A DNA stretch of 64,000 nt. It comes from Bythopirellula goksoeyrii (GTDB taxonomy: Bacteria; Planctomycetota; Planctomycetia; Pirellulales; Lacipirellulaceae). The stretch spans positions 6,335,257 to 6,399,256 of the forward strand of contig NZ_CP042913.1 of assembly GCF_008065115.1 (NCBI RefSeq), read 5' to 3'. Both the position numbers and the translations under genes were made by a program. Below are positions 1-64,000 of the stretch, one piece after another (the first letter of the stretch is position 1; each line of letters opens with the position of its first letter). Below the pieces are notes generated by a model that saw only the letters and a program-made list of their open reading frames with translations, made no database searches and was not told where the DNA came from.

Positions 1-2
1 TG

Positions 3-695
<693 letters not shown>

Positions 696-718
696 AGTGA
701 GACCTTCATGAAAGCGTA

Positions 719-748
719 ACGCCCAGGGATTCCAATCCCTGGGCGTTA
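719..748. repeat. Perfect 14-bp inverted repeat after the thiolase (family F, copy 1)
   Basis: The arms AACGCCCAGGGATT and AATCCCTGGGCGTT are perfect complements around a 2-nt centre. It lies between convergent genes and could act as a bidirectional terminator, but there is no T-run. A diverged copy is at 39299-39328, so it belongs to a dispersed family. Confidence 0.8.
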
Positions 749-769
749 CGTGTTTCTCAATTCAACAGC

Positions 770-3124
770 TCAATGATCCGAATACACCCGCGTGCTTTCT
801 TCCTTCGTGATCGGATCACGAATCTCGTCAGTCGTGACTTGCACGCTCAGGCGTTGATCGCCGGCTTGTACGCCTTGAGCTTGAATACGGAATGTGGCTT
901 CTGCCTTGGGACCCAGCTGCGGAATCGGAGCAAACACCACGCGATCCCCTTGCACTGTCGTTTGCGTATCGCCATTTCCGGAGAGTGCGCGGAGACCAGC
1001 AGGCATGACCGCCACCACCTGCACATTGGCGGCCGCTTTGGAACCTTGGTTTGTCACACGAATCTCATAGTTTGCTTCGCCACCCACTTCGATTGGATCA
1101 TCGCGATCGATCACCTCGAACATGAGTGCTGCGATTCCTTCTACGGTCACTTCCTTGACAGTTTGATCGGTCAAACCATCGCGAGCCTTGGTGCTAACCT
1201 GCAACGTGTGCTGGCCGGGCTCGACAGGGAGCGCCACCAACTCGACCATGCCACGCTCGTTAGCCGGCAATTCTGCCAAACTCCAGAACACGCTGTGCTG
1301 TGCCGCATCATACTCACCCAGATTGTTTGCACTAACAAACTGCATACCCTTTGTTAGGTGGGCAACCAATTGCACCTCTTTTGCAGGAGCGGTGCCGGGA
1401 TTCTCGATGCTCACTTGATAAGTAGCAGGTCGCTCTAGAAAACGCCGTTCCGGACCATCAACCGTGAGACGCAACTCAGGGGCGATCACCTCAAAATCAC
1501 AGCTCGCTTCAACCAACAGCCCTGCATCGGCACGTGCCGTCATGGTGTTGGTAATCCGCCCTGCCTGCTCAGCAGTCAGCACCAATTCCAATCGCTGCGT
1601 CTGGCCAGGAGCCAGATTTCCTAGCTCGAATTCCAGAGCAGGTCCAGCTTCGTGGCTTACTCCCGCGGGAACCGTTTCAAGCAACATCACACTACTCGCC
1701 TCACCGCTGCCAGGATTGCTGACTTCGATTTGTACAAGATGCTTCTCACCGACGTGAACCTGAGGCTGTGAGGAGAGTCGCAATGCCAACTCAGGTTTCG
1801 TGCAACGGGCCTTCGCCGAGGCCTGGGCCGCCAGGGTCACAGTGGCGACACTCCCCAGCTCACCTTCCTCGGCGGGAATCAATTCCATCTCGACGGTACG
1901 CTGTTCACCGACTGATAAGGTTCCCAAGTCCCACACGACTTTCGATCCCGAGACCGCAGCCCGCGGCGCTGTGCCGACTAGCTGAGTTCCCAGGGGAATC
2001 TCGTCGTGAATCTGCACATTCTGTGCCGTGCGCTGCCCCGTGTTCTGCACGCGAATAGCGAACGTGCAACGCTTGCCCACTTGGATTTCCGGTGGAGCAA
2101 GCTTGTGAATTGTAATCGATGGACTCTGAGTTCCCTCAAGAATTTTCTCACCGGGACGACCGGTTCCTACTTGGGACGTGAGTCCCGGTGTTGGAGTGAA
2201 GCCAGAGGTGGCGTCTGCGGGGGCGATTGTTGGCTGCGAGGCTGAAGAATTGAACTCCGATTCCTCCAACTCGAATGCAGGAGTTGGTTCGCGAGAAGTC
2301 GCTCCCGCGTCAGACGAACGCATGTCTACGGCTGGGGGCAAGCTTGGCATCGGTTGAGCCGACGCATAGCGACCAGTGGGAGCGGTTGCATTCGTCTGCG
2401 GTGGTGCCGCTTGAACAGGCGCCGAGGCAAATGGATTATTTCCCAGCGATTGATTGTCAGTTTGAGGAGGTGTACTCACAGGCGTGCTTGGAGCCGCAGC
2501 AGGAATTGGGGACAAAGGTTGGGCTTGATCAAGAGCCGTCGCAAGCGGGTTTGCAGCGTTCTGAATTGGGACGCCTGAAGTTTGTGGCGATTGTGGTACC
2601 GCGTCAGCAAAGGCAGCACGTGCATCGGACTGCACGGAGACAGGATGCACTTCAACTTCTTGGCTCGCCATCCGCAAGGGATTCGCATCTGGCCCCTGAC
2701 CTCGAGTCACTTCTTCCAGCTCGTCTTCCGGCTCAGCCTCCAAAGGAGGCAAAGTCATCGCGGTCGTGTAATTTGAATAGCGGTCACCGTAAGTGTCTGC
2801 TGGGGCACTGGCTACTTGGAAATTGCTCGTAGTCTCCGCTTCTTCTGCAACGGTATCGACAGGTGTGTCCGCTGAACCGAACAATTGCTGAGCTTGTTCG
2901 CTGAGCGCCGGCTCCGATTTCTCCTCCGCGAACAAGTTCTTCAGCTCGTCAGTGGCAGTAGGAGCACTCCGCGCAACTGTCCGATCTGTGTCGGCAGTCG
3001 ACGAAGGGGACCAGTGCCAATAGGCACCCCCGCCACTCAATGTCGCCATAACGACGGCAGTAGCCGGTTTCCACAGGCGGCCGACAAGCGATCGGCGAAC
3101 AACAACGTCAGAATTCGTTTCCAT
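770..3124 (-). CDS. DUF11 repeat surface protein with N-terminal membrane anchor
   Basis: This is a 784-residue protein starting at the ATG at 3124; the frame is open further upstream, but that stretch has no protein-like character. Residues about 20-38 form one membrane segment or signal anchor. Residues about 40-330 are a low-complexity linker rich in Pro, Ser, Gln and Ala. From about 335 to the end there are four repeats of a DUF11-like beta-sandwich, each with a 'VxNxGxxxAxxVxxxxxxPxG' pattern. Such proteins are exported and structural or adhesive in planctomycetes. No catalytic motif is seen. The stop overlaps nothing and the convergent thiolase is 75 nt away. Exact role unknown. Confidence 0.85.
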   Translation of the reverse strand: METNSDVVVRRSLVGRLWKPATAVVMATLSGGGAYWHWSPSSTADTDRTVARSAPTATDELKNLFAEEKSEPALSEQAQQLFGSADTPVDTVAEEAETTSNFQVASAPADTYGDRYSNYTTAMTLPPLEAEPEDELEEVTRGQGPDANPLRMASQEVEVHPVSVQSDARAAFADAVPQSPQTSGVPIQNAANPLATALDQAQPLSPIPAAAPSTPVSTPPQTDNQSLGNNPFASAPVQAAPPQTNATAPTGRYASAQPMPSLPPAVDMRSSDAGATSREPTPAFELEESEFNSSASQPTIAPADATSGFTPTPGLTSQVGTGRPGEKILEGTQSPSITIHKLAPPEIQVGKRCTFAIRVQNTGQRTAQNVQIHDEIPLGTQLVGTAPRAAVSGSKVVWDLGTLSVGEQRTVEMELIPAEEGELGSVATVTLAAQASAKARCTKPELALRLSSQPQVHVGEKHLVQIEVSNPGSGEASSVMLLETVPAGVSHEAGPALEFELGNLAPGQTQRLELVLTAEQAGRITNTMTARADAGLLVEASCDFEVIAPELRLTVDGPERRFLERPATYQVSIENPGTAPAKEVQLVAHLTKGMQFVSANNLGEYDAAQHSVFWSLAELPANERGMVELVALPVEPGQHTLQVSTKARDGLTDQTVKEVTVEGIAALMFEVIDRDDPIEVGGEANYEIRVTNQGSKAAANVQVVAVMPAGLRALSGNGDTQTTVQGDRVVFAPIPQLGPKAEATFRIQAQGVQAGDQRLSVQVTTDEIRDPITKEESTRVYSDH

Positions 3125-3274
3125 GGGAGAACCCCGAATTAATAGCAGGCGTGAGCAAAATAATTGCGGACGCAGGATCCGCGCGGGGCGAAGATGTAGC
3201 AAAAGACTGAGATGAGGCAAAGAGCAGTGCCCCTGGATTGCTAGCAAAGTATTAGCAATTCGACACGGGATCCC

Positions 3275-3334
3275 TTAGCCGGAGGCACACCTGCCTCCGG
3301 GACGGAGTCCGGAGGCAAGTGGCCGCCGGCTAGG
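3275..3334. repeat. Compound palindrome starting TTAGCCGGAGG (family D, copy 1)
   Basis: The outer arms are TTAGCCGG and CCGGCTAg; inside is a GGAGGCA/TGCCTCC hairpin and a second GGAGGC block. It lies between the DUF11 gene start and the end of the next minus-strand gene. The start of the element recurs at 35432 after putA. Confidence 0.65.
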
Positions 3335-3350
3335 AAAAATACGTGTGTTT

Positions 3351-4478
3351 CTACTGACAATAAGAAAGCGCCAGCAACACATACCCTGTCACGAGATTGG
3401 GGTCCCCTTCCAACCAACGCTCGTTAGAGTTCTTCCAACTGCCATCGGGTTGCTGGCGACTGGCGAATTCCGCAACCAGCTCTTCTCGCCAATCGTGTGA
3501 TTTGCCAGATTCGTCGACAAACTCTGGATTGCCAACGGCATCCAGCGATTTGGCGAACGTGTGATAGTAGTAAAAGAGCCCACTCTCCCCCATGCCGGGA
3601 TTGTTATCGAGCGTATAATTCTTTTGGATCCACTCGTTCGCGGCTTGCACCCGTGGGTCGTCGGCTTTGACTCCTGCAAAGATCATGCTCTTTAGGCCCG
3701 CGTAGGTCATCGAACCATAGCTGCGCAGCCCGCCATCCTCGGTTTCCCCAGCCTGGCTCGAGCCCCCTGCGGCAATCGTGTAATAAAATCCTCCATCGGG
3801 ATTCAAGCTGGCGTATTTGGTCTGGTTGTATTGCGTTTCCAAGTTCTGGCACCGCGAAACAAAAATTAGTGCTCGCTGGATTGCAGGGTCGTCATCGCCG
3901 CGGCCCAAGGTATGCAATGTGTCGATCAAGAACGAAGTATTGGAAAGATCGGGCCGAGAATGCGATCCGTAGCCGGATCCACCGTAACTCAATTCGTCCG
4001 GTTCGATTCCCTCGCCCTGATCCCACTGTTCACCTTTGATGAAGGACTCCGCCTTGGCGATTAAGTCGTCGTACTTACCGTCTGTGTTCGCTTCATGAAA
4101 TGCGACGACCGCCAGGCACGTTTCGTAATTGCGATGTGTGCTACCGGGTTCGTAGATTCCCCCGTCAGGTTGCACAAACTGGAATAGATATTCCAGAGAT
4201 TTCGCCACCACGGGTTGCTCCGGTGTGTACCCATTTCGCAATAGGGCTGTTGCCACCAAGGAGGTTACTCCTGTGCCAGAGTCTTTGCTAAAGGAACCGT
4301 CATCGGCCTGCGCTTGAGTAAGAAAACCGACAGCCGAATCGACCAATTCTGATATCTGAGTCGCTTCATCCGTGGCTGCTGCTTGCGTCGCCTGAATCGA
4401 AAGCGTCTGACTACAGGCCATCACGATGGCAAGTGAAAGAAGAAACAACAACTTTGAGGGCAGATTTCTGGTCTGCAT
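3351..4478 (-). CDS. Exported prenyltransferase/squalene-cyclase-like (alpha/alpha toroid) protein
   Basis: The protein has 375 residues. The ATG at 4478 is preferred over an in-frame GTG at 4490 because GGAG lies 6 nt upstream of it. Residues 1-32 form a signal peptide (charged N-terminus, LLFLLSLAIVMA core, then Ala-rich). The rest is made of repeated blocks such as DDGSF, PDGGIYEPG, PDGGFYYT and PDGSW, the QW-type repeats of the squalene cyclase/prenyltransferase barrel. The DXDD acid motif of true squalene-hopene cyclases is not evident, so it is probably a non-enzymatic or uncharacterised secreted toroid protein, common in planctomycetes and often annotated 'prenyltransferase/squalene oxidase repeat-containing'. 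Confidence 0.82.
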   Translation of the reverse strand: MQTRNLPSKLLFLLSLAIVMACSQTLSIQATQAAATDEATQISELVDSAVGFLTQAQADDGSFSKDSGTGVTSLVATALLRNGYTPEQPVVAKSLEYLFQFVQPDGGIYEPGSTHRNYETCLAVVAFHEANTDGKYDDLIAKAESFIKGEQWDQGEGIEPDELSYGGSGYGSHSRPDLSNTSFLIDTLHTLGRGDDDPAIQRALIFVSRCQNLETQYNQTKYASLNPDGGFYYTIAAGGSSQAGETEDGGLRSYGSMTYAGLKSMIFAGVKADDPRVQAANEWIQKNYTLDNNPGMGESGLFYYYHTFAKSLDAVGNPEFVDESGKSHDWREELVAEFASRQQPDGSWKNSNERWLEGDPNLVTGYVLLALSYCQ

Positions 4479-4656
4479 GGGAGACTCCACTTTGATTTCT
4501 GGAAGGCAGTAGAAAAATGAAACTGCTAATTCAAATCGTACCGCAATGACGGTCCGAAGTGAAATCCCTGACCTTCACCGTACCCACAAGAAAGTAGCTG
4601 TGACAAAGTGTCTGTCGGAGAATCCGACACCCATGTCACTAGAATCGCCAGGGAAA

Positions 4657-4944
4657 CTAGCGGAGAATCGCCAGGACGTCGCTCGTACGTAGAAAGAGCA
4701 AAGATTCGCCATCGATGGCTACTTCATTGCCGGCATAGTTGCCAAATACAACCCGATCTCCTTCTTTCATTTCTGGAGCCGAACGCTTTCCATTGGGCAG
4801 CATCCGCCCATCCCCAACGCTCAACACGCGACCTTGCTGGGGTTTCTCTCGCGCGGCGTCAGGCAGAACAATTCCTCCCGCCGTCGTCTCTTCCGCATTG
4901 AGACGCTTGACCACCAAATTGTCGCCGATCGGAACCACATTCAT
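4657..4944 (-). CDS. groES: Co-chaperonin GroES
   Basis: GroES forms the heptameric lid of the GroEL folding chamber in the cytoplasm. The 95-residue product has the classic N-terminus (VVPIGDNLVVKR), the mobile-loop region EETTAGGIVLP and the C-terminal strand ending DVLAILR. The ATG at 4944 fits the family start; GGAG sits about 12 nt upstream, while the in-frame GTG at 4962 would add six atypical residues. No groEL is adjacent. Planctomycetes often carry several groES and groEL copies, so this may be an orphan copy pairing with a distant groEL. It is the last of three minus-strand genes (ricT, TIGR04138, groES). Confidence 0.93.
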   Translation of the reverse strand: MNVVPIGDNLVVKRLNAEETTAGGIVLPDAAREKPQQGRVLSVGDGRMLPNGKRSAPEMKEGDRVVFGNYAGNEVAIDGESLLFLRTSDVLAILR

Positions 4945-5124
4945 CTTGCTACCAGTCTCCACTCATCAAGAATCGTTTCATTCGTATGCAATCTGTCCCG
5001 TCCATTCAACGTGTTGACGGCCAAGATTTCAACTGGCAAAAGCCATCCAGGCGAGAAAAAACAACCAGATTAGTAAGAGAAAACCAGAAAGTATGAGTTG
5101 CCAACGGCTTCCACGGGGGGGGTT

Positions 5125-5188
5125 GGGGGTCAATGTGGGAGGATTCGCTTCCACGCTGGTGCTGTTAGCGCGCTGCTTTCTGACCCCC
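5125..5188. repeat. Inverted repeat GGGGGTCA/TGACCCCC next to a G-run
   Basis: The 8-bp arms enclose about 48 nt that contain a smaller GTGGGA...TTCCAC hairpin. A seven-G run at 5115-5121 precedes it. It lies just past the stop of the TIGR04138 gene on its 3' side, so a terminator or RNA-stability role is possible. No T-run is present. Confidence 0.5.
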
Positions 5189-5189
5189 A

Positions 5190-5633
5190 TCAGCAGCTGC
5201 GCTCCTCACCTGTTTCAGGAAGCGAAAACTGAAAGCTGTGCTGAAATCCTTCATCAAAGTCAAAGACATCGTCGAAATCCTCACGCTGATCGTAAGGTGT
5301 CTTACGCATCTGTTCGATCTTGATGAGATTGAACACAATTTCACCAAAGTCGCCTGTTGATTTGATCCCCCAACTATTCAGAACACACTTGGCCAGGTAG
5401 CCGAATTGTTCCTGAGCATAGATGCGCATCGCTTCGCAAAGCTCTTGTCCCGTGACATGCTTTTCAGGTTCCTCTTCTTCGACCGCATCCTCGGGATAGT
5501 GCTCTGTTCCCATCCCAAGCTTTTCTTGCGCATGTCGCAATGCTTCGAAAACAAAGATATACGCTTCGAGCTTGTAACGCTTATCGTGTGCTAGCAGTTC
5601 TGCCAGTGGGTGATCGGGGTCCAGCATGTTCAT
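5190..5633 (-). CDS. TIGR04138 / Minf_1886-type conserved protein
   Basis: The product has 147 residues from the ATG at 5633; an in-frame TTG at 5651 is less likely. The sequence pattern (HDKRYKLEAYIFVFEAL, HVTGQELCEA, YGYLAKCVLNSWGI-like, GEIVFNLI) matches a small cytoplasmic family known almost only from Planctomycetes and Verrucomicrobia. Its function is not known. The middle is acidic (EEEEPE) and the C-terminus carries Asp/Phe repeats (FDDVFDFDEGF). It sits 72 nt downstream of ricT in the same direction and is probably cotranscribed with it. The family call is from memory of the pattern; no search was run. Confidence 0.8.
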   Translation of the reverse strand: MNMLDPDHPLAELLAHDKRYKLEAYIFVFEALRHAQEKLGMGTEHYPEDAVEEEEPEKHVTGQELCEAMRIYAQEQFGYLAKCVLNSWGIKSTGDFGEIVFNLIKIEQMRKTPYDQREDFDDVFDFDEGFQHSFQFSLPETGEERSC

Positions 5634-5705
5634 GGTGATGTCAATTCTCAAATGAAAAATGGCGACGGATGAACTGTAAAGAAATGAATTCGCCTTCTCT
5701 ACATC

Positions 5706-6629
5706 TTACTCCGCAGACGAACTTTCGTCAGCATCTGGCTGCGGGTTCTCATCGGAACGAGAGGAATTTTCGCCAGAGTGCCCATTTGTAGTGGCTTTCG
5801 ACCCTTGTTTCCGCTTGCCAGGCTTTTTCAGCACGGTCAGGACTGCCGAGCCATCCAGAGCCAAATGGCGCATGTCCTCCATTTCGACGAGAATCCTTCC
5901 TACCAGGATTTCCTGGGCTAAAACGCGCCCCCGACCTTCGTTGGTGACGATTTCAGACCCTACCGGAGGAAGTTCTTTCTGCAACTCCTGATACGTTTCG
6001 TACTCGTAACGGAGACAACATTTGAGCCGTCCGCATCGACCAGAGATCTTGCTCGGATCCAGGGTCGCTTTCTGTAATTTGGCCATCCGCATCGAAACGG
6101 GAGGCATTTCGGACAGGTGGGTGTTGCAGCATACCGGCTTGCCGCAGTCACCATAGTCGGCCAATAATTTTGCTTCGTCGCGAACTCCAATCTGCTTCAT
6201 CTCGATGCGAGTCTGAAACTCATGTGCTAATTCTTTGACTAGCTGACGAAAATCGACTCGGTCTTCAGCGAGGTAATATACCACCACGCGCTCACCACCA
6301 TAAATTCTTTCCACGTCGACAAGACGCATGTCGAGTTGGAGTCTTTCGATATGCTGCTGACAGGTGTCGTGTTCGTGCTGTTGCTGCTCAAGCAGGCGGC
6401 GAAGTTCCCCCGCATCATCGGCAGTCGTCTCGCGCAAAATCTGTCCGTTTTTGGGATCGGTCAGATTTGCCAATGCCAATTCGTTGGCTTCGCACAAGAC
6501 TTCCCCCACCTCCAAACCACGACTGGTACGGGCGATCACTTGCGCACCGCGAGAAAAGTTGTCCCCGCCGCGAGTGGAAAACACCCCCAGATGACGCATC
6601 ACTCCATGGCGAATCACATACTTGGGCAT
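5706..6629 (-). CDS. ricT: RicT (PSP1-domain, YaaT) regulatory Fe-S protein
   Basis: RicT is a PSP1-domain cytoplasmic protein; in Bacillus it forms the Fe-S Ric complex that assists RNase Y mRNA processing. The 307-residue product starts with a typical 'MPKYVIRHGVMRHLGVF' block and has both conserved cysteine clusters, CGKPVCC at 162-168 and CGRLKCC at 199-205. The last 35 residues are a charged Ser/Glu-rich tail. Partners RicA and RicF are not in the window, as is usual outside Firmicutes. It heads a minus-strand run with the TIGR04138 gene and groES. Start ATG at 6629; upstream DNA before the DUF190 gene is only about 115 nt. Confidence 0.92.
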   Translation of the reverse strand: MPKYVIRHGVMRHLGVFSTRGGDNFSRGAQVIARTSRGLEVGEVLCEANELALANLTDPKNGQILRETTADDAGELRRLLEQQQHEHDTCQQHIERLQLDMRLVDVERIYGGERVVVYYLAEDRVDFRQLVKELAHEFQTRIEMKQIGVRDEAKLLADYGDCGKPVCCNTHLSEMPPVSMRMAKLQKATLDPSKISGRCGRLKCCLRYEYETYQELQKELPPVGSEIVTNEGRGRVLAQEILVGRILVEMEDMRHLALDGSAVLTVLKKPGKRKQGSKATTNGHSGENSSRSDENPQPDADESSSAE

Positions 6630-6744
6630 GAGGTGGTTAGTACCGGTGTGCTGAAAGGGGAGCGAAAACTAGTTTGTCAGTATATCGGATTAGCAATTCG
6701 AGGTGTAGGCGAGCAATTTGCCGTGTGATGGCCTCCGAAACTTC

Positions 6745-7107
6745 CTAGCAAGAACCCACTTCACCAGCTTTTCCATCACTCGCCCGATACTTCACCACTT
6801 TTACTTCCTCCAAAGTCACCATTCCTTCCTGAACCATGGCGTCGATGTGCGGCATCAATTGATCGATCTTATCTTTCGAATCGACAATCTCCACAATAAT
6901 CGGCAAGTCGGTCGAGAGCCTCAGAATCTTGGAGGTATGCACTCGACTTTGAGCACCAAACCCCATCGGACCGCGCAGCACGGTTGCGCCGGCCATTTGC
7001 AGTTCTCTCGCCTTAAGAACGATCGCTTCATAGAGCGGCGTGGATTGCCATTGGTCGCTCTCACCAATGAACACCCGCAATAGATAACCTTCCTCGGGAA
7101 TCTTCAT
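6745..7107 (-). CDS. DUF190 PII-like protein linked to crcB
   Basis: DUF190 (COG1993) proteins are small ferredoxin-fold, PII-like proteins often encoded beside fluoride channels; their ligand is not settled. The 120-residue product shows the family motifs LLRVFIGESDQ near the N-terminus, GATVLRGPMGFG in the middle and LPIIVEIVDS before the last helix. Its ATG lies 3 nt after the crcB stop, and the ribosome-binding GGAG is inside the last codons of crcB, so the two are translationally coupled. Expected role: modulator of, or accessory to, fluoride export. Confidence 0.9.
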   Translation of the reverse strand: MKIPEEGYLLRVFIGESDQWQSTPLYEAIVLKARELQMAGATVLRGPMGFGAQSRVHTSKILRLSTDLPIIVEIVDSKDKIDQLMPHIDAMVQEGMVTLEEVKVVKYRASDGKAGEVGSC

Positions 7108-7110
7108 TTT

Positions 7111-7491
7111 TTACACTCCATACCATCGTTCTGCCATACGATACCCAAGCCACACTGCCGAGAAGCCCAGTCCGCAGCTCACGAACATATTCAACAGAGC
7201 AAGTCGCAACTCGCCCCCATTGGCTAAGTTGAAAGATTCCAAGCCAAACGTAGAAAAAGTGGTCAATCCACCCAGCAAACCAACCGTGAGCCCAATGCGC
7301 ACTTCTTCGCGCACCAGTTGGGGCCCCGCAAAGAATCCCGCCAACAATCCGATGGCAAAGCACCCTAGAACATTCACACTCATCGTGCCCCAAGGGAAAC
7401 TTCCAGGCGCCATTCGCTGAATTCCTCCCTCGACGGCATATCGCAACAGCGAGCCGACGGCACCTCCGATTGCTATGTACAGCCATTTCAT
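7111..7491 (-). CDS. crcB: Fluoride ion channel CrcB/FluC
   Basis: CrcB forms dual-topology dimers in the inner membrane that let fluoride leave the cell. The ATG at 7491 gives 126 residues, the usual length, with four membrane helices. Family motifs are GGAVGSLLRY, FPWGTMSVNVLGCF and GLLGGLTTFSTF, including the conserved Asn and the Phe/Thr track. An in-frame upstream extension to 7608 has no membrane or family character and is left out. It is followed within 3 nt by the DUF190 gene. No fluoride riboswitch could be recognised in the 250 nt upstream, so control may be constitutive. Confidence 0.94.
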   Translation of the reverse strand: MKWLYIAIGGAVGSLLRYAVEGGIQRMAPGSFPWGTMSVNVLGCFAIGLLAGFFAGPQLVREEVRIGLTVGLLGGLTTFSTFGLESFNLANGGELRLALLNMFVSCGLGFSAVWLGYRMAERWYGV

Positions 7492-7608
7492 TGTGCTTCG
7501 CTTCCGAGATTGCCGAAAAACGCTCCCCTGCCGTCGGAGAGCTCCTTGAACTAGAATAACTGTTTCGGTGTCCCGTTGCCAAATAGGCAATACCTCAACC
7601 AGATTCAC

Positions 7609-7729
7609 AAGAAAGAGAACACAGATAAACGCGGATTAAGCTGATTAGCGCAGATCTGATAGAAGCATCAGTCCATCTCTATCCGCGAAAATCCGCTATA
7701 TCAGCGTTATCCGCGGCCCATTTCTTCTC
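7609..7729. repeat. Degenerate long inverted repeat with GGATTA/ATCCGC units (family E, copy 1)
   Basis: It fills the divergent crcB/pabA intergenic region. The left arm repeats GCGGATTA, CTGATTA and GCAGAT; the right arm repeats ATCCGCG, AATCCGCT and ATCCGCG and pairs imperfectly with the left. The arm ends AAGAAA and TTTCTTCT also pair. The right half recurs at 38151-38199. Confidence 0.75.
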
Positions 7730-7749
7730 CTTCCGACTGAATATTGTCC

Positions 7750-8334
7750 ATGATTCAGATAATCGATAATTACGATTCCTTTACTTACAACCTTGTCCAG
7801 CGATTGGGAGAGATCGATCCCCAATTGGAAATCTGCGTCGATCGCAACGACCAGATCACGGTCGATAAGATCCTCGCTCGCAAGCCGGATCGAGTCATCA
7901 TTTCGCCAGGACCTTGCACTCCCAATGAGGCAGGCATCTCGGTCGAGTGTGTCACCAAGCTCGCTGGGAAGTTGCCGCTGCTGGGAGTTTGCCTCGGACA
8001 TCAATCGATTGGCCAGGCGCTCGGAGGCAAGATCGTCCGTGCAGGACGCTTGATGCACGGCAAAGTCGATCAGATTTTTCATGACGGCAGCGCACTGTTC
8101 ACAGGACTGGATAATCCCTTTCAAGCGACCCGCTATCACAGTCTGGTGATCAAGCCCGATACGGTCCCCGACGAGCTAATCGTCACCGCTTGGAGCGAGG
8201 ACCCCGCTGGAGAACGCGAGATCATGGCGGTACAACATCGCTCGCAACCACTCTTCGGCTTGCAATTCCACCCCGAGAGTTTCCTCACTCATGCTGGGAC
8301 TGACATTCTACGCAATTTTTTGAAAGTCAACTGA
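7750..8334 (+). CDS. pabA: Glutamine amidotransferase of anthranilate/aminodeoxychorismate synthase
   Basis: This class I glutaminase takes ammonia from glutamine and passes it to a chorismate-using partner for tryptophan or folate synthesis. The 194-residue product has the nucleophile elbow GVCLGHQ (Cys), the oxyanion strand SPGPCTPNEAG, and the C-terminal catalytic His and Glu in FHPES. The ATG at 7750 is chosen over TTG at 7744 because it matches the family start MIQIIDNYDSF. The synthase subunit (TrpE/PabB) is not adjacent, so the TrpG versus PabA role is open; one protein may serve both. moeA follows after 7 nt. Confidence 0.9.
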   Translation: MIQIIDNYDSFTYNLVQRLGEIDPQLEICVDRNDQITVDKILARKPDRVIISPGPCTPNEAGISVECVTKLAGKLPLLGVCLGHQSIGQALGGKIVRAGRLMHGKVDQIFHDGSALFTGLDNPFQATRYHSLVIKPDTVPDELIVTAWSEDPAGEREIMAVQHRSQPLFGLQFHPESFLTHAGTDILRNFLKVN

Positions 8335-8341
8335 AACGATA

Positions 8342-9544
8342 ATGCTCACCGTCACTGATGCCCTGAATCTCGTCGCCCAATCGGCTCTGCCGCTCCCTGC
8401 CAAACGAGTACCTCTGGCAGAGTCCCTGAGTCTAAAGCTTGCCGAAGGGATCGTGAGCGACATCGATTCGCCACCTTTCGACAAATCAATGCTCGACGGC
8501 TACGCAGTTGCAGTTCACGACTCCTCCCCGACGCGCAAAATTGTCGAGGAAGTCATCGCCGGCGGTGTCCCACATCATGCCGTTCAGCCCGGTACAACGA
8601 TTCGTGTGATGACCGGAGCCCCCATGCCCAAAGGCGCCGATGCTGTCGTGAAAATCGAAGATACCACGCTCCTCGACGACAGTACCGTGCAGCTGCCGGA
8701 AAAGCCTACCAAAGCCGGCTACGGAATCTTCACCCGAGGCAGTTCGTTCCACCAAGGAGAAGAAGTCTTGCCGACAGGCAAACGATTGCGGTCGATCGAT
8801 CTGGCCTTACTCGCCGAAGTGGGTCGCGGCAAGGTCCAGGCAATCCCTCGCCCCAGAGTTGCAGTACTTGCTACCGGGAATGAATTGGTCGAATGTGGCA
8901 AATCACTCGCCCCCGGCCAGATCCGCAACAGCAACAGCCCCATGCTCGTAGCAGCACTCGCCGAGGTCGGAGCTACCGCCATCGAACTAGGCATCGCTCG
9001 CGACGACCCCAGCGAACTCAAAGCGGCCATCGAAAAGGGATTGGAGGCGGACGTGCTGCTCGTCACAGGGGGAGTCTCAGCAGGAGTAATGGACCTGGTC
9101 CCTGGCATTCTCACTGAACTGGGCGTGAAGGAGGTTTTTCACAAGGTCCGGATGAAACCGGGCAAACCTCTGTGGTTTGGCGTGCGCGAGCAAGCCGCAC
9201 ACCGCACACTCGTCTTTGGCCTACCCGGCAATCCGGTAAGCACCTTGGTCTCATTCGTGCTGTTCGTAAGACCCGCCCTCGCCGCACTCAGCGGCGAACC
9301 GTTCGAGCAATCGATTGCACTACGTGGCACTTTGATAGGATCCACCACCCACCACGGTGGTCGCCCCACCTACCATCCTTGTCACCTCGAACAAGCCCTC
9401 GACGCCAGCCTCAGCGTACGCCCCCTCCCCTGGCGCGGCTCTGCCGACTTGGCAGCGCTCACCCGCGCGAATGGACTGATCGTGCTCCCGGCCGGAGATT
9501 ATGAATTGACGGTGGGTACGGCAGTAGAGGTGATGCGGCTTTGA
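8342..9544 (+). CDS. moeA: Molybdopterin molybdotransferase MoeA
   Basis: MoeA inserts molybdate into adenylylated molybdopterin, the last step of molybdenum cofactor synthesis, in the cytoplasm. The 400-residue length is typical. Seen are the domain II/III signature PPFDKSMLDGYAV, the GAPMPKGADAVVKIED strand, the molybdopterin-binding motif ATGNEL, the TGGVSAG loop and the KVRMKPGKP and GLPGNPVS motifs of domain III. The gene begins 7 nt after pabA, with which it is probably cotranscribed; no other molybdenum-cofactor gene is near. It converges on the membrane protein gene at 9553. Confidence 0.95.
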   Translation: MLTVTDALNLVAQSALPLPAKRVPLAESLSLKLAEGIVSDIDSPPFDKSMLDGYAVAVHDSSPTRKIVEEVIAGGVPHHAVQPGTTIRVMTGAPMPKGADAVVKIEDTTLLDDSTVQLPEKPTKAGYGIFTRGSSFHQGEEVLPTGKRLRSIDLALLAEVGRGKVQAIPRPRVAVLATGNELVECGKSLAPGQIRNSNSPMLVAALAEVGATAIELGIARDDPSELKAAIEKGLEADVLLVTGGVSAGVMDLVPGILTELGVKEVFHKVRMKPGKPLWFGVREQAAHRTLVFGLPGNPVSTLVSFVLFVRPALAALSGEPFEQSIALRGTLIGSTTHHGGRPTYHPCHLEQALDASLSVRPLPWRGSADLAALTRANGLIVLPAGDYELTVGTAVEVMRL

Positions 9545-9552
9545 AACAAACC

Positions 9553-10269
9553 TCAAGCGGTCTCGCTTTGCTCCGTTGGAGGTATCTCAGCCGTCCTTTC
9601 TTTCTCATGGATTTCGCCAGATTTTCCTACTGAAAAGGCAGTGCAAATGGCCAATCCAAAAAACAGAACATCCATCCCAGAGAAGCTTTGCAGAAAGCCT
9701 TCTTGGCGAACAGCCTCCTGAAAGGCTCCAAAATTGGCGGCATAGCTCTCGCGAATGTACTCTTCAACTGCCACGCGATAGTCCTGTTTCTCCTCGTCGG
9801 TGAAGCTCTGCCACGCTTCGGCTGCGCCCGCCCAAATATCAGCAGGATACTCAGCTTGGGTCGATGCCTGAGTGGGATCAACGCCCTCGGGCCAGACAAT
9901 CGCTTCACCTGCCTCTTCTCGATTTGTAACCAATTCATCAGCGAGATAAGAAGTGAGCATCTCATCATTAAGCCCGGCGATTGATTCTACAATCACTGTT
10001 TCCGGATCACCGAAGTCGTTGTTCACGACCATTTCTACCATCGCAACTTTACCCAACAAAAGCGAGAACACAGTAATCACTACAGCGAGCAGGCCGACAT
10101 AGGGACTCCCTGCACTGGCACCCTTGACGGTTGCCCAACCGACGGCTAGTCCAATCCCCCATGCCAACCAACCAATCTCGTAGTTGGCGTAGTAGGCAAT
10201 TGCTGCCCATAATGCGGCCCCAGCAAGCCCCGCGATCATACCAAAGAATGCTGCTTTGCCATAATTCAT
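9553..10269 (-). CDS. Membrane protein with cytoplasmic or external acidic domain
   Basis: The product has 238 residues from the ATG at 10269, with GGAG about 8 nt upstream. Two or three membrane helices lie in the first 85 residues (AAFFGMIAGLAGAALWAAIAY, IGWLAWGIGLAVGWATV, VGLLAVVITVFSLLLG); then comes a soluble acidic helical domain (residues about 90-200) and a last hydrophobic stretch, VLFFGLAICTAFSVG. Planctomycete genomes hold many such 'hypothetical' proteins beginning MNYGKAAFFG. No catalytic motif was recognised. Neighbours give no functional hint. Confidence 0.72.
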   Translation of the reverse strand: MNYGKAAFFGMIAGLAGAALWAAIAYYANYEIGWLAWGIGLAVGWATVKGASAGSPYVGLLAVVITVFSLLLGKVAMVEMVVNNDFGDPETVIVESIAGLNDEMLTSYLADELVTNREEAGEAIVWPEGVDPTQASTQAEYPADIWAGAAEAWQSFTDEEKQDYRVAVEEYIRESYAANFGAFQEAVRQEGFLQSFSGMDVLFFGLAICTAFSVGKSGEIHEKERTAEIPPTEQSETA

Positions 10270-10481
10270 CGGAACTTCTCCGTGTGTCTGGATGGGATGT
10301 GAAGTTGAGTACCTCTGCAAATCTAGCCCGTTCTGGAGTCAATCGGCATCTAGTAGGGTTGAAAATTATCTGAAAAGGAATGCTCAATAGCCAAGCACCT
10401 GTCCCAACCGGTACATTCGTAGCAATTCTCGGCTTCTGGTTCGTCGAATCCTGATCGCTAGGATGACAAGACGAGGCAGTT

Positions 10482-10802
10482 TCACTCCGGTAAATTATGT
10501 GCCTGAGGCATCTGCGCTCCGTGCCGGAAACCGAAGACTTCTACAAAATGACGATCATCATCAACTCGATACAGAAACAAATGGCTATCCACAATCAATG
10601 CTCGGATTGTGTATTCACGCAAATCGTCTTCAGGAGGCTTCGGACAACGGTGTGGCATCGTGCGGAGTGTATCCACAGCAGCAAGTGCCTTTCGCAACCA
10701 TCGCTCTGCCGTGAGGGGTTTGCCTTGGTTGAATTCGAGGTAATCGAGAAACTTTTCTACGTCCGCGAATGCTCAATCTGTAATGATGACACGGTAATTC
10801 AT
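10482..10802 (-). pseudogene. RelE/ParE-type toxin with a nonsense codon at codon 10
   Basis: The frame starts at the ATG at 10802, which overlaps the antitoxin stop (ATGA), and runs 106 codons to the stop at 10482. It is broken by a TGA at 10775-10773, right after MNYRVIITD. The rest reads cleanly as a RelE/ParE fold: an N-terminal helix (AFADVEKFLDYLE), a middle REYTIRALIVDSHLFLYRV strand pair, and the C-terminal FVEVFGFRHGAQ that ends the family. One base change would restore it. A restart inside is unlikely to give an active toxin. A sequencing error cannot be excluded from one genome. Confidence 0.8.
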
Positions 10803-11074
10803 CCCTGAATGGAATAGCCCCGCTTCGTACCAAGCTCAAGAAGGGCCTCCTTCATATCTCGATATTTCCCTGCGGCAAGTTCTTCTTCACCGCGGCGGAT
10901 CATTGCTTCGCTAGTGGCAAGTTCTTCCGCACTGGAAGGGCCGAAAGCATTTTCTGTTGGCTTGTCGGTAACAATCAGATGGCCGACGTACGCAGCAATA
11001 TCTTTACCGAATCCTGCGGCTTCGGCATTTGTGTAGACAAGGGCATCGGCGTCAGGTGGTAGTTCGATTTGCAT
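10799..11074 (-). CDS. Antitoxin of a RelE/ParE-type toxin-antitoxin pair
   Basis: The 91-residue product starts at the ATG at 11074; a longer in-frame reading to 11152 is not protein-like. It has a small folded N-terminal part (IELPPDADALVYTNAEAAGFG) and a charged C-terminal helix (RRGEEELAAGKYRDMKEALLELG), the tail that usually wraps the toxin. Its stop overlaps the toxin start by 4 nt, the usual layout of type II modules, where the antitoxin is made first and represses the operon. Here the toxin carries a nonsense codon, so the antitoxin may be an orphan or may protect against a related toxin elsewhere. Confidence 0.75.
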   Translation of the reverse strand: MQIELPPDADALVYTNAEAAGFGKDIAAYVGHLIVTDKPTENAFGPSSAEELATSEAMIRRGEEELAAGKYRDMKEALLELGTKRGYSIQG

Positions 11075-11187
11075 TCTTCTATTTATCCATTGAGTGCCGT
11101 GATTTGTCAAAGTTGGTAAGGCTAAGCAGGTCTGCAAACCTTCACACTTCATTGTACTCCGGTTTCTAAGGTCGGGAAATACTCTTC

Positions 11188-11208
11188 GCGACCAACGGTC
11201 GCGGCTTT
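11188..11208 (-). repeat. Single REP hairpin (family A) after rseP
   Basis: GCGACC-AAC-GGTCGC forms a 6-bp hairpin followed by GGCTTT, the reverse orientation of the AAAGCCGC-type REP found around the RAYT gene at 17012. It lies 5 nt past the rseP stop. Confidence 0.75.
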
Positions 11209-11212
11209 GTGC

Positions 11213-13318
11213 CTACAGATTCCGATCAATCAACCCCAGATCAAGCGAGATCACAAACAGCATCAGCGAGATGATGAACACGAACCCAACCGTGTGAAGC
11301 GCGACAACGAAACGCTCACTGGCCGGTCTGCCGCGGAGGCCTTCCCAGGCGAGGAACACCATGTGTCCGCCATCGAGCAGCGGAATCGGCAAGAAATTGA
11401 TTACCGCAAGGTTGGCGCTGAGCATGGTGAGAAATACTAGCAGCTTGCCTACACCTTCGAATGCTGAGTAGCCGGCCGCTTGAGCGATCGTAATCGGCCC
11501 GCCCAATGATGTGAGTGGCACTTGGGTTCCCAGCTTCCGTAGGAAGCGGTAGACCATTCCCAACGAATTGACCGTCTCGCGATAACCCAACTCAACTTGC
11601 TCGCTGAACGAACTCGCGCGGCGCATCTTCTGAATCGGGTCGACGATGAAACCCCGTTCAGGCTCAAAGCTATCGGGGACGATTTGCGGCTTCAGTGTGG
11701 CCGTCAGAGTTTCTGTGCCGCGTTGGTAGGTGAGCATCACCTCATCGTCGGTGGATAAGTTCTGCAACAACTGCGTGAACATGGGCCAGTTGTGGCCACC
11801 CTTTTCGTTGAACTTGATGGTGCGAGTTTCTGTCTTTTCGCCGACGGGCAGAGTGATCTCTGCTTTGGTGACCACGTCGCCGCTTTGCATCCCAGCGGCG
11901 GCAGCGGGGCTCTCGGGAATCACGTGATCCACCCGGTTCAGTACCCGATAAGCAATTCCTAGGGCCGGCACACTCAGTGGATCGTTTTCTAGCCAGGAAG
12001 GTTCCGTCCATGTGACTTTGCGAAGTCGCAATTCAACTGGTTCGGTGGTTTGCTTGCCATCGCTCGAAGCTGCCGAGTGACGCACTGTAAGCTCAATCGT
12101 GCGCCCATCCGGGGCCAACTTGCGAAGCTGCTCGGGTAGCATCATTGGATCGCCGAACAGGCGTTCTCCCTCCACAACTTCCGCTGCGGCTGCACCAGGG
12201 GCATGGCTGATACGGTCGATAAAGTCGCCGGGGGCTATCTTCTCAGAGGCTTCCGATCCTTTCTCGACGGCCACGATCTTGCCCGGCTCCATCACCAGAC
12301 CCAAGGTCCGCGTAGGCAATGGCTCTACTGTAATCGTCTCTTCCGAACCACCTTTACGTGGTCCGAAGGGATCCCGTTTGGACTCCTTCCCCCCCCGCTG
12401 AACCGTTACCTCTAAAGGCTCCGACGAGTGCTCTACCAAGGCGGCAACTAACTGGTAGTATTCCGATATTGGCTCTCCATTGATGGCAACGATTTCGTCG
12501 TTCCCTTCAAATTTTGGAGAAGCCTCTGCGGCCGGAGAATCAGTGGCGACTGGTTTCTCTTCGTTCAGCCGCAACGAAAACGGTGAGATAATGCCAACCT
12601 TCGGCAGACCCGCGTCCTGTCGCGGCTTGAGCGTGATATCTTCTTCCTCGCCCGTGGCGGCCCGTTTCACCGTGAAGGGAATTCCCTTTTCCAAATCGCC
12701 AAGGGTCACACCACTCTTAAGTTCATTGAAGGAAGGATTCTCGACACTTCCGATGCGCGTGATTTCATCTCCGGTACGGATCCCCGCCTGATAGGCTGCC
12801 GAACCTGGAGAGGTCTGACCCACGATGCAAGGGATGTAAGGCACGCCGATTCCGTACGCGATTACGGCGAAGATGAAGGCAAAGATCACGTTCATGATCA
12901 CACCGGCTGAAATGATCGCCATTCTTTGTGGCACACTCTTGGCAAGATAGCTGCGACTATCGACTTCATACTTCGTGCCATCGGGGCCGACGATCTCTTT
13001 CGTCTGGATATTGCTCCCTTCGCCAACCTGGGACTCGCGCACCTGCTCGGCAATGTTGGCCGGATTGTCGTCCTGGCCGAGCATCTTCACGTAGCCCCCC
13101 AGGGGAAGAATTCCAATGCCATACTCGGTCTCGCCCCATTTGTGGCTAAGCTTGTAGCCCCCGATATCAAACCCGATGAAGAACTTTTCGCATTTCACGC
13201 CGCACATCTTAGCAACGGCAAAGTGCCCCAGTTCGTGGACGAAGATCACTGTCCCCAGGCCAATAGCGACCTGGAGAATCACGATGATCCATTCCAACTG
13301 AGTTGCGACGGCAATCAA
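11213..13318 (-). CDS. rseP: RIP site-2 protease RseP with PDZ domains
   Basis: RseP is an inner-membrane zinc protease that cuts anti-sigma factors and signal peptides within the bilayer. The first helix carries the zinc motif HELGH about 24 residues from the proposed start; the second site is in NFLPIPLLDGGH near the C-terminus, followed by two membrane helices. Between them lie at least two PDZ-like domains, one with SPGSAAYQAGIRTGDEI and one with PESPAAAAGMQSGDVV. About 700 residues is longer than the usual 450, owing to extra inserts in the periplasmic part. The TTG at 13318 overlaps the dxr stop (TTGA) and is the likely coupled start; a GTG at 13354 is possible. A REP hairpin follows the stop. 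Confidence 0.9.
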   Translation of the reverse strand: MIAVATQLEWIIVILQVAIGLGTVIFVHELGHFAVAKMCGVKCEKFFIGFDIGGYKLSHKWGETEYGIGILPLGGYVKMLGQDDNPANIAEQVRESQVGEGSNIQTKEIVGPDGTKYEVDSRSYLAKSVPQRMAIISAGVIMNVIFAFIFAVIAYGIGVPYIPCIVGQTSPGSAAYQAGIRTGDEITRIGSVENPSFNELKSGVTLGDLEKGIPFTVKRAATGEEEDITLKPRQDAGLPKVGIISPFSLRLNEEKPVATDSPAAEASPKFEGNDEIVAINGEPISEYYQLVAALVEHSSEPLEVTVQRGGKESKRDPFGPRKGGSEETITVEPLPTRTLGLVMEPGKIVAVEKGSEASEKIAPGDFIDRISHAPGAAAAEVVEGERLFGDPMMLPEQLRKLAPDGRTIELTVRHSAASSDGKQTTEPVELRLRKVTWTEPSWLENDPLSVPALGIAYRVLNRVDHVIPESPAAAAGMQSGDVVTKAEITLPVGEKTETRTIKFNEKGGHNWPMFTQLLQNLSTDDEVMLTYQRGTETLTATLKPQIVPDSFEPERGFIVDPIQKMRRASSFSEQVELGYRETVNSLGMVYRFLRKLGTQVPLTSLGGPITIAQAAGYSAFEGVGKLLVFLTMLSANLAVINFLPIPLLDGGHMVFLAWEGLRGRPASERFVVALHTVGFVFIISLMLFVISLDLGLIDRNL

Positions 13319-14478
13319 GCAAATACCCAATGCGAAACCTCCTCGCGAGCCCACCGGTCGAGTTCGACGAGCGACTCGAGCGTGGGATCGGAATCAAAAT
13401 TGTGTGATTGTAATACGCTCCGGCAAGCCGGGACGATTTCGGTAAAGTGTAGCTCACCGGCCAGGAAAGCCCCAACCGCAGCTTCATTGGCTGCATTCAA
13501 CACAGTTCCCGTGGTCCCCCCCTCGCGGGCACATTGGTGCCCCAGTTCCAAGGCAGGATAACGCTCGGGGTCTGGCGGGGAAAATTCCAGTGAGAAACTC
13601 GTTCCCCAGTCCACACGCTCAGCCACGCCGGCAACCCGCTGAGGATAGTACAAAGCGTGCTGGATGGGGAGCCGCATATCGGGGGGGCTCATCTGAGCAA
13701 TCACCGAACCATCGACGAATTCGACCAATGAATGTACCACCGACTGCGGATGAATCGACACATCGATCCGCTCGCTGGGCACATCAAACAACCAGCGGGC
13801 CTCGATTATCTCTAACGCCTTGTTCATCATCGTGGCCGAATCGACCGTGATTTTCGGCCCCATGTCCCAAACAGGATGCTCCAATGCCTCTGCTACGGTG
13901 ACTTGCTTGAGCTGGTTCTGGTTGAGCTGGCGGAAGGGACCCCCGCTAGCCGTCAGTACGATTCGCTCGACTTCCGTGGGCTGACCTGCCTGGAGCGCTT
14001 GAAAAATCGCGCTGTGTTCGCTGTCGACAGGCAAGATCTGGGCTCCTTGCTTCCGAGCAAGCTGCATCACCAAGGAACCGGCCATAACCAGGGATTCTTT
14101 ATTTGCCAGAGCCACGGTCTTCTTGTTTTCCAAAGCGGCCCAGGTGCTCTCTAGTCCTGCACGGCCCACGATGGCTGCTAGCACCATGTCGATCTCCGGC
14201 TGGGCGACGACCCGATTGAGCTCGTCGCAACCAATCAACAGTTCGGTCCCTTTCGGCAGTTTTGACCAATCAAATTTTTCTGCCGCCTTGGAATCGGTGG
14301 CAACGACCCAACGTGGCGCGAATTCCGTGGCTTGAGCCACCAGCAGGTCCAATTGCGAGTGAGCAGATATCGCGGCCACCTCCAGAGCACCACCACTAGC
14401 CGCAATTACGCGGAGCGCATTGGTCCCAATGCTCCCCGTGGAGCCGAGTACCGCAATTTTTCGGGGCGCGTCGGCCAT
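13315..14478 (-). CDS. dxr: 1-deoxy-D-xylulose 5-phosphate reductoisomerase
   Basis: DXR makes 2-C-methyl-D-erythritol 4-phosphate with NADPH, the committed step of the MEP isoprenoid pathway, in the cytoplasm. The ATG at 14478 gives 387 residues, the normal size. Seen are the NADPH-binding GSTGSIG near residue 14, ANKESLVMAG, the metal-site PVDSEHSAIFQ, the substrate loop TASGGPF, and NAANEAAVGAF near the end. The frame is open upstream to 14550 but that part lies in a repeat. dxr and rseP overlap by 4 nt, a common bacterial pairing. A long inverted repeat lies 14-103 nt before the start. Confidence 0.96.
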   Translation of the reverse strand: MADAPRKIAVLGSTGSIGTNALRVIAASGGALEVAAISAHSQLDLLVAQATEFAPRWVVATDSKAAEKFDWSKLPKGTELLIGCDELNRVVAQPEIDMVLAAIVGRAGLESTWAALENKKTVALANKESLVMAGSLVMQLARKQGAQILPVDSEHSAIFQALQAGQPTEVERIVLTASGGPFRQLNQNQLKQVTVAEALEHPVWDMGPKITVDSATMMNKALEIIEARWLFDVPSERIDVSIHPQSVVHSLVEFVDGSVIAQMSPPDMRLPIQHALYYPQRVAGVAERVDWGTSFSLEFSPPDPERYPALELGHQCAREGGTTGTVLNAANEAAVGAFLAGELHFTEIVPACRSVLQSHNFDSDPTLESLVELDRWAREEVSHWVFA

Positions 14479-14491
14479 GGTAAATCCGGGA

Positions 14492-14581
14492 AATAATGAC
14501 CAATGTCCAAAACCCAATGACCCATTGGGTTTGAATAGATGGCCTTTCACTGGTCATTGGGAATTGAGCATTGGTCATTTT
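14492..14581. repeat. Long inverted repeat of CCAATGACC-type units upstream of dxr
   Basis: The arms, about 30 nt each (AATGACCAATG...CCCAATGACC and its partner GGTCATTGGG...CATTGGTCATT), pair with few mismatches. Inside the left arm, AACCCAATG-ACC-CATTGGGTT is a perfect 9-bp hairpin at 14511-14531. The element starts 14 nt upstream of the dxr ATG, so it would lie in the 5' leader. Confidence 0.8.
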
Positions 14582-14870
14582 CTCTACCGCACCTATCGCT
14601 TGTAACGGGCGTAGTGAAGATAGGGAAAATGCCTGACAAAGAACCATGCAGCGAAATGTCCGTCAGGAAAATGCGTTCGAGTCCGGTATTTTAGGTGTGA
14701 AATGGGTTTGTCACAACCCACGGCCCTCCGCACCTTCGATGCTTCCCCTCGGAAGTTTCGTTGTCTTTTCCTGGGGGCTAACTTAGGATGGAAGAAACTG
14801 CGAACAAAACTTTGGCCTTGCCGCTATTCCTGCTCAGGCGGGAAACCAACCCCTGAAAGATCGATCATAG
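14582..14870. other. Divergent dxr/ftsH intergenic DNA
   Basis: The dxr-ftsH gap (14479-14870) holds the inverted repeat described at 14492-14581. In the remaining 289 nt no gene, RNA or clear sigma-70 promoter was recognised; both genes must have promoters here. No strong ribosome-binding site precedes the ftsH ATG at 14871. Confidence 0.5.
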
Positions 14871-16940
14871 ATGGACGATTCTCCCAACCAATCCAAAGGT
14901 TCCTCCGATAAGAAGCCAAATCCACAGTCAGGCAATCTGGTCTGGTATGTCCTGGGACTAATGGCTTTGTTGCTGCTCCTGGGTACATTGTGGGGCGGGC
15001 AAAATCGACTCACCATCAAATGGAGTGATCTCGAACGGCTTATCGTCAAAAGCGACGAACCTCAGGAAAACTGGATCAATGTTGAAGACACCACGACAAC
15101 TCCTCCCCGCACGCTCAAACTCTACGGCCTATCCGACATAAAAATCGGCAACACCGAAGTGACCGGCAACGTGATGGCGGAGGTACTCACTGGAGGACCA
15201 CCCGCCGACAAATCTGATTCGGCCGATGATGAATTAGCTGCCAAAGGGCCCAAGTCCTACGCATTTAGGACCAACCGACTGCCCAATGAGCAAATGCTGC
15301 TCACACTGCTACACGATCATGGCCTCGAGCACACGATGGCCGAATCGCCAAGCCCATTCCTCAGCTACCTGCCGATGCTCACCTTCACGGGTCTCTTGAT
15401 TCTGTTGATGGTCGTCATGATGCGACGCATGGGAGGGGCAGGTTCGCCGATGGCTTTCGGACGGAGTCGAGCCAAGCTCTATGTGCAGGAAGATATCGAA
15501 GTCACGTTCGACGATGTGGCCGGAGTCGATGAAGCCGTCGACGAGCTGCGCGAAGTGGTCGATTTTCTCAAGAATCCGGAACGTTATCAACAACTTGGCG
15601 GTCGCATTCCTAAAGGTGTGTTGCTCGTAGGCCCACCAGGTACTGGCAAGACGTTGCTGGCCAAAGCGGTAGCCGGCGAAGCGGGCGTATCGTTCTTCAG
15701 TCTAAGCGGTAGCGACTTTGTGGAAATGTTCGTCGGCGTAGGAGCAGCCCGAGTTAGGGACATGTTCAGCCAAGCTGAACAACGTGCTCCGTGTATCATC
15801 TTCATCGACGAACTCGATGCCCTCGGCAAGACTCGTGGCAGTGGACAAATTGGTGGCCATGACGAACGCGAGCAAACCCTCAATGCACTGCTGGTAGAAA
15901 TGGACGGCTTCGGCTCGAACAGCGGCGTCATTGTGATGGCCGCTACCAATCGCCCTGAAACATTAGACCCCGCACTTTTGCGACCCGGTCGATTTGATCG
16001 ACATGTGTTGGTTGATCGTCCCGATGTCTCAGGTAGGGAAGAAATTCTTGAAGTCCACTTGGTGAACATCAAAGTTGCCGATGATGTGAAAGTCAAAGAG
16101 GTCGCTGCGATCACGAGCGGCTTTGTCGGTGCCGATCTAGCAAACGTTGTCAATGAAGCGGCCCTCTTGGCTGCCCGCAAAGGAAAGAAAGCCGTCACTC
16201 GCACCGATTTCCTCGAAGCCGTCGAACGTGCCAGTATTGGCTTGGAGAAGAAAAGCCGCATCATCCATGATGAAGAAAAGATTCGTCTGGCTTACCATGA
16301 GGCCGGACATGCGTTGGTGGCCTTTTCACTGCCGAATACGGACCCCGTGCATAAAGTCTCGATCATCCCACGTGGCCTGAGTGCGCTCGGTTATATGCAG
16401 CAACGCCCCGATCGCGACCGCTACATGATGACTCGTGGGCAACTCGAAAGCGGCATCCAGGTGGCACTCGCCGGCACGTTGGCCGAGGAATTGATTTTCG
16501 ACGAGGTCGCCACCGGTGCGAGCAACGATCTGGAGCGCGCCACCGAAATCGCGCGCAGCATGGTCATGGACTACGGCATGAGCCGACTAGGTCGAGTAAA
16601 CTATCGCGAAAACAATCGCAACCCGTTCCTCGCCACCGGCGCCGAGGGAGGCCGCATGGCAACCCACAGCGAACAAACAGCGCGCGAGATTGACCAAGAA
16701 GTCAAACGTCTCCTCGACGAATCGCTAGATCGAGCCCGAAGTATCCTGGAGAATCGTCGCGCGGCACTGGTCGCCATCAGTGAAGAATTGATGATTCAGG
16801 AAGTTATCGACGCGGAAGAACTCAAACGCATCGTCGAAGAAAACTCACCAAGCCCCATGATCGTCCCGGGTACCGATTCCGAGAATAAGCGCACGGCTAA
16901 AACAGGGGAGGCCAAAACCGATACCGCCACCGGTTCCTAA
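14871..16940 (+). CDS. ftsH: ATP-dependent zinc metalloprotease FtsH
   Basis: FtsH is a hexameric inner-membrane AAA+ protease that degrades membrane and short-lived regulatory proteins. The 689-residue product has two membrane helices (about 23-43 and 163-185) around a periplasmic domain that is longer than in E. coli. The AAA module shows Walker A GPPGTGKT near 253, Walker [11 protein letters not shown], and the second region of homology [21 protein letters not shown] (21 residues, ending in His). The protease zinc site is HEAGH near 476, with the third ligand region in the downstream [14 protein letters not shown]-like block. The tail is low-complexity. A REP doublet begins 1 nt after the stop. 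Confidence 0.97.
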
Positions 16941-16941
16941 T

Positions 16942-16997
16942 AAAGCCGCGACCGCCGGTCGCGCGTATGACAATTCGCCACCAGCGGTGGCGGCTTT
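16942..16997. repeat. REP doublet, family A copy 1
   Basis: It begins 1 nt after the ftsH stop and ends 14 nt before the RAYT start. The outer arms AAAGCCGCGACCGCCGGT and ACCAGCGGTGGCGGCTTT (18 nt) pair with two mismatches. It is nearly identical to the copy at 17534. Confidence 0.85.
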
Positions 16998-17011
16998 ATG
17001 GAACAATCGTC

Positions 17012-17563
17012 ATGCCCAAAACCATCGGCTATCACATCGTATTATCGGGCCATGGTTTGTGGCTTCCCGGTGATGATCGGGGCCATTGGTCCGAAGCCTG
17101 GGACGCGGAGTTGGGACTCATCGAACCTCACACCTTGCACCCGGGCGACCCGGTCCGCAAGCGAATCGCTCAAGAACGAATGGTCCATCCACCGGTACGA
17201 TTGAGTACCGCTATGCAGAACAGCGTCATTACAAGATTCGCATCCTGTGCGGCGGATTCGGACTGGCAAATCGTCGCTGCGTCAATCGAATCGACCCATA
17301 CTCATTTATTGCTCACCTACACAGAGCGCAACATTGACAACACAGTCAAGTGGCTCAAGGATCAAACCACCAAAGCCATCCATCGAGAAACATCGCACCA
17401 GGGACCCGTGTGGTGCAAAGGCAAATGGCGGTCGTTTGTGTTCGAGTTGGACGTTTGGAACAACACCCTGCGCTACATCGAGCGACACAATGAACGCCGC
17501 GGCGTGAGCCCGCGACCCTATCCTTTTCTGGCACAAAGCCGCGACCGCCGGTCGCGCATATGA
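17012..17563 (+). CDS. REP-associated tyrosine transposase (RAYT, Y1/HUH family)
   Basis: RAYTs are single-copy relatives of IS200/IS605 transposases that nick REP hairpins with a tyrosine. The ATG at 17012 gives 183 residues (PKTIGYHIVLSGHGLWLPGD), preferred to 16967, which lies inside the repeat. Seen are the histidine pair in STHTHLLLTY, where the middle residue is Thr instead of a hydrophobic one, the helix DNTVKWLKDQTTKAI, and a C-terminal YIERHNERRG with the candidate catalytic Tyr. The last ten residues and the stop come from the downstream REP copy. It is a planctomycete-type branch, often annotated only as 'transposase'. Activity is not proven. Confidence 0.78.
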   Translation: MPKTIGYHIVLSGHGLWLPGDDRGHWSEAWDAELGLIEPHTLHPGDPVRKRIAQERMVHPPVRLSTAMQNSVITRFASCAADSDWQIVAASIESTHTHLLLTYTERNIDNTVKWLKDQTTKAIHRETSHQGPVWCKGKWRSFVFELDVWNNTLRYIERHNERRGVSPRPYPFLAQSRDRRSRI

Positions 17564-17590
17564 CAATTCGCCACCAGCGGTGGCGGCTTT
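17534..17590. repeat. REP doublet, family A copy 2
   Basis: It is nearly identical to copy 1, with about one base changed in the spacer. It supplies the last codons and TGA stop of the RAYT gene and ends 14 nt before the ATG of the next membrane protein gene. Confidence 0.85.
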
Positions 17591-17604
17591 ATGGCGAATA
17601 AACC

Positions 17605-17970
17605 ATGAAAATGCCAAGTATCGAAGACTGCGGACCTGTGCTCATTGGCACCGGCTTGGCCGTCGTCCTGGCCGCACAACTTTGGCCCGGCATCCCCATT
17701 GCAGCGGCGATTGCGCTGATCGGTTGCGGGGCGACGTATGTTTCGCACAAAGCCGCGACCGCTGGTCTCGCTGATTCATTGCGCCACCAGCGGTGGCGGC
17801 TTTGTGGCTCATTGCTAGTCTACGGAGCGTTGGTGGGATTGGCCGTAGGTGCTGAATTGGATCTGCGCTTTAATACAATCTTCGTCGCCGATGCCTTGCT
17901 GGCCCTCTTGCTGCTGCTCAGCGCGGTTCAGAGTGTGTTTCACCGCACGGATTCTTCTTCCACTTGGTAG
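17605..17970 (+). CDS. Small membrane protein with a REP doublet inserted in frame
   Basis: The 121-residue product starts at the ATG at 17605 (a second ATG is two codons on). Membrane segments are GPVLIGTGLAVVLAAQLW, IAAAIALIGCGATYV, LLVYGALVGLAVGA and FVADALLALLLLLSAVQ. Between the second and third lies a hydrophilic loop of about 20 residues encoded by a complete family A REP doublet (17746-17806), read in frame without a stop. No function is known. The 3' end overlaps the convergent gene by 31 nt. The gene directly follows the RAYT module, so it may have been hit by that element. Confidence 0.68.
   Translation: MKMPSIEDCGPVLIGTGLAVVLAAQLWPGIPIAAAIALIGCGATYVSHKAATAGLADSLRHQRWRLCGSLLVYGALVGLAVGAELDLRFNTIFVADALLALLLLLSAVQSVFHRTDSSSTW
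17746..17806. repeat. REP doublet, family A copy 3, inside a coding sequence
   Basis: The arms CACAAAGCCGC-G-ACCGCTGGT and ACCAGCGGT-G-GCGGCTTTGTG pair over about 21 nt with one mismatch. The spacer differs from copies 1 and 2. It lies wholly within the membrane protein gene 17605-17970 and keeps the frame. Confidence 0.85.
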
Positions 17971-20621
17971 GTTGGCGTCCGCCAGGCTGTCCGCTGGGCC
18001 GCAGCGGGCCCCAGAGCCAATCCGAGCCAGCCATCATCGATCACCAACTGCGTGACCATCAAGCCGGTCAGCCGCTTGTCTGATTGCAACCTCTTCAGCA
18101 CCGCAATTTCATCGGCCCGGCTGAAAAGTTTGCCCATCACGCTATGCAGCACCACCCGATGGCCAGTCCGCAGATTGCGTCCCGCAAACTGCAGAGTTTC
18201 GTCCTGAACCAGCTTGACCGTCAATCCATCCACTACGGGTCGATGGAACGTATGAACTTCGAAATTGGGAATCTTGTCGCGACCGTGGGCCAGTTCGCGG
18301 ATATTCATCACCAGCTCCAAGCGATCCTCTGCGAAAGAAACATGGACCGCGTCATAGGGTGCAAACTCAACGATCGCACGAGCCGGCAAGTCTTCGGGGG
18401 GCTGGGCATTTTCGTAACCCATTTTCTCAGCCAAAAGTGCGTGGACTTCATGCAGCGTCATGCGACGTCCTTCGAGCTCCAAACCAGCAAGTGCATTGTT
18501 CAGTGCAGTTTCATGAAGCTGCATACTCAACACGCTGTCTGCTGGAGCCGAAGGGCGTGGAGTGTGGGCGGCGAGTTGATCGAGATTCGCCAGCCGCAAC
18601 TGCATCACTGCACGCTTCGCCGTGGTATGCATGTCAACCGTCTCGGCAGCCAGCGCCAAGTTCCCGAAAGGTGCCAGGACCCGATCTTGGAAGCGCTGCT
18701 CTAACTCAGTAAGCTTGGGATCTGCTTCCTTGTCCATCCGGCTGCGCGCCTGGTAAGCTACTTTCGCTTTGACTTGTGACATCGCCTGGTGACGATTTTT
18801 TTGATTTTGATTCTTTCCTAAGTCACGAAACATCGCCCCCAAGATGGGCACTCGATCGAACTGCGAATCAGCACCCAGAAACTCATTGCGCCCGCGTGCC
18901 GTGGACTTCGCCCGTGCAACCTTGAGACCTTCAGGGGCGATTGTGATCACCTTGTCGGCCTCGTATTCATAGCGCGCTGCATTATGCACTCTCACAGGCC
19001 AGGTCTCGCTGCGAGTGCGCGAGTATACTCTTCCATCTGCCTGCAATTCGAACTGCCAAGCGTCTTCATTCGGCAATAGCTCGACTTCAACATCTGTTGA
19101 GGTACGTGAACGACCTTTAACACGTTTACCGGCAATCGATTCCCGCACCGGAGCTGTGCGAATATGCTGTTCAGGGATCATACGATTCATGAGTTCCTTG
19201 CTGATGGCGATTCGCATGTTGGTCCCGCGGTACTGCTCGTGCATTTCTTCGGCAAGTGATTGAAGCTGCTGATTGTTGGACCACCGCATACGCTGCTCAA
19301 GTTGGGCAATAGCTGCCGCATATCGGTGGCCCCCTTGTGCTTCGTAACGCTCCAGGAGTGCTAAGAGGGTATTGAGCTCCACCGGCCCGGTGGCCCAGGG
19401 TCGCAGCTCTCGACCCAGACTCGCCAGCGGCTCGCGGGCAATAAATTCTTGTTGCTGTTCAGTAAGTCGACTATCGGCAAGCCTTGATAGCACTTCTTGC
19501 GCCAGCGTGAGACGTGCATGACGATCGACTCCCACCCCTTCGCTGGTGGCCAGTGCGATCTGATCTAAGAGCAAGTAGTCCCGCCACGCTTCACCATTTG
19601 AGGTGCCAGCCAACAGAGAGGCAATGTCCCCCAGCAAGGGCATCAATGTCCCGCTCGCCTCATATTCGTGGGCGTCAACGGTCGGCGGCTCATCGGCCAA
19701 GAGTAATTCCCAAATACCCAAACGACGCTCTAATCCTTCGGCGGCTTGCAACCAAAGTTGCTGAAGGCCCGGGTCGCGCACGTCGCGGGAACCATCTTTT
19801 CCCTCCGTAGTGAGAGTGCGCAACTGGGCAAGTTTCTCTCTTGCTTCATCGACGGTGGTCCCAATCTCATCGGTCAGCGGCAGGATATATTCCAGTACCT
19901 GGGTGGACCACTCAGCAGTCGTTGAGGCTGCGGACAGGGCTTTCAAACGCTCGATCAACTGCTCCGGGCGTGGGCGAATAAGCGGGCAAGTCGGCTCGGC
20001 CTTAACCTCGACACTCGGTGATTTGTTCGGCTCTGCTTTTTGCGATTCAGATTTCTCCGCCTCGGTGTTTGATTGCTCACTCACCGGCACAGGCTTCTCG
20101 CGAGCAGGCACCGAAGCGGTCTGTATCAGCACTTCGCTTAAGTGCTCCCCTTTGGGACGACGAGGCATGAGCATCGCCAATCGATCCGATTCGTTCTCTA
20201 CTCTCACGATGGGAGCAAGCGGCTCAACGATCAGAGGCGGGTTGTAGGTTCTCTTGAATAGAGGAGGAGAAGGTTCACTCAAATTGGTAAGGTTTGCTTG
20301 GTCGGCAGATGGTTCAACATTCGATGTCGGGGCCGCAATAGCCTCTCCTTCGACGTCTGGTAGTGAGTCCACAATCCCCTGCACCGTCCCGCAAAAATCG
20401 CGTAACATATCCATGTTGAGCGGCACCCGCGCGGGAAGCTCCTGCAGTTCTTGAGCCGCAGGTGTGTATTGCAGTAAGTGCGACTCCTGCTGGCGTGCCA
20501 TCAGCTCATGGACATTCAGTACCGGGTGTTGCCAAATATAGGGCGTTGAAATCGCCAAAGCGACGAGGCAGATTAGCCCTGCCATTAACGGCCACCTTGA
20601 TTTGCGACGTTCCCACCGCAT
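17940..20621 (-). CDS. Large lineage-specific exported or membrane-anchored protein
   Basis: The product has 893 residues. A basic N-terminus (MRWERRKSRW) leads into one membrane helix at about 12-29, so the bulk is likely periplasmic. Residues about 85-210 are a Pro/Glu/Ser-rich linker. The remainder is a long, mostly helical region with Leu/Glu/Arg/Gln composition, followed near residues 500-640 by a more beta-rich part and a C-terminal domain containing YDAVHVSFAEDRLELVMNI. No enzyme motif was recognised. The length, anchor and lack of known domains suggest a planctomycete-specific cell-envelope protein. It stands alone, convergent with the small membrane protein gene. Confidence 0.75.
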   Translation of the reverse strand: MRWERRKSRWPLMAGLICLVALAISTPYIWQHPVLNVHELMARQQESHLLQYTPAAQELQELPARVPLNMDMLRDFCGTVQGIVDSLPDVEGEAIAAPTSNVEPSADQANLTNLSEPSPPLFKRTYNPPLIVEPLAPIVRVENESDRLAMLMPRRPKGEHLSEVLIQTASVPAREKPVPVSEQSNTEAEKSESQKAEPNKSPSVEVKAEPTCPLIRPRPEQLIERLKALSAASTTAEWSTQVLEYILPLTDEIGTTVDEAREKLAQLRTLTTEGKDGSRDVRDPGLQQLWLQAAEGLERRLGIWELLLADEPPTVDAHEYEASGTLMPLLGDIASLLAGTSNGEAWRDYLLLDQIALATSEGVGVDRHARLTLAQEVLSRLADSRLTEQQQEFIAREPLASLGRELRPWATGPVELNTLLALLERYEAQGGHRYAAAIAQLEQRMRWSNNQQLQSLAEEMHEQYRGTNMRIAISKELMNRMIPEQHIRTAPVRESIAGKRVKGRSRTSTDVEVELLPNEDAWQFELQADGRVYSRTRSETWPVRVHNAARYEYEADKVITIAPEGLKVARAKSTARGRNEFLGADSQFDRVPILGAMFRDLGKNQNQKNRHQAMSQVKAKVAYQARSRMDKEADPKLTELEQRFQDRVLAPFGNLALAAETVDMHTTAKRAVMQLRLANLDQLAAHTPRPSAPADSVLSMQLHETALNNALAGLELEGRRMTLHEVHALLAEKMGYENAQPPEDLPARAIVEFAPYDAVHVSFAEDRLELVMNIRELAHGRDKIPNFEVHTFHRPVVDGLTVKLVQDETLQFAGRNLRTGHRVVLHSVMGKLFSRADEIAVLKRLQSDKRLTGLMVTQLVIDDGWLGLALGPAAAQRTAWRTPTYQVEEESVR

Positions 20622-20941
20622 GTATTCCGTCTCCTACCCCGGGGTCAAATCCTTCAAACCACTGGATGCAGCTTTCAACGCTTGGTGCAGATCAATGCGA
20701 GGTGGCGAACGTGAAATCTCGGGGTGGACCCTCAGCTTGGAAGGACCAGAATGGTTCACGACACACAAATGCACTTGTTTTGATAAGATCGGTATTCTGC
20801 GGCGACGTCTTGCGTCTACCTAGGACGACAACGCTATCCCAAGAGGTTTAAAGCAGGTTTATGCATAACCGGATTTCTTTTTCTCGCTTGGGGCCATAAA
20901 AAAGGAAGGATAAGCTGACTTTAACGCCTGCTACTACAAGT
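20622..20941. other. Intergenic DNA before the M20 peptidase gene
   Basis: This is the first 320 nt of the 399-nt divergent gap between the large membrane-anchored protein gene and the peptidase gene. No gene, RNA or convincing promoter was recognised. An AT-rich part with GGTTTAAAGCAGG lies around 20847-20860. The rest of the gap is the inverted repeat at 20942-21011. Confidence 0.45.
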
Positions 20942-21011
20942 GTAGGGTGGGCACCGCCCACCAAAAAGTATGTGAAAGGTTTAGAGTAATTGTGGGCCGT
21001 GCCCACCCTAC
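20942..21011. repeat. Inverted repeat GTAGGGTGGGCA.../...TGCCCACCCTAC before a peptidase gene
   Basis: The arms are about 20 nt (GTAGGGTGGGCACCGCCCAC and GTGGGCCGTGCCCACCCTAC) with near-perfect pairing around an AT-rich centre. It ends 9 nt before the ATG of the M20 peptidase, so it covers the expected ribosome-binding region. Confidence 0.85.
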
Positions 21012-21020
21012 AACGAAATC

Positions 21021-22214
21021 ATGAAAACGAAGCCGCCAAAACTCTCACTCACTCCCAACAGCACTGCAGAAAAGCTGCTCCTGGATTTACTCTCGGTGCC
21101 TGGTGGCAGCGGTCAGGAAGGGGCCATTGCCGATTTGGTCGCAAACCGGTTGTGCGCCACCGGGGTGCCCAAGAGCGCCATCAAGGTCGACCAAGCCAAC
21201 CGCAAATCCGCTCTCAAGGGAGAAACGGGCAACCTCGTCCTCCGCTTGCCGGGCACGATCCGCGGACCTCGCCGCATGTTGTCTGCCCATCTCGACACCG
21301 TGCCGATCTGCCAAGGTGCTCGGCCTGCCAAGCGAGGGAAGCGCATCGTCTCACTCGACGCTCATACGGGACTGGGCGGCGACGACCGCGCAGGAGTCGC
21401 CGTGATACTCTCGACCGCAATCGACATCATCGAGAAGAAACTCCCGTACCCGCCCCTTACTTTCCTGTGGAGCGTGCAAGAAGAAGTGGGATTGAACGGT
21501 GCGCGAAATGCTACTCTGAGCTTGTTGGGCAAACCCACGCTGGCATTCAACTTTGACGGTAAATTGCCGACCTCCCTCACGATCGGCGCCACGGGCGGAC
21601 ATCGCATGAATATCGAGATTCACGGCGTGGCAAGCCACGCCGGCGGCCACCCTGAACAAGGTGTCAGCGCCATCGCCATCGCATCGCTCGCCATCGCTGA
21701 CCTGGTGAACAACGGTTGGCATGGCCTAGTTGAGAAAAATGGCAAACGCGGAACCAGCAACGTCGGCGTCATCCACGGAGGTGCGGCAACCAACGTTGTC
21801 ACCGATTTGGTGCATATTCGCGCTGAAGCTCGCGGCCACGACCCGAAGTTCCGTCAGCGAATTATCGACGAAATCGAGAAAGCGTTTCACCGTGCTGCCA
21901 AGCAAGTCACCAATACCTCCGGCCAATGTGGCGAAGTAAAAATCGAGGGCCGACTCGACTACGAAGCATTTTGTCTGCCGAAAGACGATCCTTCGGTCGT
22001 CGCCGCTCAGCAAGCGGTCGAGGCAGAAGGTTACACCCCCGAGCTCAATATCTCCAACGGTGGCCTCGATGCCAATTGGCTAACCGCGCGAGGCATCCCC
22101 ACGGTCACTCTCGGCTGCGGACAGAACGAAATTCACACCGTCAAAGAGTGGCTCGATTTGACGGAGTTCCATCAAGCGCGTCGCATCGCACTTCGCTTGG
22201 CAACAGAGGTATAA
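21021..22214 (+). CDS. M20-family (PepT-like) metallopeptidase
   Basis: The family uses two zinc ions to cut small peptides in the cytoplasm. The 397-residue product shows the metal and catalytic motifs in order: SAHLDTVP near 90, GLGGDDRAGVA near 117, the Glu pair in VQEEVGLNGA near 155, a lid-domain HGVASHAGGHPEQG, and the C-terminal GGLDANWLTARGIPTVTLG with the last ligand in NEIHTVKEW. This pattern is closest to tripeptide aminopeptidase T. The start at 21021 follows the repeat at 20942-21011. A BFD-ferredoxin gene starts 4 nt after the stop, which suggests cotranscription, though no functional link is known. Confidence 0.92.
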   Translation: MKTKPPKLSLTPNSTAEKLLLDLLSVPGGSGQEGAIADLVANRLCATGVPKSAIKVDQANRKSALKGETGNLVLRLPGTIRGPRRMLSAHLDTVPICQGARPAKRGKRIVSLDAHTGLGGDDRAGVAVILSTAIDIIEKKLPYPPLTFLWSVQEEVGLNGARNATLSLLGKPTLAFNFDGKLPTSLTIGATGGHRMNIEIHGVASHAGGHPEQGVSAIAIASLAIADLVNNGWHGLVEKNGKRGTSNVGVIHGGAATNVVTDLVHIRAEARGHDPKFRQRIIDEIEKAFHRAAKQVTNTSGQCGEVKIEGRLDYEAFCLPKDDPSVVAAQQAVEAEGYTPELNISNGGLDANWLTARGIPTVTLGCGQNEIHTVKEWLDLTEFHQARRIALRLATEV

Positions 22215-22218
22215 CGAC

Positions 22219-22506
22219 ATGAAGCCCGAAGAAGAGCTTTGTCTTTGTTTCCACGTCACCCAGCGCAAGGTGGCCAACTACTTGCGGATCGAAAACCCGC
22301 GCAGCGTTAGTCAACTCTCCGAATGCTACGGGGCAGGAACGGGTTGCGGATGGTGCCGACCTTTTCTTAAGAAAATGTTCGAGGCTCACCGAGCAGGTCT
22401 CACCGAAGCAGAACTGCCGACGGCCTCTGACTATGCCAAATCTCGCAGCGACTACGTGCGTGAAGGTGGCGGCACGCCACCGCCAGGGGCAACGCCGGTG
22501 GAATAG
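22219..22506 (+). CDS. BFD-type [2Fe-2S]-binding protein
   Basis: The 95-residue product has the four cysteines of the bacterioferritin-associated-ferredoxin fold: CLCF near residue 8 and the GAGTGCGWC block near residue 43, with CYGAGTGC between. Such domains carry one [2Fe-2S] cluster and act in iron release or as electron-transfer modules. It follows the M20 peptidase by 4 nt. The last 13 residues (EGGGTPPPGATPVE region) are read from GC-rich palindromic DNA (hairpin at 22465-22481) and look like a repeat-derived tail. Partner proteins are not in the window. Confidence 0.85.
   Translation: MKPEEELCLCFHVTQRKVANYLRIENPRSVSQLSECYGAGTGCGWCRPFLKKMFEAHRAGLTEAELPTASDYAKSRSDYVREGGGTPPPGATPVE
22465..22500. 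repeat. GC-rich hairpins in the 3' end of the BFD gene
   Basis: GGTGGCG-GCA-CGCCACC (22465-22481) is a perfect 7-bp hairpin, and CCACCG...CGGTGG (22478-22500) can form an alternative one. Both lie in the final codons, so they may also serve as a terminator-like structure. Confidence 0.55.
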
Positions 22507-22517
22507 CCGGATTGACC

Positions 22518-22856
22518 TCAGCTCGCCATTTGCTGTCGAAACTCAGCTTCCGTCAATTTCGTCCCCTCGCGGACCATTTCAACCGTGAGTTCCACTTCGG
22601 GCCAGCCGAAGCAAGCCAACAGACGATCAAACTCTCCCGGTGGGCATGCCCCATGCAATTCCACCCGATGCAACACCTCCTCGAAGTCGAACAAATGCCC
22701 ATCGATTTGCCATCGCTCGTCGCCATGGCCTCCCGACCAGATCCAAGACCCATCGGGCTCAAAAATCATGCGAGACAAAACTTCAAGCTCCGCCGCCGCC
22801 TGCTCCCAGGAGCAAGCAAAGGGGTCCGCGAACAGGTTGATATGGAAGTGGTACAT
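22518..22856 (-). CDS. Conserved hypothetical protein
   Basis: The ATG at 22856 gives 112 residues. The frame is open upstream to 23045, but only by reading through the palindrome at 22870-22939 and the RAYT gene in another frame, so the shorter product is chosen. It begins MYHFHINLFADPFACSWEQ and contains aromatic and acidic segments (GSWIWSGGHGDERWQIDGHLFDFEEVLHRVELHG read as a beta-rich core). Its compact form suggests a small soluble protein. No family was recognised. It lies directly downstream of the RAYT module and convergent to the BFD gene. Confidence 0.62.
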   Translation of the reverse strand: MYHFHINLFADPFACSWEQAAAELEVLSRMIFEPDGSWIWSGGHGDERWQIDGHLFDFEEVLHRVELHGACPPGEFDRLLACFGWPEVELTVEMVREGTKLTEAEFRQQMAS

Positions 22857-22869
22857 ATTTTTGAGTCTT

Positions 22870-22939
22870 TCGGGGTCGGGGACGACCCGGCTCGCTTTTT
22901 TGCAAGCGAGCCGGGCGGTCCCCCGCCCCGACCAACTTC
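22870..22939. repeat. Palindrome, family B copy 1
   Basis: This palindrome of about 70 nt has arms GGTCGGGGACGACCCGGCTCGC and GCGAGCCGGGCGGTCCCC...CCGACC around a T-rich loop. It is nearly identical to 23501-23571; the loop differs (ttttttgc versus tttttttac). It lies between the RAYT stop and the hypothetical gene's start. Confidence 0.88.
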
Positions 22940-22950
22940 GCCATCTTTTT

Positions 22951-23475
22951 TCACTCTTCAAACAACGTCGCTCGCTGCCTAGCAATATAAGCAAACGCAT
23001 TATTAAGATACGAATTATCATGGATCGCAATATTCGATCCTTCATCTGCCCACCAGGATTCTCCCTGTTTCAGAGGCCATCGCTCGCTCAAAGCTTGCCC
23101 CACCCAGCGCTTGACCAGACGACGAACCTTCTCGCCATGGATTTCTTTTCTTATGTCACATAAGAGATGCACATGATCTGCCCCACCAGCGCAGATGCGA
23201 TAGCTCCAACCGCCTCGTACACAGATTGCGGGTAGCTGCACCTCAACAAACTTGCGTTGTTCAAGAGTGAAATAGCGCGGTGGAAATTTCATCTTCTCTC
23301 GCTCGAATTGCTTGCGTCGAGGGGAAGCTGCAACGAAGTCCTCACCCGGTTGATTGTACTGCTTGTCGACCGTGGGCCGGTCATCGCCATGAAGACGTGC
23401 GCCGTAGGTGCCAAAAGTGATGTGCCAACTGGTACGAGTAGAGTCGAGGGTTTGATGCGGGTAGACGAGGGGCAC
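22951..23475 (-). CDS. REP-associated tyrosine transposase (RAYT, Y1/HUH family), second type
   Basis: This is a second, unrelated RAYT-like protein of about 174 residues. The GTG at 23475 with AAGG 8-12 nt upstream gives PLVYPHQTLDSTRTSWHITF; a GTG at 23484 is also possible, and the frame is open into the upstream palindrome. Seen are the strand SWHITFGTYGARLHGD typical of Y1 transposases, the HUH motif in GGADHVHLLCDI, the helix GEKVRRLVKRWVGQAL, and the C-terminal DNSYLNNAFAYIARQRAT with the candidate catalytic Tyr. It probably processes the family B palindromes on both sides. It is convergent with nothing and sits downstream of ribBA. Confidence 0.82.
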   Translation of the reverse strand: MPLVYPHQTLDSTRTSWHITFGTYGARLHGDDRPTVDKQYNQPGEDFVAASPRRKQFEREKMKFPPRYFTLEQRKFVEVQLPAICVRGGWSYRICAGGADHVHLLCDIRKEIHGEKVRRLVKRWVGQALSERWPLKQGESWWADEGSNIAIHDNSYLNNAFAYIARQRATLFEE

Positions 23476-23500
23476 AACGTTCACCTTTCGCTTGAAATAT

Positions 23501-23571
23501 TCGGGGTCGGGGACGACCCGGCTCGCTTTTTTTACAAGCGAGCCGGGCGGTCCCCCGCCCCGACCAACTTC
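23501..23571. repeat. Palindrome, family B copy 2
   Basis: It matches copy 1 over about 70 nt. It overlaps the last two bases of the ribBA stop codon, so the 3' end of ribBA has been set by, or lies exactly against, the element. Confidence 0.88.
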
Positions 23572-24781
23572 AATCCAGCGGCAACTGATGCCCCATTTTG
23601 TCACGCTTCGCGGCCATGTATCCGACGTTGTGCTCGTTCATCGGCGGGACGATGGGGACCTGATCCACCACCTCCAAATCAAACCCACCATAGATAAACG
23701 CGTTGGTCTTCTTCGGATTGTTTGTGAGCAATCGCACACGACTCAGCCCCAAATCTTTGAGCAATTGAATCCCTACGCCGTAGTCTCGTGGGTCGGCTTT
23801 GAATCCCAAGGCGAGATTCGCTTCAACGGTGTCGAGTCCCTCATCTTGGAGCTTATAAGCCTTGATCTTCTCTACCAAGCCGATACCACGCCCTTCTTGC
23901 GGGAGATAAACCAACACGCCGCATCCCTCTTGGCTGATCATGTCCAGCGCCATGTGAAGTTGGTCTCCGCAATCACAGCGGAGCGACTCCATGAGGTCCC
24001 CAGTGAAGCAGGAAGAATGAAGTCGCACCAGCGGTGCCGATGACTTCGCCAGATCACCCAACACATACACGATCGGCTCTTGGACTTCATACTTCACCCC
24101 ATAAGCGATGATCGTCCCGTTGCCATAGCGCGTGGGAAGCCGTGCTTCTGCTTTGCGATAAACGAGTTTCTCGCGCACGCGACGGTAAGCAATCAACTGT
24201 TCAATGGAGATGATCGGCAATTTATAATCCACAGCGATTTTGCGCAAGCTGTCCCGCGTCGCTCGGTCGCCATCTTCATCCAGGATTTCGCACAACACCC
24301 CGGCAGGTTGTAATCCCGCCATCCGAGCCAGATCGACTGCAGCCTCGGTGTGCCCGGCCCGCCGCAGAACTCCACCTTCTTTTGCTACCAAAGGAAACAA
24401 GTGTCCAGGTCGATTGAAATCCGACGGCACACTCTCCGGATCACATATTGAAAGGATCGTGCGCGCCCGTTCAGCGGCAGTGATCCCCGTGCGTGTCGAC
24501 CGATGATCGACCGGCACGGTGTAATTGGTTCCCAACGGGGCCGTGTTTTGCTCGACCATCGGCGCCAGCTTGAGCCGCTCACTTACATCTGGCAGGATCG
24601 GCATGCAGAGCTGTCCCCGGCCGTGCGTAATCATAAAATTGACTGTCTCGGTCGTCACCTTCTCGGCGGCACAAACGAAGTCCCCTTCGTTTTCGCGATC
24701 CTCGGCGTCAACAACGACAATGGTCTCCCCTGCAGCGATAGCAGCGACGGCATCTTCTATACTCGAAAATTGGTCAGACAC
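23570..24781 (-). CDS. ribBA: Bifunctional DHBP synthase / GTP cyclohydrolase II
   Basis: RibBA catalyses the two entry reactions of riboflavin synthesis, from ribulose 5-phosphate and from GTP. The 403-residue product has the RibB half (DAEDRENEGDF near 25, HGRGQLCMP, RPGHLFPL, GHTEAAVDL) and the RibA half, with the zinc cysteines in CFTGDLMESLRCDCG, the YLPQEGRGIGL motif and LLTNNPKK. The start is GTG at 24781 with AGGAG about 10 nt upstream. Other rib genes are absent, so this is a stand-alone locus, divergent from the esterase. No FMN riboswitch was recognised upstream. Confidence 0.96.
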   Translation of the reverse strand: MSDQFSSIEDAVAAIAAGETIVVVDAEDRENEGDFVCAAEKVTTETVNFMITHGRGQLCMPILPDVSERLKLAPMVEQNTAPLGTNYTVPVDHRSTRTGITAAERARTILSICDPESVPSDFNRPGHLFPLVAKEGGVLRRAGHTEAAVDLARMAGLQPAGVLCEILDEDGDRATRDSLRKIAVDYKLPIISIEQLIAYRRVREKLVYRKAEARLPTRYGNGTIIAYGVKYEVQEPIVYVLGDLAKSSAPLVRLHSSCFTGDLMESLRCDCGDQLHMALDMISQEGCGVLVYLPQEGRGIGLVEKIKAYKLQDEGLDTVEANLALGFKADPRDYGVGIQLLKDLGLSRVRLLTNNPKKTNAFIYGGFDLEVVDQVPIVPPMNEHNVGYMAAKRDKMGHQLPLD

Positions 24782-24883
24782 GCTCTAGGAACTCCTCTGC
24801 GGACAAACTTGCAATTGGTCAACTCGGAAAGGGATATTATAAGTAGTCTGCAGACTCAGACCAACCGACGGGAGAGATTCGAG

Positions 24884-25753
24884 GTGAATAGATACAACCA
24901 GTTGTTGGCACTTTTGGTGCTTTGTTCGGCTTTCGTTGTCTGGATCCCCCTTTTTGCCGGGGATTTCGATGCCCACTACGGGGTCGACTACATTGTAAGA
25001 GACTCGGGTCCGCTGAAAGCTGATACTTATGTCCCCAAAGATCCTGGACCGCATCCTGGTGTGTTGGTCGTGCATGGCGGAGCCTGGCGAATGGGCACCC
25101 GCGCCCAGCTGTCGGGAGTCGCCCAGCAACTTGCTCAACAAGGCTTTTCGGCAGTCGCGATCAGCTATCGCCTTGCTCCCAAAGATAAATTCCCTGCCCA
25201 GATCGAAGATTGCAAAGCGGCTGTCCGCTGGATGCGATCCCATGCCGACGAGTTGAAGCTCGACCCCGAGCGCATCGGTGGCTTTGGCTACTCCGCTGGA
25301 GCCCACTTGGTGACCCTGTTAGGAACGACCGATGTCGAAGACGGCTTAGAGGGGGTCGAGGACCCCGCATCAGAACCTAGTACCCGTTTGCAAGCCGTTG
25401 TGGGTGGAGGCACACCGTGTGATTTTCGGGTCATGCCTCCCGAGTACCGCTGGCTCAGTTTCTGGTTGGGCGGGACGCGTGGCGAAGTAGCCGACCAATA
25501 TCGCCTGGCATCGCCCGCTTCCTTTGTCACAGCGGACGATCCTCCCATGTTTTTCTTCCATGGTGAGAACGACGACCTGGTTCCGATCACCCAACCTCAA
25601 GGGATGTGCCAAATCATGGAGCATGCCCATGTCCCTGCCGAATTGTATGTGGTTCCCAAGCTCGGTCATATCGCGGCCGGTATGGACCGCACGGCCCTGA
25701 CCAAATGCATCGAGTTTCTCAGTGTGCAACTGAAGAAGCAGGCTTCTCCATGA
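24884..25753 (+). CDS. Exported alpha/beta-hydrolase esterase (HSL/BD-FAE type)
   Basis: The GTG at 24884, with GGAG about 11 nt upstream, gives 289 residues. An N-terminal hydrophobic segment (LLALLVLCSAFVVWIPLFAG) is a signal peptide or anchor. The oxyanion motif is HGGAW near 57, the nucleophile elbow GYSAG near 128, and the acid and histidine lie in GENDDLVP and KLGHIAAG. This is the pattern of small carbohydrate-ester or lipid esterases common in planctomycetes. Its stop overlaps the next start (ATGA), so it is coupled to the 25750 gene. Substrate unknown. Confidence 0.88.
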   Translation: MNRYNQLLALLVLCSAFVVWIPLFAGDFDAHYGVDYIVRDSGPLKADTYVPKDPGPHPGVLVVHGGAWRMGTRAQLSGVAQQLAQQGFSAVAISYRLAPKDKFPAQIEDCKAAVRWMRSHADELKLDPERIGGFGYSAGAHLVTLLGTTDVEDGLEGVEDPASEPSTRLQAVVGGGTPCDFRVMPPEYRWLSFWLGGTRGEVADQYRLASPASFVTADDPPMFFFHGENDDLVPITQPQGMCQIMEHAHVPAELYVVPKLGHIAAGMDRTALTKCIEFLSVQLKKQASP

Positions 25754-26676
25754 GTACGTCCGACTCACTCCAGTCACCGCTGGCACGCGAAGAGTACGTC
25801 GAACAGGCGCACTTTTTCACCGTGCTGGCAGAGCGGATGGCAGAGAATATTCCTGCCCAGGAAGTACTCGCCGCCGTGCGGGAAGAAGTGCTGGCAACCA
25901 CCAAATTGCCCATGGCGATCGACTTTCTGCTCGCCGAATTGCGGCATCAAGGGGAATTCGCCTCCGGCATGCACAAGCTCTCCCACTACTTCACACCCTT
26001 CCAATGCTATGTGATGGCAGAGGCGGAAAACGTCCGCCAACGTTTCGATCTCCGCATCGGTCTACTGGTACTTGCCCGCGAAGCCTCGTATCGCACGGTC
26101 GACCACGCGACCCGACAAGGACTTTTTGTCTACCAATTCGAGACACTTTGTCGCAATCGGTTGGGATACGACGACGGACTGGAAGCCATGTCGCACGACC
26201 CGTCCTACAACGAAACTTGGAGCGAATGGCTCCTAACTGTCCGACGCCAGGTGGGCTTGGTGGAATTGGCCGACCTGATCTACGTCCGTAGCGAATTTTA
26301 TCAAGACCGCGCTGAGCGAGCCGGGGCGTCCTCGACCCCGATTGATTCAGCGCCACCCCCAGATCAAATCGGGGGCGAGGACGCCCCGGCTCGCACAATC
26401 CACGCCCCCGAAACACTTTTCGGTGTTCAGGAAGGTCGCATTGCCTGGGCAAATCGCCGCAAGGATCCCATCCTCCTGTTTTCCGCGCTGCATCGTCATT
26501 TGGATTATCCCGCTGTTCCACGCCCAGAACCTGCCAATCCTGAAGAGCGATTGCTCCCCGTGTTGGCTCGACGGGTCGAGCAATTGGAGGCTCGTCTGCG
26601 ACTTGTCGAAGAGGAGCAACGCGGTGGAATCGATTTGGCCAAGTTCTATGCCGAGAACCAACCGAAGTTGCCCTAA
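25750..26676 (+). CDS. Conserved hypothetical protein with an in-frame palindromic insert
   Basis: The 308-residue product starts at the ATG at 25750, which overlaps the esterase stop. Residues 1-190 are helix-rich and soluble (EYVEQAHFFTVLAERMAEN, LAELRHQGEFASGMHKLSHYF). Residues about 190-217 are read from a 79-nt palindrome (26316-26394) and are Pro/Ala/Ser-rich; then a shorter conserved-looking part resumes and ends with a coiled-coil segment (VEQLEARLRLVEEEQ). No family was recognised. Planctomycete genomes carry similar proteins after esterase genes, but the function is unknown. Confidence 0.72.
   Translation: MSTSDSLQSPLAREEYVEQAHFFTVLAERMAENIPAQEVLAAVREEVLATTKLPMAIDFLLAELRHQGEFASGMHKLSHYFTPFQCYVMAEAENVRQRFDLRIGLLVLAREASYRTVDHATRQGLFVYQFETLCRNRLGYDDGLEAMSHDPSYNETWSEWLLTVRRQVGLVELADLIYVRSEFYQDRAERAGASSTPIDSAPPPDQIGGEDAPARTIHAPETLFGVQEGRIAWANRRKDPILLFSALHRHLDYPAVPRPEPANPEERLLPVLARRVEQLEARLRLVEEEQRGGIDLAKFYAENQPKLP
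26316..26394. repeat. Palindrome, family B relative, inside a coding sequence
   Basis: 28-nt arms (26316-26343 and 26367-26394) pair with one mismatch around a 23-nt centre. The arm end AGCGAGCCGGG is shared with the family B copies around the RAYT gene. The element lies entirely inside the gene 25750-26676 and keeps the frame. Confidence 0.85.
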
Positions 26677-26907
26677 ACCGAAAACTAGACGAAATCGAGA
26701 GTTTTCCCACTCTTTTGCTGTTCAACAGCTGGACTCCGCATGGTAATTTATGGGGATCGAGTCAGTTCAAGAACTGGCGATAAGTTTACTCAATATGTTC
26801 CTGTTACAGTATGAAGATCCGTTAAACCCGCGTTCAGCCGCGGCCAATATCCCTCCCCGACAACTTTGAAAAATGCAAGAGATTACCTGTAATCTCTGAT
26901 TCATAAG
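26677..26907. other. Intergenic DNA before the CBS-kor operon
   Basis: It contains a 9-bp hairpin AGAGATTAC-CT-GTAATCTCT at about 26878-26897, close to the operon start, and a short truncated REP beginning at 26908. No gene was recognised. The operon promoter is likely here. Confidence 0.5.
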
Positions 26908-26920
26908 AAAGCCGCGACCC
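26908..26920 (+). repeat. Truncated REP (family A) supplying sequence up to a GTG start
   Basis: AAAGCCGCGACCC matches the first half of the REP and runs directly into the GTG start of the CBS gene at 26921. Confidence 0.6.
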
Positions 26921-27403
26921 GTGAGTTTTCATCTGAGCCTAAGCACCGAATCGGTGATGGCCGCCTATCCAGACGATCCTTTGATCGTCGCGCCCGACGC
27001 AAGCGTCAGCGAAGTGTTGCAATTAATGCGCGCTCAGCAGACCGGCAGTGTCCTGATTTGTTCAGCCGGTAAGATGCTGGGGATCTTTACCGACCGCGAT
27101 GCCCTCCGCTGGATGGCTAAACAGACCGATAGCGGGAATCATGGTAGCGAAGATCAACCAATTTCTGAGTTGATGACTCGAGAGCCGACTTCCCTGCTAG
27201 CAACGACCAGTGTCGGAGAAGCCATTCAGTTGATGTCGGCCGGACGCTATCGCCATCTGCCAATCATCGGCACCAACGGCATGCCTTCGGGCATGGCCAA
27301 TGTTCATGGCATTGTGCACTACCTTGTGGATCATTTTCCTGACACGATCTACACATTGCCTCCGCAGCCAGACATGGCGCAAGCCGAACGCGAAGGCGCG
27401 TAA
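26921..27403 (+). CDS. Tandem CBS-domain protein upstream of korAB
   Basis: The 160-residue product is almost wholly a pair of CBS motifs, about 15-75 and 85-145 (GSVLICSAGKMLGIFTDRD and YRHLPIIGTNGMP). Such Bateman modules bind adenine nucleotides and report energy state. The start is taken as GTG at 26921, inside a truncated REP; ATG at 26957 is an alternative that would cut the first beta-strand. korA begins 116 nt downstream, after a heptamer repeat. The position suggests a regulator of the 2-oxoacid oxidoreductase, matched by a second CBS gene after korB. Confidence 0.85.
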   Translation: MSFHLSLSTESVMAAYPDDPLIVAPDASVSEVLQLMRAQQTGSVLICSAGKMLGIFTDRDALRWMAKQTDSGNHGSEDQPISELMTREPTSLLATTSVGEAIQLMSAGRYRHLPIIGTNGMPSGMANVHGIVHYLVDHFPDTIYTLPPQPDMAQAEREGA

Positions 27404-27474
27404 GAGTATATTTCCTTTGCATTCAATCAAGCAAGTTTCCAATTAATATGAGTTTCGTCTGTTATCAGGTGCTT

Positions 27475-27512
27475 CTGACTACTGACTACTCACCACTGAC
27501 CACTGACAACTA
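27475..27512 (+). repeat. Five tandem CTGACTA-type heptamers before korA
   Basis: The units CTGACTA, CTGACTA, CTCACCA, CTGACCA and CTGACAA run in exact 7-nt register, then CTA. They end 8 nt before the korA ATG at 27520 and replace any Shine-Dalgarno sequence. Confidence 0.85.
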
Positions 27513-27519
27513 AGAAATT

Positions 27520-29364
27520 ATGGCCACCGCGACTCCCACGAAGCCCGTCTCTGATTTAGTAGAAGCAACTGTCCGTTTTTGCGGCGACTCTGGCGATGGT
27601 ATGCAGTTGGCTGGTACCCAGTTCACCACGACCTCGGCCCTGTTGGGTAACGATGTCGCCACCTTTCCCGACTTTCCCGCCGAGATTCGTGCCCCACGTG
27701 GTACGAAGGCCGGAGTCAGCGGTTTCCAGATCCACTTCTCCAGCACCGAGATTTTCACTCCCGGCGACACCGTCGATGCCCTTGTGGCCATGAATCCGGC
27801 GGCCTTGGTAACTAATATCGGTGACCTGCGTGACGGCGGCATCCTGCTGGTCAACAAAGATGCCTTCGATAAGAAGGGGCTCGAACAAGCCGGCTACGAA
27901 ACCGATCCCCTCGAGGATGGTAGCCTCGACAAATACAAGTTGCATTCGGTCGACATGACCAAAATCACTCGCCTTGCAGTCGAGGGATTGGGCTTGAGCC
28001 AAAAAGAAGCCGACCGCTGTCGCAACTTCTTTGCTATGGGTCTGGTCTTTTGGCTCTACGATCGTTCGCTCGATCCCACCTTGCGTTTCATTGAAAAGAA
28101 ATTCGGCAAACTTCCCGCTGTTGCCCAAGCCAATACCAATGCCCTCAAGGCAGGCTTCAACTACGGCGAGACGGTCGAAGCGATCAACACCCAGTACCAT
28201 GTCGGACCCGCCAAGCTTAAGCCGGGCACCTATCGCAACATCGAAGGCAACCTCGCGCTGGCCTGGGGGCTCGTGGCAGCGGCCCAACTCTCCGATAAGC
28301 GGCTCTTTTTGGGAGCCTATCCGATTACCCCTGCCAGCGACGTGCTGCATTATCTGTCCAACTACAAGAATTTCGACGTCCTCACTTTCCAGGCAGAAGA
28401 CGAGATCGCTGCCGTCACTGCTGCTATTGGTGCAGCCTTCGCCGGCGAGATGGCCGTCACCGCTTCGAGTGGACCCGGTATCGCTCTCAAGGGGGAAGCA
28501 CTCGGCCTGGCGGTAATGACAGAGCTACCAATGCTCGTGATCAACGTACAGCGTGGCGGTCCTTCGACGGGACTCCCCACCAAGACCGAGCAAGCAGACT
28601 TGAATCAGGCCCTGTTCGGTCGAAACGGCGAATGTCCCATGCCGATTATCGCCGCCCGTAGCCCTGGTGATTGTTTCTACGTTGCCCAGGAAGCTTGGCG
28701 AATCGCTACCAAGTTCATGATCCCCGTGTTTGTGCTCACCGACGGCTACATCGCCAACGGCAGCGAGCCTTGGAAGATTCCCAAGGTCGCCGATTTGCCA
28801 CGGATTAAAATTAGTCATCCGAGCGCCAACGGCGACGAGTTCCAACCCTACGAGCGTGACGAGCGATTGGCTCGCCCTTGGGCCATTCCCGGCACCCCCG
28901 GTTTGGAACATCGTATCGGCGGTCTGGAGAAAGCCAACATCACTGGCAATGTGAGCTATGATCCTGTCAATCACGAGAAAATGTGTCTCCTACGACAGCA
29001 AAAAGTCGACAACATTGCCGACGACATCCCCCTGCAAGAACTCGATGGCCCCGAGAGCGGCGATCTCTTGGTCCTCAGCTGGGGAGGCACCTATGGTTCC
29101 TGTGCAACCGCGGTGCACACCGCCCAGAAGAGTGGCCAGAAAGTGACCCACTGTCATCTGCGCTATCTGAATCCCTTTCCCAAGAACCTGGAAAAGATCT
29201 TGCGTAGCTTCGACAAGGTTTTGATCCCCGAGCTGAATCTTGGTCAGCTCAATCAAGTCATTCGTGCCAGATTCTTGATCAACACCGTTGGTCTGAACAA
29301 AATCCAAGGCAAACCGTTCAGTGTAATTGAAATCGTTAACAAAATTAATTCGCTCGTCGGTTAA
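27520..29364 (+). CDS. korA: 2-oxoacid:ferredoxin oxidoreductase, fused gamma-alpha subunit
   Basis: With KorB this enzyme oxidatively decarboxylates a 2-oxoacid (2-oxoglutarate or pyruvate type) to acyl-CoA, reducing ferredoxin. The 614-residue product has an N-terminal gamma domain (about 1-190; [31 protein letters not shown]) and an alpha domain with [15 protein letters not shown] near 266 and [15 protein letters not shown] near 350. The fused gamma-alpha form with separate beta is typical of 2-oxoglutarate oxidoreductases in aerobic bacteria using a reductive or variant TCA cycle. korB follows after 18 nt. Substrate is not certain from sequence. Confidence 0.94.
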
Positions 29365-29382
29365 CCCGACAGCTCCACACCC

Positions 29383-30408
29383 ATGAGTATTGAATCGACC
29401 CTTCCCGTTCTGAAACCTGCCGATTTTGCTAGCGATCAGGATGTTCGCTGGTGTCCCGGTTGCGGCGACTATGCCATCCTCGCCCAGATGAAAAAGATGC
29501 TCCCCTCGCTGGGAGTTCCCCGCGAGAACATCGTCTTCATCTCCGGCATTGGCTGCTCCAGTCGTTTCCCTTATTACATGAATACCTACGGGATTCACTC
29601 GATCCACGGTCGTGCACCCGCGGTGGCAACCGGATTGAAGAGTGCCCGACCTGATCTGCAAGTCTGGGTCATCACCGGCGACGGCGACGGGCTCTCGATT
29701 GGCGGCAATCATCTGATGCATGCGATTCGACGTAATGTCGACTTGAACATCGTGCTGTTCAACAATCGCATTTACGGACTGACCAAAGGACAGTATTCCC
29801 CCACGTCGCCACTGGGCAAAAAGACCAAGAGTACTCCCATGGGAGCAGTCGACAATCCGCTGCATCCCTTGTCGATTGCCATCGGCTGCGAAGCGACTTT
29901 CGTTGCCCGCAGTATCGACACCAACATCAAGCACTTGGGGGCCGTTTTCAAACGGGCTGCCGAGCATCGCGGAACCGCATTCGTCGAGGTCTATCAGAAC
30001 TGCAACGTCTTCAACGACGGTGCTTGGGAATATGCCAAGGACCGGGAGACCAAGGATGACACGACTCTGGAGCTAGAGCACGGCAAGCCGTTGATCTTTG
30101 GCAAGGAACGGCAAAAGGGTGTTCGTCTGCACGGCCTGGACCCCGAAGTGGTCGAGCTGGGCAAAGGAATCTCCGAGGACGACCTGTTGTTCCACGACGA
30201 GCGGGCCGCCGAACCGAGCTTGGCCTATTTGCTCAGCCGGATGCGCTACGAGGATGGCTTCCCCGAGCCGATCGGTGTTTTCCGCTGCGTAGATCGTCCT
30301 CGCTACGACGACGAAGTCAACAAGCAAATAGAGCATTCACTTAAGGACAAAGGCAAAGGGGACCTGGATACCCTGTTTAACTCAGGCGAAACGTGGACCG
30401 TCGAATGA
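29383..30408 (+). CDS. korB: 2-oxoacid:ferredoxin oxidoreductase, beta subunit
   Basis: The 341-residue beta subunit binds thiamine diphosphate and the 4Fe-4S cluster. Cysteine ligands appear in RWCPGCGDYAIL near 24 and GIGCSSRFPYYM near 62, and the TPP site is GDGDGLSIGGNHL near 104 with NNRIYGLTKGQYSPTS. Its stop overlaps the start of the second CBS gene (ATGA). With korA and two CBS genes it forms a four-gene operon. Ferredoxin genes are not adjacent. Confidence 0.94.
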   Translation: MSIESTLPVLKPADFASDQDVRWCPGCGDYAILAQMKKMLPSLGVPRENIVFISGIGCSSRFPYYMNTYGIHSIHGRAPAVATGLKSARPDLQVWVITGDGDGLSIGGNHLMHAIRRNVDLNIVLFNNRIYGLTKGQYSPTSPLGKKTKSTPMGAVDNPLHPLSIAIGCEATFVARSIDTNIKHLGAVFKRAAEHRGTAFVEVYQNCNVFNDGAWEYAKDRETKDDTTLELEHGKPLIFGKERQKGVRLHGLDPEVVELGKGISEDDLLFHDERAAEPSLAYLLSRMRYEDGFPEPIGVFRCVDRPRYDDEVNKQIEHSLKDKGKGDLDTLFNSGETWTVE

Positions 30409-30923
30409 TTCTCTGCCCCTCCTGCGGATTTGAAAACCTCGAAGGCAATGATTCCTGTGATCAGTGCCAAAACTCGCTCACCGACCTGAGCATCCCTCAG
30501 CAGCGCACCGCTGTCGCTCAGGGGCTAGTTAACGACACCATCGAGCTACTCAAGCCCCGTAAACCACTTTCGGTTGCTCCCACCGACACCGTCGGCGAAG
30601 TGCTGCAAAAGATGGTAGCCGAAAAGATCGGCTGTGTGATGGTGGTCGAAGGAGACGAAATCTGCGGCATCTTCACCGAATACGATGCCCTGATGAAGGT
30701 CAACACCAACGCCCATTCGCTGGCCAACAAGCCGATCAGCTCCGTGATGACCGCCGGCCCCGTGACAATAGAAATCGACCACAAGATCGCCTTCGCCCTC
30801 CACCGCATGCACGTCGGCGGCTACCGCCACGTCCCGGTTCTCAACAAAGGCAAATTGGTCGGCGTAACTTCGATCCGCGACATTCTGAATTATCTCGCCG
30901 AGCGGATTGTCGTGCCGGCTTGA
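30405..30923 (+). CDS. Zinc-ribbon plus tandem CBS protein downstream of korB
   Basis: The ATG at 30405 overlaps the korB stop. The 172-residue product starts with a four-cysteine zinc ribbon (CPSC...CDQC, residues 4-25), then two CBS motifs (about 50-105 and 115-168; GCVMVVEGDEICGIFTEYDAL and YRHVPVLNKGKLVGVTSIRD). The ribbon may mediate contact with the enzyme or nucleic acid; the CBS pair probably senses adenine nucleotides. Coupled translation with korB points to a direct regulatory role. A REP hairpin begins 17 nt after the stop. Confidence 0.88.
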   Translation: MILCPSCGFENLEGNDSCDQCQNSLTDLSIPQQRTAVAQGLVNDTIELLKPRKPLSVAPTDTVGEVLQKMVAEKIGCVMVVEGDEICGIFTEYDALMKVNTNAHSLANKPISSVMTAGPVTIEIDHKIAFALHRMHVGGYRHVPVLNKGKLVGVTSIRDILNYLAERIVVPA

Positions 30924-30939
30924 GAGAACGCTTTTCTAT

Positions 30940-30960
30940 AAAGCCGCGACCGCTGGTCAC
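30940..30960 (+). repeat. Single REP (family A) after the kor operon
   Basis: AAAGCCGC followed by GACCGCTGGTC, a single REP unit 17 nt after the second CBS gene. It could act as a 3'-end RNA structure. Confidence 0.75.
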
Positions 30961-31069
30961 ACGGATTGGATTTGCAGTGAAGCTATTCCAACTCTTGCCA
31001 GGCACGAAAAGTCGTATCTTTAACGTCGTTAGAACGTCCTGTGGTAGTGGGACTAAAGATTTCGGATTT

Positions 31070-31462
31070 CTAGATAGTATCATTGACATCACCGATTTCA
31101 ATCTCTGAAGCATCTTCGTTATGGTCTTCATAAAGCCATGCGGACGTTCCAAATGCATACTCGTGGAACATCGTACCGACAGAAGAATCCGGCAAAAAGA
31201 TCGATTTAGTGGGCTGATTTAGATCGTTAACTTCGGAAAAGTAGATTCCCGGCTGATATCGGCTGTCTTCTTCCGCAAACCAGCCGCTATCCAAAAAGTA
31301 GCCTGAACTAAAAAAGTATGTCTCGCAGATCTTGCGTCGAAGTTCCATGTCATTGATACCACACTCCTTCAGGACATCATTGAGTCTTGCGAACTCAATT
31401 GTTTGATAAGTCGCTGAAAGCGGATCATGTCTGTCACCTTCAAAAATGTCCATTTGGAACAT
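31070..31462 (-). CDS. Hypothetical protein
   Basis: The 130-residue product starts at the ATG at 31462, with a GGGGG run just upstream; an in-frame TTG at 31483 is possible. It is acidic and aromatic-rich (FAEEDSRYQPGIYFSEV, FHEYAFGTSAWLYED) with two cysteines and no signal peptide or membrane helix. No family was recognised. It lies alone between the kor operon and putA. Base composition is more A/T-rich than its neighbours, so it could be a recent arrival. Confidence 0.55.
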   Translation of the reverse strand: MFQMDIFEGDRHDPLSATYQTIEFARLNDVLKECGINDMELRRKICETYFFSSGYFLDSGWFAEEDSRYQPGIYFSEVNDLNQPTKSIFLPDSSVGTMFHEYAFGTSAWLYEDHNEDASEIEIGDVNDTI

Positions 31463-31609
31463 GTCCCCCGATAAATAAAGCAAGAAGATTCTAAAAAGGC
31501 TGCCCTAAATCCTAAACAGCGATTTCTTACTCGGTTGGCCATCAAACCCAAAGACCGCTATCATTCAGAAAGCATACTCCGAGCCATTCCAGTCCGCAAA
31601 TCTGTTTTA

Positions 31610-31679
31610 GAACAGAAGTAAACAGAGGCAACAGAGATCACTCTCCATCTGCCTCCGTTATCTCTGCTTCCTCCTGTTC
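31610..31679. repeat. Degenerate inverted repeat of CAGAGG-type units upstream of putA
   Basis: The left arm GAACAG.AG.AA.CAGAG and the matching right arm CTCTG.TTCCTCCTGTTC pair over about 30 nt with scattered mismatches. It ends 31 nt before the putA ATG. Each arm is itself a run of short quasi-repeats, as in the other leader elements. Confidence 0.75.
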
Positions 31680-31710
31680 AAAAAGAGTATTAGCAAGCTG
31701 AAAACCCATC

Positions 31711-34700
31711 ATGTCCCAAACCCTCTCCTCACAAACCGCCGCCGAAGTTGCCAATCGTGTCGCGGCACTATTGGCCGACTTCTCGCCTGATGCCGATAGC
31801 CCCTTCCCGGTCGAAGTACAGCAAGCTCTCTTCCTCGCTCGCCAATTGCAGCTCGAGGCCACCGCCTTGCAGACCCCGGAGGAGCGGCGGCAGCAGGCGG
31901 AGTTGGATCGCATGATGCAGTCGCCCGGTGACAAGACGACGCTGATGCAGATTACCGATCAGTCGTTTCGCTCTCGACTTCCTCATCGTGCCGCCGATCA
32001 GATGATTCACATTCTCGACGTGCAGGGGGTCCCGCGATTCTTCAGCACGCTCGACCGTACGCTGCTTAAGGGTTTCCAATCGTTTGGAGCGTATTTGCCT
32101 AGCGTGTCGATGCCGTTCGTGAAAGAAAAAATGCAACACGAGACGGCCAACGTCATCCTGCCTGCTGAAGAGGAACTCTTGAGTGACTACTTGCGACAGC
32201 GCCGCGAGGTGGGACTGCGGATGAATGTCAACTTCCTCGGCGAAGCACTACTGGGCGAAGAGGAAGCCGAGCGACGGTTGCAATCCTATCTCGCTGCCCT
32301 CCAACGACCTGAACTGGAAGTCCTCTCGATAAAAATTTCGACGATCTACTCGCAGATTTCACCGCTGGCACGTGAGCACACAGTCAGTGTGCTTTGCGAT
32401 CGACTGGAACTCTTATTGCGAGCCGCCACCAAATATCAATTCGAGCGGCACGACGGCACGCGGGTGCCCAAGTTTGTCTATCTGGACATGGAAGAGTATC
32501 GCGACATGACCCTCACCGCTGAAGTGTTCATGCGCACGCTCGACCGTGAGGGGCTTCAGCAGGCGCGGGCTGGGATTGCGCTACAGGGTTACATTCCCGA
32601 TTCGTTTGCGATGCAGCAAGAGATCACTGCCTGGGCGCGTGAACGTCATTCAAACGGCGGCGCTCCAGTGACCATTCGCCTGGTAAAGGGTGCCAATATG
32701 GAGATGGAACGTGTTGAGGCAAGTCTACACGGCTGGCCTCAGGCACCGTTTCAAGACAAACTCGACACCGACGCCAACTATCACCGTATGCTCCAGTTCG
32801 GCATCCAGCCGGAAAACCTCGCCGCTGTGCATCTGGGGATCGCTTCCCACAACCTGTTCACATTGGCCTATGGTTTGGTGCTCGCAACACAGGCCCAGGC
32901 TCTCGACAAAGTACAATTCGAAATGCTCGAAGGGATGGCCAACCACCAGCGCCGAGCTTTGTTCGACCTCACGCAAAATGTGCTGCTCTACGCACCAGCA
33001 TGTCGACAAGAAGAATTCATCAACGCCATCGGCTACTTGGTCCGCCGCCTCGACGAAAACACAGGCGAGGAAAACTTTCTCCGTCACGCCTTTCGTCTCT
33101 CGGTGGACAGCCCCGACTGGCAGCACCTGGCGGAGGGTTTCGCCGCTTCATTTGCCAGAATTGAGTCATTGCCTAATAAGTCTCGACGCACGCAGGATAG
33201 GAGCCAACCTTCCTCAGCCCGTCCCATGTCCCCCGTCCCCCGTCCCCCCTTTTCCAACGAACCCGATACCGATTGGTGTCTTCCTCACAACGATGCTTGG
33301 GGGCAGGGAATCCTTGCTGCTTGGAAAACCAAGTGCGATACCCATGCTATCGAAATCCCCTTGGTCGTCGGTGGGAAGGAAGTCACTGCCGATCGCGACC
33401 GACGTGATTCGCACGATCCCTCCCGAGCGAGAGTTGTCGTTGCTCGCTACTCCCAGGCCAACGCCGAGGACGCCGCCAAAGCAGTCGAATGTGCCAACAG
33501 CGATCCCGCCGGTTGGCGATCCCTTTCTCCTGACGAGCGCACCACGATTCTGGATCGAGTTGCCGACACGCTCTCCACCCGCCGCGGCGATTTGATGGGG
33601 GCCATGCTTGCCGAAGGAGGAAAGCTGCTCACCGAGAGCGATCCTGAAGTTTCCGAGGCGATTGACTTTTGTCGGTTCTATTCCCGCAGCGCGGCCGAGT
33701 TCTACGGTTTGTCTGAAATCGAAGCCAAGGGGCGCGGCGTAGTGGTCGTAGTCTCCCCTTGGAACTTCCCGCTGGCAATTCCTTGCGGCGGTGTAGCAGC
33801 AGCACTCGCAGCGGGGAACACGGTCATTCTCAAACCCGCCAGCGACACGGTTCTCATCGCATACCTGCTCTGCGAATGCTTCTGGTCAGCTGGTGTCCCG
33901 CGTACTGCCTTGCAATTGCTACCCTGTAGCGGCGGCACGGTCGGCCAACAACTCGTCACGCACGAGGGCGTGAATGCCGTGATCCTTACCGGCGGCACCG
34001 AGACCGCTCTCCGCATGCTCGCCGCCAAGCCGTCGATGAATCTGCTGGCCGAGACGGGCGGCAAGAACGCCACGATCGTCACCGCCCTGGCCGACCGCGA
34101 TTTGGCCATCAAGCACGTGCTCCACTCCGCTTTCAGCCACAGCGGCCAAAAATGCTCGGCCACGTCGCTCTTAATTTTGGAAAGCGAGGTCTATCACGAC
34201 AGTAGTTTTCGCAAGCTGCTGGTAGACGCGGTAGAAAGCCTCGAAGTCGGCTCCGCGTGGGAGTTGCCCACCAAAATCGGCCCCTTGATTCGCCCACCCA
34301 GCGGCGAATTGGAACGGGGCCTCAAAGAACTCGAACCCGGCGAATCCTGGGCCGTCATGCCAAGGTTACACGTCGACGACAATCCCCATCTGGTCGGCCC
34401 CGGCGTGAAATGGGGCGTCCAACCTGGCAGCGTCACGCACATGACCGAATTCTTCGGACCTCTGCTTGGTGTAATGGAAGCGCGCGATCTGCACGACGCG
34501 ATCGACATGGTGAACGCCACTGGTTACGGGCTCACTTCAGGCCTGGAAAGTCTCGACGACCGCGAACATCAACTCTGGCAGGAAGGAATTCGCGCGGGGA
34601 ATCTCTACATCAATCGTTCCACGACCGGCGCGATTGTCCTGAGGCAACCCTTCGGCGGCATGGGCAAGAGCGCCGTCGGCCCCGGCATCAAAGCCGGCGG

Positions 34701-35427
34701 CCCCAACTATGTCGCCCAGTTTATGAAGTTCAAACCCAACAGCTCCAGCCGCGATTCGACGCATCGCAGGTCCGAGACACAACAAGACCTCGGCGACACC
34801 GGCCTCGACGACTTCTGCGAAGCCCTGCGCATGGCCGCCACCCGCGACGCGATTTCGATGGACGAGTGTGAACAAATCGTTGGCGCTGCCCAAAGTTACG
34901 AATACTGGATGGCCCAGGAATTCGACCACGCCCACGATCATTTTCAATTGGTCGGTGAAGACAATTTCCGTCGCTACTTGCCACTGCCCGAGGTGCGACT
35001 TCGCATCCATCCCGACGACTCGCCGCTTGAAATCTTTGCCCGCGCATTGGCGTCCCGAACCGCTGGTTGTCGCACGGTGGTAAGTTCGCCTCCTGGACTT
35101 GACTCACCTCTAGTAACTCTGCTCGATGACTTAACCGACAGTTGGGCAGGCACCATTGAATTTATCGTAGAGAGCGACGAAGAATTGGCCCAAGCATTGC
35201 GCGAAGGCCACGTCAATCGCCTGCGTTTTGCCAACCCAGACTGTGTGCCTTACCACTTGCGCACCGCCGCCGCCCTCAACGGCGACTACCTCGCAGACAC
35301 TCCTGTAAGCACTCACGGCCGAGTTGAACTACTCTGGTATTTCCAAGAGCAAAGTCTCTCGCATCTCTACCACCGCTACGGCAATCTGGGATCGAGAAGC
35401 GAAGAAGAAAGGGCGGCGGTTCTCTGA
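31711..35427 (+). CDS. putA: Bifunctional proline dehydrogenase / P5C dehydrogenase (PutA)
   Basis: PutA oxidises proline to glutamate in two steps, using FAD then NAD+, at the membrane. The 1238-residue product has the proline dehydrogenase barrel in the first half (VRLVKGANMEMERVEASL, substrate-site YGLVLATQ region, RRLDENTGEENFLRHAF) and the aldehyde dehydrogenase in the second (SPWNFPLAIPCGG, Glu in LLAETGGKNA, Cys in SGQKCSATS). The N-terminal DNA-binding domain of E. coli PutA is absent. The linker at about residues 490-520 is unusual low-complexity DNA (33205-33255). A hairpin of family D follows the stop. Confidence 0.96.
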   Translation: MSQTLSSQTAAEVANRVAALLADFSPDADSPFPVEVQQALFLARQLQLEATALQTPEERRQQAELDRMMQSPGDKTTLMQITDQSFRSRLPHRAADQMIHILDVQGVPRFFSTLDRTLLKGFQSFGAYLPSVSMPFVKEKMQHETANVILPAEEELLSDYLRQRREVGLRMNVNFLGEALLGEEEAERRLQSYLAALQRPELEVLSIKISTIYSQISPLAREHTVSVLCDRLELLLRAATKYQFERHDGTRVPKFVYLDMEEYRDMTLTAEVFMRTLDREGLQQARAGIALQGYIPDSFAMQQEITAWARERHSNGGAPVTIRLVKGANMEMERVEASLHGWPQAPFQDKLDTDANYHRMLQFGIQPENLAAVHLGIASHNLFTLAYGLVLATQAQALDKVQFEMLEGMANHQRRALFDLTQNVLLYAPACRQEEFINAIGYLVRRLDENTGEENFLRHAFRLSVDSPDWQHLAEGFAASFARIESLPNKSRRTQDRSQPSSARPMSPVPRPPFSNEPDTDWCLPHNDAWGQGILAAWKTKCDTHAIEIPLVVGGKEVTADRDRRDSHDPSRARVVVARYSQANAEDAAKAVECANSDPAGWRSLSPDERTTILDRVADTLSTRRGDLMGAMLAEGGKLLTESDPEVSEAIDFCRFYSRSAAEFYGLSEIEAKGRGVVVVVSPWNFPLAIPCGGVAAALAAGNTVILKPASDTVLIAYLLCECFWSAGVPRTALQLLPCSGGTVGQQLVTHEGVNAVILTGGTETALRMLAAKPSMNLLAETGGKNATIVTALADRDLAIKHVLHSAFSHSGQKCSATSLLILESEVYHDSSFRKLLVDAVESLEVGSAWELPTKIGPLIRPPSGELERGLKELEPGESWAVMPRLHVDDNPHLVGPGVKWGVQPGSVTHMTEFFGPLLGVMEARDLHDAIDMVNATGYGLTSGLESLDDREHQLWQEGIRAGNLYINRSTTGAIVLRQPFGGMGKSAVGPGIKAGGPNYVAQFMKFKPNSSSRDSTHRRSETQQDLGDTGLDDFCEALRMAATRDAISMDECEQIVGAAQSYEYWMAQEFDHAHDHFQLVGEDNFRRYLPLPEVRLRIHPDDSPLEIFARALASRTAGCRTVVSSPPGLDSPLVTLLDDLTDSWAGTIEFIVESDEELAQALREGHVNRLRFANPDCVPYHLRTAAALNGDYLADTPVSTHGRVELLWYFQEQSLSHLYHRYGNLGSRSEEERAAVL
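33217..33252 (+). repeat. C-rich low-complexity run in the putA linker
   Basis: Tandem CCCGTCCC / CCATGTCC / CCCGTCC units encode a Pro/Arg/Ser-rich linker (ARPMSPVPRPPF) between the two enzyme domains. The frame is kept. Confidence 0.6.
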
Positions 35428-35431
35428 AGAA

Positions 35432-35457
35432 TTAGCCGGAGGACCACGTCCTCCGGG
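35432..35457. repeat. 9-bp hairpin after putA (family D, copy 2)
   Basis: CCGGAGGAC-CAC-GTCCTCCGG is perfect at 35436-35456 and starts with the TTAGCCGGAGG motif also seen at 3275. It begins 4 nt after the putA stop; it may terminate transcription between convergent genes, without a T-run. Confidence 0.7.
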
Positions 35458-35471
35458 AGCAACTGCGTACT

Positions 35472-36356
35472 CTAAACAGCCATGGCCATGCGGTGGATAT
35501 CCATCGGGCTCAGTCGCGCTAACCAAGTGGTTGTGGGAGCTATCAGCTCTTCAACCCTATCAATCTCATCAGACGTGGCATTGACAGTCCGCCCCCGTGG
35601 CACCGAGGGATCGTAAATTCGCCGGTACTCGTCAAGAACCACACGAGAAGGCTCCAATTCGCAGAATTCCATAATCTGGATAAGCTCTTCTTCACACAAC
35701 TCTTCAAGGCGACATTCAGTATAGCGTCCTTCGGGCAAAGAACGACCGTCGCGGCAAGCCATCTCCACACAAGATCGCCATTGCGCGGCACAGAGTTCGA
35801 GCAGATCCATATCCCGATACATCTGCTCAATCCCTGGCAGACGCGGCCCCCAGGCTGGAGGACCAACCATCCCCGGGGCAAACTGCCCCAGCGCTCTCCT
35901 GCTGAATTCACGAAAATAGTAAGGAGCCTGCCTCAACTCAAGTTCTCTAAGTCGTTGAAATATTCGCTGTGGCTTCATTCCCGTTGAATGGCGAGTCCAG
36001 AAATCACGAATCGAGAGAACCGATTGGACTCCGTCACGGACGATGTGGACAAATATGCAATCTTCCAAGACACGATCAACAAAATTCACACGCAAGCAAT
36101 TGCTAGGTGTTTTTTCAACTAGCCTCGTCGCGCCATGTTCTGCTACCTGACGAGAAAACTCGTTGCGTATATGGCTGCAGACCTCGGGTCTCGCGTCCTT
36201 GGCATGAAGTAGGTCAGATTTCCCATCGTTGCCATACTTCCAAAGAATTCGCGGCTCCTCTGCTAGATAAACTTCTGGGTGGAACTTGAGCAAGTTACTA
36301 AGCAGAGTCGTTCCCGAACGCGGGGAACCCAGTATAACGATGGGTTTTCTCAACAT
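35472..36356 (-). CDS. PAPS-dependent sulfotransferase
   Basis: Sulfotransferases move sulfate from PAPS onto hydroxyl groups of sugars, peptides or lipids. The 294-residue product has the 5'-phosphosulfate loop GSPRSGTTLL at residues 10-19, a PAPS-site region HIVRDGVQSVLS near 119 and a long C-terminal helical part. The ATG at 36356 is the family-like start (LRKPIVILGSPRSG). Planctomycetes carry many sulfatase and sulfotransferase genes. It stands alone, convergent to putA. Confidence 0.88.
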   Translation of the reverse strand: MLRKPIVILGSPRSGTTLLSNLLKFHPEVYLAEEPRILWKYGNDGKSDLLHAKDARPEVCSHIRNEFSRQVAEHGATRLVEKTPSNCLRVNFVDRVLEDCIFVHIVRDGVQSVLSIRDFWTRHSTGMKPQRIFQRLRELELRQAPYYFREFSRRALGQFAPGMVGPPAWGPRLPGIEQMYRDMDLLELCAAQWRSCVEMACRDGRSLPEGRYTECRLEELCEEELIQIMEFCELEPSRVVLDEYRRIYDPSVPRGRTVNATSDEIDRVEELIAPTTTWLARLSPMDIHRMAMAV

Positions 36357-37027
36357 AATTCTATCTCACACGATTCAAAGCCTATGCACGATCTCCAGCC
36401 TCAAGAGCAAGAAATCCTCTTACTGACTATCTATTGAGGATATTGACAAAGCGTGAAATATCGGTGAATGGTAGATGTTGATTTGGTTAATTACCCATTA
36501 GGAATCGGTGAACGGAATCGCTGCACTCAAGTACTACTGCTTGATTGCGAGTTTTGGGGAAAAGGGACATGTATCTCTCGCGTCTCTACCACCGCTATGG
36601 CATTCTGTGATCGCGGAGTTTGGAAGTACGGGCGGCAGTACAATAAATCGAACGGGAAACTCTACTATCCGTGTGGGAAGTGGCGATCTACCAAACTGAA
36701 TAATTTGCAAATAGCCAATAATGCGTCGGTTTTTCACTCCGGATACACGAAGCAGAATTTCGTATACTGCGCCGGCCACTTTGTCCGACGCGGATTAGCA
36801 AATAGCCATTTCCACTAAAGGAGAGTCCCACCGACGCTGTATAGAAAATCGCGGTTTGTGCTCCGGGCGTAACCTTCTTGCTCACTTACCGTAGTCCTGT
36901 ATCCTTGTGCAGCCTTCTTCAATTGACCCTTGTCATCGAATCGCAACGAATCGTTGATTCTCTACTCAAAATGTGAATAATCTCAATGTAATCAAGCATC
37001 CAAGACCGGGAGGCGTAGTATAGAAGC
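36357..37027. other. 671-nt A/T-rich stretch with a fragment of a putA 3' end
   Basis: No complete gene was recognised. Positions 36573-36634 are clearly similar to the last codons of putA (35362-35423): over the first 45 nt, 40 match, and the reading MYLSRLYHRYGIL parallels the putA peptide SLSHLYHRYGNL. Open frames at 36468-36818 (plus) and 36534-36779 (minus) have no protein character and are treated as chance. Confidence 0.6.
36573..36634 (+). pseudogene. Fragment of a duplicated putA C-terminus
   Basis: The DNA matches the end of putA at 35362-35423 with 40 of 45 bases in its first part, then about 22 of 31. It reads YLSRLYHRYGIL before a TGA. Everything upstream of this tail is absent or unrecognisable, so it is a remnant rather than a gene. 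The sulfotransferase gene lies between the two copies. Confidence 0.6.
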
Positions 37028-37858
37028 ATGGCAATGAAGAAAGACCCCCAAGTGCAAGCTCAGAGAGTATCAATCCGGCTTGGGGTTGTCGGTTTAACGC
37101 TTTGCGTAGCAGCCTGTGAGTTGATTGCCGAAGAGCGACTAAACACGAAATTTGACGAAAGAGTCGAGTCAACACCTGATCTTCCACAAGACCAGCGATC
37201 TCTTCCTGGGAACGGCGATCAATATTGCGCTCCTGTCTCGGCAAGCAATGGCCTTATTTGGCTTGCTGAACAGGGCTATCCAAATCTAATGCGAACTAAT
37301 CAAATTGATCTGGCAAAAGAACTTGGTTCGCCATCTTTCATGAATACTTCTGTGAACAATGGCACCGGAGTGAAGGATGTGGGGCTTGGGCTTGGAAAAT
37401 ATGTGACAGTTTGTGGTTATGAAATACAGGATCTTGCTTATCAAAGTTGGCGCTCGAAAAACAAGAGATCAATACGAAAAATCCCTGGCCATGCTAATCC
37501 CGTAAGTATCACAAGAGGTCTTAGGAAGGATAGTATAGTATTATTGAATATTGGGTGGTATAAACAGAGCGGCAATGATTATGAGAGACTGTCGGGACAC
37601 TGGGTCACATTAGCTGGAGCTGGAAAAGAAGACGCACCCATTCTTTTTGTCCACGATCCTTCGGGACGCAGCCCAGAGGGTCAACACGAACGAGTCTCAT
37701 GTAAGCGAATACGTACTGGCAAGTTGGTTGGGTCTGATGAGTACCTGCCGCTGAGTGCAAAGGGAGCATGGCAGTTAGGCGGAGAACTCAAGCTGAAAAC
37801 CAACACCGGTGCAGACACTGCCATTCTAGATGGTGCGATTATGCTGCGGATTAAGTAA
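37028..37858 (+). CDS. Putative C39-like lipoprotein
   Basis: The 276-residue product has an N-terminal hydrophobic stretch ending CVAAC, a possible lipobox with Cys at about residue 31, so it may be a lipoprotein. The mature part shows a papain/C39-like pattern: GDQYCAPVSASNGLIWLAE near residue 63 (Gln, Cys, Asn), GHWVTLAGAG near 193 (His) and VHDPSGR (Asp). This fits a cysteine-peptidase-like fold, but the catalytic assignment is inference. The gene sits in A/T-rich DNA beside the putA fragment, which suggests transfer. No partner gene is near. Confidence 0.6.
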   Translation: MAMKKDPQVQAQRVSIRLGVVGLTLCVAACELIAEERLNTKFDERVESTPDLPQDQRSLPGNGDQYCAPVSASNGLIWLAEQGYPNLMRTNQIDLAKELGSPSFMNTSVNNGTGVKDVGLGLGKYVTVCGYEIQDLAYQSWRSKNKRSIRKIPGHANPVSITRGLRKDSIVLLNIGWYKQSGNDYERLSGHWVTLAGAGKEDAPILFVHDPSGRSPEGQHERVSCKRIRTGKLVGSDEYLPLSAKGAWQLGGELKLKTNTGADTAILDGAIMLRIK

Positions 37859-38201
37859 TCCCACCGATGCTTGCAGCTTCGTTTCACCGCTTCGATCGCC
37901 CTCACCGAATACACTTGCCATCAGCCAAATCCGCAGCGGGTACTTCAATTAACGGCTTGCTCTCTTCGTGGCATTTGCGAACATTCAGGAAATGAAAGAC
38001 CCGGATGATGTGGGACACAAAGTCAGTGACAGCGTATGTAACTCATTGCCTAGAGGAGCGTTACGAAAAACTAACTGCAATTCGATTCATCGTCCGACGC
38101 AGTCATGCTCAGATTTAACAGATCAACACGGATTCCTTGCAGTACTTTTGATCCGCGATAATCCGCTTAATCAGTGTCCATCCGTGTTCCATTTCTTCTT
38201 T
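37859..38201. other. 343-nt intergenic stretch
   Basis: The first part shows no recognisable gene; an open frame at 37968-38324 (plus) runs into the aldo/keto reductase gene in a shadow frame and is rejected. The last part, 38117-38199, is a repeat of family E. Confidence 0.5.
38117..38199. repeat. Degenerate GGATTA/ATCCGC repeat (family E, copy 2)
   Basis: The right half (ATCCGCG-TAATCCGCT..., ending CCATTTCTTCT) matches 7681-7729 closely; the left half is short and eroded. It lies just past the aldo/keto reductase stop. Confidence 0.75.
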
Positions 38202-39242
38202 TTACCTATCCACCTCCCACGGCGCAAACTCTTCCATACCACTGATATTACCCCAGTTCATTTCCATCCACTCACGGGGATAGCCATGGTCAAACGGGAC
38301 CACGTTGGTGAGCCGATCGCGTAACTCCTGCGGCAAGTCCCAATCCCCAGCCGGAAGCCAATCCGCCACCTGCTCTTCGCGCTTCGCACCAACCAATACC
38401 GACGTCACGCGGCGATCGCCCAACAGCCAGGCCAGTGCCACTTGGGCAGCGCTGACGCCCGTTTCCTTGGCGACGGCCACCACTTCGTCGATGATGCGAA
38501 AGCTGTCGTCGTTCCAATAGCGTGGCAAATCCACCGCGGCCCGCAATCCGACCCGAGTACCCTTCTCCGGTCCTTTTTGCTTGTCGTACTTGCCGGCCAA
38601 GAGTCCCCCGGCGATCGCACTCCAGCATAGCATCCCCATTCCTTGATCCGCGGCAGCAGGAAGAACCTCCCGCTCAATGTCGCGCCGCAGCAGATTGTAG
38701 AGATGTTGCGCGCTGACCATGCGCGTGAGTCCCAACTTGTCAGCCAAGGAGTTCGCCTTCACCATCTGCCAGCCGAAGAAATTGCTGCAACCGATATAGC
38801 GTACCTTCCCGCTGCGGACTAGATCGTCCAGAGTGCGCAGGGTTTCTTCCAAAGGGGTAAAAGAATCAAACCCATGCATTTGATAAAGATCAATATGATC
38901 TGTCCCCAGTCGGCGTAGACTCGCTTCGACAGAAGAAAGTATATGCTTCCGCGAGAGCCCCTTGGCATTTGGCGACTCGTTCATGCGAAACCAGCACTTG
39001 GAGGCAATCACCAATTCATCACGATTGTGAGCAGCGATTGCCTTGCCGAGGAAATCCTCAGCAATCCCTTTGGAGTACATGTCGGCGGTGTCAATGAAAT
39101 TGCCGCCCCCTTCGATGAAGCGATTCGTGATGGCAATCGAGGCCGCCTCATCACAGCCCCACCCTTCCATACCGAAGGTCATAGTGCCCAAACAGACGCG
39201 TGAGACCAACAGTCCCGAATTGCCCAGATATCGATATTTCAT
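38202..39242 (-). CDS. Aldo/keto reductase
   Basis: Aldo/keto reductases reduce aldehydes or ketones with NADPH in the cytoplasm. The 346-residue (alpha/beta)8 barrel shows the catalytic tetrad in order: Asp and Tyr in FIDTADMYSKG near 49, Lys in VIASKCW near 82 and His in LYQMHGFD near 122; the cofactor helix is near the C-terminus (SVLVGAKREEQVADWL). Start ATG at 39242 matches the family (KYRYLGNSGLLVSRVCLGTMTFG). It is upstream of the repeat at 38117 and downstream, across a short gap, of the hypothetical gene at 39326. Confidence 0.94.
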   Translation of the reverse strand: MKYRYLGNSGLLVSRVCLGTMTFGMEGWGCDEAASIAITNRFIEGGGNFIDTADMYSKGIAEDFLGKAIAAHNRDELVIASKCWFRMNESPNAKGLSRKHILSSVEASLRRLGTDHIDLYQMHGFDSFTPLEETLRTLDDLVRSGKVRYIGCSNFFGWQMVKANSLADKLGLTRMVSAQHLYNLLRRDIEREVLPAAADQGMGMLCWSAIAGGLLAGKYDKQKGPEKGTRVGLRAAVDLPRYWNDDSFRIIDEVVAVAKETGVSAAQVALAWLLGDRRVTSVLVGAKREEQVADWLPAGDWDLPQELRDRLTNVVPFDHGYPREWMEMNWGNISGMEEFAPWEVDR

Positions 39243-39298
39243 GCGACTTGCTCCACGAATCTGTATCTAGTAGCTGCCATGACTACAGATTCGCAGCA

Positions 39299-39328
39299 AC
39301 GCCCGGGGAATGCAATCCCTAGGCGTTA
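39299..39328. repeat. Inverted repeat (family F, copy 2) supplying a stop codon
   Basis: AACGCC.GGGA.T...AATCCCTAGGCGTT is a diverged copy of the repeat at 719-748. Its GTTACC end reads as the TAA stop of the hypothetical gene on the minus strand. Confidence 0.65.
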
Positions 39329-39709
39329 CCGGCAATCCAGCTTCCCCTGATCTTGCTTGCGCATCTTCCACGCAGCCGCGGCGTATTTTTTATCCAGTCG
39401 CGCTAGACGCAACTTCCGCACGTCGAGAGTCCGCTTGCCTCCCGTGGGGTGCTTCACCAGTACGAAGGGGAGGCACACTGCTTTCACCTTCAGCGGTACG
39501 CCTCCTGAATCGGGTAGATAGGTAATACGCACGGTTTCTTCCCGGTTTCGTGAAAACTCATCGCAGCACCAGAAAAACGAAGGGAAGTCGTAGAACACAT
39601 GCAACAGCGACACGAAGTCCCCCACACGGATTTCCTCCGGCGCAAGAGGTTTCGCTAGCGATAGTTCGCTTTCAGTCTCTTCGAATTGTGCGAGTCGAGA
39701 ATTTGTCAT
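39326..39709 (-). CDS. Conserved hypothetical protein
   Basis: The ATG at 39709 gives 127 residues; the frame is open upstream but overlaps the transporter gene there. It has an N-terminal acidic part (EETESELSLAKPLAPEEIRVGDFV) and a beta-rich core with VSLLHVFYDFPSFFWCCDEF, ITYLPDSGGVPLKVKAVCLPFVLV and a basic C-terminus with RKLRLARLDKKYA. It resembles small planctomycete proteins of unknown function. The last codon and stop fall inside repeat 39299-39328, so the true end may have been altered by the repeat. Confidence 0.7.
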   Translation of the reverse strand: MTNSRLAQFEETESELSLAKPLAPEEIRVGDFVSLLHVFYDFPSFFWCCDEFSRNREETVRITYLPDSGGVPLKVKAVCLPFVLVKHPTGGKRTLDVRKLRLARLDKKYAAAAWKMRKQDQGKLDCR

Positions 39710-39752
39710 AGCAGGGTTAGACAATTCTCGGCCAAAAAGGTTCGTGTGCGGT

Positions 39753-41159
39753 CTATTGCTTAGGGCCTGAAAACACGGAGCCAACCCACATTCCAACTCC
39801 TGCCATCAAGAGGCCGGCAAGTTGCTGGGGAAAATGGTCTCCCAATGGTGTGACCATGAACAGAATCCAAGTGCCTACACCGAGAATGATCGAGGTAATC
39901 GCACCCGTATTGGTCGCTCGCTTCCAATGCAGTCCGCACACCAATGGCACAAACGCCCCGACCAGCGGCACTTGGTAGCTGCTCGACACGAGATCATACA
40001 CCGATGTGCCCTGCATGATGATCGAGTACACCAGCACCCCTGCAGTAAACACCAGCACTGTCAGCCGCATGAGCCGCAATTCTTGAGCATCGCTCATTCT
40101 TGGCCAGACGTTTTTAAGCACGTTCTGCACGAACACGGTCGCCGGTGCCAGGATTGTTGAAGAGGCCGTCGAGAGAATCGCCGACAACAGGGCTCCAAAG
40201 AACATCACCTTGGTCAGTGGCGGCATCTGCGTCATAACAAGAGTCGGCAACACATGCTGTGGATCCTCCTTCACCAGCTCGGCCGTCTCTGTAGGCATGA
40301 TTACGAGACTGCAAGCCACGATAAACATCGGTATGAAAGAGAAAAGCAGATAGCCCGAACCGCCAATGATCGGTCCCCACACGGCGATGTTCTCTCGTTT
40401 GGCCGACATCACCCGCTGAAACACATCTTGCTGCGGAATCGAACCGAGCATGATCGTAATTCCCGCCCCGAGATAGAACATGGTCTCTCGGAATGAGAGT
40501 GGCGGAAAGAATTGGAGCATGCCACGGTGGGCAGCAACCTCGATTACGTGGGTAAATCCTCCCGCCAAATTGCCCGCCATAACTGCAATCGCCACCAGAC
40601 AGAAGACAATGATCACCATCTGGATAGTATCCGTGACGGCCACCGACCACATGCCCCCAAAATAGGTAAACAGCAGCACAACAATCGTCCCAATGCAAGT
40701 GCCAGCAAGAGGGCCGATCACACCGTCAGTTAACAGCGAGAAGACCAACCCCATTGCCGTGATCTGTGCCGCGACCCATCCCAAATAGGAGATGAGACTC
40801 ACCCCCGAGCAAAACAATTCCACGGCCACACCATAGCGCTGGCGATAAAAATCGTTGATCGTCAGCAGCGACATGCGATAGAGTTTTCGAGCGAAGAACA
40901 GCCCCACCAGAATCAAACAAAACGACGCCCCCCACGGATCCTCGACAGTTTCAACCATCCCCCCTTCAAGAAACTTTGCCGGGATGCCAATCACCGTCTC
41001 CGACCCAAACCAAGTTGCGAACGTGGTGCCAACAATCACCCCCATCGGCAGTGCCCGCCCCGCCACGGTATAGTCCGCCGTATTCTTAACCCGCCGCGCA
41101 AACCACAACCCCATGGCAATCGAGGCAAGCAGATAGAGGGTGACGAAGAGGATGAGCAT
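39753..41159 (-). CDS. Sodium:solute symporter (SSS family)
   Basis: SSS proteins import sugars, amino acids or other solutes with sodium. The 468-residue product has about 12-13 membrane helices and family signs: the N-terminal FARRVKNTADYTVAGRALP, the helix-3 SETVIGIPAKFLEGG with the substrate-side Gly pattern, WVAAQITAMG and a late SASSTILAPATVFVQN. Start ATG at 41159 fits. Substrate cannot be named from sequence alone. It is preceded on the same strand by nothing and overlaps the upstream extension of the 39326 gene. Confidence 0.93.
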   Translation of the reverse strand: MLILFVTLYLLASIAMGLWFARRVKNTADYTVAGRALPMGVIVGTTFATWFGSETVIGIPAKFLEGGMVETVEDPWGASFCLILVGLFFARKLYRMSLLTINDFYRQRYGVAVELFCSGVSLISYLGWVAAQITAMGLVFSLLTDGVIGPLAGTCIGTIVVLLFTYFGGMWSVAVTDTIQMVIIVFCLVAIAVMAGNLAGGFTHVIEVAAHRGMLQFFPPLSFRETMFYLGAGITIMLGSIPQQDVFQRVMSAKRENIAVWGPIIGGSGYLLFSFIPMFIVACSLVIMPTETAELVKEDPQHVLPTLVMTQMPPLTKVMFFGALLSAILSTASSTILAPATVFVQNVLKNVWPRMSDAQELRLMRLTVLVFTAGVLVYSIIMQGTSVYDLVSSSYQVPLVGAFVPLVCGLHWKRATNTGAITSIILGVGTWILFMVTPLGDHFPQQLAGLLMAGVGMWVGSVFSGPKQ

Positions 41160-41452
41160 GGTTGTTGCGGGACTTGTGGAAGGGTACGCAAGCGATAGCC
41201 TCCGACCGATAGGAATAACCTATCAGGAAAGCAAGAGGAATGACAATCCAGTCCAATAAACCAGAAACTATTTGTATCGGGAAAAAGCATTGGTAAGATG
41301 TGAAGTTGACAGGCAGGCTGCTGAGAGCATCAAAATTGACTGGTCGATTGCGAAAAGCGTCTCTTGCATCGTCTTTCTGCGGTCCAAACCCTTTTCGTGA
41401 GAGGTACATCTTGTCAAGCAGTTTCGTATACAAGCCTAGTGTCCGATTTGTA
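41160..41452. other. Intergenic DNA with a 30-nt tandem repeat
   Basis: Between divergent genes lie two adjacent, diverged copies of about 30 nt (41303-41332 and 41333-41362) that both read KLTGRL-type peptide in one frame. An open frame runs from GTG 41300 into the TPR gene, but no signal peptide could follow it sensibly, so this is treated as non-coding. Confidence 0.55.
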
Positions 41453-44400
41453 ATGCAAGTCTTGAACGCCTTGTCACTTATGACGGCTTTGCTTTTGGGT
41501 TTTGGATTGCTCCCGACCCAATTTGGATCGGCAAATGACGTACTCGGCGAGCAAATCAAAGTAGTCTATCTGGACGTTTTCCGCCCGAGCAAGGTGGAGA
41601 AGGAATGGACACCCTTGCTTCCGCGCGAATTGATCCGTCAGGCGGTACTACTTTCAGCTCGGGAAGAATTTGGATTTACGACCCGCGATATGGTGCTCGG
41701 TGACTCGATCGACGAAAGTAACCCTCATATCGATTCATTGAAGTGTTCAACGGTCACAGCTGATCAGAAGATGAGCCTGACCCTTCAACTCAGCGAAGAT
41801 CCCGAAAACAAACACTCTTTGAGTCATAAAATCCAAGCTGCTGCAGGCGGCTATGTTTCCTCGAAATCGTACCCAGATATTGTCGAGAAATCGGAACTGT
41901 GGACTCGATCAGAATTGGTAGAGTTATTCAAGTCCTGGGGATGGATTCACAAGCCGACTCCAATCAATCCCGAAGCGACACTCTCTGAAGAGGTCGAATC
42001 ACTTTTACACACCTTCAACGAATATGCCCAATTCGATGCGGTCCGTCGCCTCCATTCCCAAATTCGCACCGAGGGAGAGTCACCTGCTTTGTTGGCGGCT
42101 CTTGTGCGGGGATATGCAAATCTGGGGCAACTGTGCCGCTACCACTTCACCGGTCGAGAGCAAGTATTTTATGCGCGCAGTTTATTGTATGCAGAACGAC
42201 TGCTCGTACGACATGGTGACTCTCCGTTCGCTCGCTGGAATCGAGCTTATGCGCGTGTCATGGCTGGCCTCGATTTTGCCGCTGTCAAAGATTTACAACA
42301 AGCCGAAGAGTTTCTGAATTCCGACACTCCCCCGGCATGGGTTCCTATTCTCACCGCCTATCTTGATCATTCCCTTATCAAGAGCGTGAACAAGACTAAT
42401 AGTGAAGACTCGTCAATCGAACAGGAAAATCTTTCCGACCAGGCACCAGAGGAACCCGAGGCACCAGAGTGGGTGCAGATTGCATTCGACCTATTCGGAT
42501 CGAGGGCAGAACTTAACAATCAGGAGCCGGCCGATCCTACAGATAGCTTGGCCGCCTATCTTTGCTTGGTCCTAGCAGAAAGGACTCGCAATGTTAGCTA
42601 TCAAAATACTTTCTTTGATTCGTTAATCCGTCTTCAACCGCTCTGCCTCCGGGCAATCGATTCCATGGCAGATCGAGGTGGTGTTAGTAATCTACACAGG
42701 ATGACTACCCTCGGGCCCTCGGTAAACCTACGCTCCTTGCGATCGCATGTGTTAGCAATGCCAGGGCTACCACCTGAGGCTGTTAGTACTATCAGAGAAT
42801 GCTACGAAGGAAACTGGCCAAATAAACCTGTACCCAGTCTTGTGATGGCTTTGCGAGCCGGAATGGCTGACGACCTAGAAAGTGAACTATCATGGTCTGC
42901 ACTTGCTGAAATGATTCAAGACGTTCACTTCGTCCAGGTTTATCGCCGTGGAATTTTCATGAAGTTTAGTTGGAGTGTTCCTGTTGATGATTTTCTCGAC
43001 GCAGCTTCTCAATCCCTCCAAGGCTATCGCTTTGCTCCGATAATCGAGGCATTACACCTGGATCCGACGCTTCAGTCGAATGAGATCAACGCCCTTATGG
43101 AAAAGATCCAATTCGGGGACCTTTCAGTGACTGCTACATTACTGTTAGATAAATCCTGGTGGGGAAGAAAACCGACTACGACATCTCATTTCAGATGGGT
43201 ATGGAATCGGCTGATTCAAAGCGGAGATGCCACTAGCCATGATCTTGTGGCTCGTATTGTCAAATTGCATACACACCAAAATTCCCGCCGCCTGTGGTTT
43301 GCCAGAGAATTACACTTCGTCAATCCTTATTCTCCTATCTGGGCATCCGCCTTCGTTTCTAACGACTGGGTACATGCCCAACCTGACGTAAAGAGGTATC
43401 TGGAACACTTTGGTTACGATCCGTACTTTCTACGTCGTTTGGCCGAGCAACAAGTTAAAGCTGAGCTCTACGAAGATGCTCAGAAGACTCTCGAACGCTT
43501 CATTGTGGTGTGCCCCAATCGCTGGGGATATGAAGAGTTGGCTGCAATTCATCGCCGAAAAGGTGAGAACACTATAGCCAACACACTCATGGAGGAATTT
43601 CTATCGGTCGGAACCGACTTGGGGCTTTCTGATGCCCGCGTCCATGCGGAACTGGCAGAAAAGCATCTCGAACAGAACGAGTTCGATGAAGCTCTTAAAC
43701 ACGCAGAACTGGCTGCCCAATCAGGGGCAGCTTGGGCCATGATGACTGCAGCTTACGTCAACGAACGTACGGGACATTGGAATCGCTCAGAAAGCTTGGT
43801 GCGAAGCACTTCCGAACGATACGACACTGGACGTTCTCTCTTATACTGGTGGTGCCGCAGAACTGGTCGAGGTGATCTAGAATATGCTCGAGGTTTGGCG
43901 CAACAGTACTTTACGGAACCTCACGACACCTCCTGCATCTCGGGCGAAATCGACGAAGCTCTCTTCTCTCTCTTGGAAGACAACCCTGAAGCAGCTCTGA
44001 AATCCCTTTTACACAAATTTGAACCGGACAAAGATCCTTTCATCGGATTGCACGCTGTCTTAGTAGCTAACCAACTCGATCAACTGGAAACACGTGACTC
44101 TCTTCTACAAGATTTGCCTGTGGAGTGGATACCGGCTTCGGTGGGAAGTCATCAGAGGTACTACGAACTAGCTAATCTTCTGAGAAAGTTTTGGAATGGC
44201 GAGGAAGTCGTATTCGATTGGAAAGTGTTTGATGAGAAAGTGAAACGACTCTCTAAAATTCATCAAGTGCGAGTCTACTACTTTGTCTCCGAAGTGGGAA
44301 AGATCCTAGGCACACAGAAGCTAGCCGACGAGTATCTCAAACGCTGTACCGCACCTATTGGGGGAGTAGATGACGCCAATCAGATTTTGGCTCTAGCTCA

Positions 44401-45415
44401 GCTACATGCAAAGGGTGAAGATCCCTATGCTGAGGATTTACCTGAGCTACATCAGGTGCCTTGGCCTGGATCAGACAGCGAATTGTACCAGATGGCAGGT
44501 AGATTGATTGATCAGGGACGTCCTGCGGAGGCAAAACCTCTTCTGCTTGAATTCGTTGAACGAACAGGAAATTATACCGGAATGCGCCGACTAGCCCGCT
44601 TACATTTGCAGAATCATGAGTTCCTCGAAGCACTCCCCTTTGCGGAGCGTGCCGCTACTTGGGGCGATTCAACAGGAATCTTTCGAGCGATGAGCGCCAA
44701 CGACGGGCTGGGGCGTTTCGACGATTCGGAAAAATGGGTTCGAAAGTTGGCAGAACGCTATGAAGACGATCAGGCCGAGTGGTATTTGTGGTGCATCCGC
44801 ACTGGCCAAGGAGATGTGGCGAACGCTCGTGTTTTGGCTAAGAAACATTATGTAGATGCAGATCCCCCATATAAGGCTGGTGACTGGCGAAGTCCTGTCT
44901 TTTTCCTCTTGGATGAAGATATTCCCGAAGCCATACGAGAATTCCAAAGTGCTTACGAGCATTATCCTGACCCCTGGTCAGGACTCCATTTGGCAACACT
45001 CTACGAGGCGATCGGAAACGACGAACAAAGAAACGATATCCTTGAATCTGTAGCCAACACCAAACATCTCAAGCGTTTTGGCAAGTCTGACAGGAACTCG
45101 ATGGTAAAACTAGCACAACTTTTCCTGCCTGCTTGTTTGGATCCCACTAATACTCACCCAATTTCACAGCAGATTGATTATTTGAGTTCGACACTCTCTA
45201 CCAATCAGAAGGTGAATGTGAACTACTTTGCTGCTCACCTTTTCCAAACAATCGGAGACGATTCTCTTGCTTTAGAATATTTGAAACGATGCGTTACGCC
45301 GAATTATTCTCTTCAGGTCAATCAATCACTCGCCTACAGAGATCTACGGAAATCTGGTCTTGATCCATTCGACCTACTGACGAGCAAAGAGGAGGCCATT
45401 GACACTGACAGATAG
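41453..45415 (+). CDS. Giant exported TPR-repeat protein
   Basis: The ATG at 41453 gives 1320 residues with a typical signal peptide (QVLNALSLMTALLLGFGLLPTQFGSAND, Ala/Ser cleavage). The mature part is built of degenerate TPR-like helical repeats, clearest from about residue 700 on (for example VHAELAEKHLEQNEFDEALKHAELAAQSGAAWAMM and RLARLHLQNHEFLEALPFAERAATWGDS), separated by longer helices. Such proteins scaffold or bind partners; no catalytic motif is seen. A long, secreted TPR protein beside the transporter is typical of planctomycete cell-envelope genes. Codon use looks less GC-rich than its neighbours. Confidence 0.85.
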   Translation: MQVLNALSLMTALLLGFGLLPTQFGSANDVLGEQIKVVYLDVFRPSKVEKEWTPLLPRELIRQAVLLSAREEFGFTTRDMVLGDSIDESNPHIDSLKCSTVTADQKMSLTLQLSEDPENKHSLSHKIQAAAGGYVSSKSYPDIVEKSELWTRSELVELFKSWGWIHKPTPINPEATLSEEVESLLHTFNEYAQFDAVRRLHSQIRTEGESPALLAALVRGYANLGQLCRYHFTGREQVFYARSLLYAERLLVRHGDSPFARWNRAYARVMAGLDFAAVKDLQQAEEFLNSDTPPAWVPILTAYLDHSLIKSVNKTNSEDSSIEQENLSDQAPEEPEAPEWVQIAFDLFGSRAELNNQEPADPTDSLAAYLCLVLAERTRNVSYQNTFFDSLIRLQPLCLRAIDSMADRGGVSNLHRMTTLGPSVNLRSLRSHVLAMPGLPPEAVSTIRECYEGNWPNKPVPSLVMALRAGMADDLESELSWSALAEMIQDVHFVQVYRRGIFMKFSWSVPVDDFLDAASQSLQGYRFAPIIEALHLDPTLQSNEINALMEKIQFGDLSVTATLLLDKSWWGRKPTTTSHFRWVWNRLIQSGDATSHDLVARIVKLHTHQNSRRLWFARELHFVNPYSPIWASAFVSNDWVHAQPDVKRYLEHFGYDPYFLRRLAEQQVKAELYEDAQKTLERFIVVCPNRWGYEELAAIHRRKGENTIANTLMEEFLSVGTDLGLSDARVHAELAEKHLEQNEFDEALKHAELAAQSGAAWAMMTAAYVNERTGHWNRSESLVRSTSERYDTGRSLLYWWCRRTGRGDLEYARGLAQQYFTEPHDTSCISGEIDEALFSLLEDNPEAALKSLLHKFEPDKDPFIGLHAVLVANQLDQLETRDSLLQDLPVEWIPASVGSHQRYYELANLLRKFWNGEEVVFDWKVFDEKVKRLSKIHQVRVYYFVSEVGKILGTQKLADEYLKRCTAPIGGVDDANQILALAQLHAKGEDPYAEDLPELHQVPWPGSDSELYQMAGRLIDQGRPAEAKPLLLEFVERTGNYTGMRRLARLHLQNHEFLEALPFAERAATWGDSTGIFRAMSANDGLGRFDDSEKWVRKLAERYEDDQAEWYLWCIRTGQGDVANARVLAKKHYVDADPPYKAGDWRSPVFFLLDEDIPEAIREFQSAYEHYPDPWSGLHLATLYEAIGNDEQRNDILESVANTKHLKRFGKSDRNSMVKLAQLFLPACLDPTNTHPISQQIDYLSSTLSTNQKVNVNYFAAHLFQTIGDDSLALEYLKRCVTPNYSLQVNQSLAYRDLRKSGLDPFDLLTSKEEAIDTDR

Positions 45416-45452
45416 TATTCTGGCAATGCTCTTCATGCTGCAAAGAACCTTG

Positions 45453-46769
45453 CTACGGCTCCCCACCATTGAGATACTCTTCCAGATTCGGATACCCATC
45501 CCCATCCGGATCACCTAGGTGGTCATCAACGGCCGGGTCCAGCCCGTGCTGGGTTTCCCATTCATCCGGCATGCCGTCGTTATCTGCATCGGCGGGTAGT
45601 TCACCAGCTCCGTAAGCAGGCCAGCCACCCACGTCTGCTTGTGAATCGATGAGCTCCCCCGTACCGGCCCGCACTTGTTCGACGATCCGCGCATCTACGG
45701 CATCGCGCTCAGGCAAAGTTGCACCCGCTGCTCTGAGGACGGCGTCATAGGCATCTTTGGCCGTCTGGGTCGAAACGGGCTCTACCTCAAACGGTTCTTC
45801 GCGTTTGTTTTCTGGTTTCGCGCTAGAGATCAACTGCCAAAAGTCCTCGTTCTTCGTCCCCGATTCTTCCTGATAGTTCCCTTGTTGATACATCTGAGTC
45901 GACTTCCCACCCACCTTGAAAGCAGGGCCATTCGGCTTACGGATGTAGTTGCCCACGTAGTTCATCCGCACCGGATCTTCCGCCGAATAGCCGTTGCTGT
46001 CGTAGATCACGTTATTGCGGAAATCGAACAGAATGCTGCCCGGGCCGTAGGTACCAGGCCGTGGGCTGCGCGTGCGATGATGGGCATATAAGTTGTGATG
46101 ATAGCTCACGCGACCGTTGCAGCGAATGAGCGAACCGAAGCCGTGGTCTCCCTTATGATGGGCACCGTGGTTGAGCGATTCGGCAATCAAGCACCATTGC
46201 ACCGTCACGTTGTCGATCCCTGCCCCCGAGACAGTGCAACACTCGTCTGTCGACCAAGTGGCAGAGCAGTGATCGAGAATCACGTCACGCGACGGCGCAC
46301 CAATCGTCACGGCATCTGGTTCGAAGGATCTTCCCTTGGCTAAAAGTGCAGCAGCAGGTTCGTCACCGGGGCGAAATCGCAGATGCTGGACGATCACATC
46401 ATGAGCTCGAATCGTAAAATTGAAATTCTTGAGGCAAACCCCGTCGCCAGGCGCTGACTGACCTGCAATGGTGCTATATGGCTCACGACACACCAGTTCA
46501 TCTTCCAACGGAATGACTCCTGCCACGCGAAATAGAATATAGCGAGGCCCCTTCGCTTCCACTGCTTCGCGAAAACTCCCCGGCCCGGAGTCGTTGAGAT
46601 TGGTCACGAAGAGCACCCGACCACCACGCCCCCCTTGGGAGTGGGCGCCGAATCCCTCGGCACCTGGGAACGCAAGGATTGGCGGCTCGTCTGCAACAGT
46701 AGAATTGCAAATCAAGGGCAAGAACAACGCACAACAAATCAAATAATTGGCGAGTTTATGGATTGCCAT
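45453..46769 (-). CDS. Secreted pectate lyase-type protein (PL1 family)
   Basis: The 438-residue product has a signal peptide (residues 1-26, cleavage after VADEPP-type site) and a right-handed beta-helix starting AFPGAEGFGAHSQGGRGG, with NLNDSGPGSFREAVE, GQSAPGDGVCLKNF and the ladder DHCSATWSTDE. These match PL1 pectate/pectin lyases that cut polygalacturonate by beta-elimination. The C-terminus carries an Asp-rich calcium-binding segment (DADNDGMPDEWE...DPDGDGYPNLEE), as in thrombospondin-3-type repeats. It starts 11 nt after dapL and may be cotranscribed. Together with GH28 at 57663 it points to pectin use. Confidence 0.88.
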   Translation of the reverse strand: MAIHKLANYLICCALFLPLICNSTVADEPPILAFPGAEGFGAHSQGGRGGRVLFVTNLNDSGPGSFREAVEAKGPRYILFRVAGVIPLEDELVCREPYSTIAGQSAPGDGVCLKNFNFTIRAHDVIVQHLRFRPGDEPAAALLAKGRSFEPDAVTIGAPSRDVILDHCSATWSTDECCTVSGAGIDNVTVQWCLIAESLNHGAHHKGDHGFGSLIRCNGRVSYHHNLYAHHRTRSPRPGTYGPGSILFDFRNNVIYDSNGYSAEDPVRMNYVGNYIRKPNGPAFKVGGKSTQMYQQGNYQEESGTKNEDFWQLISSAKPENKREEPFEVEPVSTQTAKDAYDAVLRAAGATLPERDAVDARIVEQVRAGTGELIDSQADVGGWPAYGAGELPADADNDGMPDEWETQHGLDPAVDDHLGDPDGDGYPNLEEYLNGGEP

Positions 46770-46780
46770 GAATTGCTTTC

Positions 46781-48013
46781 TTAGAAAACTGGCCCAATAT
46801 TCTTCAACCGAGCTTCCGTCTCCTCCATCAAAGCGTCCTCTGCCGCTTCATCGGCTGCCTCATAGGTAACACTAAATCGCAGAAATGCTCCCGCGTCGTC
46901 CCAGGGAACGGTGCAGATCGACTGCTCCTTGATAAGATATTGGCTCGCCGCCTCGGCATTCTCGAAAGTCTGTCCGCTGGCCAAGCCCTTGGGTGACGGG
47001 GTGTACAGGAAATACGTACCTCCCGGCATAGAGCATTGAAACCCGCAGCGACTGAGCGTGGCAACCAGCTTCTCCATGCGCCGCTTGTATTTTGCGCGAA
47101 TTCGAGTGGGAATCGATGGCTCATCGAGTGCTGCGGCGGCAGCTTTCTGGATCGCGATGAATTGTCCCGAATCGCAGTTGTCCTTCACATCGGCAAACGC
47201 ACTCACGATGCGTTCGTTGCCACAAACCCAACCCAGCCGCCAGCCGATCATGTCGAAACCCTTCGACATTGAATGTAGCTCAACTCCTACTTCCATTGCG
47301 CCCGGCACGGAGAGAAAACTATTCGGCTCGCGGTCAAAAGACAACACGGCATGAGCCGCGTCTTGCACCACGACGATGTTGTTTTTCTTGGCGAAGCGGA
47401 TCACTGCTTCATAAAATTCACGAGACGCCGTCTTGCCTGTGGGACTATTGGGGTAGCAGAGTACAAGCAGTTTGGCCTTGGCAACGATGTCGCCCGGAAT
47501 CTTCTCCAGGTCCGGCAGGAAATCATTTTCCGCAAGCAGAGGCAGCTTATAGACTGCCCCACCGTAGTAGCCTGTGTGCGTGCCTGCCACGGGATAGCCG
47601 GGCACCGTCATCAGCGTGATATCGCCCGGATTAATAAACACGGCCGGAATGATTGCCAGCGCCGACTTGGACCCAATGCAATGATTGATCTGCGTCGCTG
47701 GATCGAGCGTCACACCATACTCTCGCTGCATGAACCGGGCGATCGCTTCTTTGTAGTCACCGATACCATTGTCCGCATAGCCGCGATTCTCCGGCTTCCC
47801 GATTTCCTCGGCCATCGTACGCAGCACCAACTCATCCGCCACACCGTCATTCTCGCCGATGCCGAAATCTAAGAGCTGTCTCTCCGGATGCTCGGCCAGT
47901 GCCTGCCGCTTAGCTCGCTTGATCTTTTCAAACTTGTAGATGGCCGTGCCCTTGCCATACTGGGCTCCGCCAATACGGTCGGCAAACATCGCCTGAAAAT
48001 AGGGATCGCTCAT
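46781..48013 (-). CDS. dapL: LL-diaminopimelate aminotransferase
   Basis: DapL makes LL-diaminopimelate directly from tetrahydrodipicolinate, for lysine and peptidoglycan, with PLP. The ATG at 48013 gives 410 residues; the upstream frame to 48205 is repeat-like and leads into the antitoxin region. Motifs are the N-terminal YGKGTAIYKFEKIKRAK, the cofactor-region LCYPNSPTGK, VQDAAHAVLSF, the PLP lysine in SMSKGFDMIGWRLG and the C-terminal GGTYFLYTPSPKG. This enzyme is typical of Planctomycetes and Chlamydiae, lineages that use the DapL variant. Confidence 0.94.
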   Translation of the reverse strand: MSDPYFQAMFADRIGGAQYGKGTAIYKFEKIKRAKRQALAEHPERQLLDFGIGENDGVADELVLRTMAEEIGKPENRGYADNGIGDYKEAIARFMQREYGVTLDPATQINHCIGSKSALAIIPAVFINPGDITLMTVPGYPVAGTHTGYYGGAVYKLPLLAENDFLPDLEKIPGDIVAKAKLLVLCYPNSPTGKTASREFYEAVIRFAKKNNIVVVQDAAHAVLSFDREPNSFLSVPGAMEVGVELHSMSKGFDMIGWRLGWVCGNERIVSAFADVKDNCDSGQFIAIQKAAAAALDEPSIPTRIRAKYKRRMEKLVATLSRCGFQCSMPGGTYFLYTPSPKGLASGQTFENAEAASQYLIKEQSICTVPWDDAGAFLRFSVTYEAADEAAEDALMEETEARLKNIGPVF

Positions 48014-48216
48014 GAGTGTCTCAGAAATTCGCGGGAATGGATACAAGAAATTGGAAACTGCCAGCGTACTGGAAGCAGTAGAGGGCGACAAGAAGCAGAT
48101 TCTAGCTCCTTTGTTGCCGTTACGATCAGAGTTTCTTTTGGCAACCGTAGGGGTTAGAATGTGGACTACTAGAGAATCATTTTTCATTAGCCTTCTCCAC
48201 GGCATCCCTTCAAACC

Positions 48217-48444
48217 ATGAAAACCACAGAAATCACGATCGAAGTAGAACCCAGCACCGCAGAGCTTTATCTGTCGGCACCAGAACAACAGAAGCGACAA
48301 CTCAACTTGTTGCTAAGCCTCTATATTCAAGATGCCATTGCCTCTGCTCGTCCCTTAAAAGAGGTTATTCGACAAGCCAGCACCGAGGCCCAGGCAAACG
48401 GCTTGACCCCTGAGATTCTTGATGAGTTACTTCGAGATGAGTAA
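48217..48444 (+). CDS. Antitoxin of a PIN-domain toxin-antitoxin pair
   Basis: The 75-residue product (MKTTEITIEVEPSTAELYLSA start) has a short folded N-terminus and a helical, charged C-terminal part (SARPLKEVIRQASTEAQANG, LDELLRDE). Its stop overlaps the start of the PIN reading frame by 8 nt, as in coupled VapBC-like pairs. The cognate toxin is broken by a frameshift and a nonsense codon (48437-48861), so the antitoxin is probably orphaned. It is divergent from dapL. Confidence 0.7.
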   Translation: MKTTEITIEVEPSTAELYLSAPEQQKRQLNLLLSLYIQDAIASARPLKEVIRQASTEAQANGLTPEILDELLRDE

Positions 48445-48861
48445 CAAAGTTGGGCGATGCGTTCTGGACACAAACACTTTGTCAGCGCGTATCTCTTCCC
48501 TACCTCGAAGCCCGTGATCGCATTAGCAACCATTATCGAGAGGGGAACTCTTCTCTAGTCCCTTGAGACGGCAGATGAACTCGCTAGAGTTTTGCGTCGC
48601 CAAAAATTTGACCGCTATTTGACTAGAAAACGTCGGGAGGAATTGTTGACAGCTACGATAGCAGAGAGCGAAACAGTGGAAATCACTTCCGTTATTGAAG
48701 ATTGCCGAGATTCAAGCGACAACCTGTTCCTGGCCACTGCTACTGATGGAAATGCCAAATACCTCGTTTCAGGAGACACCGATCTCTTGGTACTCAATCC
48801 CTATCGAGAGGTACAAATCTTGGCTCCCAATGATTTCCTCAAACAGCTCGGACACGGATAG
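48437..48861 (+). pseudogene. PIN-domain toxin broken by frameshift and amber codon
   Basis: From the ATG at 48437 the frame reads GRCVLDTNTL, then is lost. Restoring one deleted base near 48481 gives the expected continuation SAYLFPTSKPVIALATIIERGTLL, ending at TAG (48556-48558), after which the rest is intact: ETADELARVLRRQKFDRYL, VIEDCRDSSDNLFLATA and SGDTDLLVLNP. This is the COG1569-type PIN fold with its four acidic residues otherwise present. Two separate lesions make read-through unlikely. Confidence 0.8.
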
Positions 48862-49072
48862 TTGCCCACCTACTGCATTTCTAACAAGCGGGTTTCATAT
48901 CTTTGGTTCTATGACTTTTATGATTGCCCGAATTAAGTCACATAGCAGAGACCTTGGTTCCTCTGGCTAGGCACAAAAGCTTTCTTTTTCTCCCCCCCTG
49001 CAACACCTCGACCCAAGGGTTACAATATCCCTTTAGATCAAACGCCGGATTCCAAAGTTGGAGGGAACCATC

Positions 49073-52000
49073 TTGTCGCAGCAATTTGTCCATCTGCATT
49101 GCCATAGCCACTACAGTCTGCTGGATGGTGCGAGCCCTATCAAAAAGCTCGTCGAACGCGCTAAAGAATTGGGGATGAACGCGCTGGCGCTCACCGACCA
49201 CGGCAACCTCTACGGTGCGCTGCAATTCTACCAGGCATGTCGCGATGCGGAGATCAATCCGATTCTCGGTTACGAAGCCTATGTCTCGCCGGGGAGTCGG
49301 TTTGAGAAATCGGGGGCCACCAGCAGCAAGGAAGCCAGTTTTCATCTCACGCTGCTCGCCCAGAATCGCATCGGCTTTCAAAACCTGATCAAGCTCTCCA
49401 GCCGTGCGTTTCTCGAAGGGTTTTATCACAAACCCCGTATCGACCGCGAGTTACTCGCCGATCACTCGGAGGGAATCGTTTGCCTAAGTGGATGTGTGTC
49501 GGGAGAGTTCAGCCGATCGCTGCTCAACGGCAACAATCCGGCCACCGAAGAACAAATCGTTCAGGCGACCAACGTCGCCGAGTGGTTCAGTGGCGTGTTT
49601 GGCAATCGCTACTTTATCGAGATCCAAAACAATGGCCTCGACATTCAGAAGCAGGCGATGGAAGCCGCGCTCGTGGTTGCCCAGCGGGTTGGATTGCCGG
49701 TGGTCGCGACCAGCGATGCCCACTACGTACGGCAGGAAGACGCCGAGGCCCAAGACGTTCTCTTGTGCATCAACACCGGCAAGTTCCGCACTGACACGAA
49801 CCGCATGAAGATGGAGGGAGATCAATTCTTCCTGCGGAGTCCTGCACAAATGTACGAGGCGCTTCCCGGCTGCGAGGATGCCTTGCAGCGTTCCCAGGAA
49901 ATCGCCGACTCGGTCCACATTGACCTGGAACTTGGTAAACGTCACTTTCCCAGCTTCACACCCCCCGAAGAAAAAAATTCAGACGAATATTTGCGCGAGC
50001 TCTGCATCGCGGGCCTCAAGGAGCGTTATGCCAACGAGCCTGATCGCTGGAATGGGGACGATCTCGCCCAAGAAGTCCACGACCGATTGGACCGCGAACT
50101 GGGCGTGATCACCAAGCTCGGTTTCTGTGACTACTTCTTGATCGTGTGGGACTTTGTCCGCTTCGCGGTTGAGAAGGGTATCCCCTGCACGGCCCGTGGT
50201 TCGGGTGTCGGTTCGCTGGTGTGTTTCGCCCTCAAGATGAGCCACGTCTGCCCCCTCAAGTACGATCTCCTCTTTGAACGATTCCTCGATGAAAGTCGTT
50301 TGGAAGCGCCTGATATCGACATCGACTTCTGCAAAGAACGCCGTGGCGAGGTCATCCAATATGTCAAAGACAAATACGGCGAAGCCAATGTTGCACAGAT
50401 CGGCACCTTCGGCACGCTGGCAGCCCGAGCCGCGATCCGCGACGTGGGCCGAACTCTCGGCATGCCGATTTTCCGCGTCGATCAGGTAGTCGCCATGGTG
50501 CCCGATCAATTGGGCATTTCCATCGAGAAGGCGATTGAGCAGAGCGACGAACTCAAGAAAAACTATGAAGGCGATGGTGAGATTCGCGAGCTATTGGATC
50601 TCGCCCAAAAGATTGAGGGCCTCGCGCGAAACGTCGGTACCCATGCCGCGGCAGTAGTAATCGCGGAAAAACCGGTCGATGAATATGTGCCGCTCCAACA
50701 CGTAAAGGGCAAGTCTGAAGTCATCACTCAATGGGCGATGGGTGACGTCGAGCGCGCCGGCCTATTGAAAATGGATTTCCTCGGTCTGCGAAATCTCACG
50801 ATCCTCGCCCGCACCATCGAACTGGTTGAGGAGTCACGCGGCGAGAAAATCGATCCGTATCAATTCCCGCTCGACGACCAGGAGTCCTTTGATCTCTTAT
50901 GTCGTGGCGAAACCAAAGGAATCTTCCAACTCGAATCGGGAGGCATTCGTGATTTGCTGCAGAGGATGAAACCCGACCACTTCCGCGACATCATCGCCAC
51001 CAACGCCCTCTATCGCCCCGGTCCGCTTGAAGGGGGCATGGTCGACGACTATATCGAGGTAAAGCACGGCCGTAAAGAAGCCGAGTATCCTCATCCCGCG
51101 ATGCGCGAAGTTCTCTCCGAGACCCACGGCGTGATGGTCTATCAGGAACAGGTGATGCGGATTCTCAATCGCTTGGGGGGCATTCAACTTTCCAATGCCT
51201 ACACTTGCATCAAGGCGATTAGCAAGAAAAAGCTGCCGATGATCGCCAAGTACCGCGAAGAATTCATCACGGGGGCTCATAGCCAGGGGCTCGACAAGAA
51301 AAAAGCGGCCGAACTGTTTGGCATGATCGAGAAATTCGCCGGCTATGGCTTCAATAAGAGCCACTCGACTGCTTACGCACTTATCGCCTACATGACCGCT
51401 TATCTCAAGGCACACTATCAAGTCGAATTCATGGCTGCCCTGTTGTCGTGCGACATCCCAGGACGCAACTTCAAAAACAAGGATGCCCTCGTTGAGCACT
51501 TGGAAGATTGCCGTCGAATGGAGATCGAGGTGGTACCGCCGAGTGTAAATTCCTCTGGCCCCGACTTCTTGGTTCGCGATGGCAAGATCCTTTTCGGTCT
51601 TAGTGCCATTAAGGCCTGTGGCACCGGCGCCGCCGAAGCGATCGAAGCCGAACGCCAAAAAAATGGTCTCTTCAAGAGCCTGTTCGATTTTTGCGAGCGC
51701 GTCGATCCGCAACTTTGCAACCGCGCTACCATCGAAGCGCTCATCAAAGCTGGAGCCTTCGACGGCTTGGGAGGGCATCGTGCACAACTCATGACTCTCT
51801 TGGAACGGGCTCTGCAATCGGGCGCCGCCGCCGCTGCTGATCGCCGCTCGGGCCAGATCGGCCTCTTCGACGATGAAGAAGAACCGACCGAATCGGCCGC
51901 CGCTGCCGATATGCCGAACGTCGCTCCTTGGGAAGAAAAGGATCAGCTATCCCGCGAGAAAGAGGTGCTTGGTTTTTATCTCACCAGCCATCCACTGGCC

Positions 52001-52666
52001 GAGCACGAGCAGATTATTCGCACCTATTGCTCGCACAACAGCCAGTCGCTGGCAAATCTTGCCCACCGAGATGAAGTCCATCTGGGAGGAATGCTGGCAG
52101 CAATTAAGTTCTCACATACTAAGAATCCCCGTCCCGGCAGTGTTCACACGAAATACGCTATGTGGGACCTGGAGGATCTTGAGGGGATCGTCCGCTGCAT
52201 CATGTGGCCCGAACAGTTCGCCGAATTTGGCCAGCTCGTCGTCCCCGACGCTATCTTGGCCGTCATCGGCAAAGTGGATCGCCGCGCTGGTAGTGAAGAA
52301 ACCAACTTAATCGTTGACAAACTTTTGCCGCTCGACGAGATGGAACAACAATTCTCCAGCGGTATGGTGATTCGCGTCCGCGAAGAAGATCATGGCGAGC
52401 AGGGCCTGGAGAAGCTCAGAGAGATCGTCCGCGGCTATCCCGGCAAAAAGAAGCTGCGGTTGCGACTCGACCTGGCCACTGGCGGCCAAGTATGGCTTGA
52501 TAGCAACTCAACCGGCGTCGAAGCTTCGGCAGAACTCAACGGGCGCATCGACGAACTATTAGGCGAGGGCAACCGCATCATGGAGCGTGTCGCTCCCACA
52601 CCACAGTCTGCCAGCCGCGATACAGAGCGCCAGCGGAGTAGAGCGCGGCAAAACGGAGCGCGTTAA
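49073..52666 (+). CDS. dnaE: DNA polymerase III alpha subunit
   Basis: DnaE is the replicative DNA polymerase of the chromosome. The TTG at 49073, with GGAGGG about 8 nt upstream, gives 1197 residues starting SQQFVHLHCHSHYSLLDG. The PHP domain comes first; the polymerase active site has the aspartates in PDIDIDF near 405 and the C-family motif RGSGVGSLVCFAL; helix-hairpin-helix, OB and tau-binding regions follow. The stop (TAA, 52664-52666) lies in GCGCGTTAAC of a short repeat (52632-52667), so the end of the protein has been shaped by repeat DNA. Confidence 0.97.
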   Translation: MSQQFVHLHCHSHYSLLDGASPIKKLVERAKELGMNALALTDHGNLYGALQFYQACRDAEINPILGYEAYVSPGSRFEKSGATSSKEASFHLTLLAQNRIGFQNLIKLSSRAFLEGFYHKPRIDRELLADHSEGIVCLSGCVSGEFSRSLLNGNNPATEEQIVQATNVAEWFSGVFGNRYFIEIQNNGLDIQKQAMEAALVVAQRVGLPVVATSDAHYVRQEDAEAQDVLLCINTGKFRTDTNRMKMEGDQFFLRSPAQMYEALPGCEDALQRSQEIADSVHIDLELGKRHFPSFTPPEEKNSDEYLRELCIAGLKERYANEPDRWNGDDLAQEVHDRLDRELGVITKLGFCDYFLIVWDFVRFAVEKGIPCTARGSGVGSLVCFALKMSHVCPLKYDLLFERFLDESRLEAPDIDIDFCKERRGEVIQYVKDKYGEANVAQIGTFGTLAARAAIRDVGRTLGMPIFRVDQVVAMVPDQLGISIEKAIEQSDELKKNYEGDGEIRELLDLAQKIEGLARNVGTHAAAVVIAEKPVDEYVPLQHVKGKSEVITQWAMGDVERAGLLKMDFLGLRNLTILARTIELVEESRGEKIDPYQFPLDDQESFDLLCRGETKGIFQLESGGIRDLLQRMKPDHFRDIIATNALYRPGPLEGGMVDDYIEVKHGRKEAEYPHPAMREVLSETHGVMVYQEQVMRILNRLGGIQLSNAYTCIKAISKKKLPMIAKYREEFITGAHSQGLDKKKAAELFGMIEKFAGYGFNKSHSTAYALIAYMTAYLKAHYQVEFMAALLSCDIPGRNFKNKDALVEHLEDCRRMEIEVVPPSVNSSGPDFLVRDGKILFGLSAIKACGTGAAEAIEAERQKNGLFKSLFDFCERVDPQLCNRATIEALIKAGAFDGLGGHRAQLMTLLERALQSGAAAAADRRSGQIGLFDDEEEPTESAAAADMPNVAPWEEKDQLSREKEVLGFYLTSHPLAEHEQIIRTYCSHNSQSLANLAHRDEVHLGGMLAAIKFSHTKNPRPGSVHTKYAMWDLEDLEGIVRCIMWPEQFAEFGQLVVPDAILAVIGKVDRRAGSEETNLIVDKLLPLDEMEQQFSSGMVIRVREEDHGEQGLEKLREIVRGYPGKKKLRLRLDLATGGQVWLDSNSTGVEASAELNGRIDELLGEGNRIMERVAPTPQSASRDTERQRSRARQNGAR

Positions 52667-52667
52667 C
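52632..52667 (+). repeat. Family C repeat fragment at the dnaE 3' end
   Basis: AGCGGAGTAGAGCGCGGC...GGAGCGCGTTAAC resembles the repeats at 55567 and 56686. It provides the last codons and stop of dnaE. Confidence 0.6.
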
Positions 52668-52681
52668 TCGGACACCCACGC

Positions 52682-53797
52682 ATGCCCCACTCCATCGTCC
52701 ACCTCATCGCCGAGTGGTCTCCCTTCAACGCCGCAGCTCATCTGCGAGAAGTGGTCTGCAGTCAGGTCCAAGCCGGTGAGTCGGTGGCGGTAATCATTCT
52801 CTCGGCCAACCCTAATGCGCAAGCTGAAATCGATGACCTGGGAGCCACCTGCATCTTCGTGCATCGCCGCTGGCATTTAGATCCGTTTGCCCTGCGCGAA
52901 TGTGCAATTCAGCTCCGCTCGATGCATCCCAGGGTAGTTTTTTTCTGGGGTGTCCGCGCGACAGAGTTTGCTTCGCTCGCCCGCTGGACACTCCCCAAGG
53001 CCAAGCTAATTGCCACGCTCCCCGCAGAATCCTCGTCCGCGGGTTCTTGGGCTTCTCAGTGGCTCGGCAATGCAGCGGTGCTCGATCACATCGTCGCCGA
53101 TTACGCCAAGAAACCCTCGGAGAAGACGACCGTCATCACACCTGGAGTCGCCGCACCAACCAATAGCGACCTATCCCATGAAGAACTCCTCGCCGAACTC
53201 AAGTTCCCCGCCGAAGCCCAACTCATTACGATTGCCGGTCCGCTCACCAGATCAGAGCTGATTGACGAAGCAATCTGGAATTTCGAACTGGTCCGCACCT
53301 TGCACCCCCAGGCGTGCCTTGTAGTCCTCGGCGACGGTCCCGATCGCTACCGCTTGGAGCGCTATGCTCGCTTGGTAAGTGATCCCACTGCAATTCGTTT
53401 TTTTAAAGGGGTCGGGAGTCTTTTTTCACAAAAGACTCCCGACCCCTTTGGACTACTCAAACACTCGACCCTCTATTGGCAACCTGGCCGCAGCACGGCA
53501 ATCCCCACAGCCCTGCTCTGTGCGCAGGCACTAGGAATCCCCGTCGTCGCAAACGACACCGCTCCTCACGCTCAAGTCGTCACGCACGGAGAAAATGGAT
53601 TTCTGGTTCCCACTAAAAAACGCTCCTTCTGGACACGTCACACAGTCGAGCTACTGGAAAACCTCGAACTGCACAAGCAATGCTCGGCTGACGCCCGCAA
53701 CGTCGTTGAGGAGCACTTCTCCCTGGCCAATATGCTTCAGGCGTATGACCAACTAGCGAAGACAACGAGCCCGCAACACATTGCCATGAATCACTAA
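52682..53797 (+). CDS. Glycosyltransferase (GT-B fold) with an in-frame palindrome
   Basis: The 371-residue product has a GT-B layout: an N-terminal half with a P-loop-like start (HSIVHLIAEWSPFNAAAHL) and a C-terminal half with VVLGDGPDRYRLE, HGENGFLVP and Asp/Glu residues of the nucleotide-sugar site. It is GT1/GT4-like and cytoplasmic; donor and acceptor unknown. Residues about 242-256 (FKGVGSLFSQKTPDP) are read from a perfect 20-bp palindrome at 53405-53449 that keeps the frame. It follows dnaE by 15 nt. The 3' end overlaps the convergent small gene by 4 nt. Confidence 0.85.
   Translation: MPHSIVHLIAEWSPFNAAAHLREVVCSQVQAGESVAVIILSANPNAQAEIDDLGATCIFVHRRWHLDPFALRECAIQLRSMHPRVVFFWGVRATEFASLARWTLPKAKLIATLPAESSSAGSWASQWLGNAAVLDHIVADYAKKPSEKTTVITPGVAAPTNSDLSHEELLAELKFPAEAQLITIAGPLTRSELIDEAIWNFELVRTLHPQACLVVLGDGPDRYRLERYARLVSDPTAIRFFKGVGSLFSQKTPDPFGLLKHSTLYWQPGRSTAIPTALLCAQALGIPVVANDTAPHAQVVTHGENGFLVPTKKRSFWTRHTVELLENLELHKQCSADARNVVEEHFSLANMLQAYDQLAKTTSPQHIAMNH
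53405..53449. repeat. Perfect 20-bp palindrome inside the glycosyltransferase gene
   Basis: The arms AAAGGGGTCGGGAGTCTTTT and AAAAGACTCCCGACCCCTTT pair exactly around a 5-nt loop. 45 nt is 15 codons, and the frame is kept. Confidence 0.92.
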
Positions 53798-53997
53798 ACT
53801 TCCGCCACCACCCTTCCAACTCCTGAAAGGCACGATGCCGTCTCAATCGTCGGCGGAAACCAACGCTCTTGTTCCGCCAGCAAATCAAAACCAACCGTCC
53901 GACGGCGACGCTCTGCGGGGGTCCAACGCTGACGGATCTGTTCGCACTCTGAGGCGATTTTGCGGGGTGAGGGCAAGTATTCGGGAAAGGCTCTCAT
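53794..53997 (-). CDS. Small basic planctomycete-type protein
   Basis: The 67-residue product has the pattern PEYLPSPRKIASECEQIRQRWTPAERRRRTVG, which recurs among short hypothetical planctomycete proteins with 'W-[ST]-x-x-E-R-x-x-R' (recalled pattern, not searched). It has no signal peptide. Start ATG at 53997. The stop overlaps the glycosyltransferase stop region by 4 nt, so the genes converge. It may also be a chance frame. Confidence 0.45.
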   Translation of the reverse strand: MRAFPEYLPSPRKIASECEQIRQRWTPAERRRRTVGFDLLAEQERWFPPTIETASCLSGVGRVVAEV

Positions 53998-54293
53998 TGG
54001 GTATTATCTCGCTCGGACAAAACTCAGCGGAAAGAAACCAGGGCCGAAACGCACGGTGGTAGGCAAAGAGTGGGCATCGAAGTGCGTCTTACACGGCCCT
54101 GGTTCTACGGATGACATGAACGAGAATTTACTGTCCAAAAGTTGTGGTCCTATTCAGAAACGATGAATTCTTCGTTCAGATCGCTTGGCAACCTGGTGAG
54201 GTAGCCCTTTGCCCATATTAAAGAAACCACTAGAATTACGGAGAATACGACTATTCTTATTCGGCAGGGAAGCACCAGGGAGGACTTATCACG
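53998..54293. other. Intergenic DNA before glgC
   Basis: About 296 nt without a recognisable gene; it ends with the AGGGAGGA ribosome-binding site 10 nt before glgC. No repeat or hairpin of note was seen. Confidence 0.5.
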
Positions 54294-55532
54294 ATGAATG
54301 ATGTCTTGGCAGTCGTTTTAGCAGGCGGTAAGGGAACTCGGCTTGAACCCCTCACTCGCGAACGCGCCAAGCCGGCGGTCCCCTTCGGTGGTATCTACCG
54401 GATTGTCGATTTCACCCTGTCCAACTGCATCAACAGCGGTATTCGCCGCGTCCTGGTACTCACTCAATACAAGGCGATGAGCCTGAATCGCCACCTTGGC
54501 ACCGGCTGGCGGCACCTCCTTTCCCGCGAGTTAGGCGAATTCATCGACGTCGTTCCCCCACAACAACGCATCGACGACCAGTGGTACCGCGGCACCGCCG
54601 ATGCCGTCTATCAGAACATCTACACGCTCGAAAAAGAACGTCCCGAGCATGTCGTCATTTTGGCTGGCGACCATATCTACAAGATGGACTACTCCAAGAT
54701 GGTCGACTTCCACAAAGAGAATAACGCCGATCTCACCATCGCCGCCCTTCGGGTGGGCGTGGACGATGCCAAATCCTTCGGCGTCATGCAAACCGATGAG
54801 CAGAACCGCATCATCGGCTTCGAAGAAAAACCTGCCGAGCCCAAAACGATGCCTGGTAGCGACACGCAGTGCCTAGCCTCGATGGGTATTTATGTCTTTA
54901 ATGCTCACTTTCTCTTCGACCAACTCTGCCAGGACGCCACCATCCAGCATTCCGCGCACGATTTTGGTCGCAATATTATTCCGTCGGTTATCAAATCACA
55001 TCGGCTGATGGCGTATCCCTTCATCGATGAGAACTCCAAAGCGGATCTCTACTGGCGGGACGTCGGTACCCTCGACGCTTATTATCAGTCCAATCTGGAA
55101 CTCACCGATGTCGAGCCCCTGTTGAATCTTTACGATTATCACTGGCCAGTACGCACCGACCAGCCTAATCTGCCCCCGCCAAAATTCGTATTCAACGAAC
55201 CCTCCGGCCGCCGCGGCATGGCCACCGACAGCATCGTGGCCGCTGGCACGATCATTTCCGGTGGCAAGGTGGATCGCTCGATCCTCTCCCCAAGAGTTCG
55301 CGTTGAGGAGCGTGCTGAAGTGACTGGCTCGATCTTATTTCGCGGAGTCCAAATCGGCAAAGGCGCCGTCGTTCGCAATGCTATCATCGACAAGTATGTG
55401 CAAGTCCCCGACGGTGCCCAAATCGGCGTCGATCTGGAACTCGACGCTCGCCGCGGTTTCACGATCACCGAAGGAGGCATCGTGGTAGTTCCCGTGATCG
55501 AAGCGGTGGAAGAGATCTTCTCGCGGACATAG
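54294..55532 (+). CDS. glgC: Glucose-1-phosphate adenylyltransferase
   Basis: GlgC makes ADP-glucose from glucose 1-phosphate and ATP, the committed step of glycogen synthesis. The ATG at 54294 follows AGGGAGGA at about 10 nt, the strongest ribosome-binding site in the window. Seen in the 412-residue product are GGKGTRLEPLTRERAKPAVPFGG (activator and nucleotide site), DHIYKMDY, FEEKPAEPK and, in the C-terminal beta-helix, SILSPRVRVEERAEVTGS. Other glg genes are not in the window. Confidence 0.96.
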   Translation: MNDVLAVVLAGGKGTRLEPLTRERAKPAVPFGGIYRIVDFTLSNCINSGIRRVLVLTQYKAMSLNRHLGTGWRHLLSRELGEFIDVVPPQQRIDDQWYRGTADAVYQNIYTLEKERPEHVVILAGDHIYKMDYSKMVDFHKENNADLTIAALRVGVDDAKSFGVMQTDEQNRIIGFEEKPAEPKTMPGSDTQCLASMGIYVFNAHFLFDQLCQDATIQHSAHDFGRNIIPSVIKSHRLMAYPFIDENSKADLYWRDVGTLDAYYQSNLELTDVEPLLNLYDYHWPVRTDQPNLPPPKFVFNEPSGRRGMATDSIVAAGTIISGGKVDRSILSPRVRVEERAEVTGSILFRGVQIGKGAVVRNAIIDKYVQVPDGAQIGVDLELDARRGFTITEGGIVVVPVIEAVEEIFSRT

Positions 55533-55566
55533 AGGACACGCTCCCCTGCGGGGCCACGGCTAAACT

Positions 55567-55620
55567 GTTGGCCGCAACGCGGCTGTCGAGTCCTGCTCGT
55601 CAATAGCGGAGCGCGTTATT
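55567..55620. repeat. Repeat family C, copy 1
   Basis: GTTGGCCGCAACGCG...AGCGGAGCGCGTTAT resembles 56686-56740 (GTTAGCCGCGACGCG...AGAGCGGAGCGCG) and the dnaE end at 52632. It lies in the gap between convergent glgC and the SDR gene. Confidence 0.6.
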
Positions 55621-55630
55621 GTCCCTCCCG

Positions 55631-56455
55631 CTAAATCCACCACCAAACGATCGCGTCATACGTTCGATCACCCAGCCACTTTCGCGCAAACATCATCGGC
55701 CGCGCCATCTTTCCTACCACGTAACGTGTTTTCGGCCGCCTGGACCTGATAGCCTTCGAAACCGTTCTTGCCACTGCGCTAGCCGGCGAACCGTTTCCTT
55801 CTTTGTACGCCTCGGTGCTGGCCACCTTTATCTTTTCGGCGATGCCACCATAAGCCGTGTTGCCGGATCGCTTCATCATCGGACCGATCATCGAGTCGTC
55901 GAATTCCGTTTCGATGACGCCCGGCTCAATAATGATGACTTGGATTCCGAAAGGTGCCGTCTCCATGCGCAAGCAATCAGACCACCCTTCCAGGGCATGT
56001 TTCGAACCGTGATACCAGGCTCCTAAAGGCATATACATCTTGCCCGCCATCGAGGAGATATTCACGATCTTGCCGCGGGCCTTGGCACGCATGTGTGGCA
56101 GCACGGCCTTGGTCATCCGTGCGAGTCCAAACAGATTCACTTCAAACTGATATTTGGCATCCTCCATGGGGGTATCTTCTACGGCACCAAAATTGCCAAA
56201 TCCGGCGTTGTTCACCAGCACATCGACGCCACCATGCTCGCTCAATATCTGGTCGATCACTCGTGCGACATCTTCTTCCTTAGTAATGTCCATTTCAAGA
56301 ATAATTGCCCCAAGCGATTTGAGATCAGCCATCATCTCAACTCGACGCGAGGCACCATAGACTACCATCCCATCGGCTAGCAACCTCTCCGCGATTGCTT
56401 TGCCAATCCCAGACGACGCCCCTGTTACCAGCGCCACGGATTTTTTCTCTGTCAT
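55631..56455 (-). CDS. Short-chain dehydrogenase/reductase
   Basis: The ATG at 56455 gives 274 residues, preferred to 56512. The NAD(P)-binding GASSGIG is near residue 13, the NNAGFGNFG strand near 90, and the catalytic Ser plus the Tyr and Lys in SSMAGK...YHGSKHALEG. This is the classical SDR pattern. Substrate is not evident. The product is probably cytoplasmic. It has a divergent family C repeat upstream (56686-56740) and faces the methyltransferase gene. Confidence 0.93.
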   Translation of the reverse strand: MTEKKSVALVTGASSGIGKAIAERLLADGMVVYGASRRVEMMADLKSLGAIILEMDITKEEDVARVIDQILSEHGGVDVLVNNAGFGNFGAVEDTPMEDAKYQFEVNLFGLARMTKAVLPHMRAKARGKIVNISSMAGKMYMPLGAWYHGSKHALEGWSDCLRMETAPFGIQVIIIEPGVIETEFDDSMIGPMMKRSGNTAYGGIAEKIKVASTEAYKEGNGSPASAVARTVSKAIRSRRPKTRYVVGKMARPMMFARKWLGDRTYDAIVWWWI

Positions 56456-56685
56456 AGAATCTCTACTCGAATGTTGTTGCTGTACTTGGAAGCGGTTCAC
56501 TATGCACCACACAAAGCTCTACAATCGACTGCATTTGTAGTGCGATTCTAGCCACGGACTGGCAGGGATGAAACGCGGAATTCAGAGTCTAGTTTACACA
56601 CAAATCCTCTTCGTGGGTAAAACTGTGACTTAGGCCTGGCAATGTGGCATTCACTGCGAATCTGCTGGCCAGCACCTCCACACTT

Positions 56686-56740
56686 GTTAGCCGCGACGCG
56701 CCCAGCGAGTAGTTCTCGCTAGAGCGGAGCGCGCAACGCG
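56686..56740. repeat. Repeat family C, copy 2
   Basis: GTTAGCCGCGACGCG...AGAGCGGAGCGCG, matching the copy at 55567 with changes in the centre. It lies between the SDR start and the methyltransferase stop. Confidence 0.6.
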
Positions 56741-57589
56741 TCAATGCTTCTCAAATCGTAGAACCTGATACCCCAACATCCCCTTGCGACTCGCCTTCTC
56801 CAACAAACTTGTGGCACGTGTAAACAACTCAACCTCTCTCGACTTCGGCCAGTCACTGGCACTGGCTGCGAGAAACTTATACGTCGGCAACGTGTTCTCA
56901 GTGACGTCCATTGCCTTAGTGAGCCTTAACCCATTGGCCTTGGCGAGTTCTCGATAGCGATCTAGCGAGCAAGTAAGATCAATCTCCCCATAGCTCCATT
57001 GGACTGCCTCATCCGCCGAGAAATCGATCGCATCCAGATACTCGGCAGCCCTCTCACTGGGCACAAAATCCGAAAGCGTCAGATTCCCTCCAGGTGCCAG
57101 CAAGCGACTTGCCTCGGCAACGAAAGCGGCACGGTCGAAATGGAACACACTCTCTACAGCCAGAACGACATCACAACTGGAGTCATCAAGCGGAATCCGG
57201 GCCGCATCGGCCTGGACAAACTCGATCGAGTTGATTCCACACGGTCGCACCAACTCGGCAGCGCGTTCAAGTTGCCGCGGATCTATATTCACCCCCACAA
57301 GCTGCAACTGACCAAAGCGCTCACTCAAACTCGCAATTGTCCCGCCGAAGCCGCACCCTACGTCGACGATCCGCATCCCGTCGTCAATCCCGGCCGTATT
57401 GCAGAGTACTCTGCAAAGATGCTCAGCAGCCTCGCCGTATTCCTCAGGTGTACAAACAGCCCGAGGCGGTTCTTCCCAATAACCCCAATGCACGTGCCGA
57501 CTAAAAGCGGCTGCTGTGCGCGAATCGCCATTGGCCAATCGCTGTAGCAAGCCATCAATGTAAGGCGGATTATTGGGTTGAGCTGTCAT
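56741..57589 (-). CDS. SAM-dependent methyltransferase
   Basis: The ATG at 57589 gives 282 residues. The class I fold shows motif I VDVGCGFGGT near 77, motif II and III regions with VNIDPRQLERA and FVQADAARIPL, and ESVFHFD with ADSRLLAPGGNLTLSDF. This is the pattern of small-molecule methyltransferases (UbiE/Gcd-like). No substrate is suggested by neighbours. The gene partly overlaps the upstream reading frame of the GH28 gene only in shadow, not in the chosen start. Confidence 0.9.
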   Translation of the reverse strand: MTAQPNNPPYIDGLLQRLANGDSRTAAAFSRHVHWGYWEEPPRAVCTPEEYGEAAEHLCRVLCNTAGIDDGMRIVDVGCGFGGTIASLSERFGQLQLVGVNIDPRQLERAAELVRPCGINSIEFVQADAARIPLDDSSCDVVLAVESVFHFDRAAFVAEASRLLAPGGNLTLSDFVPSERAAEYLDAIDFSADEAVQWSYGEIDLTCSLDRYRELAKANGLRLTKAMDVTENTLPTYKFLAASASDWPKSREVELFTRATSLLEKASRKGMLGYQVLRFEKH

Positions 57590-57662
57590 GTGAGGAAAGA
57601 TCCGGCCAACGAATGGAGAGAGTTTGTATGCATCGATGGATCGAAACGAATCAATTCCAGGA

Positions 57663-58916
57663 CTACTCGTCGATCTCCGCATCGTTCACTATCAGCGGTT
57701 CACCCTTCGCAGGAATGATCTCGACGTTCTCCAGCTTGATTCCCTCAACGTGCCGAATTTCAAGGCCCGCCCTATCTGAGGTGATTTTCACATTCTCCAA
57801 CAACACGTTCTTGATCGGACTCTCAGGCAGACCCACAATGAACCCGGCATCTTTGGTACTGGTGGCCGTCAGGTTGCGAATCGTAATGTTGCTATATGCC
57901 GGTGTCGTTTCAGTGAGCGGTTTAGGCTCTTCAATCGGCGGAATTTTTGGGTAATAGCACGTGATCCTGATCGCCCCCGCCACATCCTTCATTGTGATGT
58001 TTTCGTAGAGCATATTCGTTACGGGTCCGCCCTTCTTACGGTCGGTCTTGATCCGGATACCGTTGTCGGTTCCCTCAAAGGTACAGTTCCGCACCACGAG
58101 ATCTTTCACACCCCCCACGACTTCGCTGCCGATAGAAATGCCATGCCCATGTTTTATAGTGCAATCCTCCACGAGTAGGGTTTCGGCAGCGAACTCACGG
58201 TCTGGATGGGCATCGCCACTCTTGACCGCCACGTTGTCATCACCCACGTCGATCAAACACCGTCGAATAATCACATTTCGGCACATACTCGGGTCAATCG
58301 CGTCGGTATTAGGAGCGCGTTCGGGCGCGAAGAACTTAGCGTCTTCTACCACAACGTTCTCACAGTCCGTCGGCACGAAGTGAAATTTTGGGGCATTTTG
58401 AATCGTCACACCGCGGACCGTGAGATCCTTCACTCGAGTCAGGACAATTAAATTCGGTCGGGGCAGCGTATAACCAGATTTTTTCTGGCGGGCCTCCTCG
58501 GCGTCAACCCACCACTTCTGGCCCGAACCGTCGATGGTGCCTTCGCCTTCAATCGTGACATGCTCCAAATCCTTGCCGGTGAAAAAGTGATTGAATTGGC
58601 CCGGCTTGTCCGTGCGAGCATAATCGGCCGGATCGTCGGTAGCCTTGAGTGTGGCACCTTTTTCCAGTCTCAAGGTAGTTTCGGTGCCGATGGTGAGTGG
58701 CTTGCACAAGTACGTTCCGGCCGGCAAAAGCACCGTACCACCCCCTGCCTTGTCACATTCGTCGAACGCCTCCTGCACGGCATCGGTATCCAGCGTCACG
58801 CCGTCCCCTTCGGCACCATGATCACGTACGTTGTAAACCGTCTCTGCAAAGGCGGGCGAACAGCACTCAATCAATAGGATAACGGAAGCAGTCAGGCAAA
58901 AACGAAAGGCAGTCAT
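57663..58916 (-). CDS. Secreted polygalacturonase (GH28)
   Basis: GH28 enzymes hydrolyse polygalacturonate. The ATG at 58916 gives 417 residues with a signal peptide (LTASVILLIECCSPAFA). The right-handed beta-helix carries the catalytic motifs NTDAIDP, DVGDDNVAVKSG and GHGISIGSE, and RIKT, the family's full active site. Together with the PL1 protein at 45453 and the PA14/DUF1592 and DUF1552 pair it points to pectin use. A promoter could lie in the 274 nt to the cyclase gene. Confidence 0.92.
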   Translation of the reverse strand: MTAFRFCLTASVILLIECCSPAFAETVYNVRDHGAEGDGVTLDTDAVQEAFDECDKAGGGTVLLPAGTYLCKPLTIGTETTLRLEKGATLKATDDPADYARTDKPGQFNHFFTGKDLEHVTIEGEGTIDGSGQKWWVDAEEARQKKSGYTLPRPNLIVLTRVKDLTVRGVTIQNAPKFHFVPTDCENVVVEDAKFFAPERAPNTDAIDPSMCRNVIIRRCLIDVGDDNVAVKSGDAHPDREFAAETLLVEDCTIKHGHGISIGSEVVGGVKDLVVRNCTFEGTDNGIRIKTDRKKGGPVTNMLYENITMKDVAGAIRITCYYPKIPPIEEPKPLTETTPAYSNITIRNLTATSTKDAGFIVGLPESPIKNVLLENVKITSDRAGLEIRHVEGIKLENVEIIPAKGEPLIVNDAEIDE

Positions 58917-59190
58917 ATTGGAACTCCGTTTGAGGCTAGAGCTATCAGAACACAGGATTCGGGGTTTATCTAGGAATGTACCTAGAGCTGTTTCACGCCA
59001 GGGGTGGACCCATTGTAACAATGGATATCCTCCTCATCCGTGTCTATAGTGTGGGGTTTTTTGCAAAAGTCGGCCCATCGATCGATTCGCAAGCGAGATG
59101 CGCTTCAATGTTGGAAACGAAATGCGCAAACAGGCTGGCATAGAATTGCAGAAAAGCTCTTAAAAGTCACAGGCGATCTGTGACGAGGAT

Positions 59191-60534
59191 CTACGAATCC
59201 CCATTTCTCTCAGCCGTGGCCGGCACAGAATGGTCAGTACCAACTAGATTCGATACAACTCCATTGACATTTCTGCCTACGAGCCAATATGTTTTCAAGG
59301 TCCCCTTCCCCTTCACTTCCACTTCCCCACGTTCCTCGACGACGAAGTCACCATCGAGTCTCTCGGCGACCTGCTCCGAGAGCTGAATCTTACCCGGGAG
59401 GCTACTCATCTCCAGGCGGCTGGCGGTATTCACGGTGTCACCCCAAACGTCGTAGGCAAATTTCTTGACTCCGATCACTCCCGCCACTGCCGGACCAGTA
59501 TGGATACCTATACGAATGCTGACCGGCTCGCCGGTTGCCCGATTGCACGCTTCTACCGCTTCGATCATATCAAGGGCCATAGCAGAAACCGCCTTGGTGT
59601 GACCCGCTCGCTGGACCGGAATTCCGCCAGCGATCATGTAGGCATCGCCGATCGTCTTGATCTTCTCAAGTCCATGCTTTTCAGCCAAGTCGTCGAAGGC
59701 CGAGAAAAGACAGTTCAGATGGTCCACCAGTTCCTTTGGTGGCACTCTTTCTGAGAGGGCCGTGAATCCGACAATGTCAGAAAACAACACCGTGGCCGAC
59801 TCAAAATAGTCGGCGATAATCGAACGGTCTTCTTTGAGCCGTTGGGCGATTGAAGTCGGCAAAATATTCAAGAGCAACAATTCCGATTTCGCGCGTTCCA
59901 ACTCCAACAACGCCTCCGCCTTCTGGGCCGCGTCGCTATAGAAAAACGACATAATCGCGAGAATAGCGAAGGCACTCGCCACATTGATTATCTGAAATGC
60001 TTCTCTTGCTCCAGAAGCCATTTCTGCCGTCTCACCCAATTTCACATGGGGGAGGTTCCAATATTGAACCTGATAGTAAAAACCCAAGAATGAGATCAGG
60101 CAAACGAAAAACAAGATCACCGGAATGTACATCACATTCTTGAAATTCATTAAGAACGTGAACGCGACAATTACCAGCAGATAGTATTGAAATCCATAGT
60201 CCCAGCCCAAGAAATAGACGGCTAGAAACTGATGAATCAGCACTTCCGTCGAGCCGAGTATGACGGCGGTCAGCATGGCTCCCCATCGGTACAGAATCGT
60301 GATACTGAAGATCCAGAAGATCACGCTGCCAACATTGATCAGACTGAGCGTCGGAAAATCCAACCACCAGAAAACGAAAACCCACGACAGATGCAAAAGG
60401 AGTGCGATGTAGTTGGCGATGATCATCGAAAGATACATTCGATAATCGTACCGCTCGACATTGTCCGGCACCTTCAGCAGAACATCCAATATGGGCTTGA
60501 GACGTCGCCCCAATGCTTGAAGGAAGGGTTGCAT
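59191..60534 (-). CDS. Membrane-bound class III adenylate/guanylate cyclase
   Basis: The 447-residue product has an N-terminal membrane region of about 6 helices (residues 20-210, MIIANYIALLLHLSWVFVFWWL type) and a C-terminal cyclase domain (about 240-430) with FSDIVGFTALSE, KTIGDAYMIAGG and DVWGDTVNTASRLE. The metal-binding Asp pair and the substrate Lys are present, so it probably makes cAMP; base specificity is not certain. The membrane part may sense a signal. It is divergent from the DUF1552 gene's strand neighbours and stands alone. Confidence 0.93.
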   Translation of the reverse strand: MQPFLQALGRRLKPILDVLLKVPDNVERYDYRMYLSMIIANYIALLLHLSWVFVFWWLDFPTLSLINVGSVIFWIFSITILYRWGAMLTAVILGSTEVLIHQFLAVYFLGWDYGFQYYLLVIVAFTFLMNFKNVMYIPVILFFVCLISFLGFYYQVQYWNLPHVKLGETAEMASGAREAFQIINVASAFAILAIMSFFYSDAAQKAEALLELERAKSELLLLNILPTSIAQRLKEDRSIIADYFESATVLFSDIVGFTALSERVPPKELVDHLNCLFSAFDDLAEKHGLEKIKTIGDAYMIAGGIPVQRAGHTKAVSAMALDMIEAVEACNRATGEPVSIRIGIHTGPAVAGVIGVKKFAYDVWGDTVNTASRLEMSSLPGKIQLSEQVAERLDGDFVVEERGEVEVKGKGTLKTYWLVGRNVNGVVSNLVGTDHSVPATAERNGDS

Positions 60535-60667
60535 GCTGTTGGTGGGGCAAAGGGGAATAAGAAACGGCTGATGCGAGGACTATCATGATTATAGCACCCA
60601 AATTCGCATTTCCCAAATGGCAGCCGCATGTCGTTGATCCGCCTTGGCAGGTGGCTTTCCGCAAATC

Positions 60668-61984
60668 TCAGCCAAGCGACAGCGCCCCACCCCCACAGTA
60701 GTCCGGATTTCCAAACGTCTCGATCTGATGCCCAAACCCATGGGCTAATGACATCAAGAGCCGATTGTGATTCACCTCTTTCAACTTCACCGAACGACCC
60801 ATGGAAAAATCGAGCCCCCCTCCTACCAACACAAAAGGAATGTTGTCCATCGTGTGCGAGTTCCCCTTGCCCAACTCGTTAGTCCACACGATCAGGGTAT
60901 TGTCGAGCAATGATCCCGGACCTCCCGGCTCGGGAGTCTCCGCTAGCTTCTTCACCAACAACGCAACTTGCTCACAAAACCAATGGTTGATTTTGGTCAA
61001 TTGCTCTTGAGCCGTGGCGTTGTCATCTGGCTCATGCGAAATTGTGTGGTGCCCTTCCTCGATACCCAGCCAACTCATGCGTGCCTGACCCACTGAGTTC
61101 GTGTATTGGAGCGTCGCCACGCGCGTAAAATCGTTCTGAAAGGCGTTGACCATGAGCTCGATCTGCATCCGGCTCAACGTCGGCATGTTTTCCTGCTTAT
61201 GCTCGACACCCGGATCAAGCTCCGGCTCGGCATGCGCGATATCGTGGTCGCCGGTTTCTTGTAGTGACTTTTCGAATTCGCGTACAAACGTGGCATGCTG
61301 GTCAAGCAGTCGTTGATCATCAGTGCTTAATCGATTGCGAACCTGTCGAAGATCGGCTTGGAGGTCATCGAGGATGCTCGCGATATTCTCACGATCTTTC
61401 ATCTCGCCATACATTTTTGAGAACATCTGATACGGATCGTCGATCGGCGCAATCGGGCGATTGGGGCCCGCATACACCATACGAGTCCACGTGTCGGCAC
61501 GCTCTGGGATGAGTACCCCAAACTCCAAAGAACCGAAGCGGGTATGGGTCGCTTCCTTGGCTTGGAGATAGTTTTTGATTTCTTGATCGATCGAAAGTCC
61601 ACTCGACCAGCCCGCTGGCGTATCACTCCCTCCTTGGATATTTCCCGGAAAGAGTTCACTCCCCGTCAGTAGACAACCCATCCCCCGCATATGGCTGTCG
61701 CCATCCCCTCGCAGCTTATCACACACTCCATGGAGAATGAGCGAGCGATCCTTAAACGGTTCCAGGGGGGAGAGACTCTCTTTCAGCGTAAACTCAGTCC
61801 CCTCCTCGTCAGGCCAAAAGGTTTTCGGCACAACTCCGTTGGGAGTAAACAGAATCACCAATCGCTGCTTGCGGGCACCTTGATTGGCAAATCCCAGGCT
61901 GGGAGTATTGCCTAGAAAAGGAACCGCGGCTGCGCTCAGACCTAGCTTCCGCAAAAAGTCGCGACGATTGTTAAAGTGAGTCAT
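60668..61984 (-). CDS. DUF1552 protein with Tat signal
   Basis: The 438-residue product begins with a twin-arginine type signal ([20 protein letters not shown]). DUF1552 proteins occur with PA14/DUF1592 proteins in planctomycete polysaccharide and sulfatase loci; their role is not known. Seen are [29 protein letters not shown] and [21 protein letters not shown]. The product is periplasmic or surface-located. It is 217 nt downstream of the partial DUF1592 gene and probably cotranscribed. Confidence 0.93.
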
Positions 61985-62201
61985 AGTACTTCTCTTCTAC
62001 TTGAAAACACGTGTTGAGCCCTCGATCCCCAGTCTATTCGTTCTTTTCCTTACAACAATCAATAGCCAGAAAGAACCCAGCGCGCTACAACGTCACACCC
62101 TGGAAAGTTTCCTGCGAGATTCAAGTACAATTTATCGTGCCTCTTTGTGCTTTTTGTGGCAATAGTTTGACCATCTTTGCCCGCTCCCTTTAGAACAAAT
62201 A
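61985..62201. other. Intergenic DNA with a short CCTTTGTGC/TTTGTGGCAA block
   Basis: 217 nt between the two minus-strand genes. 62132-62165 contains a GTGCCTCTTTGTGC...TTTGTGGC run that looks like half of a palindromic leader element; no partner was found. No terminator seen. Confidence 0.4.
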
Positions 62202-64000
62202 CTAATCTCGATCGGCACTTATCCGTTCAATCTCAGCATCATCACGCCCACGCATACTGGACGCCACCGCAATCTCGATTACAAGCTTTTGAATATTATA
62301 GTCTTGTTTCACAAAGCTACGAGTCAATCGCTGCTGCATTTCTGGTCCGTAGGCTTGAATTGACTGTTGCACAAGGTAGTGGAATAGCTGCTCCACAAAT
62401 GCTTCATGGACTTCCTCGCTCGATGCGAGAAACTCCGCCAAGTCACGTGCTCCGGCGAGTGTCACAGCCTCCCCTTCTCGTGCCTGGTACACACCTACGT
62501 CGTCGATTACTTTGTCGTCCTCATGATCACGGTAACGGCCCACCGCGTCAAATCGTTCGAGTGTAAATCCCAGGGGGTTGATCAAATGATGACAGGTCAT
62601 GCAACTCGCCGGTTTGGTTTGCAAGGTGACTCGCTCGCGCGTGGTCAACTCAGGATGCAATCTTGCAGCAAGCGGCGGTACTGCCTCTGGAGGAGGTTTT
62701 AAGGCTTGACCCAGCACACGCCGTACCAGAAATACCCCGCGCAGAATCGGCGATGTGTCCTCCGGATGGGCAAACCGTGCCAGCACATAGGGATGCGTCA
62801 ACACCCCCGCCCGGCGACCGCCATCGATCTTCGACTTAGAAAACTCTTCGGAGTCGTTCAATTCCGATTCCCCATAGAACCGGGCGAGCCGCTTGTTTAG
62901 GAACACCTCATCGGCCAAAAACAGCCGACGATAGTCTGATTCCTCCGACCAGACGACCTCATCGAGAAATACTTCAAGTGAGGTACGCAAATCGGCAATC
63001 GTCTCGGCATCGAATTCCGGAAACCGCTCTGGATTCTTTGTCAGGTCCACTTGCGAATCAACGTCCAGCCACGTGAGCAAGAAATCTTGTAGCTTCGATC
63101 TGGCGCGCATGTCGCCTAGCATACGCACGGCCTGCTTTCGAACCTGTTCTTCGGTCGCCAGCTTTCCCTTGTCTGCCGCAGCAAGCAGTTTCTTGTCTGG
63201 TTGACTATCCCACAACGTAAACGCCAGCCGGGAGGCAACGTCGTAGGCAGAGGGTTCAGCATCAACTTCGCGGTACAAAAACCGTGGGCTCATCAAGATC
63301 ATCAACTCTGCCCTTCGCAAGGCAAGCTGCGGATCGTCGATTTCCTGAAAATGTTGCGTCACATATTTTTGCTTCAATTCAGGAGTGAGTGGCTGGCGAA
63401 ACGCACTCTCGGCCAGTTTCGTTGCGAAACCTTCTAGCGTCTCCCGCGTCGATACATTGCCCCTTTTGGTTAATTGTGCTAGGTGCGCGTCGAGATAGTT
63501 GGCCGCCTCAATCGCAGCGCCCGTGGTTGCCTCTTCCCATGCCTGGGAAATGGTCGTTCCCCGCTCCCATCCATAGCTGCGATCATCTGGAGGAAACGGC
63601 GTCGTGCAAACAAACGACTCTGGAACTGCTTGAGGCGAAAGGAACCGTTTGGGAATCGTTTGTAGCGTTCCATGCGGTGGCTCCCACAGCAACCGAATTG
63701 AAGCTGCCTTGGTCAAGAATTCTTCTCTATCGAATTTCTTGTCCTGCACGCCTTGATTGCTTACCGAGAACTGGACCCGCACGGGGTAACTCCTCCCCCC
63801 GATCAGAAAAACCTTTGCTTCAGAATTGCTTCCCTCCCCAGATTGTATCCAGGCATCGATTATCGGATCGCTATTGTCGTTCACCCATAGTCGTGCCGAT
63901 CGCTCGGTTCGTACGTCGAATCGATACCAACCCGTCGCGGCAGCATAGATCGATCCCGACCAAAGAACCGAGTAGTGACCCTTGTCTTTACCACCTTCAA
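62202..64000 (-). CDS. PA14/DUF1595/DUF1592/DUF1588/DUF1585 protein, partial
   Basis: The frame is open to the right edge, so the N-terminus lies outside; about 600 residues are visible. The first visible part is PA14-like (GWYRFDVRTERSARLWVNDNSD region, read from 63960 to 63850). It is followed by a DUF1595 (AFRQPLTPELKQKY), DUF1592 (SPRFLYREV, ASRLAFTLWDSQPDKKLL), DUF1588 (RRAGVLTHPYVLARFAHPEDTSPILRGVFL) and DUF1585 (EEVHEAFVEQLFHYLVQQSIQAYG) order, with the cysteine pair CMTCHH between. These proteins are known almost only from planctomycetes and are thought to act at the cell surface with DUF1552 partners. Function is not established. Confidence 0.92.
   Translation of the reverse strand, partial: EGGKDKGHYSVLWSGSIYAAATGWYRFDVRTERSARLWVNDNSDPIIDAWIQSGEGSNSEAKVFLIGGRSYPVRVQFSVSNQGVQDKKFDREEFLTKAASIRLLWEPPHGTLQTIPKRFLSPQAVPESFVCTTPFPPDDRSYGWERGTTISQAWEEATTGAAIEAANYLDAHLAQLTKRGNVSTRETLEGFATKLAESAFRQPLTPELKQKYVTQHFQEIDDPQLALRRAELMILMSPRFLYREVDAEPSAYDVASRLAFTLWDSQPDKKLLAAADKGKLATEEQVRKQAVRMLGDMRARSKLQDFLLTWLDVDSQVDLTKNPERFPEFDAETIADLRTSLEVFLDEVVWSEESDYRRLFLADEVFLNKRLARFYGESELNDSEEFSKSKIDGGRRAGVLTHPYVLARFAHPEDTSPILRGVFLVRRVLGQALKPPPEAVPPLAARLHPELTTRERVTLQTKPASCMTCHHLINPLGFTLERFDAVGRYRDHEDDKVIDDVGVYQAREGEAVTLAGARDLAEFLASSEEVHEAFVEQLFHYLVQQSIQAYGPEMQQRLTRSFVKQDYNIQKLVIEIAVASSMRGRDDAEIERISADRD

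Follow-up and report, generated by a model that had tools for sequence, protein, structure and literature searches.

A planctomycete Y1 transposase gene flanked by inverted palindromes with an AAAG foot: a probable REPtron

The DNA considered here, a stretch of 64,000 nucleotides referred to as the window, comes from a planctomycete genome designated G000 and carries what is most probably (we would put it at about 85%) a REPtron: a single-copy RAYT gene, encoding a TnpAREP-like Y1 HUH transposase, with REPINs of its own on either side that it probably spreads, and belonging to a clade with an AAAG foot and a His as putative metal ligand. The transposase would, most likely, recognise REPINs as single-stranded hairpins, cut them and rejoin them, so that new copies appear elsewhere in the genome. 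At the hairpin base it would read the foot AAAG(C) in place of GTAG; as a guide AAAG would, by analogy with positions A3 and G4 of GTAG, select CT sites. Its third metal ligand would be the His four residues beyond the catalytic Tyr (Tyr+4), where other enzymes have Gln or Asn. We infer that the protein is active, cuts these REPs and moves them; the anatomy of the locus, the dispersal of its palindromes in the genome, their association with the gene across the clade, the stability of the foot while stems change, and the absence of the cassette from the corresponding place in relatives were observed directly. The features of the window, with strand where one applies, are these.

11186-11208, minus strand: solitary REP unit, 2 mismatches to the pattern
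14871-16940, plus strand: ftsH, the upstream neighbour, an ORF with matches 67-81% identical in eight relatives' loci
16942-16997: REP doublet 1 (a REPIN), upstream of the transposase gene; hairpin z -4.6 and -5.3
16942-16964 (plus) and 16975-16997 (minus): the two units of doublet 1, inverted, AAAGC feet outward
17012-17563, plus strand: RAYT-type Y1 transposase gene, 183 aa, starting MPKTIGYH..., with its TGA stop in the spacer of doublet 2
17297-17305, plus strand: codons H96-T97-H98, the HxH motif
17474-17488, plus strand: codons running from the catalytic Tyr, Y155, to H159, the putative third metal ligand
17534-17536, plus strand: CAA codon at the position of the usual clade stop, TAA
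17535-17590: REP doublet 2 (a REPIN), downstream of the RAYT gene and overlapping its 3' end; hairpin z -3.3
17605-17970, plus strand: membrane-protein-like ORF, 121 aa, containing doublet 3; 10 further genomes of the genus have relatives of it
17749-17803: REP doublet 3 (a REPIN), inside the preceding ORF and in frame with it; hairpin z -7.4
26908-26919, plus strand: half REP unit, its first 12 nt, AAAGCCGCGACC, without the second arm, from direct reading of the sequence
30940-30962, plus strand: solitary REP unit, 1 mismatch to the pattern

The first-pass annotation had described two doublets in the same orientation on the two sides of a RAYT-like gene, and they are real: the two are 98% identical over 60 nt, lie 593 nt apart, are each made of inverted units and have an intact Y1 transposase gene between them. 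Each doublet comprises two inverted units whose consensus, with small departures, is AAAGCCGC(G/C)ACCnnnGGT(C/G)GC, and each would form one long DNA hairpin (z from -3.3 to -7.4, four strands being folded). The plus-strand unit of doublet 1 begins one base after the stop codon of ftsH. With up to 3 mismatches allowed, the window has 8 matches to the unit AAAGCCGCNACCGCNGGTNNCGC; 100 shuffles gave 0.03 on average. Solitary units had also been listed at 11188, 26908 and 30940; the first (from 11186) and the third are whole, and at 26908, where no unit is called at 3 mismatches, there is a half unit. Doublet 3, absent from that list, was found on re-analysis. Is it a clean insertion into the ORF around it, itself without a Pfam match? 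This is unsupported, as the ORF is merely 6-8 aa longer than its doublet-free relatives and one of the doublet's units is kept at the equivalent place in another genome, G011. Outside the window the pattern is dispersed, with 21 units at no more than 1 mismatch in the whole of G000 and none for a reversed-pattern control, and the genome has a single copy of the clade gene plus distant Y1 paralogues. One distant Y1-like ORF, with an HVH motif and E 0.006 to the window transposase, is in the window itself (22969-23430, minus strand; G000:6358225-6358686). That the whole is a REP-RAYT system, as had been proposed, is supported by the Y1 transposase between doublets, the ~20 dispersed units and AAAGC palindromes at all 17 related genes inspected.

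The window protein matches Pfam Y1_Tnp (E 3.5e-7, 30.8 bits; gathering cut-off 23), and scores 34.5 bits, below the curated cut-off of 80, with NCBIfam REP_Tyr_transpos (NF047646), a model matched by 14 of 14 clade members with E of at most 0.001. For its predicted structure (pLDDT 81, poor for residues 18-26) Foldseek ranks IS608, ISDra2 and TnpAREP (4er8) near the top, at E 2e-4 to 1e-3 and with modest TM of 0.40-0.47 by query length; a PDB search with the sequence gave nothing significant (best E 0.47). A quick tree built from 44 sequences, of which the clade supplied 15, divides the clade from the rest at a branch with SH-aLRT 100. An alignment of 14 members, the window protein included and its relatives being 52-73% identical, has H98 and Y155 invariant and H96 in 13 of 14. 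Values of dN/dS from 0.08 to 0.19 were obtained for 4 of 9 clade pairs, all with dS above 1, the other 5 giving no value. Damaged clade genes also occur: those of G022 and G036 are frameshifted, L058 has H96 changed to R, and L192 is broken.

The first-pass annotation pointed to the HTH in place of the usual motif with a hydrophobic middle, and suggested that the chemistry might be altered, for which the presence of Thr rather than a bulky hydrophobic residue between the two His is the argument. The more extreme version, that the enzyme no longer cuts DNA, we consider very improbable. Because the middle residue varies freely among relatives (T, I, S, A, M or L in the 14-member alignment), while H98 and Y155 never vary, the claim has to be given up, and HTH is found also in L165, whose Y1 gene is distant and has repeats of the GTAG type. 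The actual oddity, earlier unmentioned, is elsewhere. At Tyr+4 there is a His in all 14 aligned proteins and in five others that are readable there (L051, L115 and L190-L192), i.e., 19 of 19, and Y155 and H159 fall in the last long predicted helix, 146-162. The third metal ligand of known enzymes lies about 4 residues past the Tyr, being Gln131 in IS608 and Asn119 in E. coli (PMC6006769). H159 would then be the putative ligand here, though the Asn at Tyr+5 could serve instead.

The foot is the other distinguishing trait. AAAGC palindromes adjoin 17 of 17 clade genes examined. Exact criteria place them on both sides of 14; L057 needs one mismatch upstream, and for L115 and L116, with palindromes on one side, the contig end cuts off the other. 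Three clade loci found later, from two further families within the phylum, also have them (3/3). Beside other Y1 genes of the same genomes there were none at 32 loci, and with laxer criteria there were 5 matches in 41 other Y1 loci (137,052 bases, with repeat records of one gene included) versus 70 in the 17 clade loci (66,331 bases). As the scans searched for AAAGC itself, they establish that it is there and not that it is favoured over other feet; in the window, L050 and L062 the doublets came to light without use of that pattern. The foot is constant while stems diverge, with GCGACC, GGCGAT, GCCGGC, GCCGCC, GGGCAT and others, and the two clade genes of G075 differ in their REP stems. The 110 distinct unit contexts favour C or T at -3 and A or G at -2, immediately before the foot, and have no base preference further upstream than -3. 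In 11 of the 16 clade loci having a 3' end, the TAA stop shares its AA with the foot of the 3' REP (TAA-AGC), and this overlapping stop is also present in L190 and L191. In the window gene, CAA replaces TAA and the ORF extends 9 residues into doublet 2. From L061:3825 onward a C-terminal fragment, apparently of a second clade gene, lies behind the first among further AAAGC units.

Do the REPs go with the gene? That they would was the expectation of the first-pass annotation, which took it that the link would fail if the palindrome were equally frequent in genomes without the gene. In the family, clade genes (E 1e-30 or better) are present in 5 of 43 genomes (G000, G022, G027, G034 and G036). 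Among 396 genomes of the order, the gene is present in 11, the exact REP in 29 and both in 10, those ten having 14 to 268 copies each; one match in each of four genomes was the yield of the reversed control pattern. Of the 11 genomes with the gene, 10 thus have the exact REP, versus 19 of 385 without it (Fisher 9e-12, uncorrected for kinship), and therefore the link holds. The gene-bearing exception, G027, has no window-type REPs and 26 units with a stem type of its own; of the latter type G035 has 32 units and the remaining 41 family genomes have none. The tracking is strong but imperfect, for eight genomes without a detected clade gene carry 16 to 127 exact REPs each. REP-rich genomes with no detectable clade gene are G035 (despite its 32 units of G027 type), G038, G109, G115, G127, G225, G237, G319 and G373; several are drafts, and G109, G115 and G127 are 94-97% complete. 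A profile search for a hidden gene was run on those eight, on six other REP-positive gene-less genomes and on G035, and no clade gene emerged: the best E was 6e-19, while of the REP-negative controls in the same search 9 of 22 gave matches, at up to 6e-22. By profile the search covered 14 of the 19 REP-positive gene-less genomes as well as G035; it was by single protein for G011, and G055, G087, G124 and G130, with 1-2 REP copies each, were covered by the order-level protein search, in which at most 8 candidates were scored per genome. In the REP-rich genomes the gene may have been lost, may lie outside the assemblies, or may have been replaced by another enzyme, and their existence raises the question of how REPs persist.

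Might the REPs instead be kept by a host function, at transcription ends, mRNA ends, or gyrase or replication sites, or by other transposases, with the gene incidental? The hairpins are strong, doublet 1 is directly behind the ftsH stop, and the REP-rich genomes without the gene are what such an explanation would expect, but we regard it as unlikely. The palindromes at 17 of 17 clade genes and missing from 32 of 32 other Y1 loci tell against it, as does the changing of stems along with the gene. Pairing is relevant too: 40 of 94 units are in paired REPINs in three genomes with the gene versus 2 of 36 in four without it, and, when units at the gene itself are subtracted, 26 of 80 versus 2 of 36 (p 0.002, uncorrected for kinship and with G036, G038 and genomes of 1-3 units left out). 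Among the family genomes under comparison, only those with the gene have many pairs, though G373, which is without it, breaks the pattern with 8 of its first 10 listed units paired. As to whether REPs are strictly intergenic, the outcome was mixed and the proposition was dropped: in G000, 8 of 23 REPs lie within long ORFs versus 362 of 421 random points, which is avoidance; in other family genomes the avoidance is weaker (16/27 versus 423/493), and in the order sample it is absent (18/20 versus 301/363).

The history of the site also needs to be considered. In five relatives of the genus, ftsH is followed by the next gene after 126-208 nt, measured between aligned ends, and the interval is free of the cassette; in G000 it is 667 nt. 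These five are the ones with a short gap among ten relatives' loci compared (L091-L100). L094 has a gap of 807 nt with another Y1-like reading in it and L098 one of 1113 nt with other content; no ftsH was seen in the loci L091, L093 and L095. The gene position for L100 comes from the genus-relative comparison, tblastn not having listed it. In G022 the clade gene is at the same ftsH 3' end as in G000. This supports either arrival of the cassette in the lineage of G000 and G022, or its loss elsewhere. Other REP-like hairpins occur in the ftsH 3' intervals of L092 (GTAG-type by eye), L094 and L099, and the interval behind ftsH is a possible hot spot. Is the cassette, then, an ordinary IS200-like element which moves whole and of which the doublets are the ends? 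The similar doublets at both ends, the termination of the gene at the 3' doublet and the five cassette-free intervals accord with that, and yet it is quite unlikely, given one clade copy against 21 dispersed REP units in G000, the G022 gene being at the same ftsH 3' end, and the two-gene genomes, G157 and G075, having diverged copies, in G075 with differing stems. A REPtron spreading its own REPINs is the reading retained.

What is new in this? REPs and RAYT-type genes in Planctomycetes are already published (PMC3733652, PMC6006769). The system is a REP-RAYT of a kind known in the phylum, and its clade lacks the class 1, 2 and 3 signatures tested (Quentin et al. 2018). No published mention of the clade or of its AAAG foot was found in literature whose coverage stops short of most subscription journals, and the string AAAG is absent from the main texts of PMC3733652 and PMC6006769. 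The reading of a REP guide presumably has two parts, contacts with the protein and guidance of cleavage, and the tested examples in PMC8266576 are all GTAG. The AAAG clade, with TTAG and GTAG neighbours in related genomes, offers a natural series for the residues that read the foot, and the His at Tyr+4 a natural change of a putative metal ligand.

It is possible, if rather doubtful, that the clade amounts to a separate REPtron class, in which the guide switched from GTAG/TTAG to AAAG along with the WCKGKW stretch and three His, H96, H98 and H159, hold the metal. Relaxases have such a three-His metal site. One REPtron has two cleavage options, CT and CA (PMC8266576), and, were the separate-class reading true, these would collapse to CT because both inner guide bases of AAAG are A.

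How does the system compare with those known? Of the general features of REPtrons it has HxH and catalytic Tyr, inverted REP pairs flanking the gene, and dispersed REPs with a low-copy gene; cutting of single-stranded REP by the protein would be expected. With the class 2 TnpAREP/RAYT REPtrons of Quentin et al. (2018), to which E. coli rayT and its relatives belong, it has in common the single Y1 HUH gene, the inverted REP pairs, the dispersal of REPs in the genome and a foot directly at the hairpin base, and a REP of S. maltophilia is likewise a near-perfect palindrome with a 3-nt loop (PMC8266576). The class 2 foot, however, is GT[AG]G and here it is AAAG(C), and the class 2 Tyr motif Y---NP is here Y---HN (YIERHN, with His at Tyr+4 in 14 of 14). 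Residues W94, Q95, E100, H101 and R104, in the stretch of the E. coli protein that reads GTAG (PMC6006769), have as window counterparts, by W-W spacing and by eye, W134, C135, R140, S141 and F144. Nor do the doublets belong with the GTAG/CGTC REP super-families (Di Nocera 2013), which have an unpaired GTAG or CGTC at one end where these have AAAG. Still, AAAG retains the last two bases of GTAG, the two needed for cutting in one REPtron (PMC8266576), and set beside the TTAG and GTAG feet of neighbours it therefore looks like a variation within the GTAG theme. By eye, TTAG feet are seen at the other Y1 loci L011, L052, L055, L162, L164, L166, L168, L183 and L186, and a GTAG foot at L165, each of these genes having paired palindromes of its own.

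Class 3 TnpAY1, of Planctomycetes, Acidobacteria and Proteobacteria, shares with the clade a Planctomycetes host, an extended conserved N-terminal part, an atypical foot and REP-like structures around the gene; it has NHVH, W[TA], Y----Q and a CnGA foot (PMC6006769), whereas the clade has THxH, WCKGKW, Y---HN and AAAG, and is set apart by these published signatures. L173, with YVQRQQ and so of the Y----Q form, lies close to the clade in the 44-sequence quick tree. With TnpA of IS200/IS605 (IS608, ISDra2) the clade shares, by Foldseek at its modest scores, the fold and also the hairpin-foot logic, but not the class 1 motif Y---Q; it differs too in the single clade copy with dispersed REPs in G000 and, given Gln131 as third ligand in IS608 (PMC6006769), in the putative His. 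A neighbouring Y1 group of the same order and family (L052, L055, L166, L184 and L186) also has Y---HN, its feet being TTAG-type by eye in L052, L055, L166 and L186; the L052 and L055 proteins are 33% and 31% identical to that of the window.
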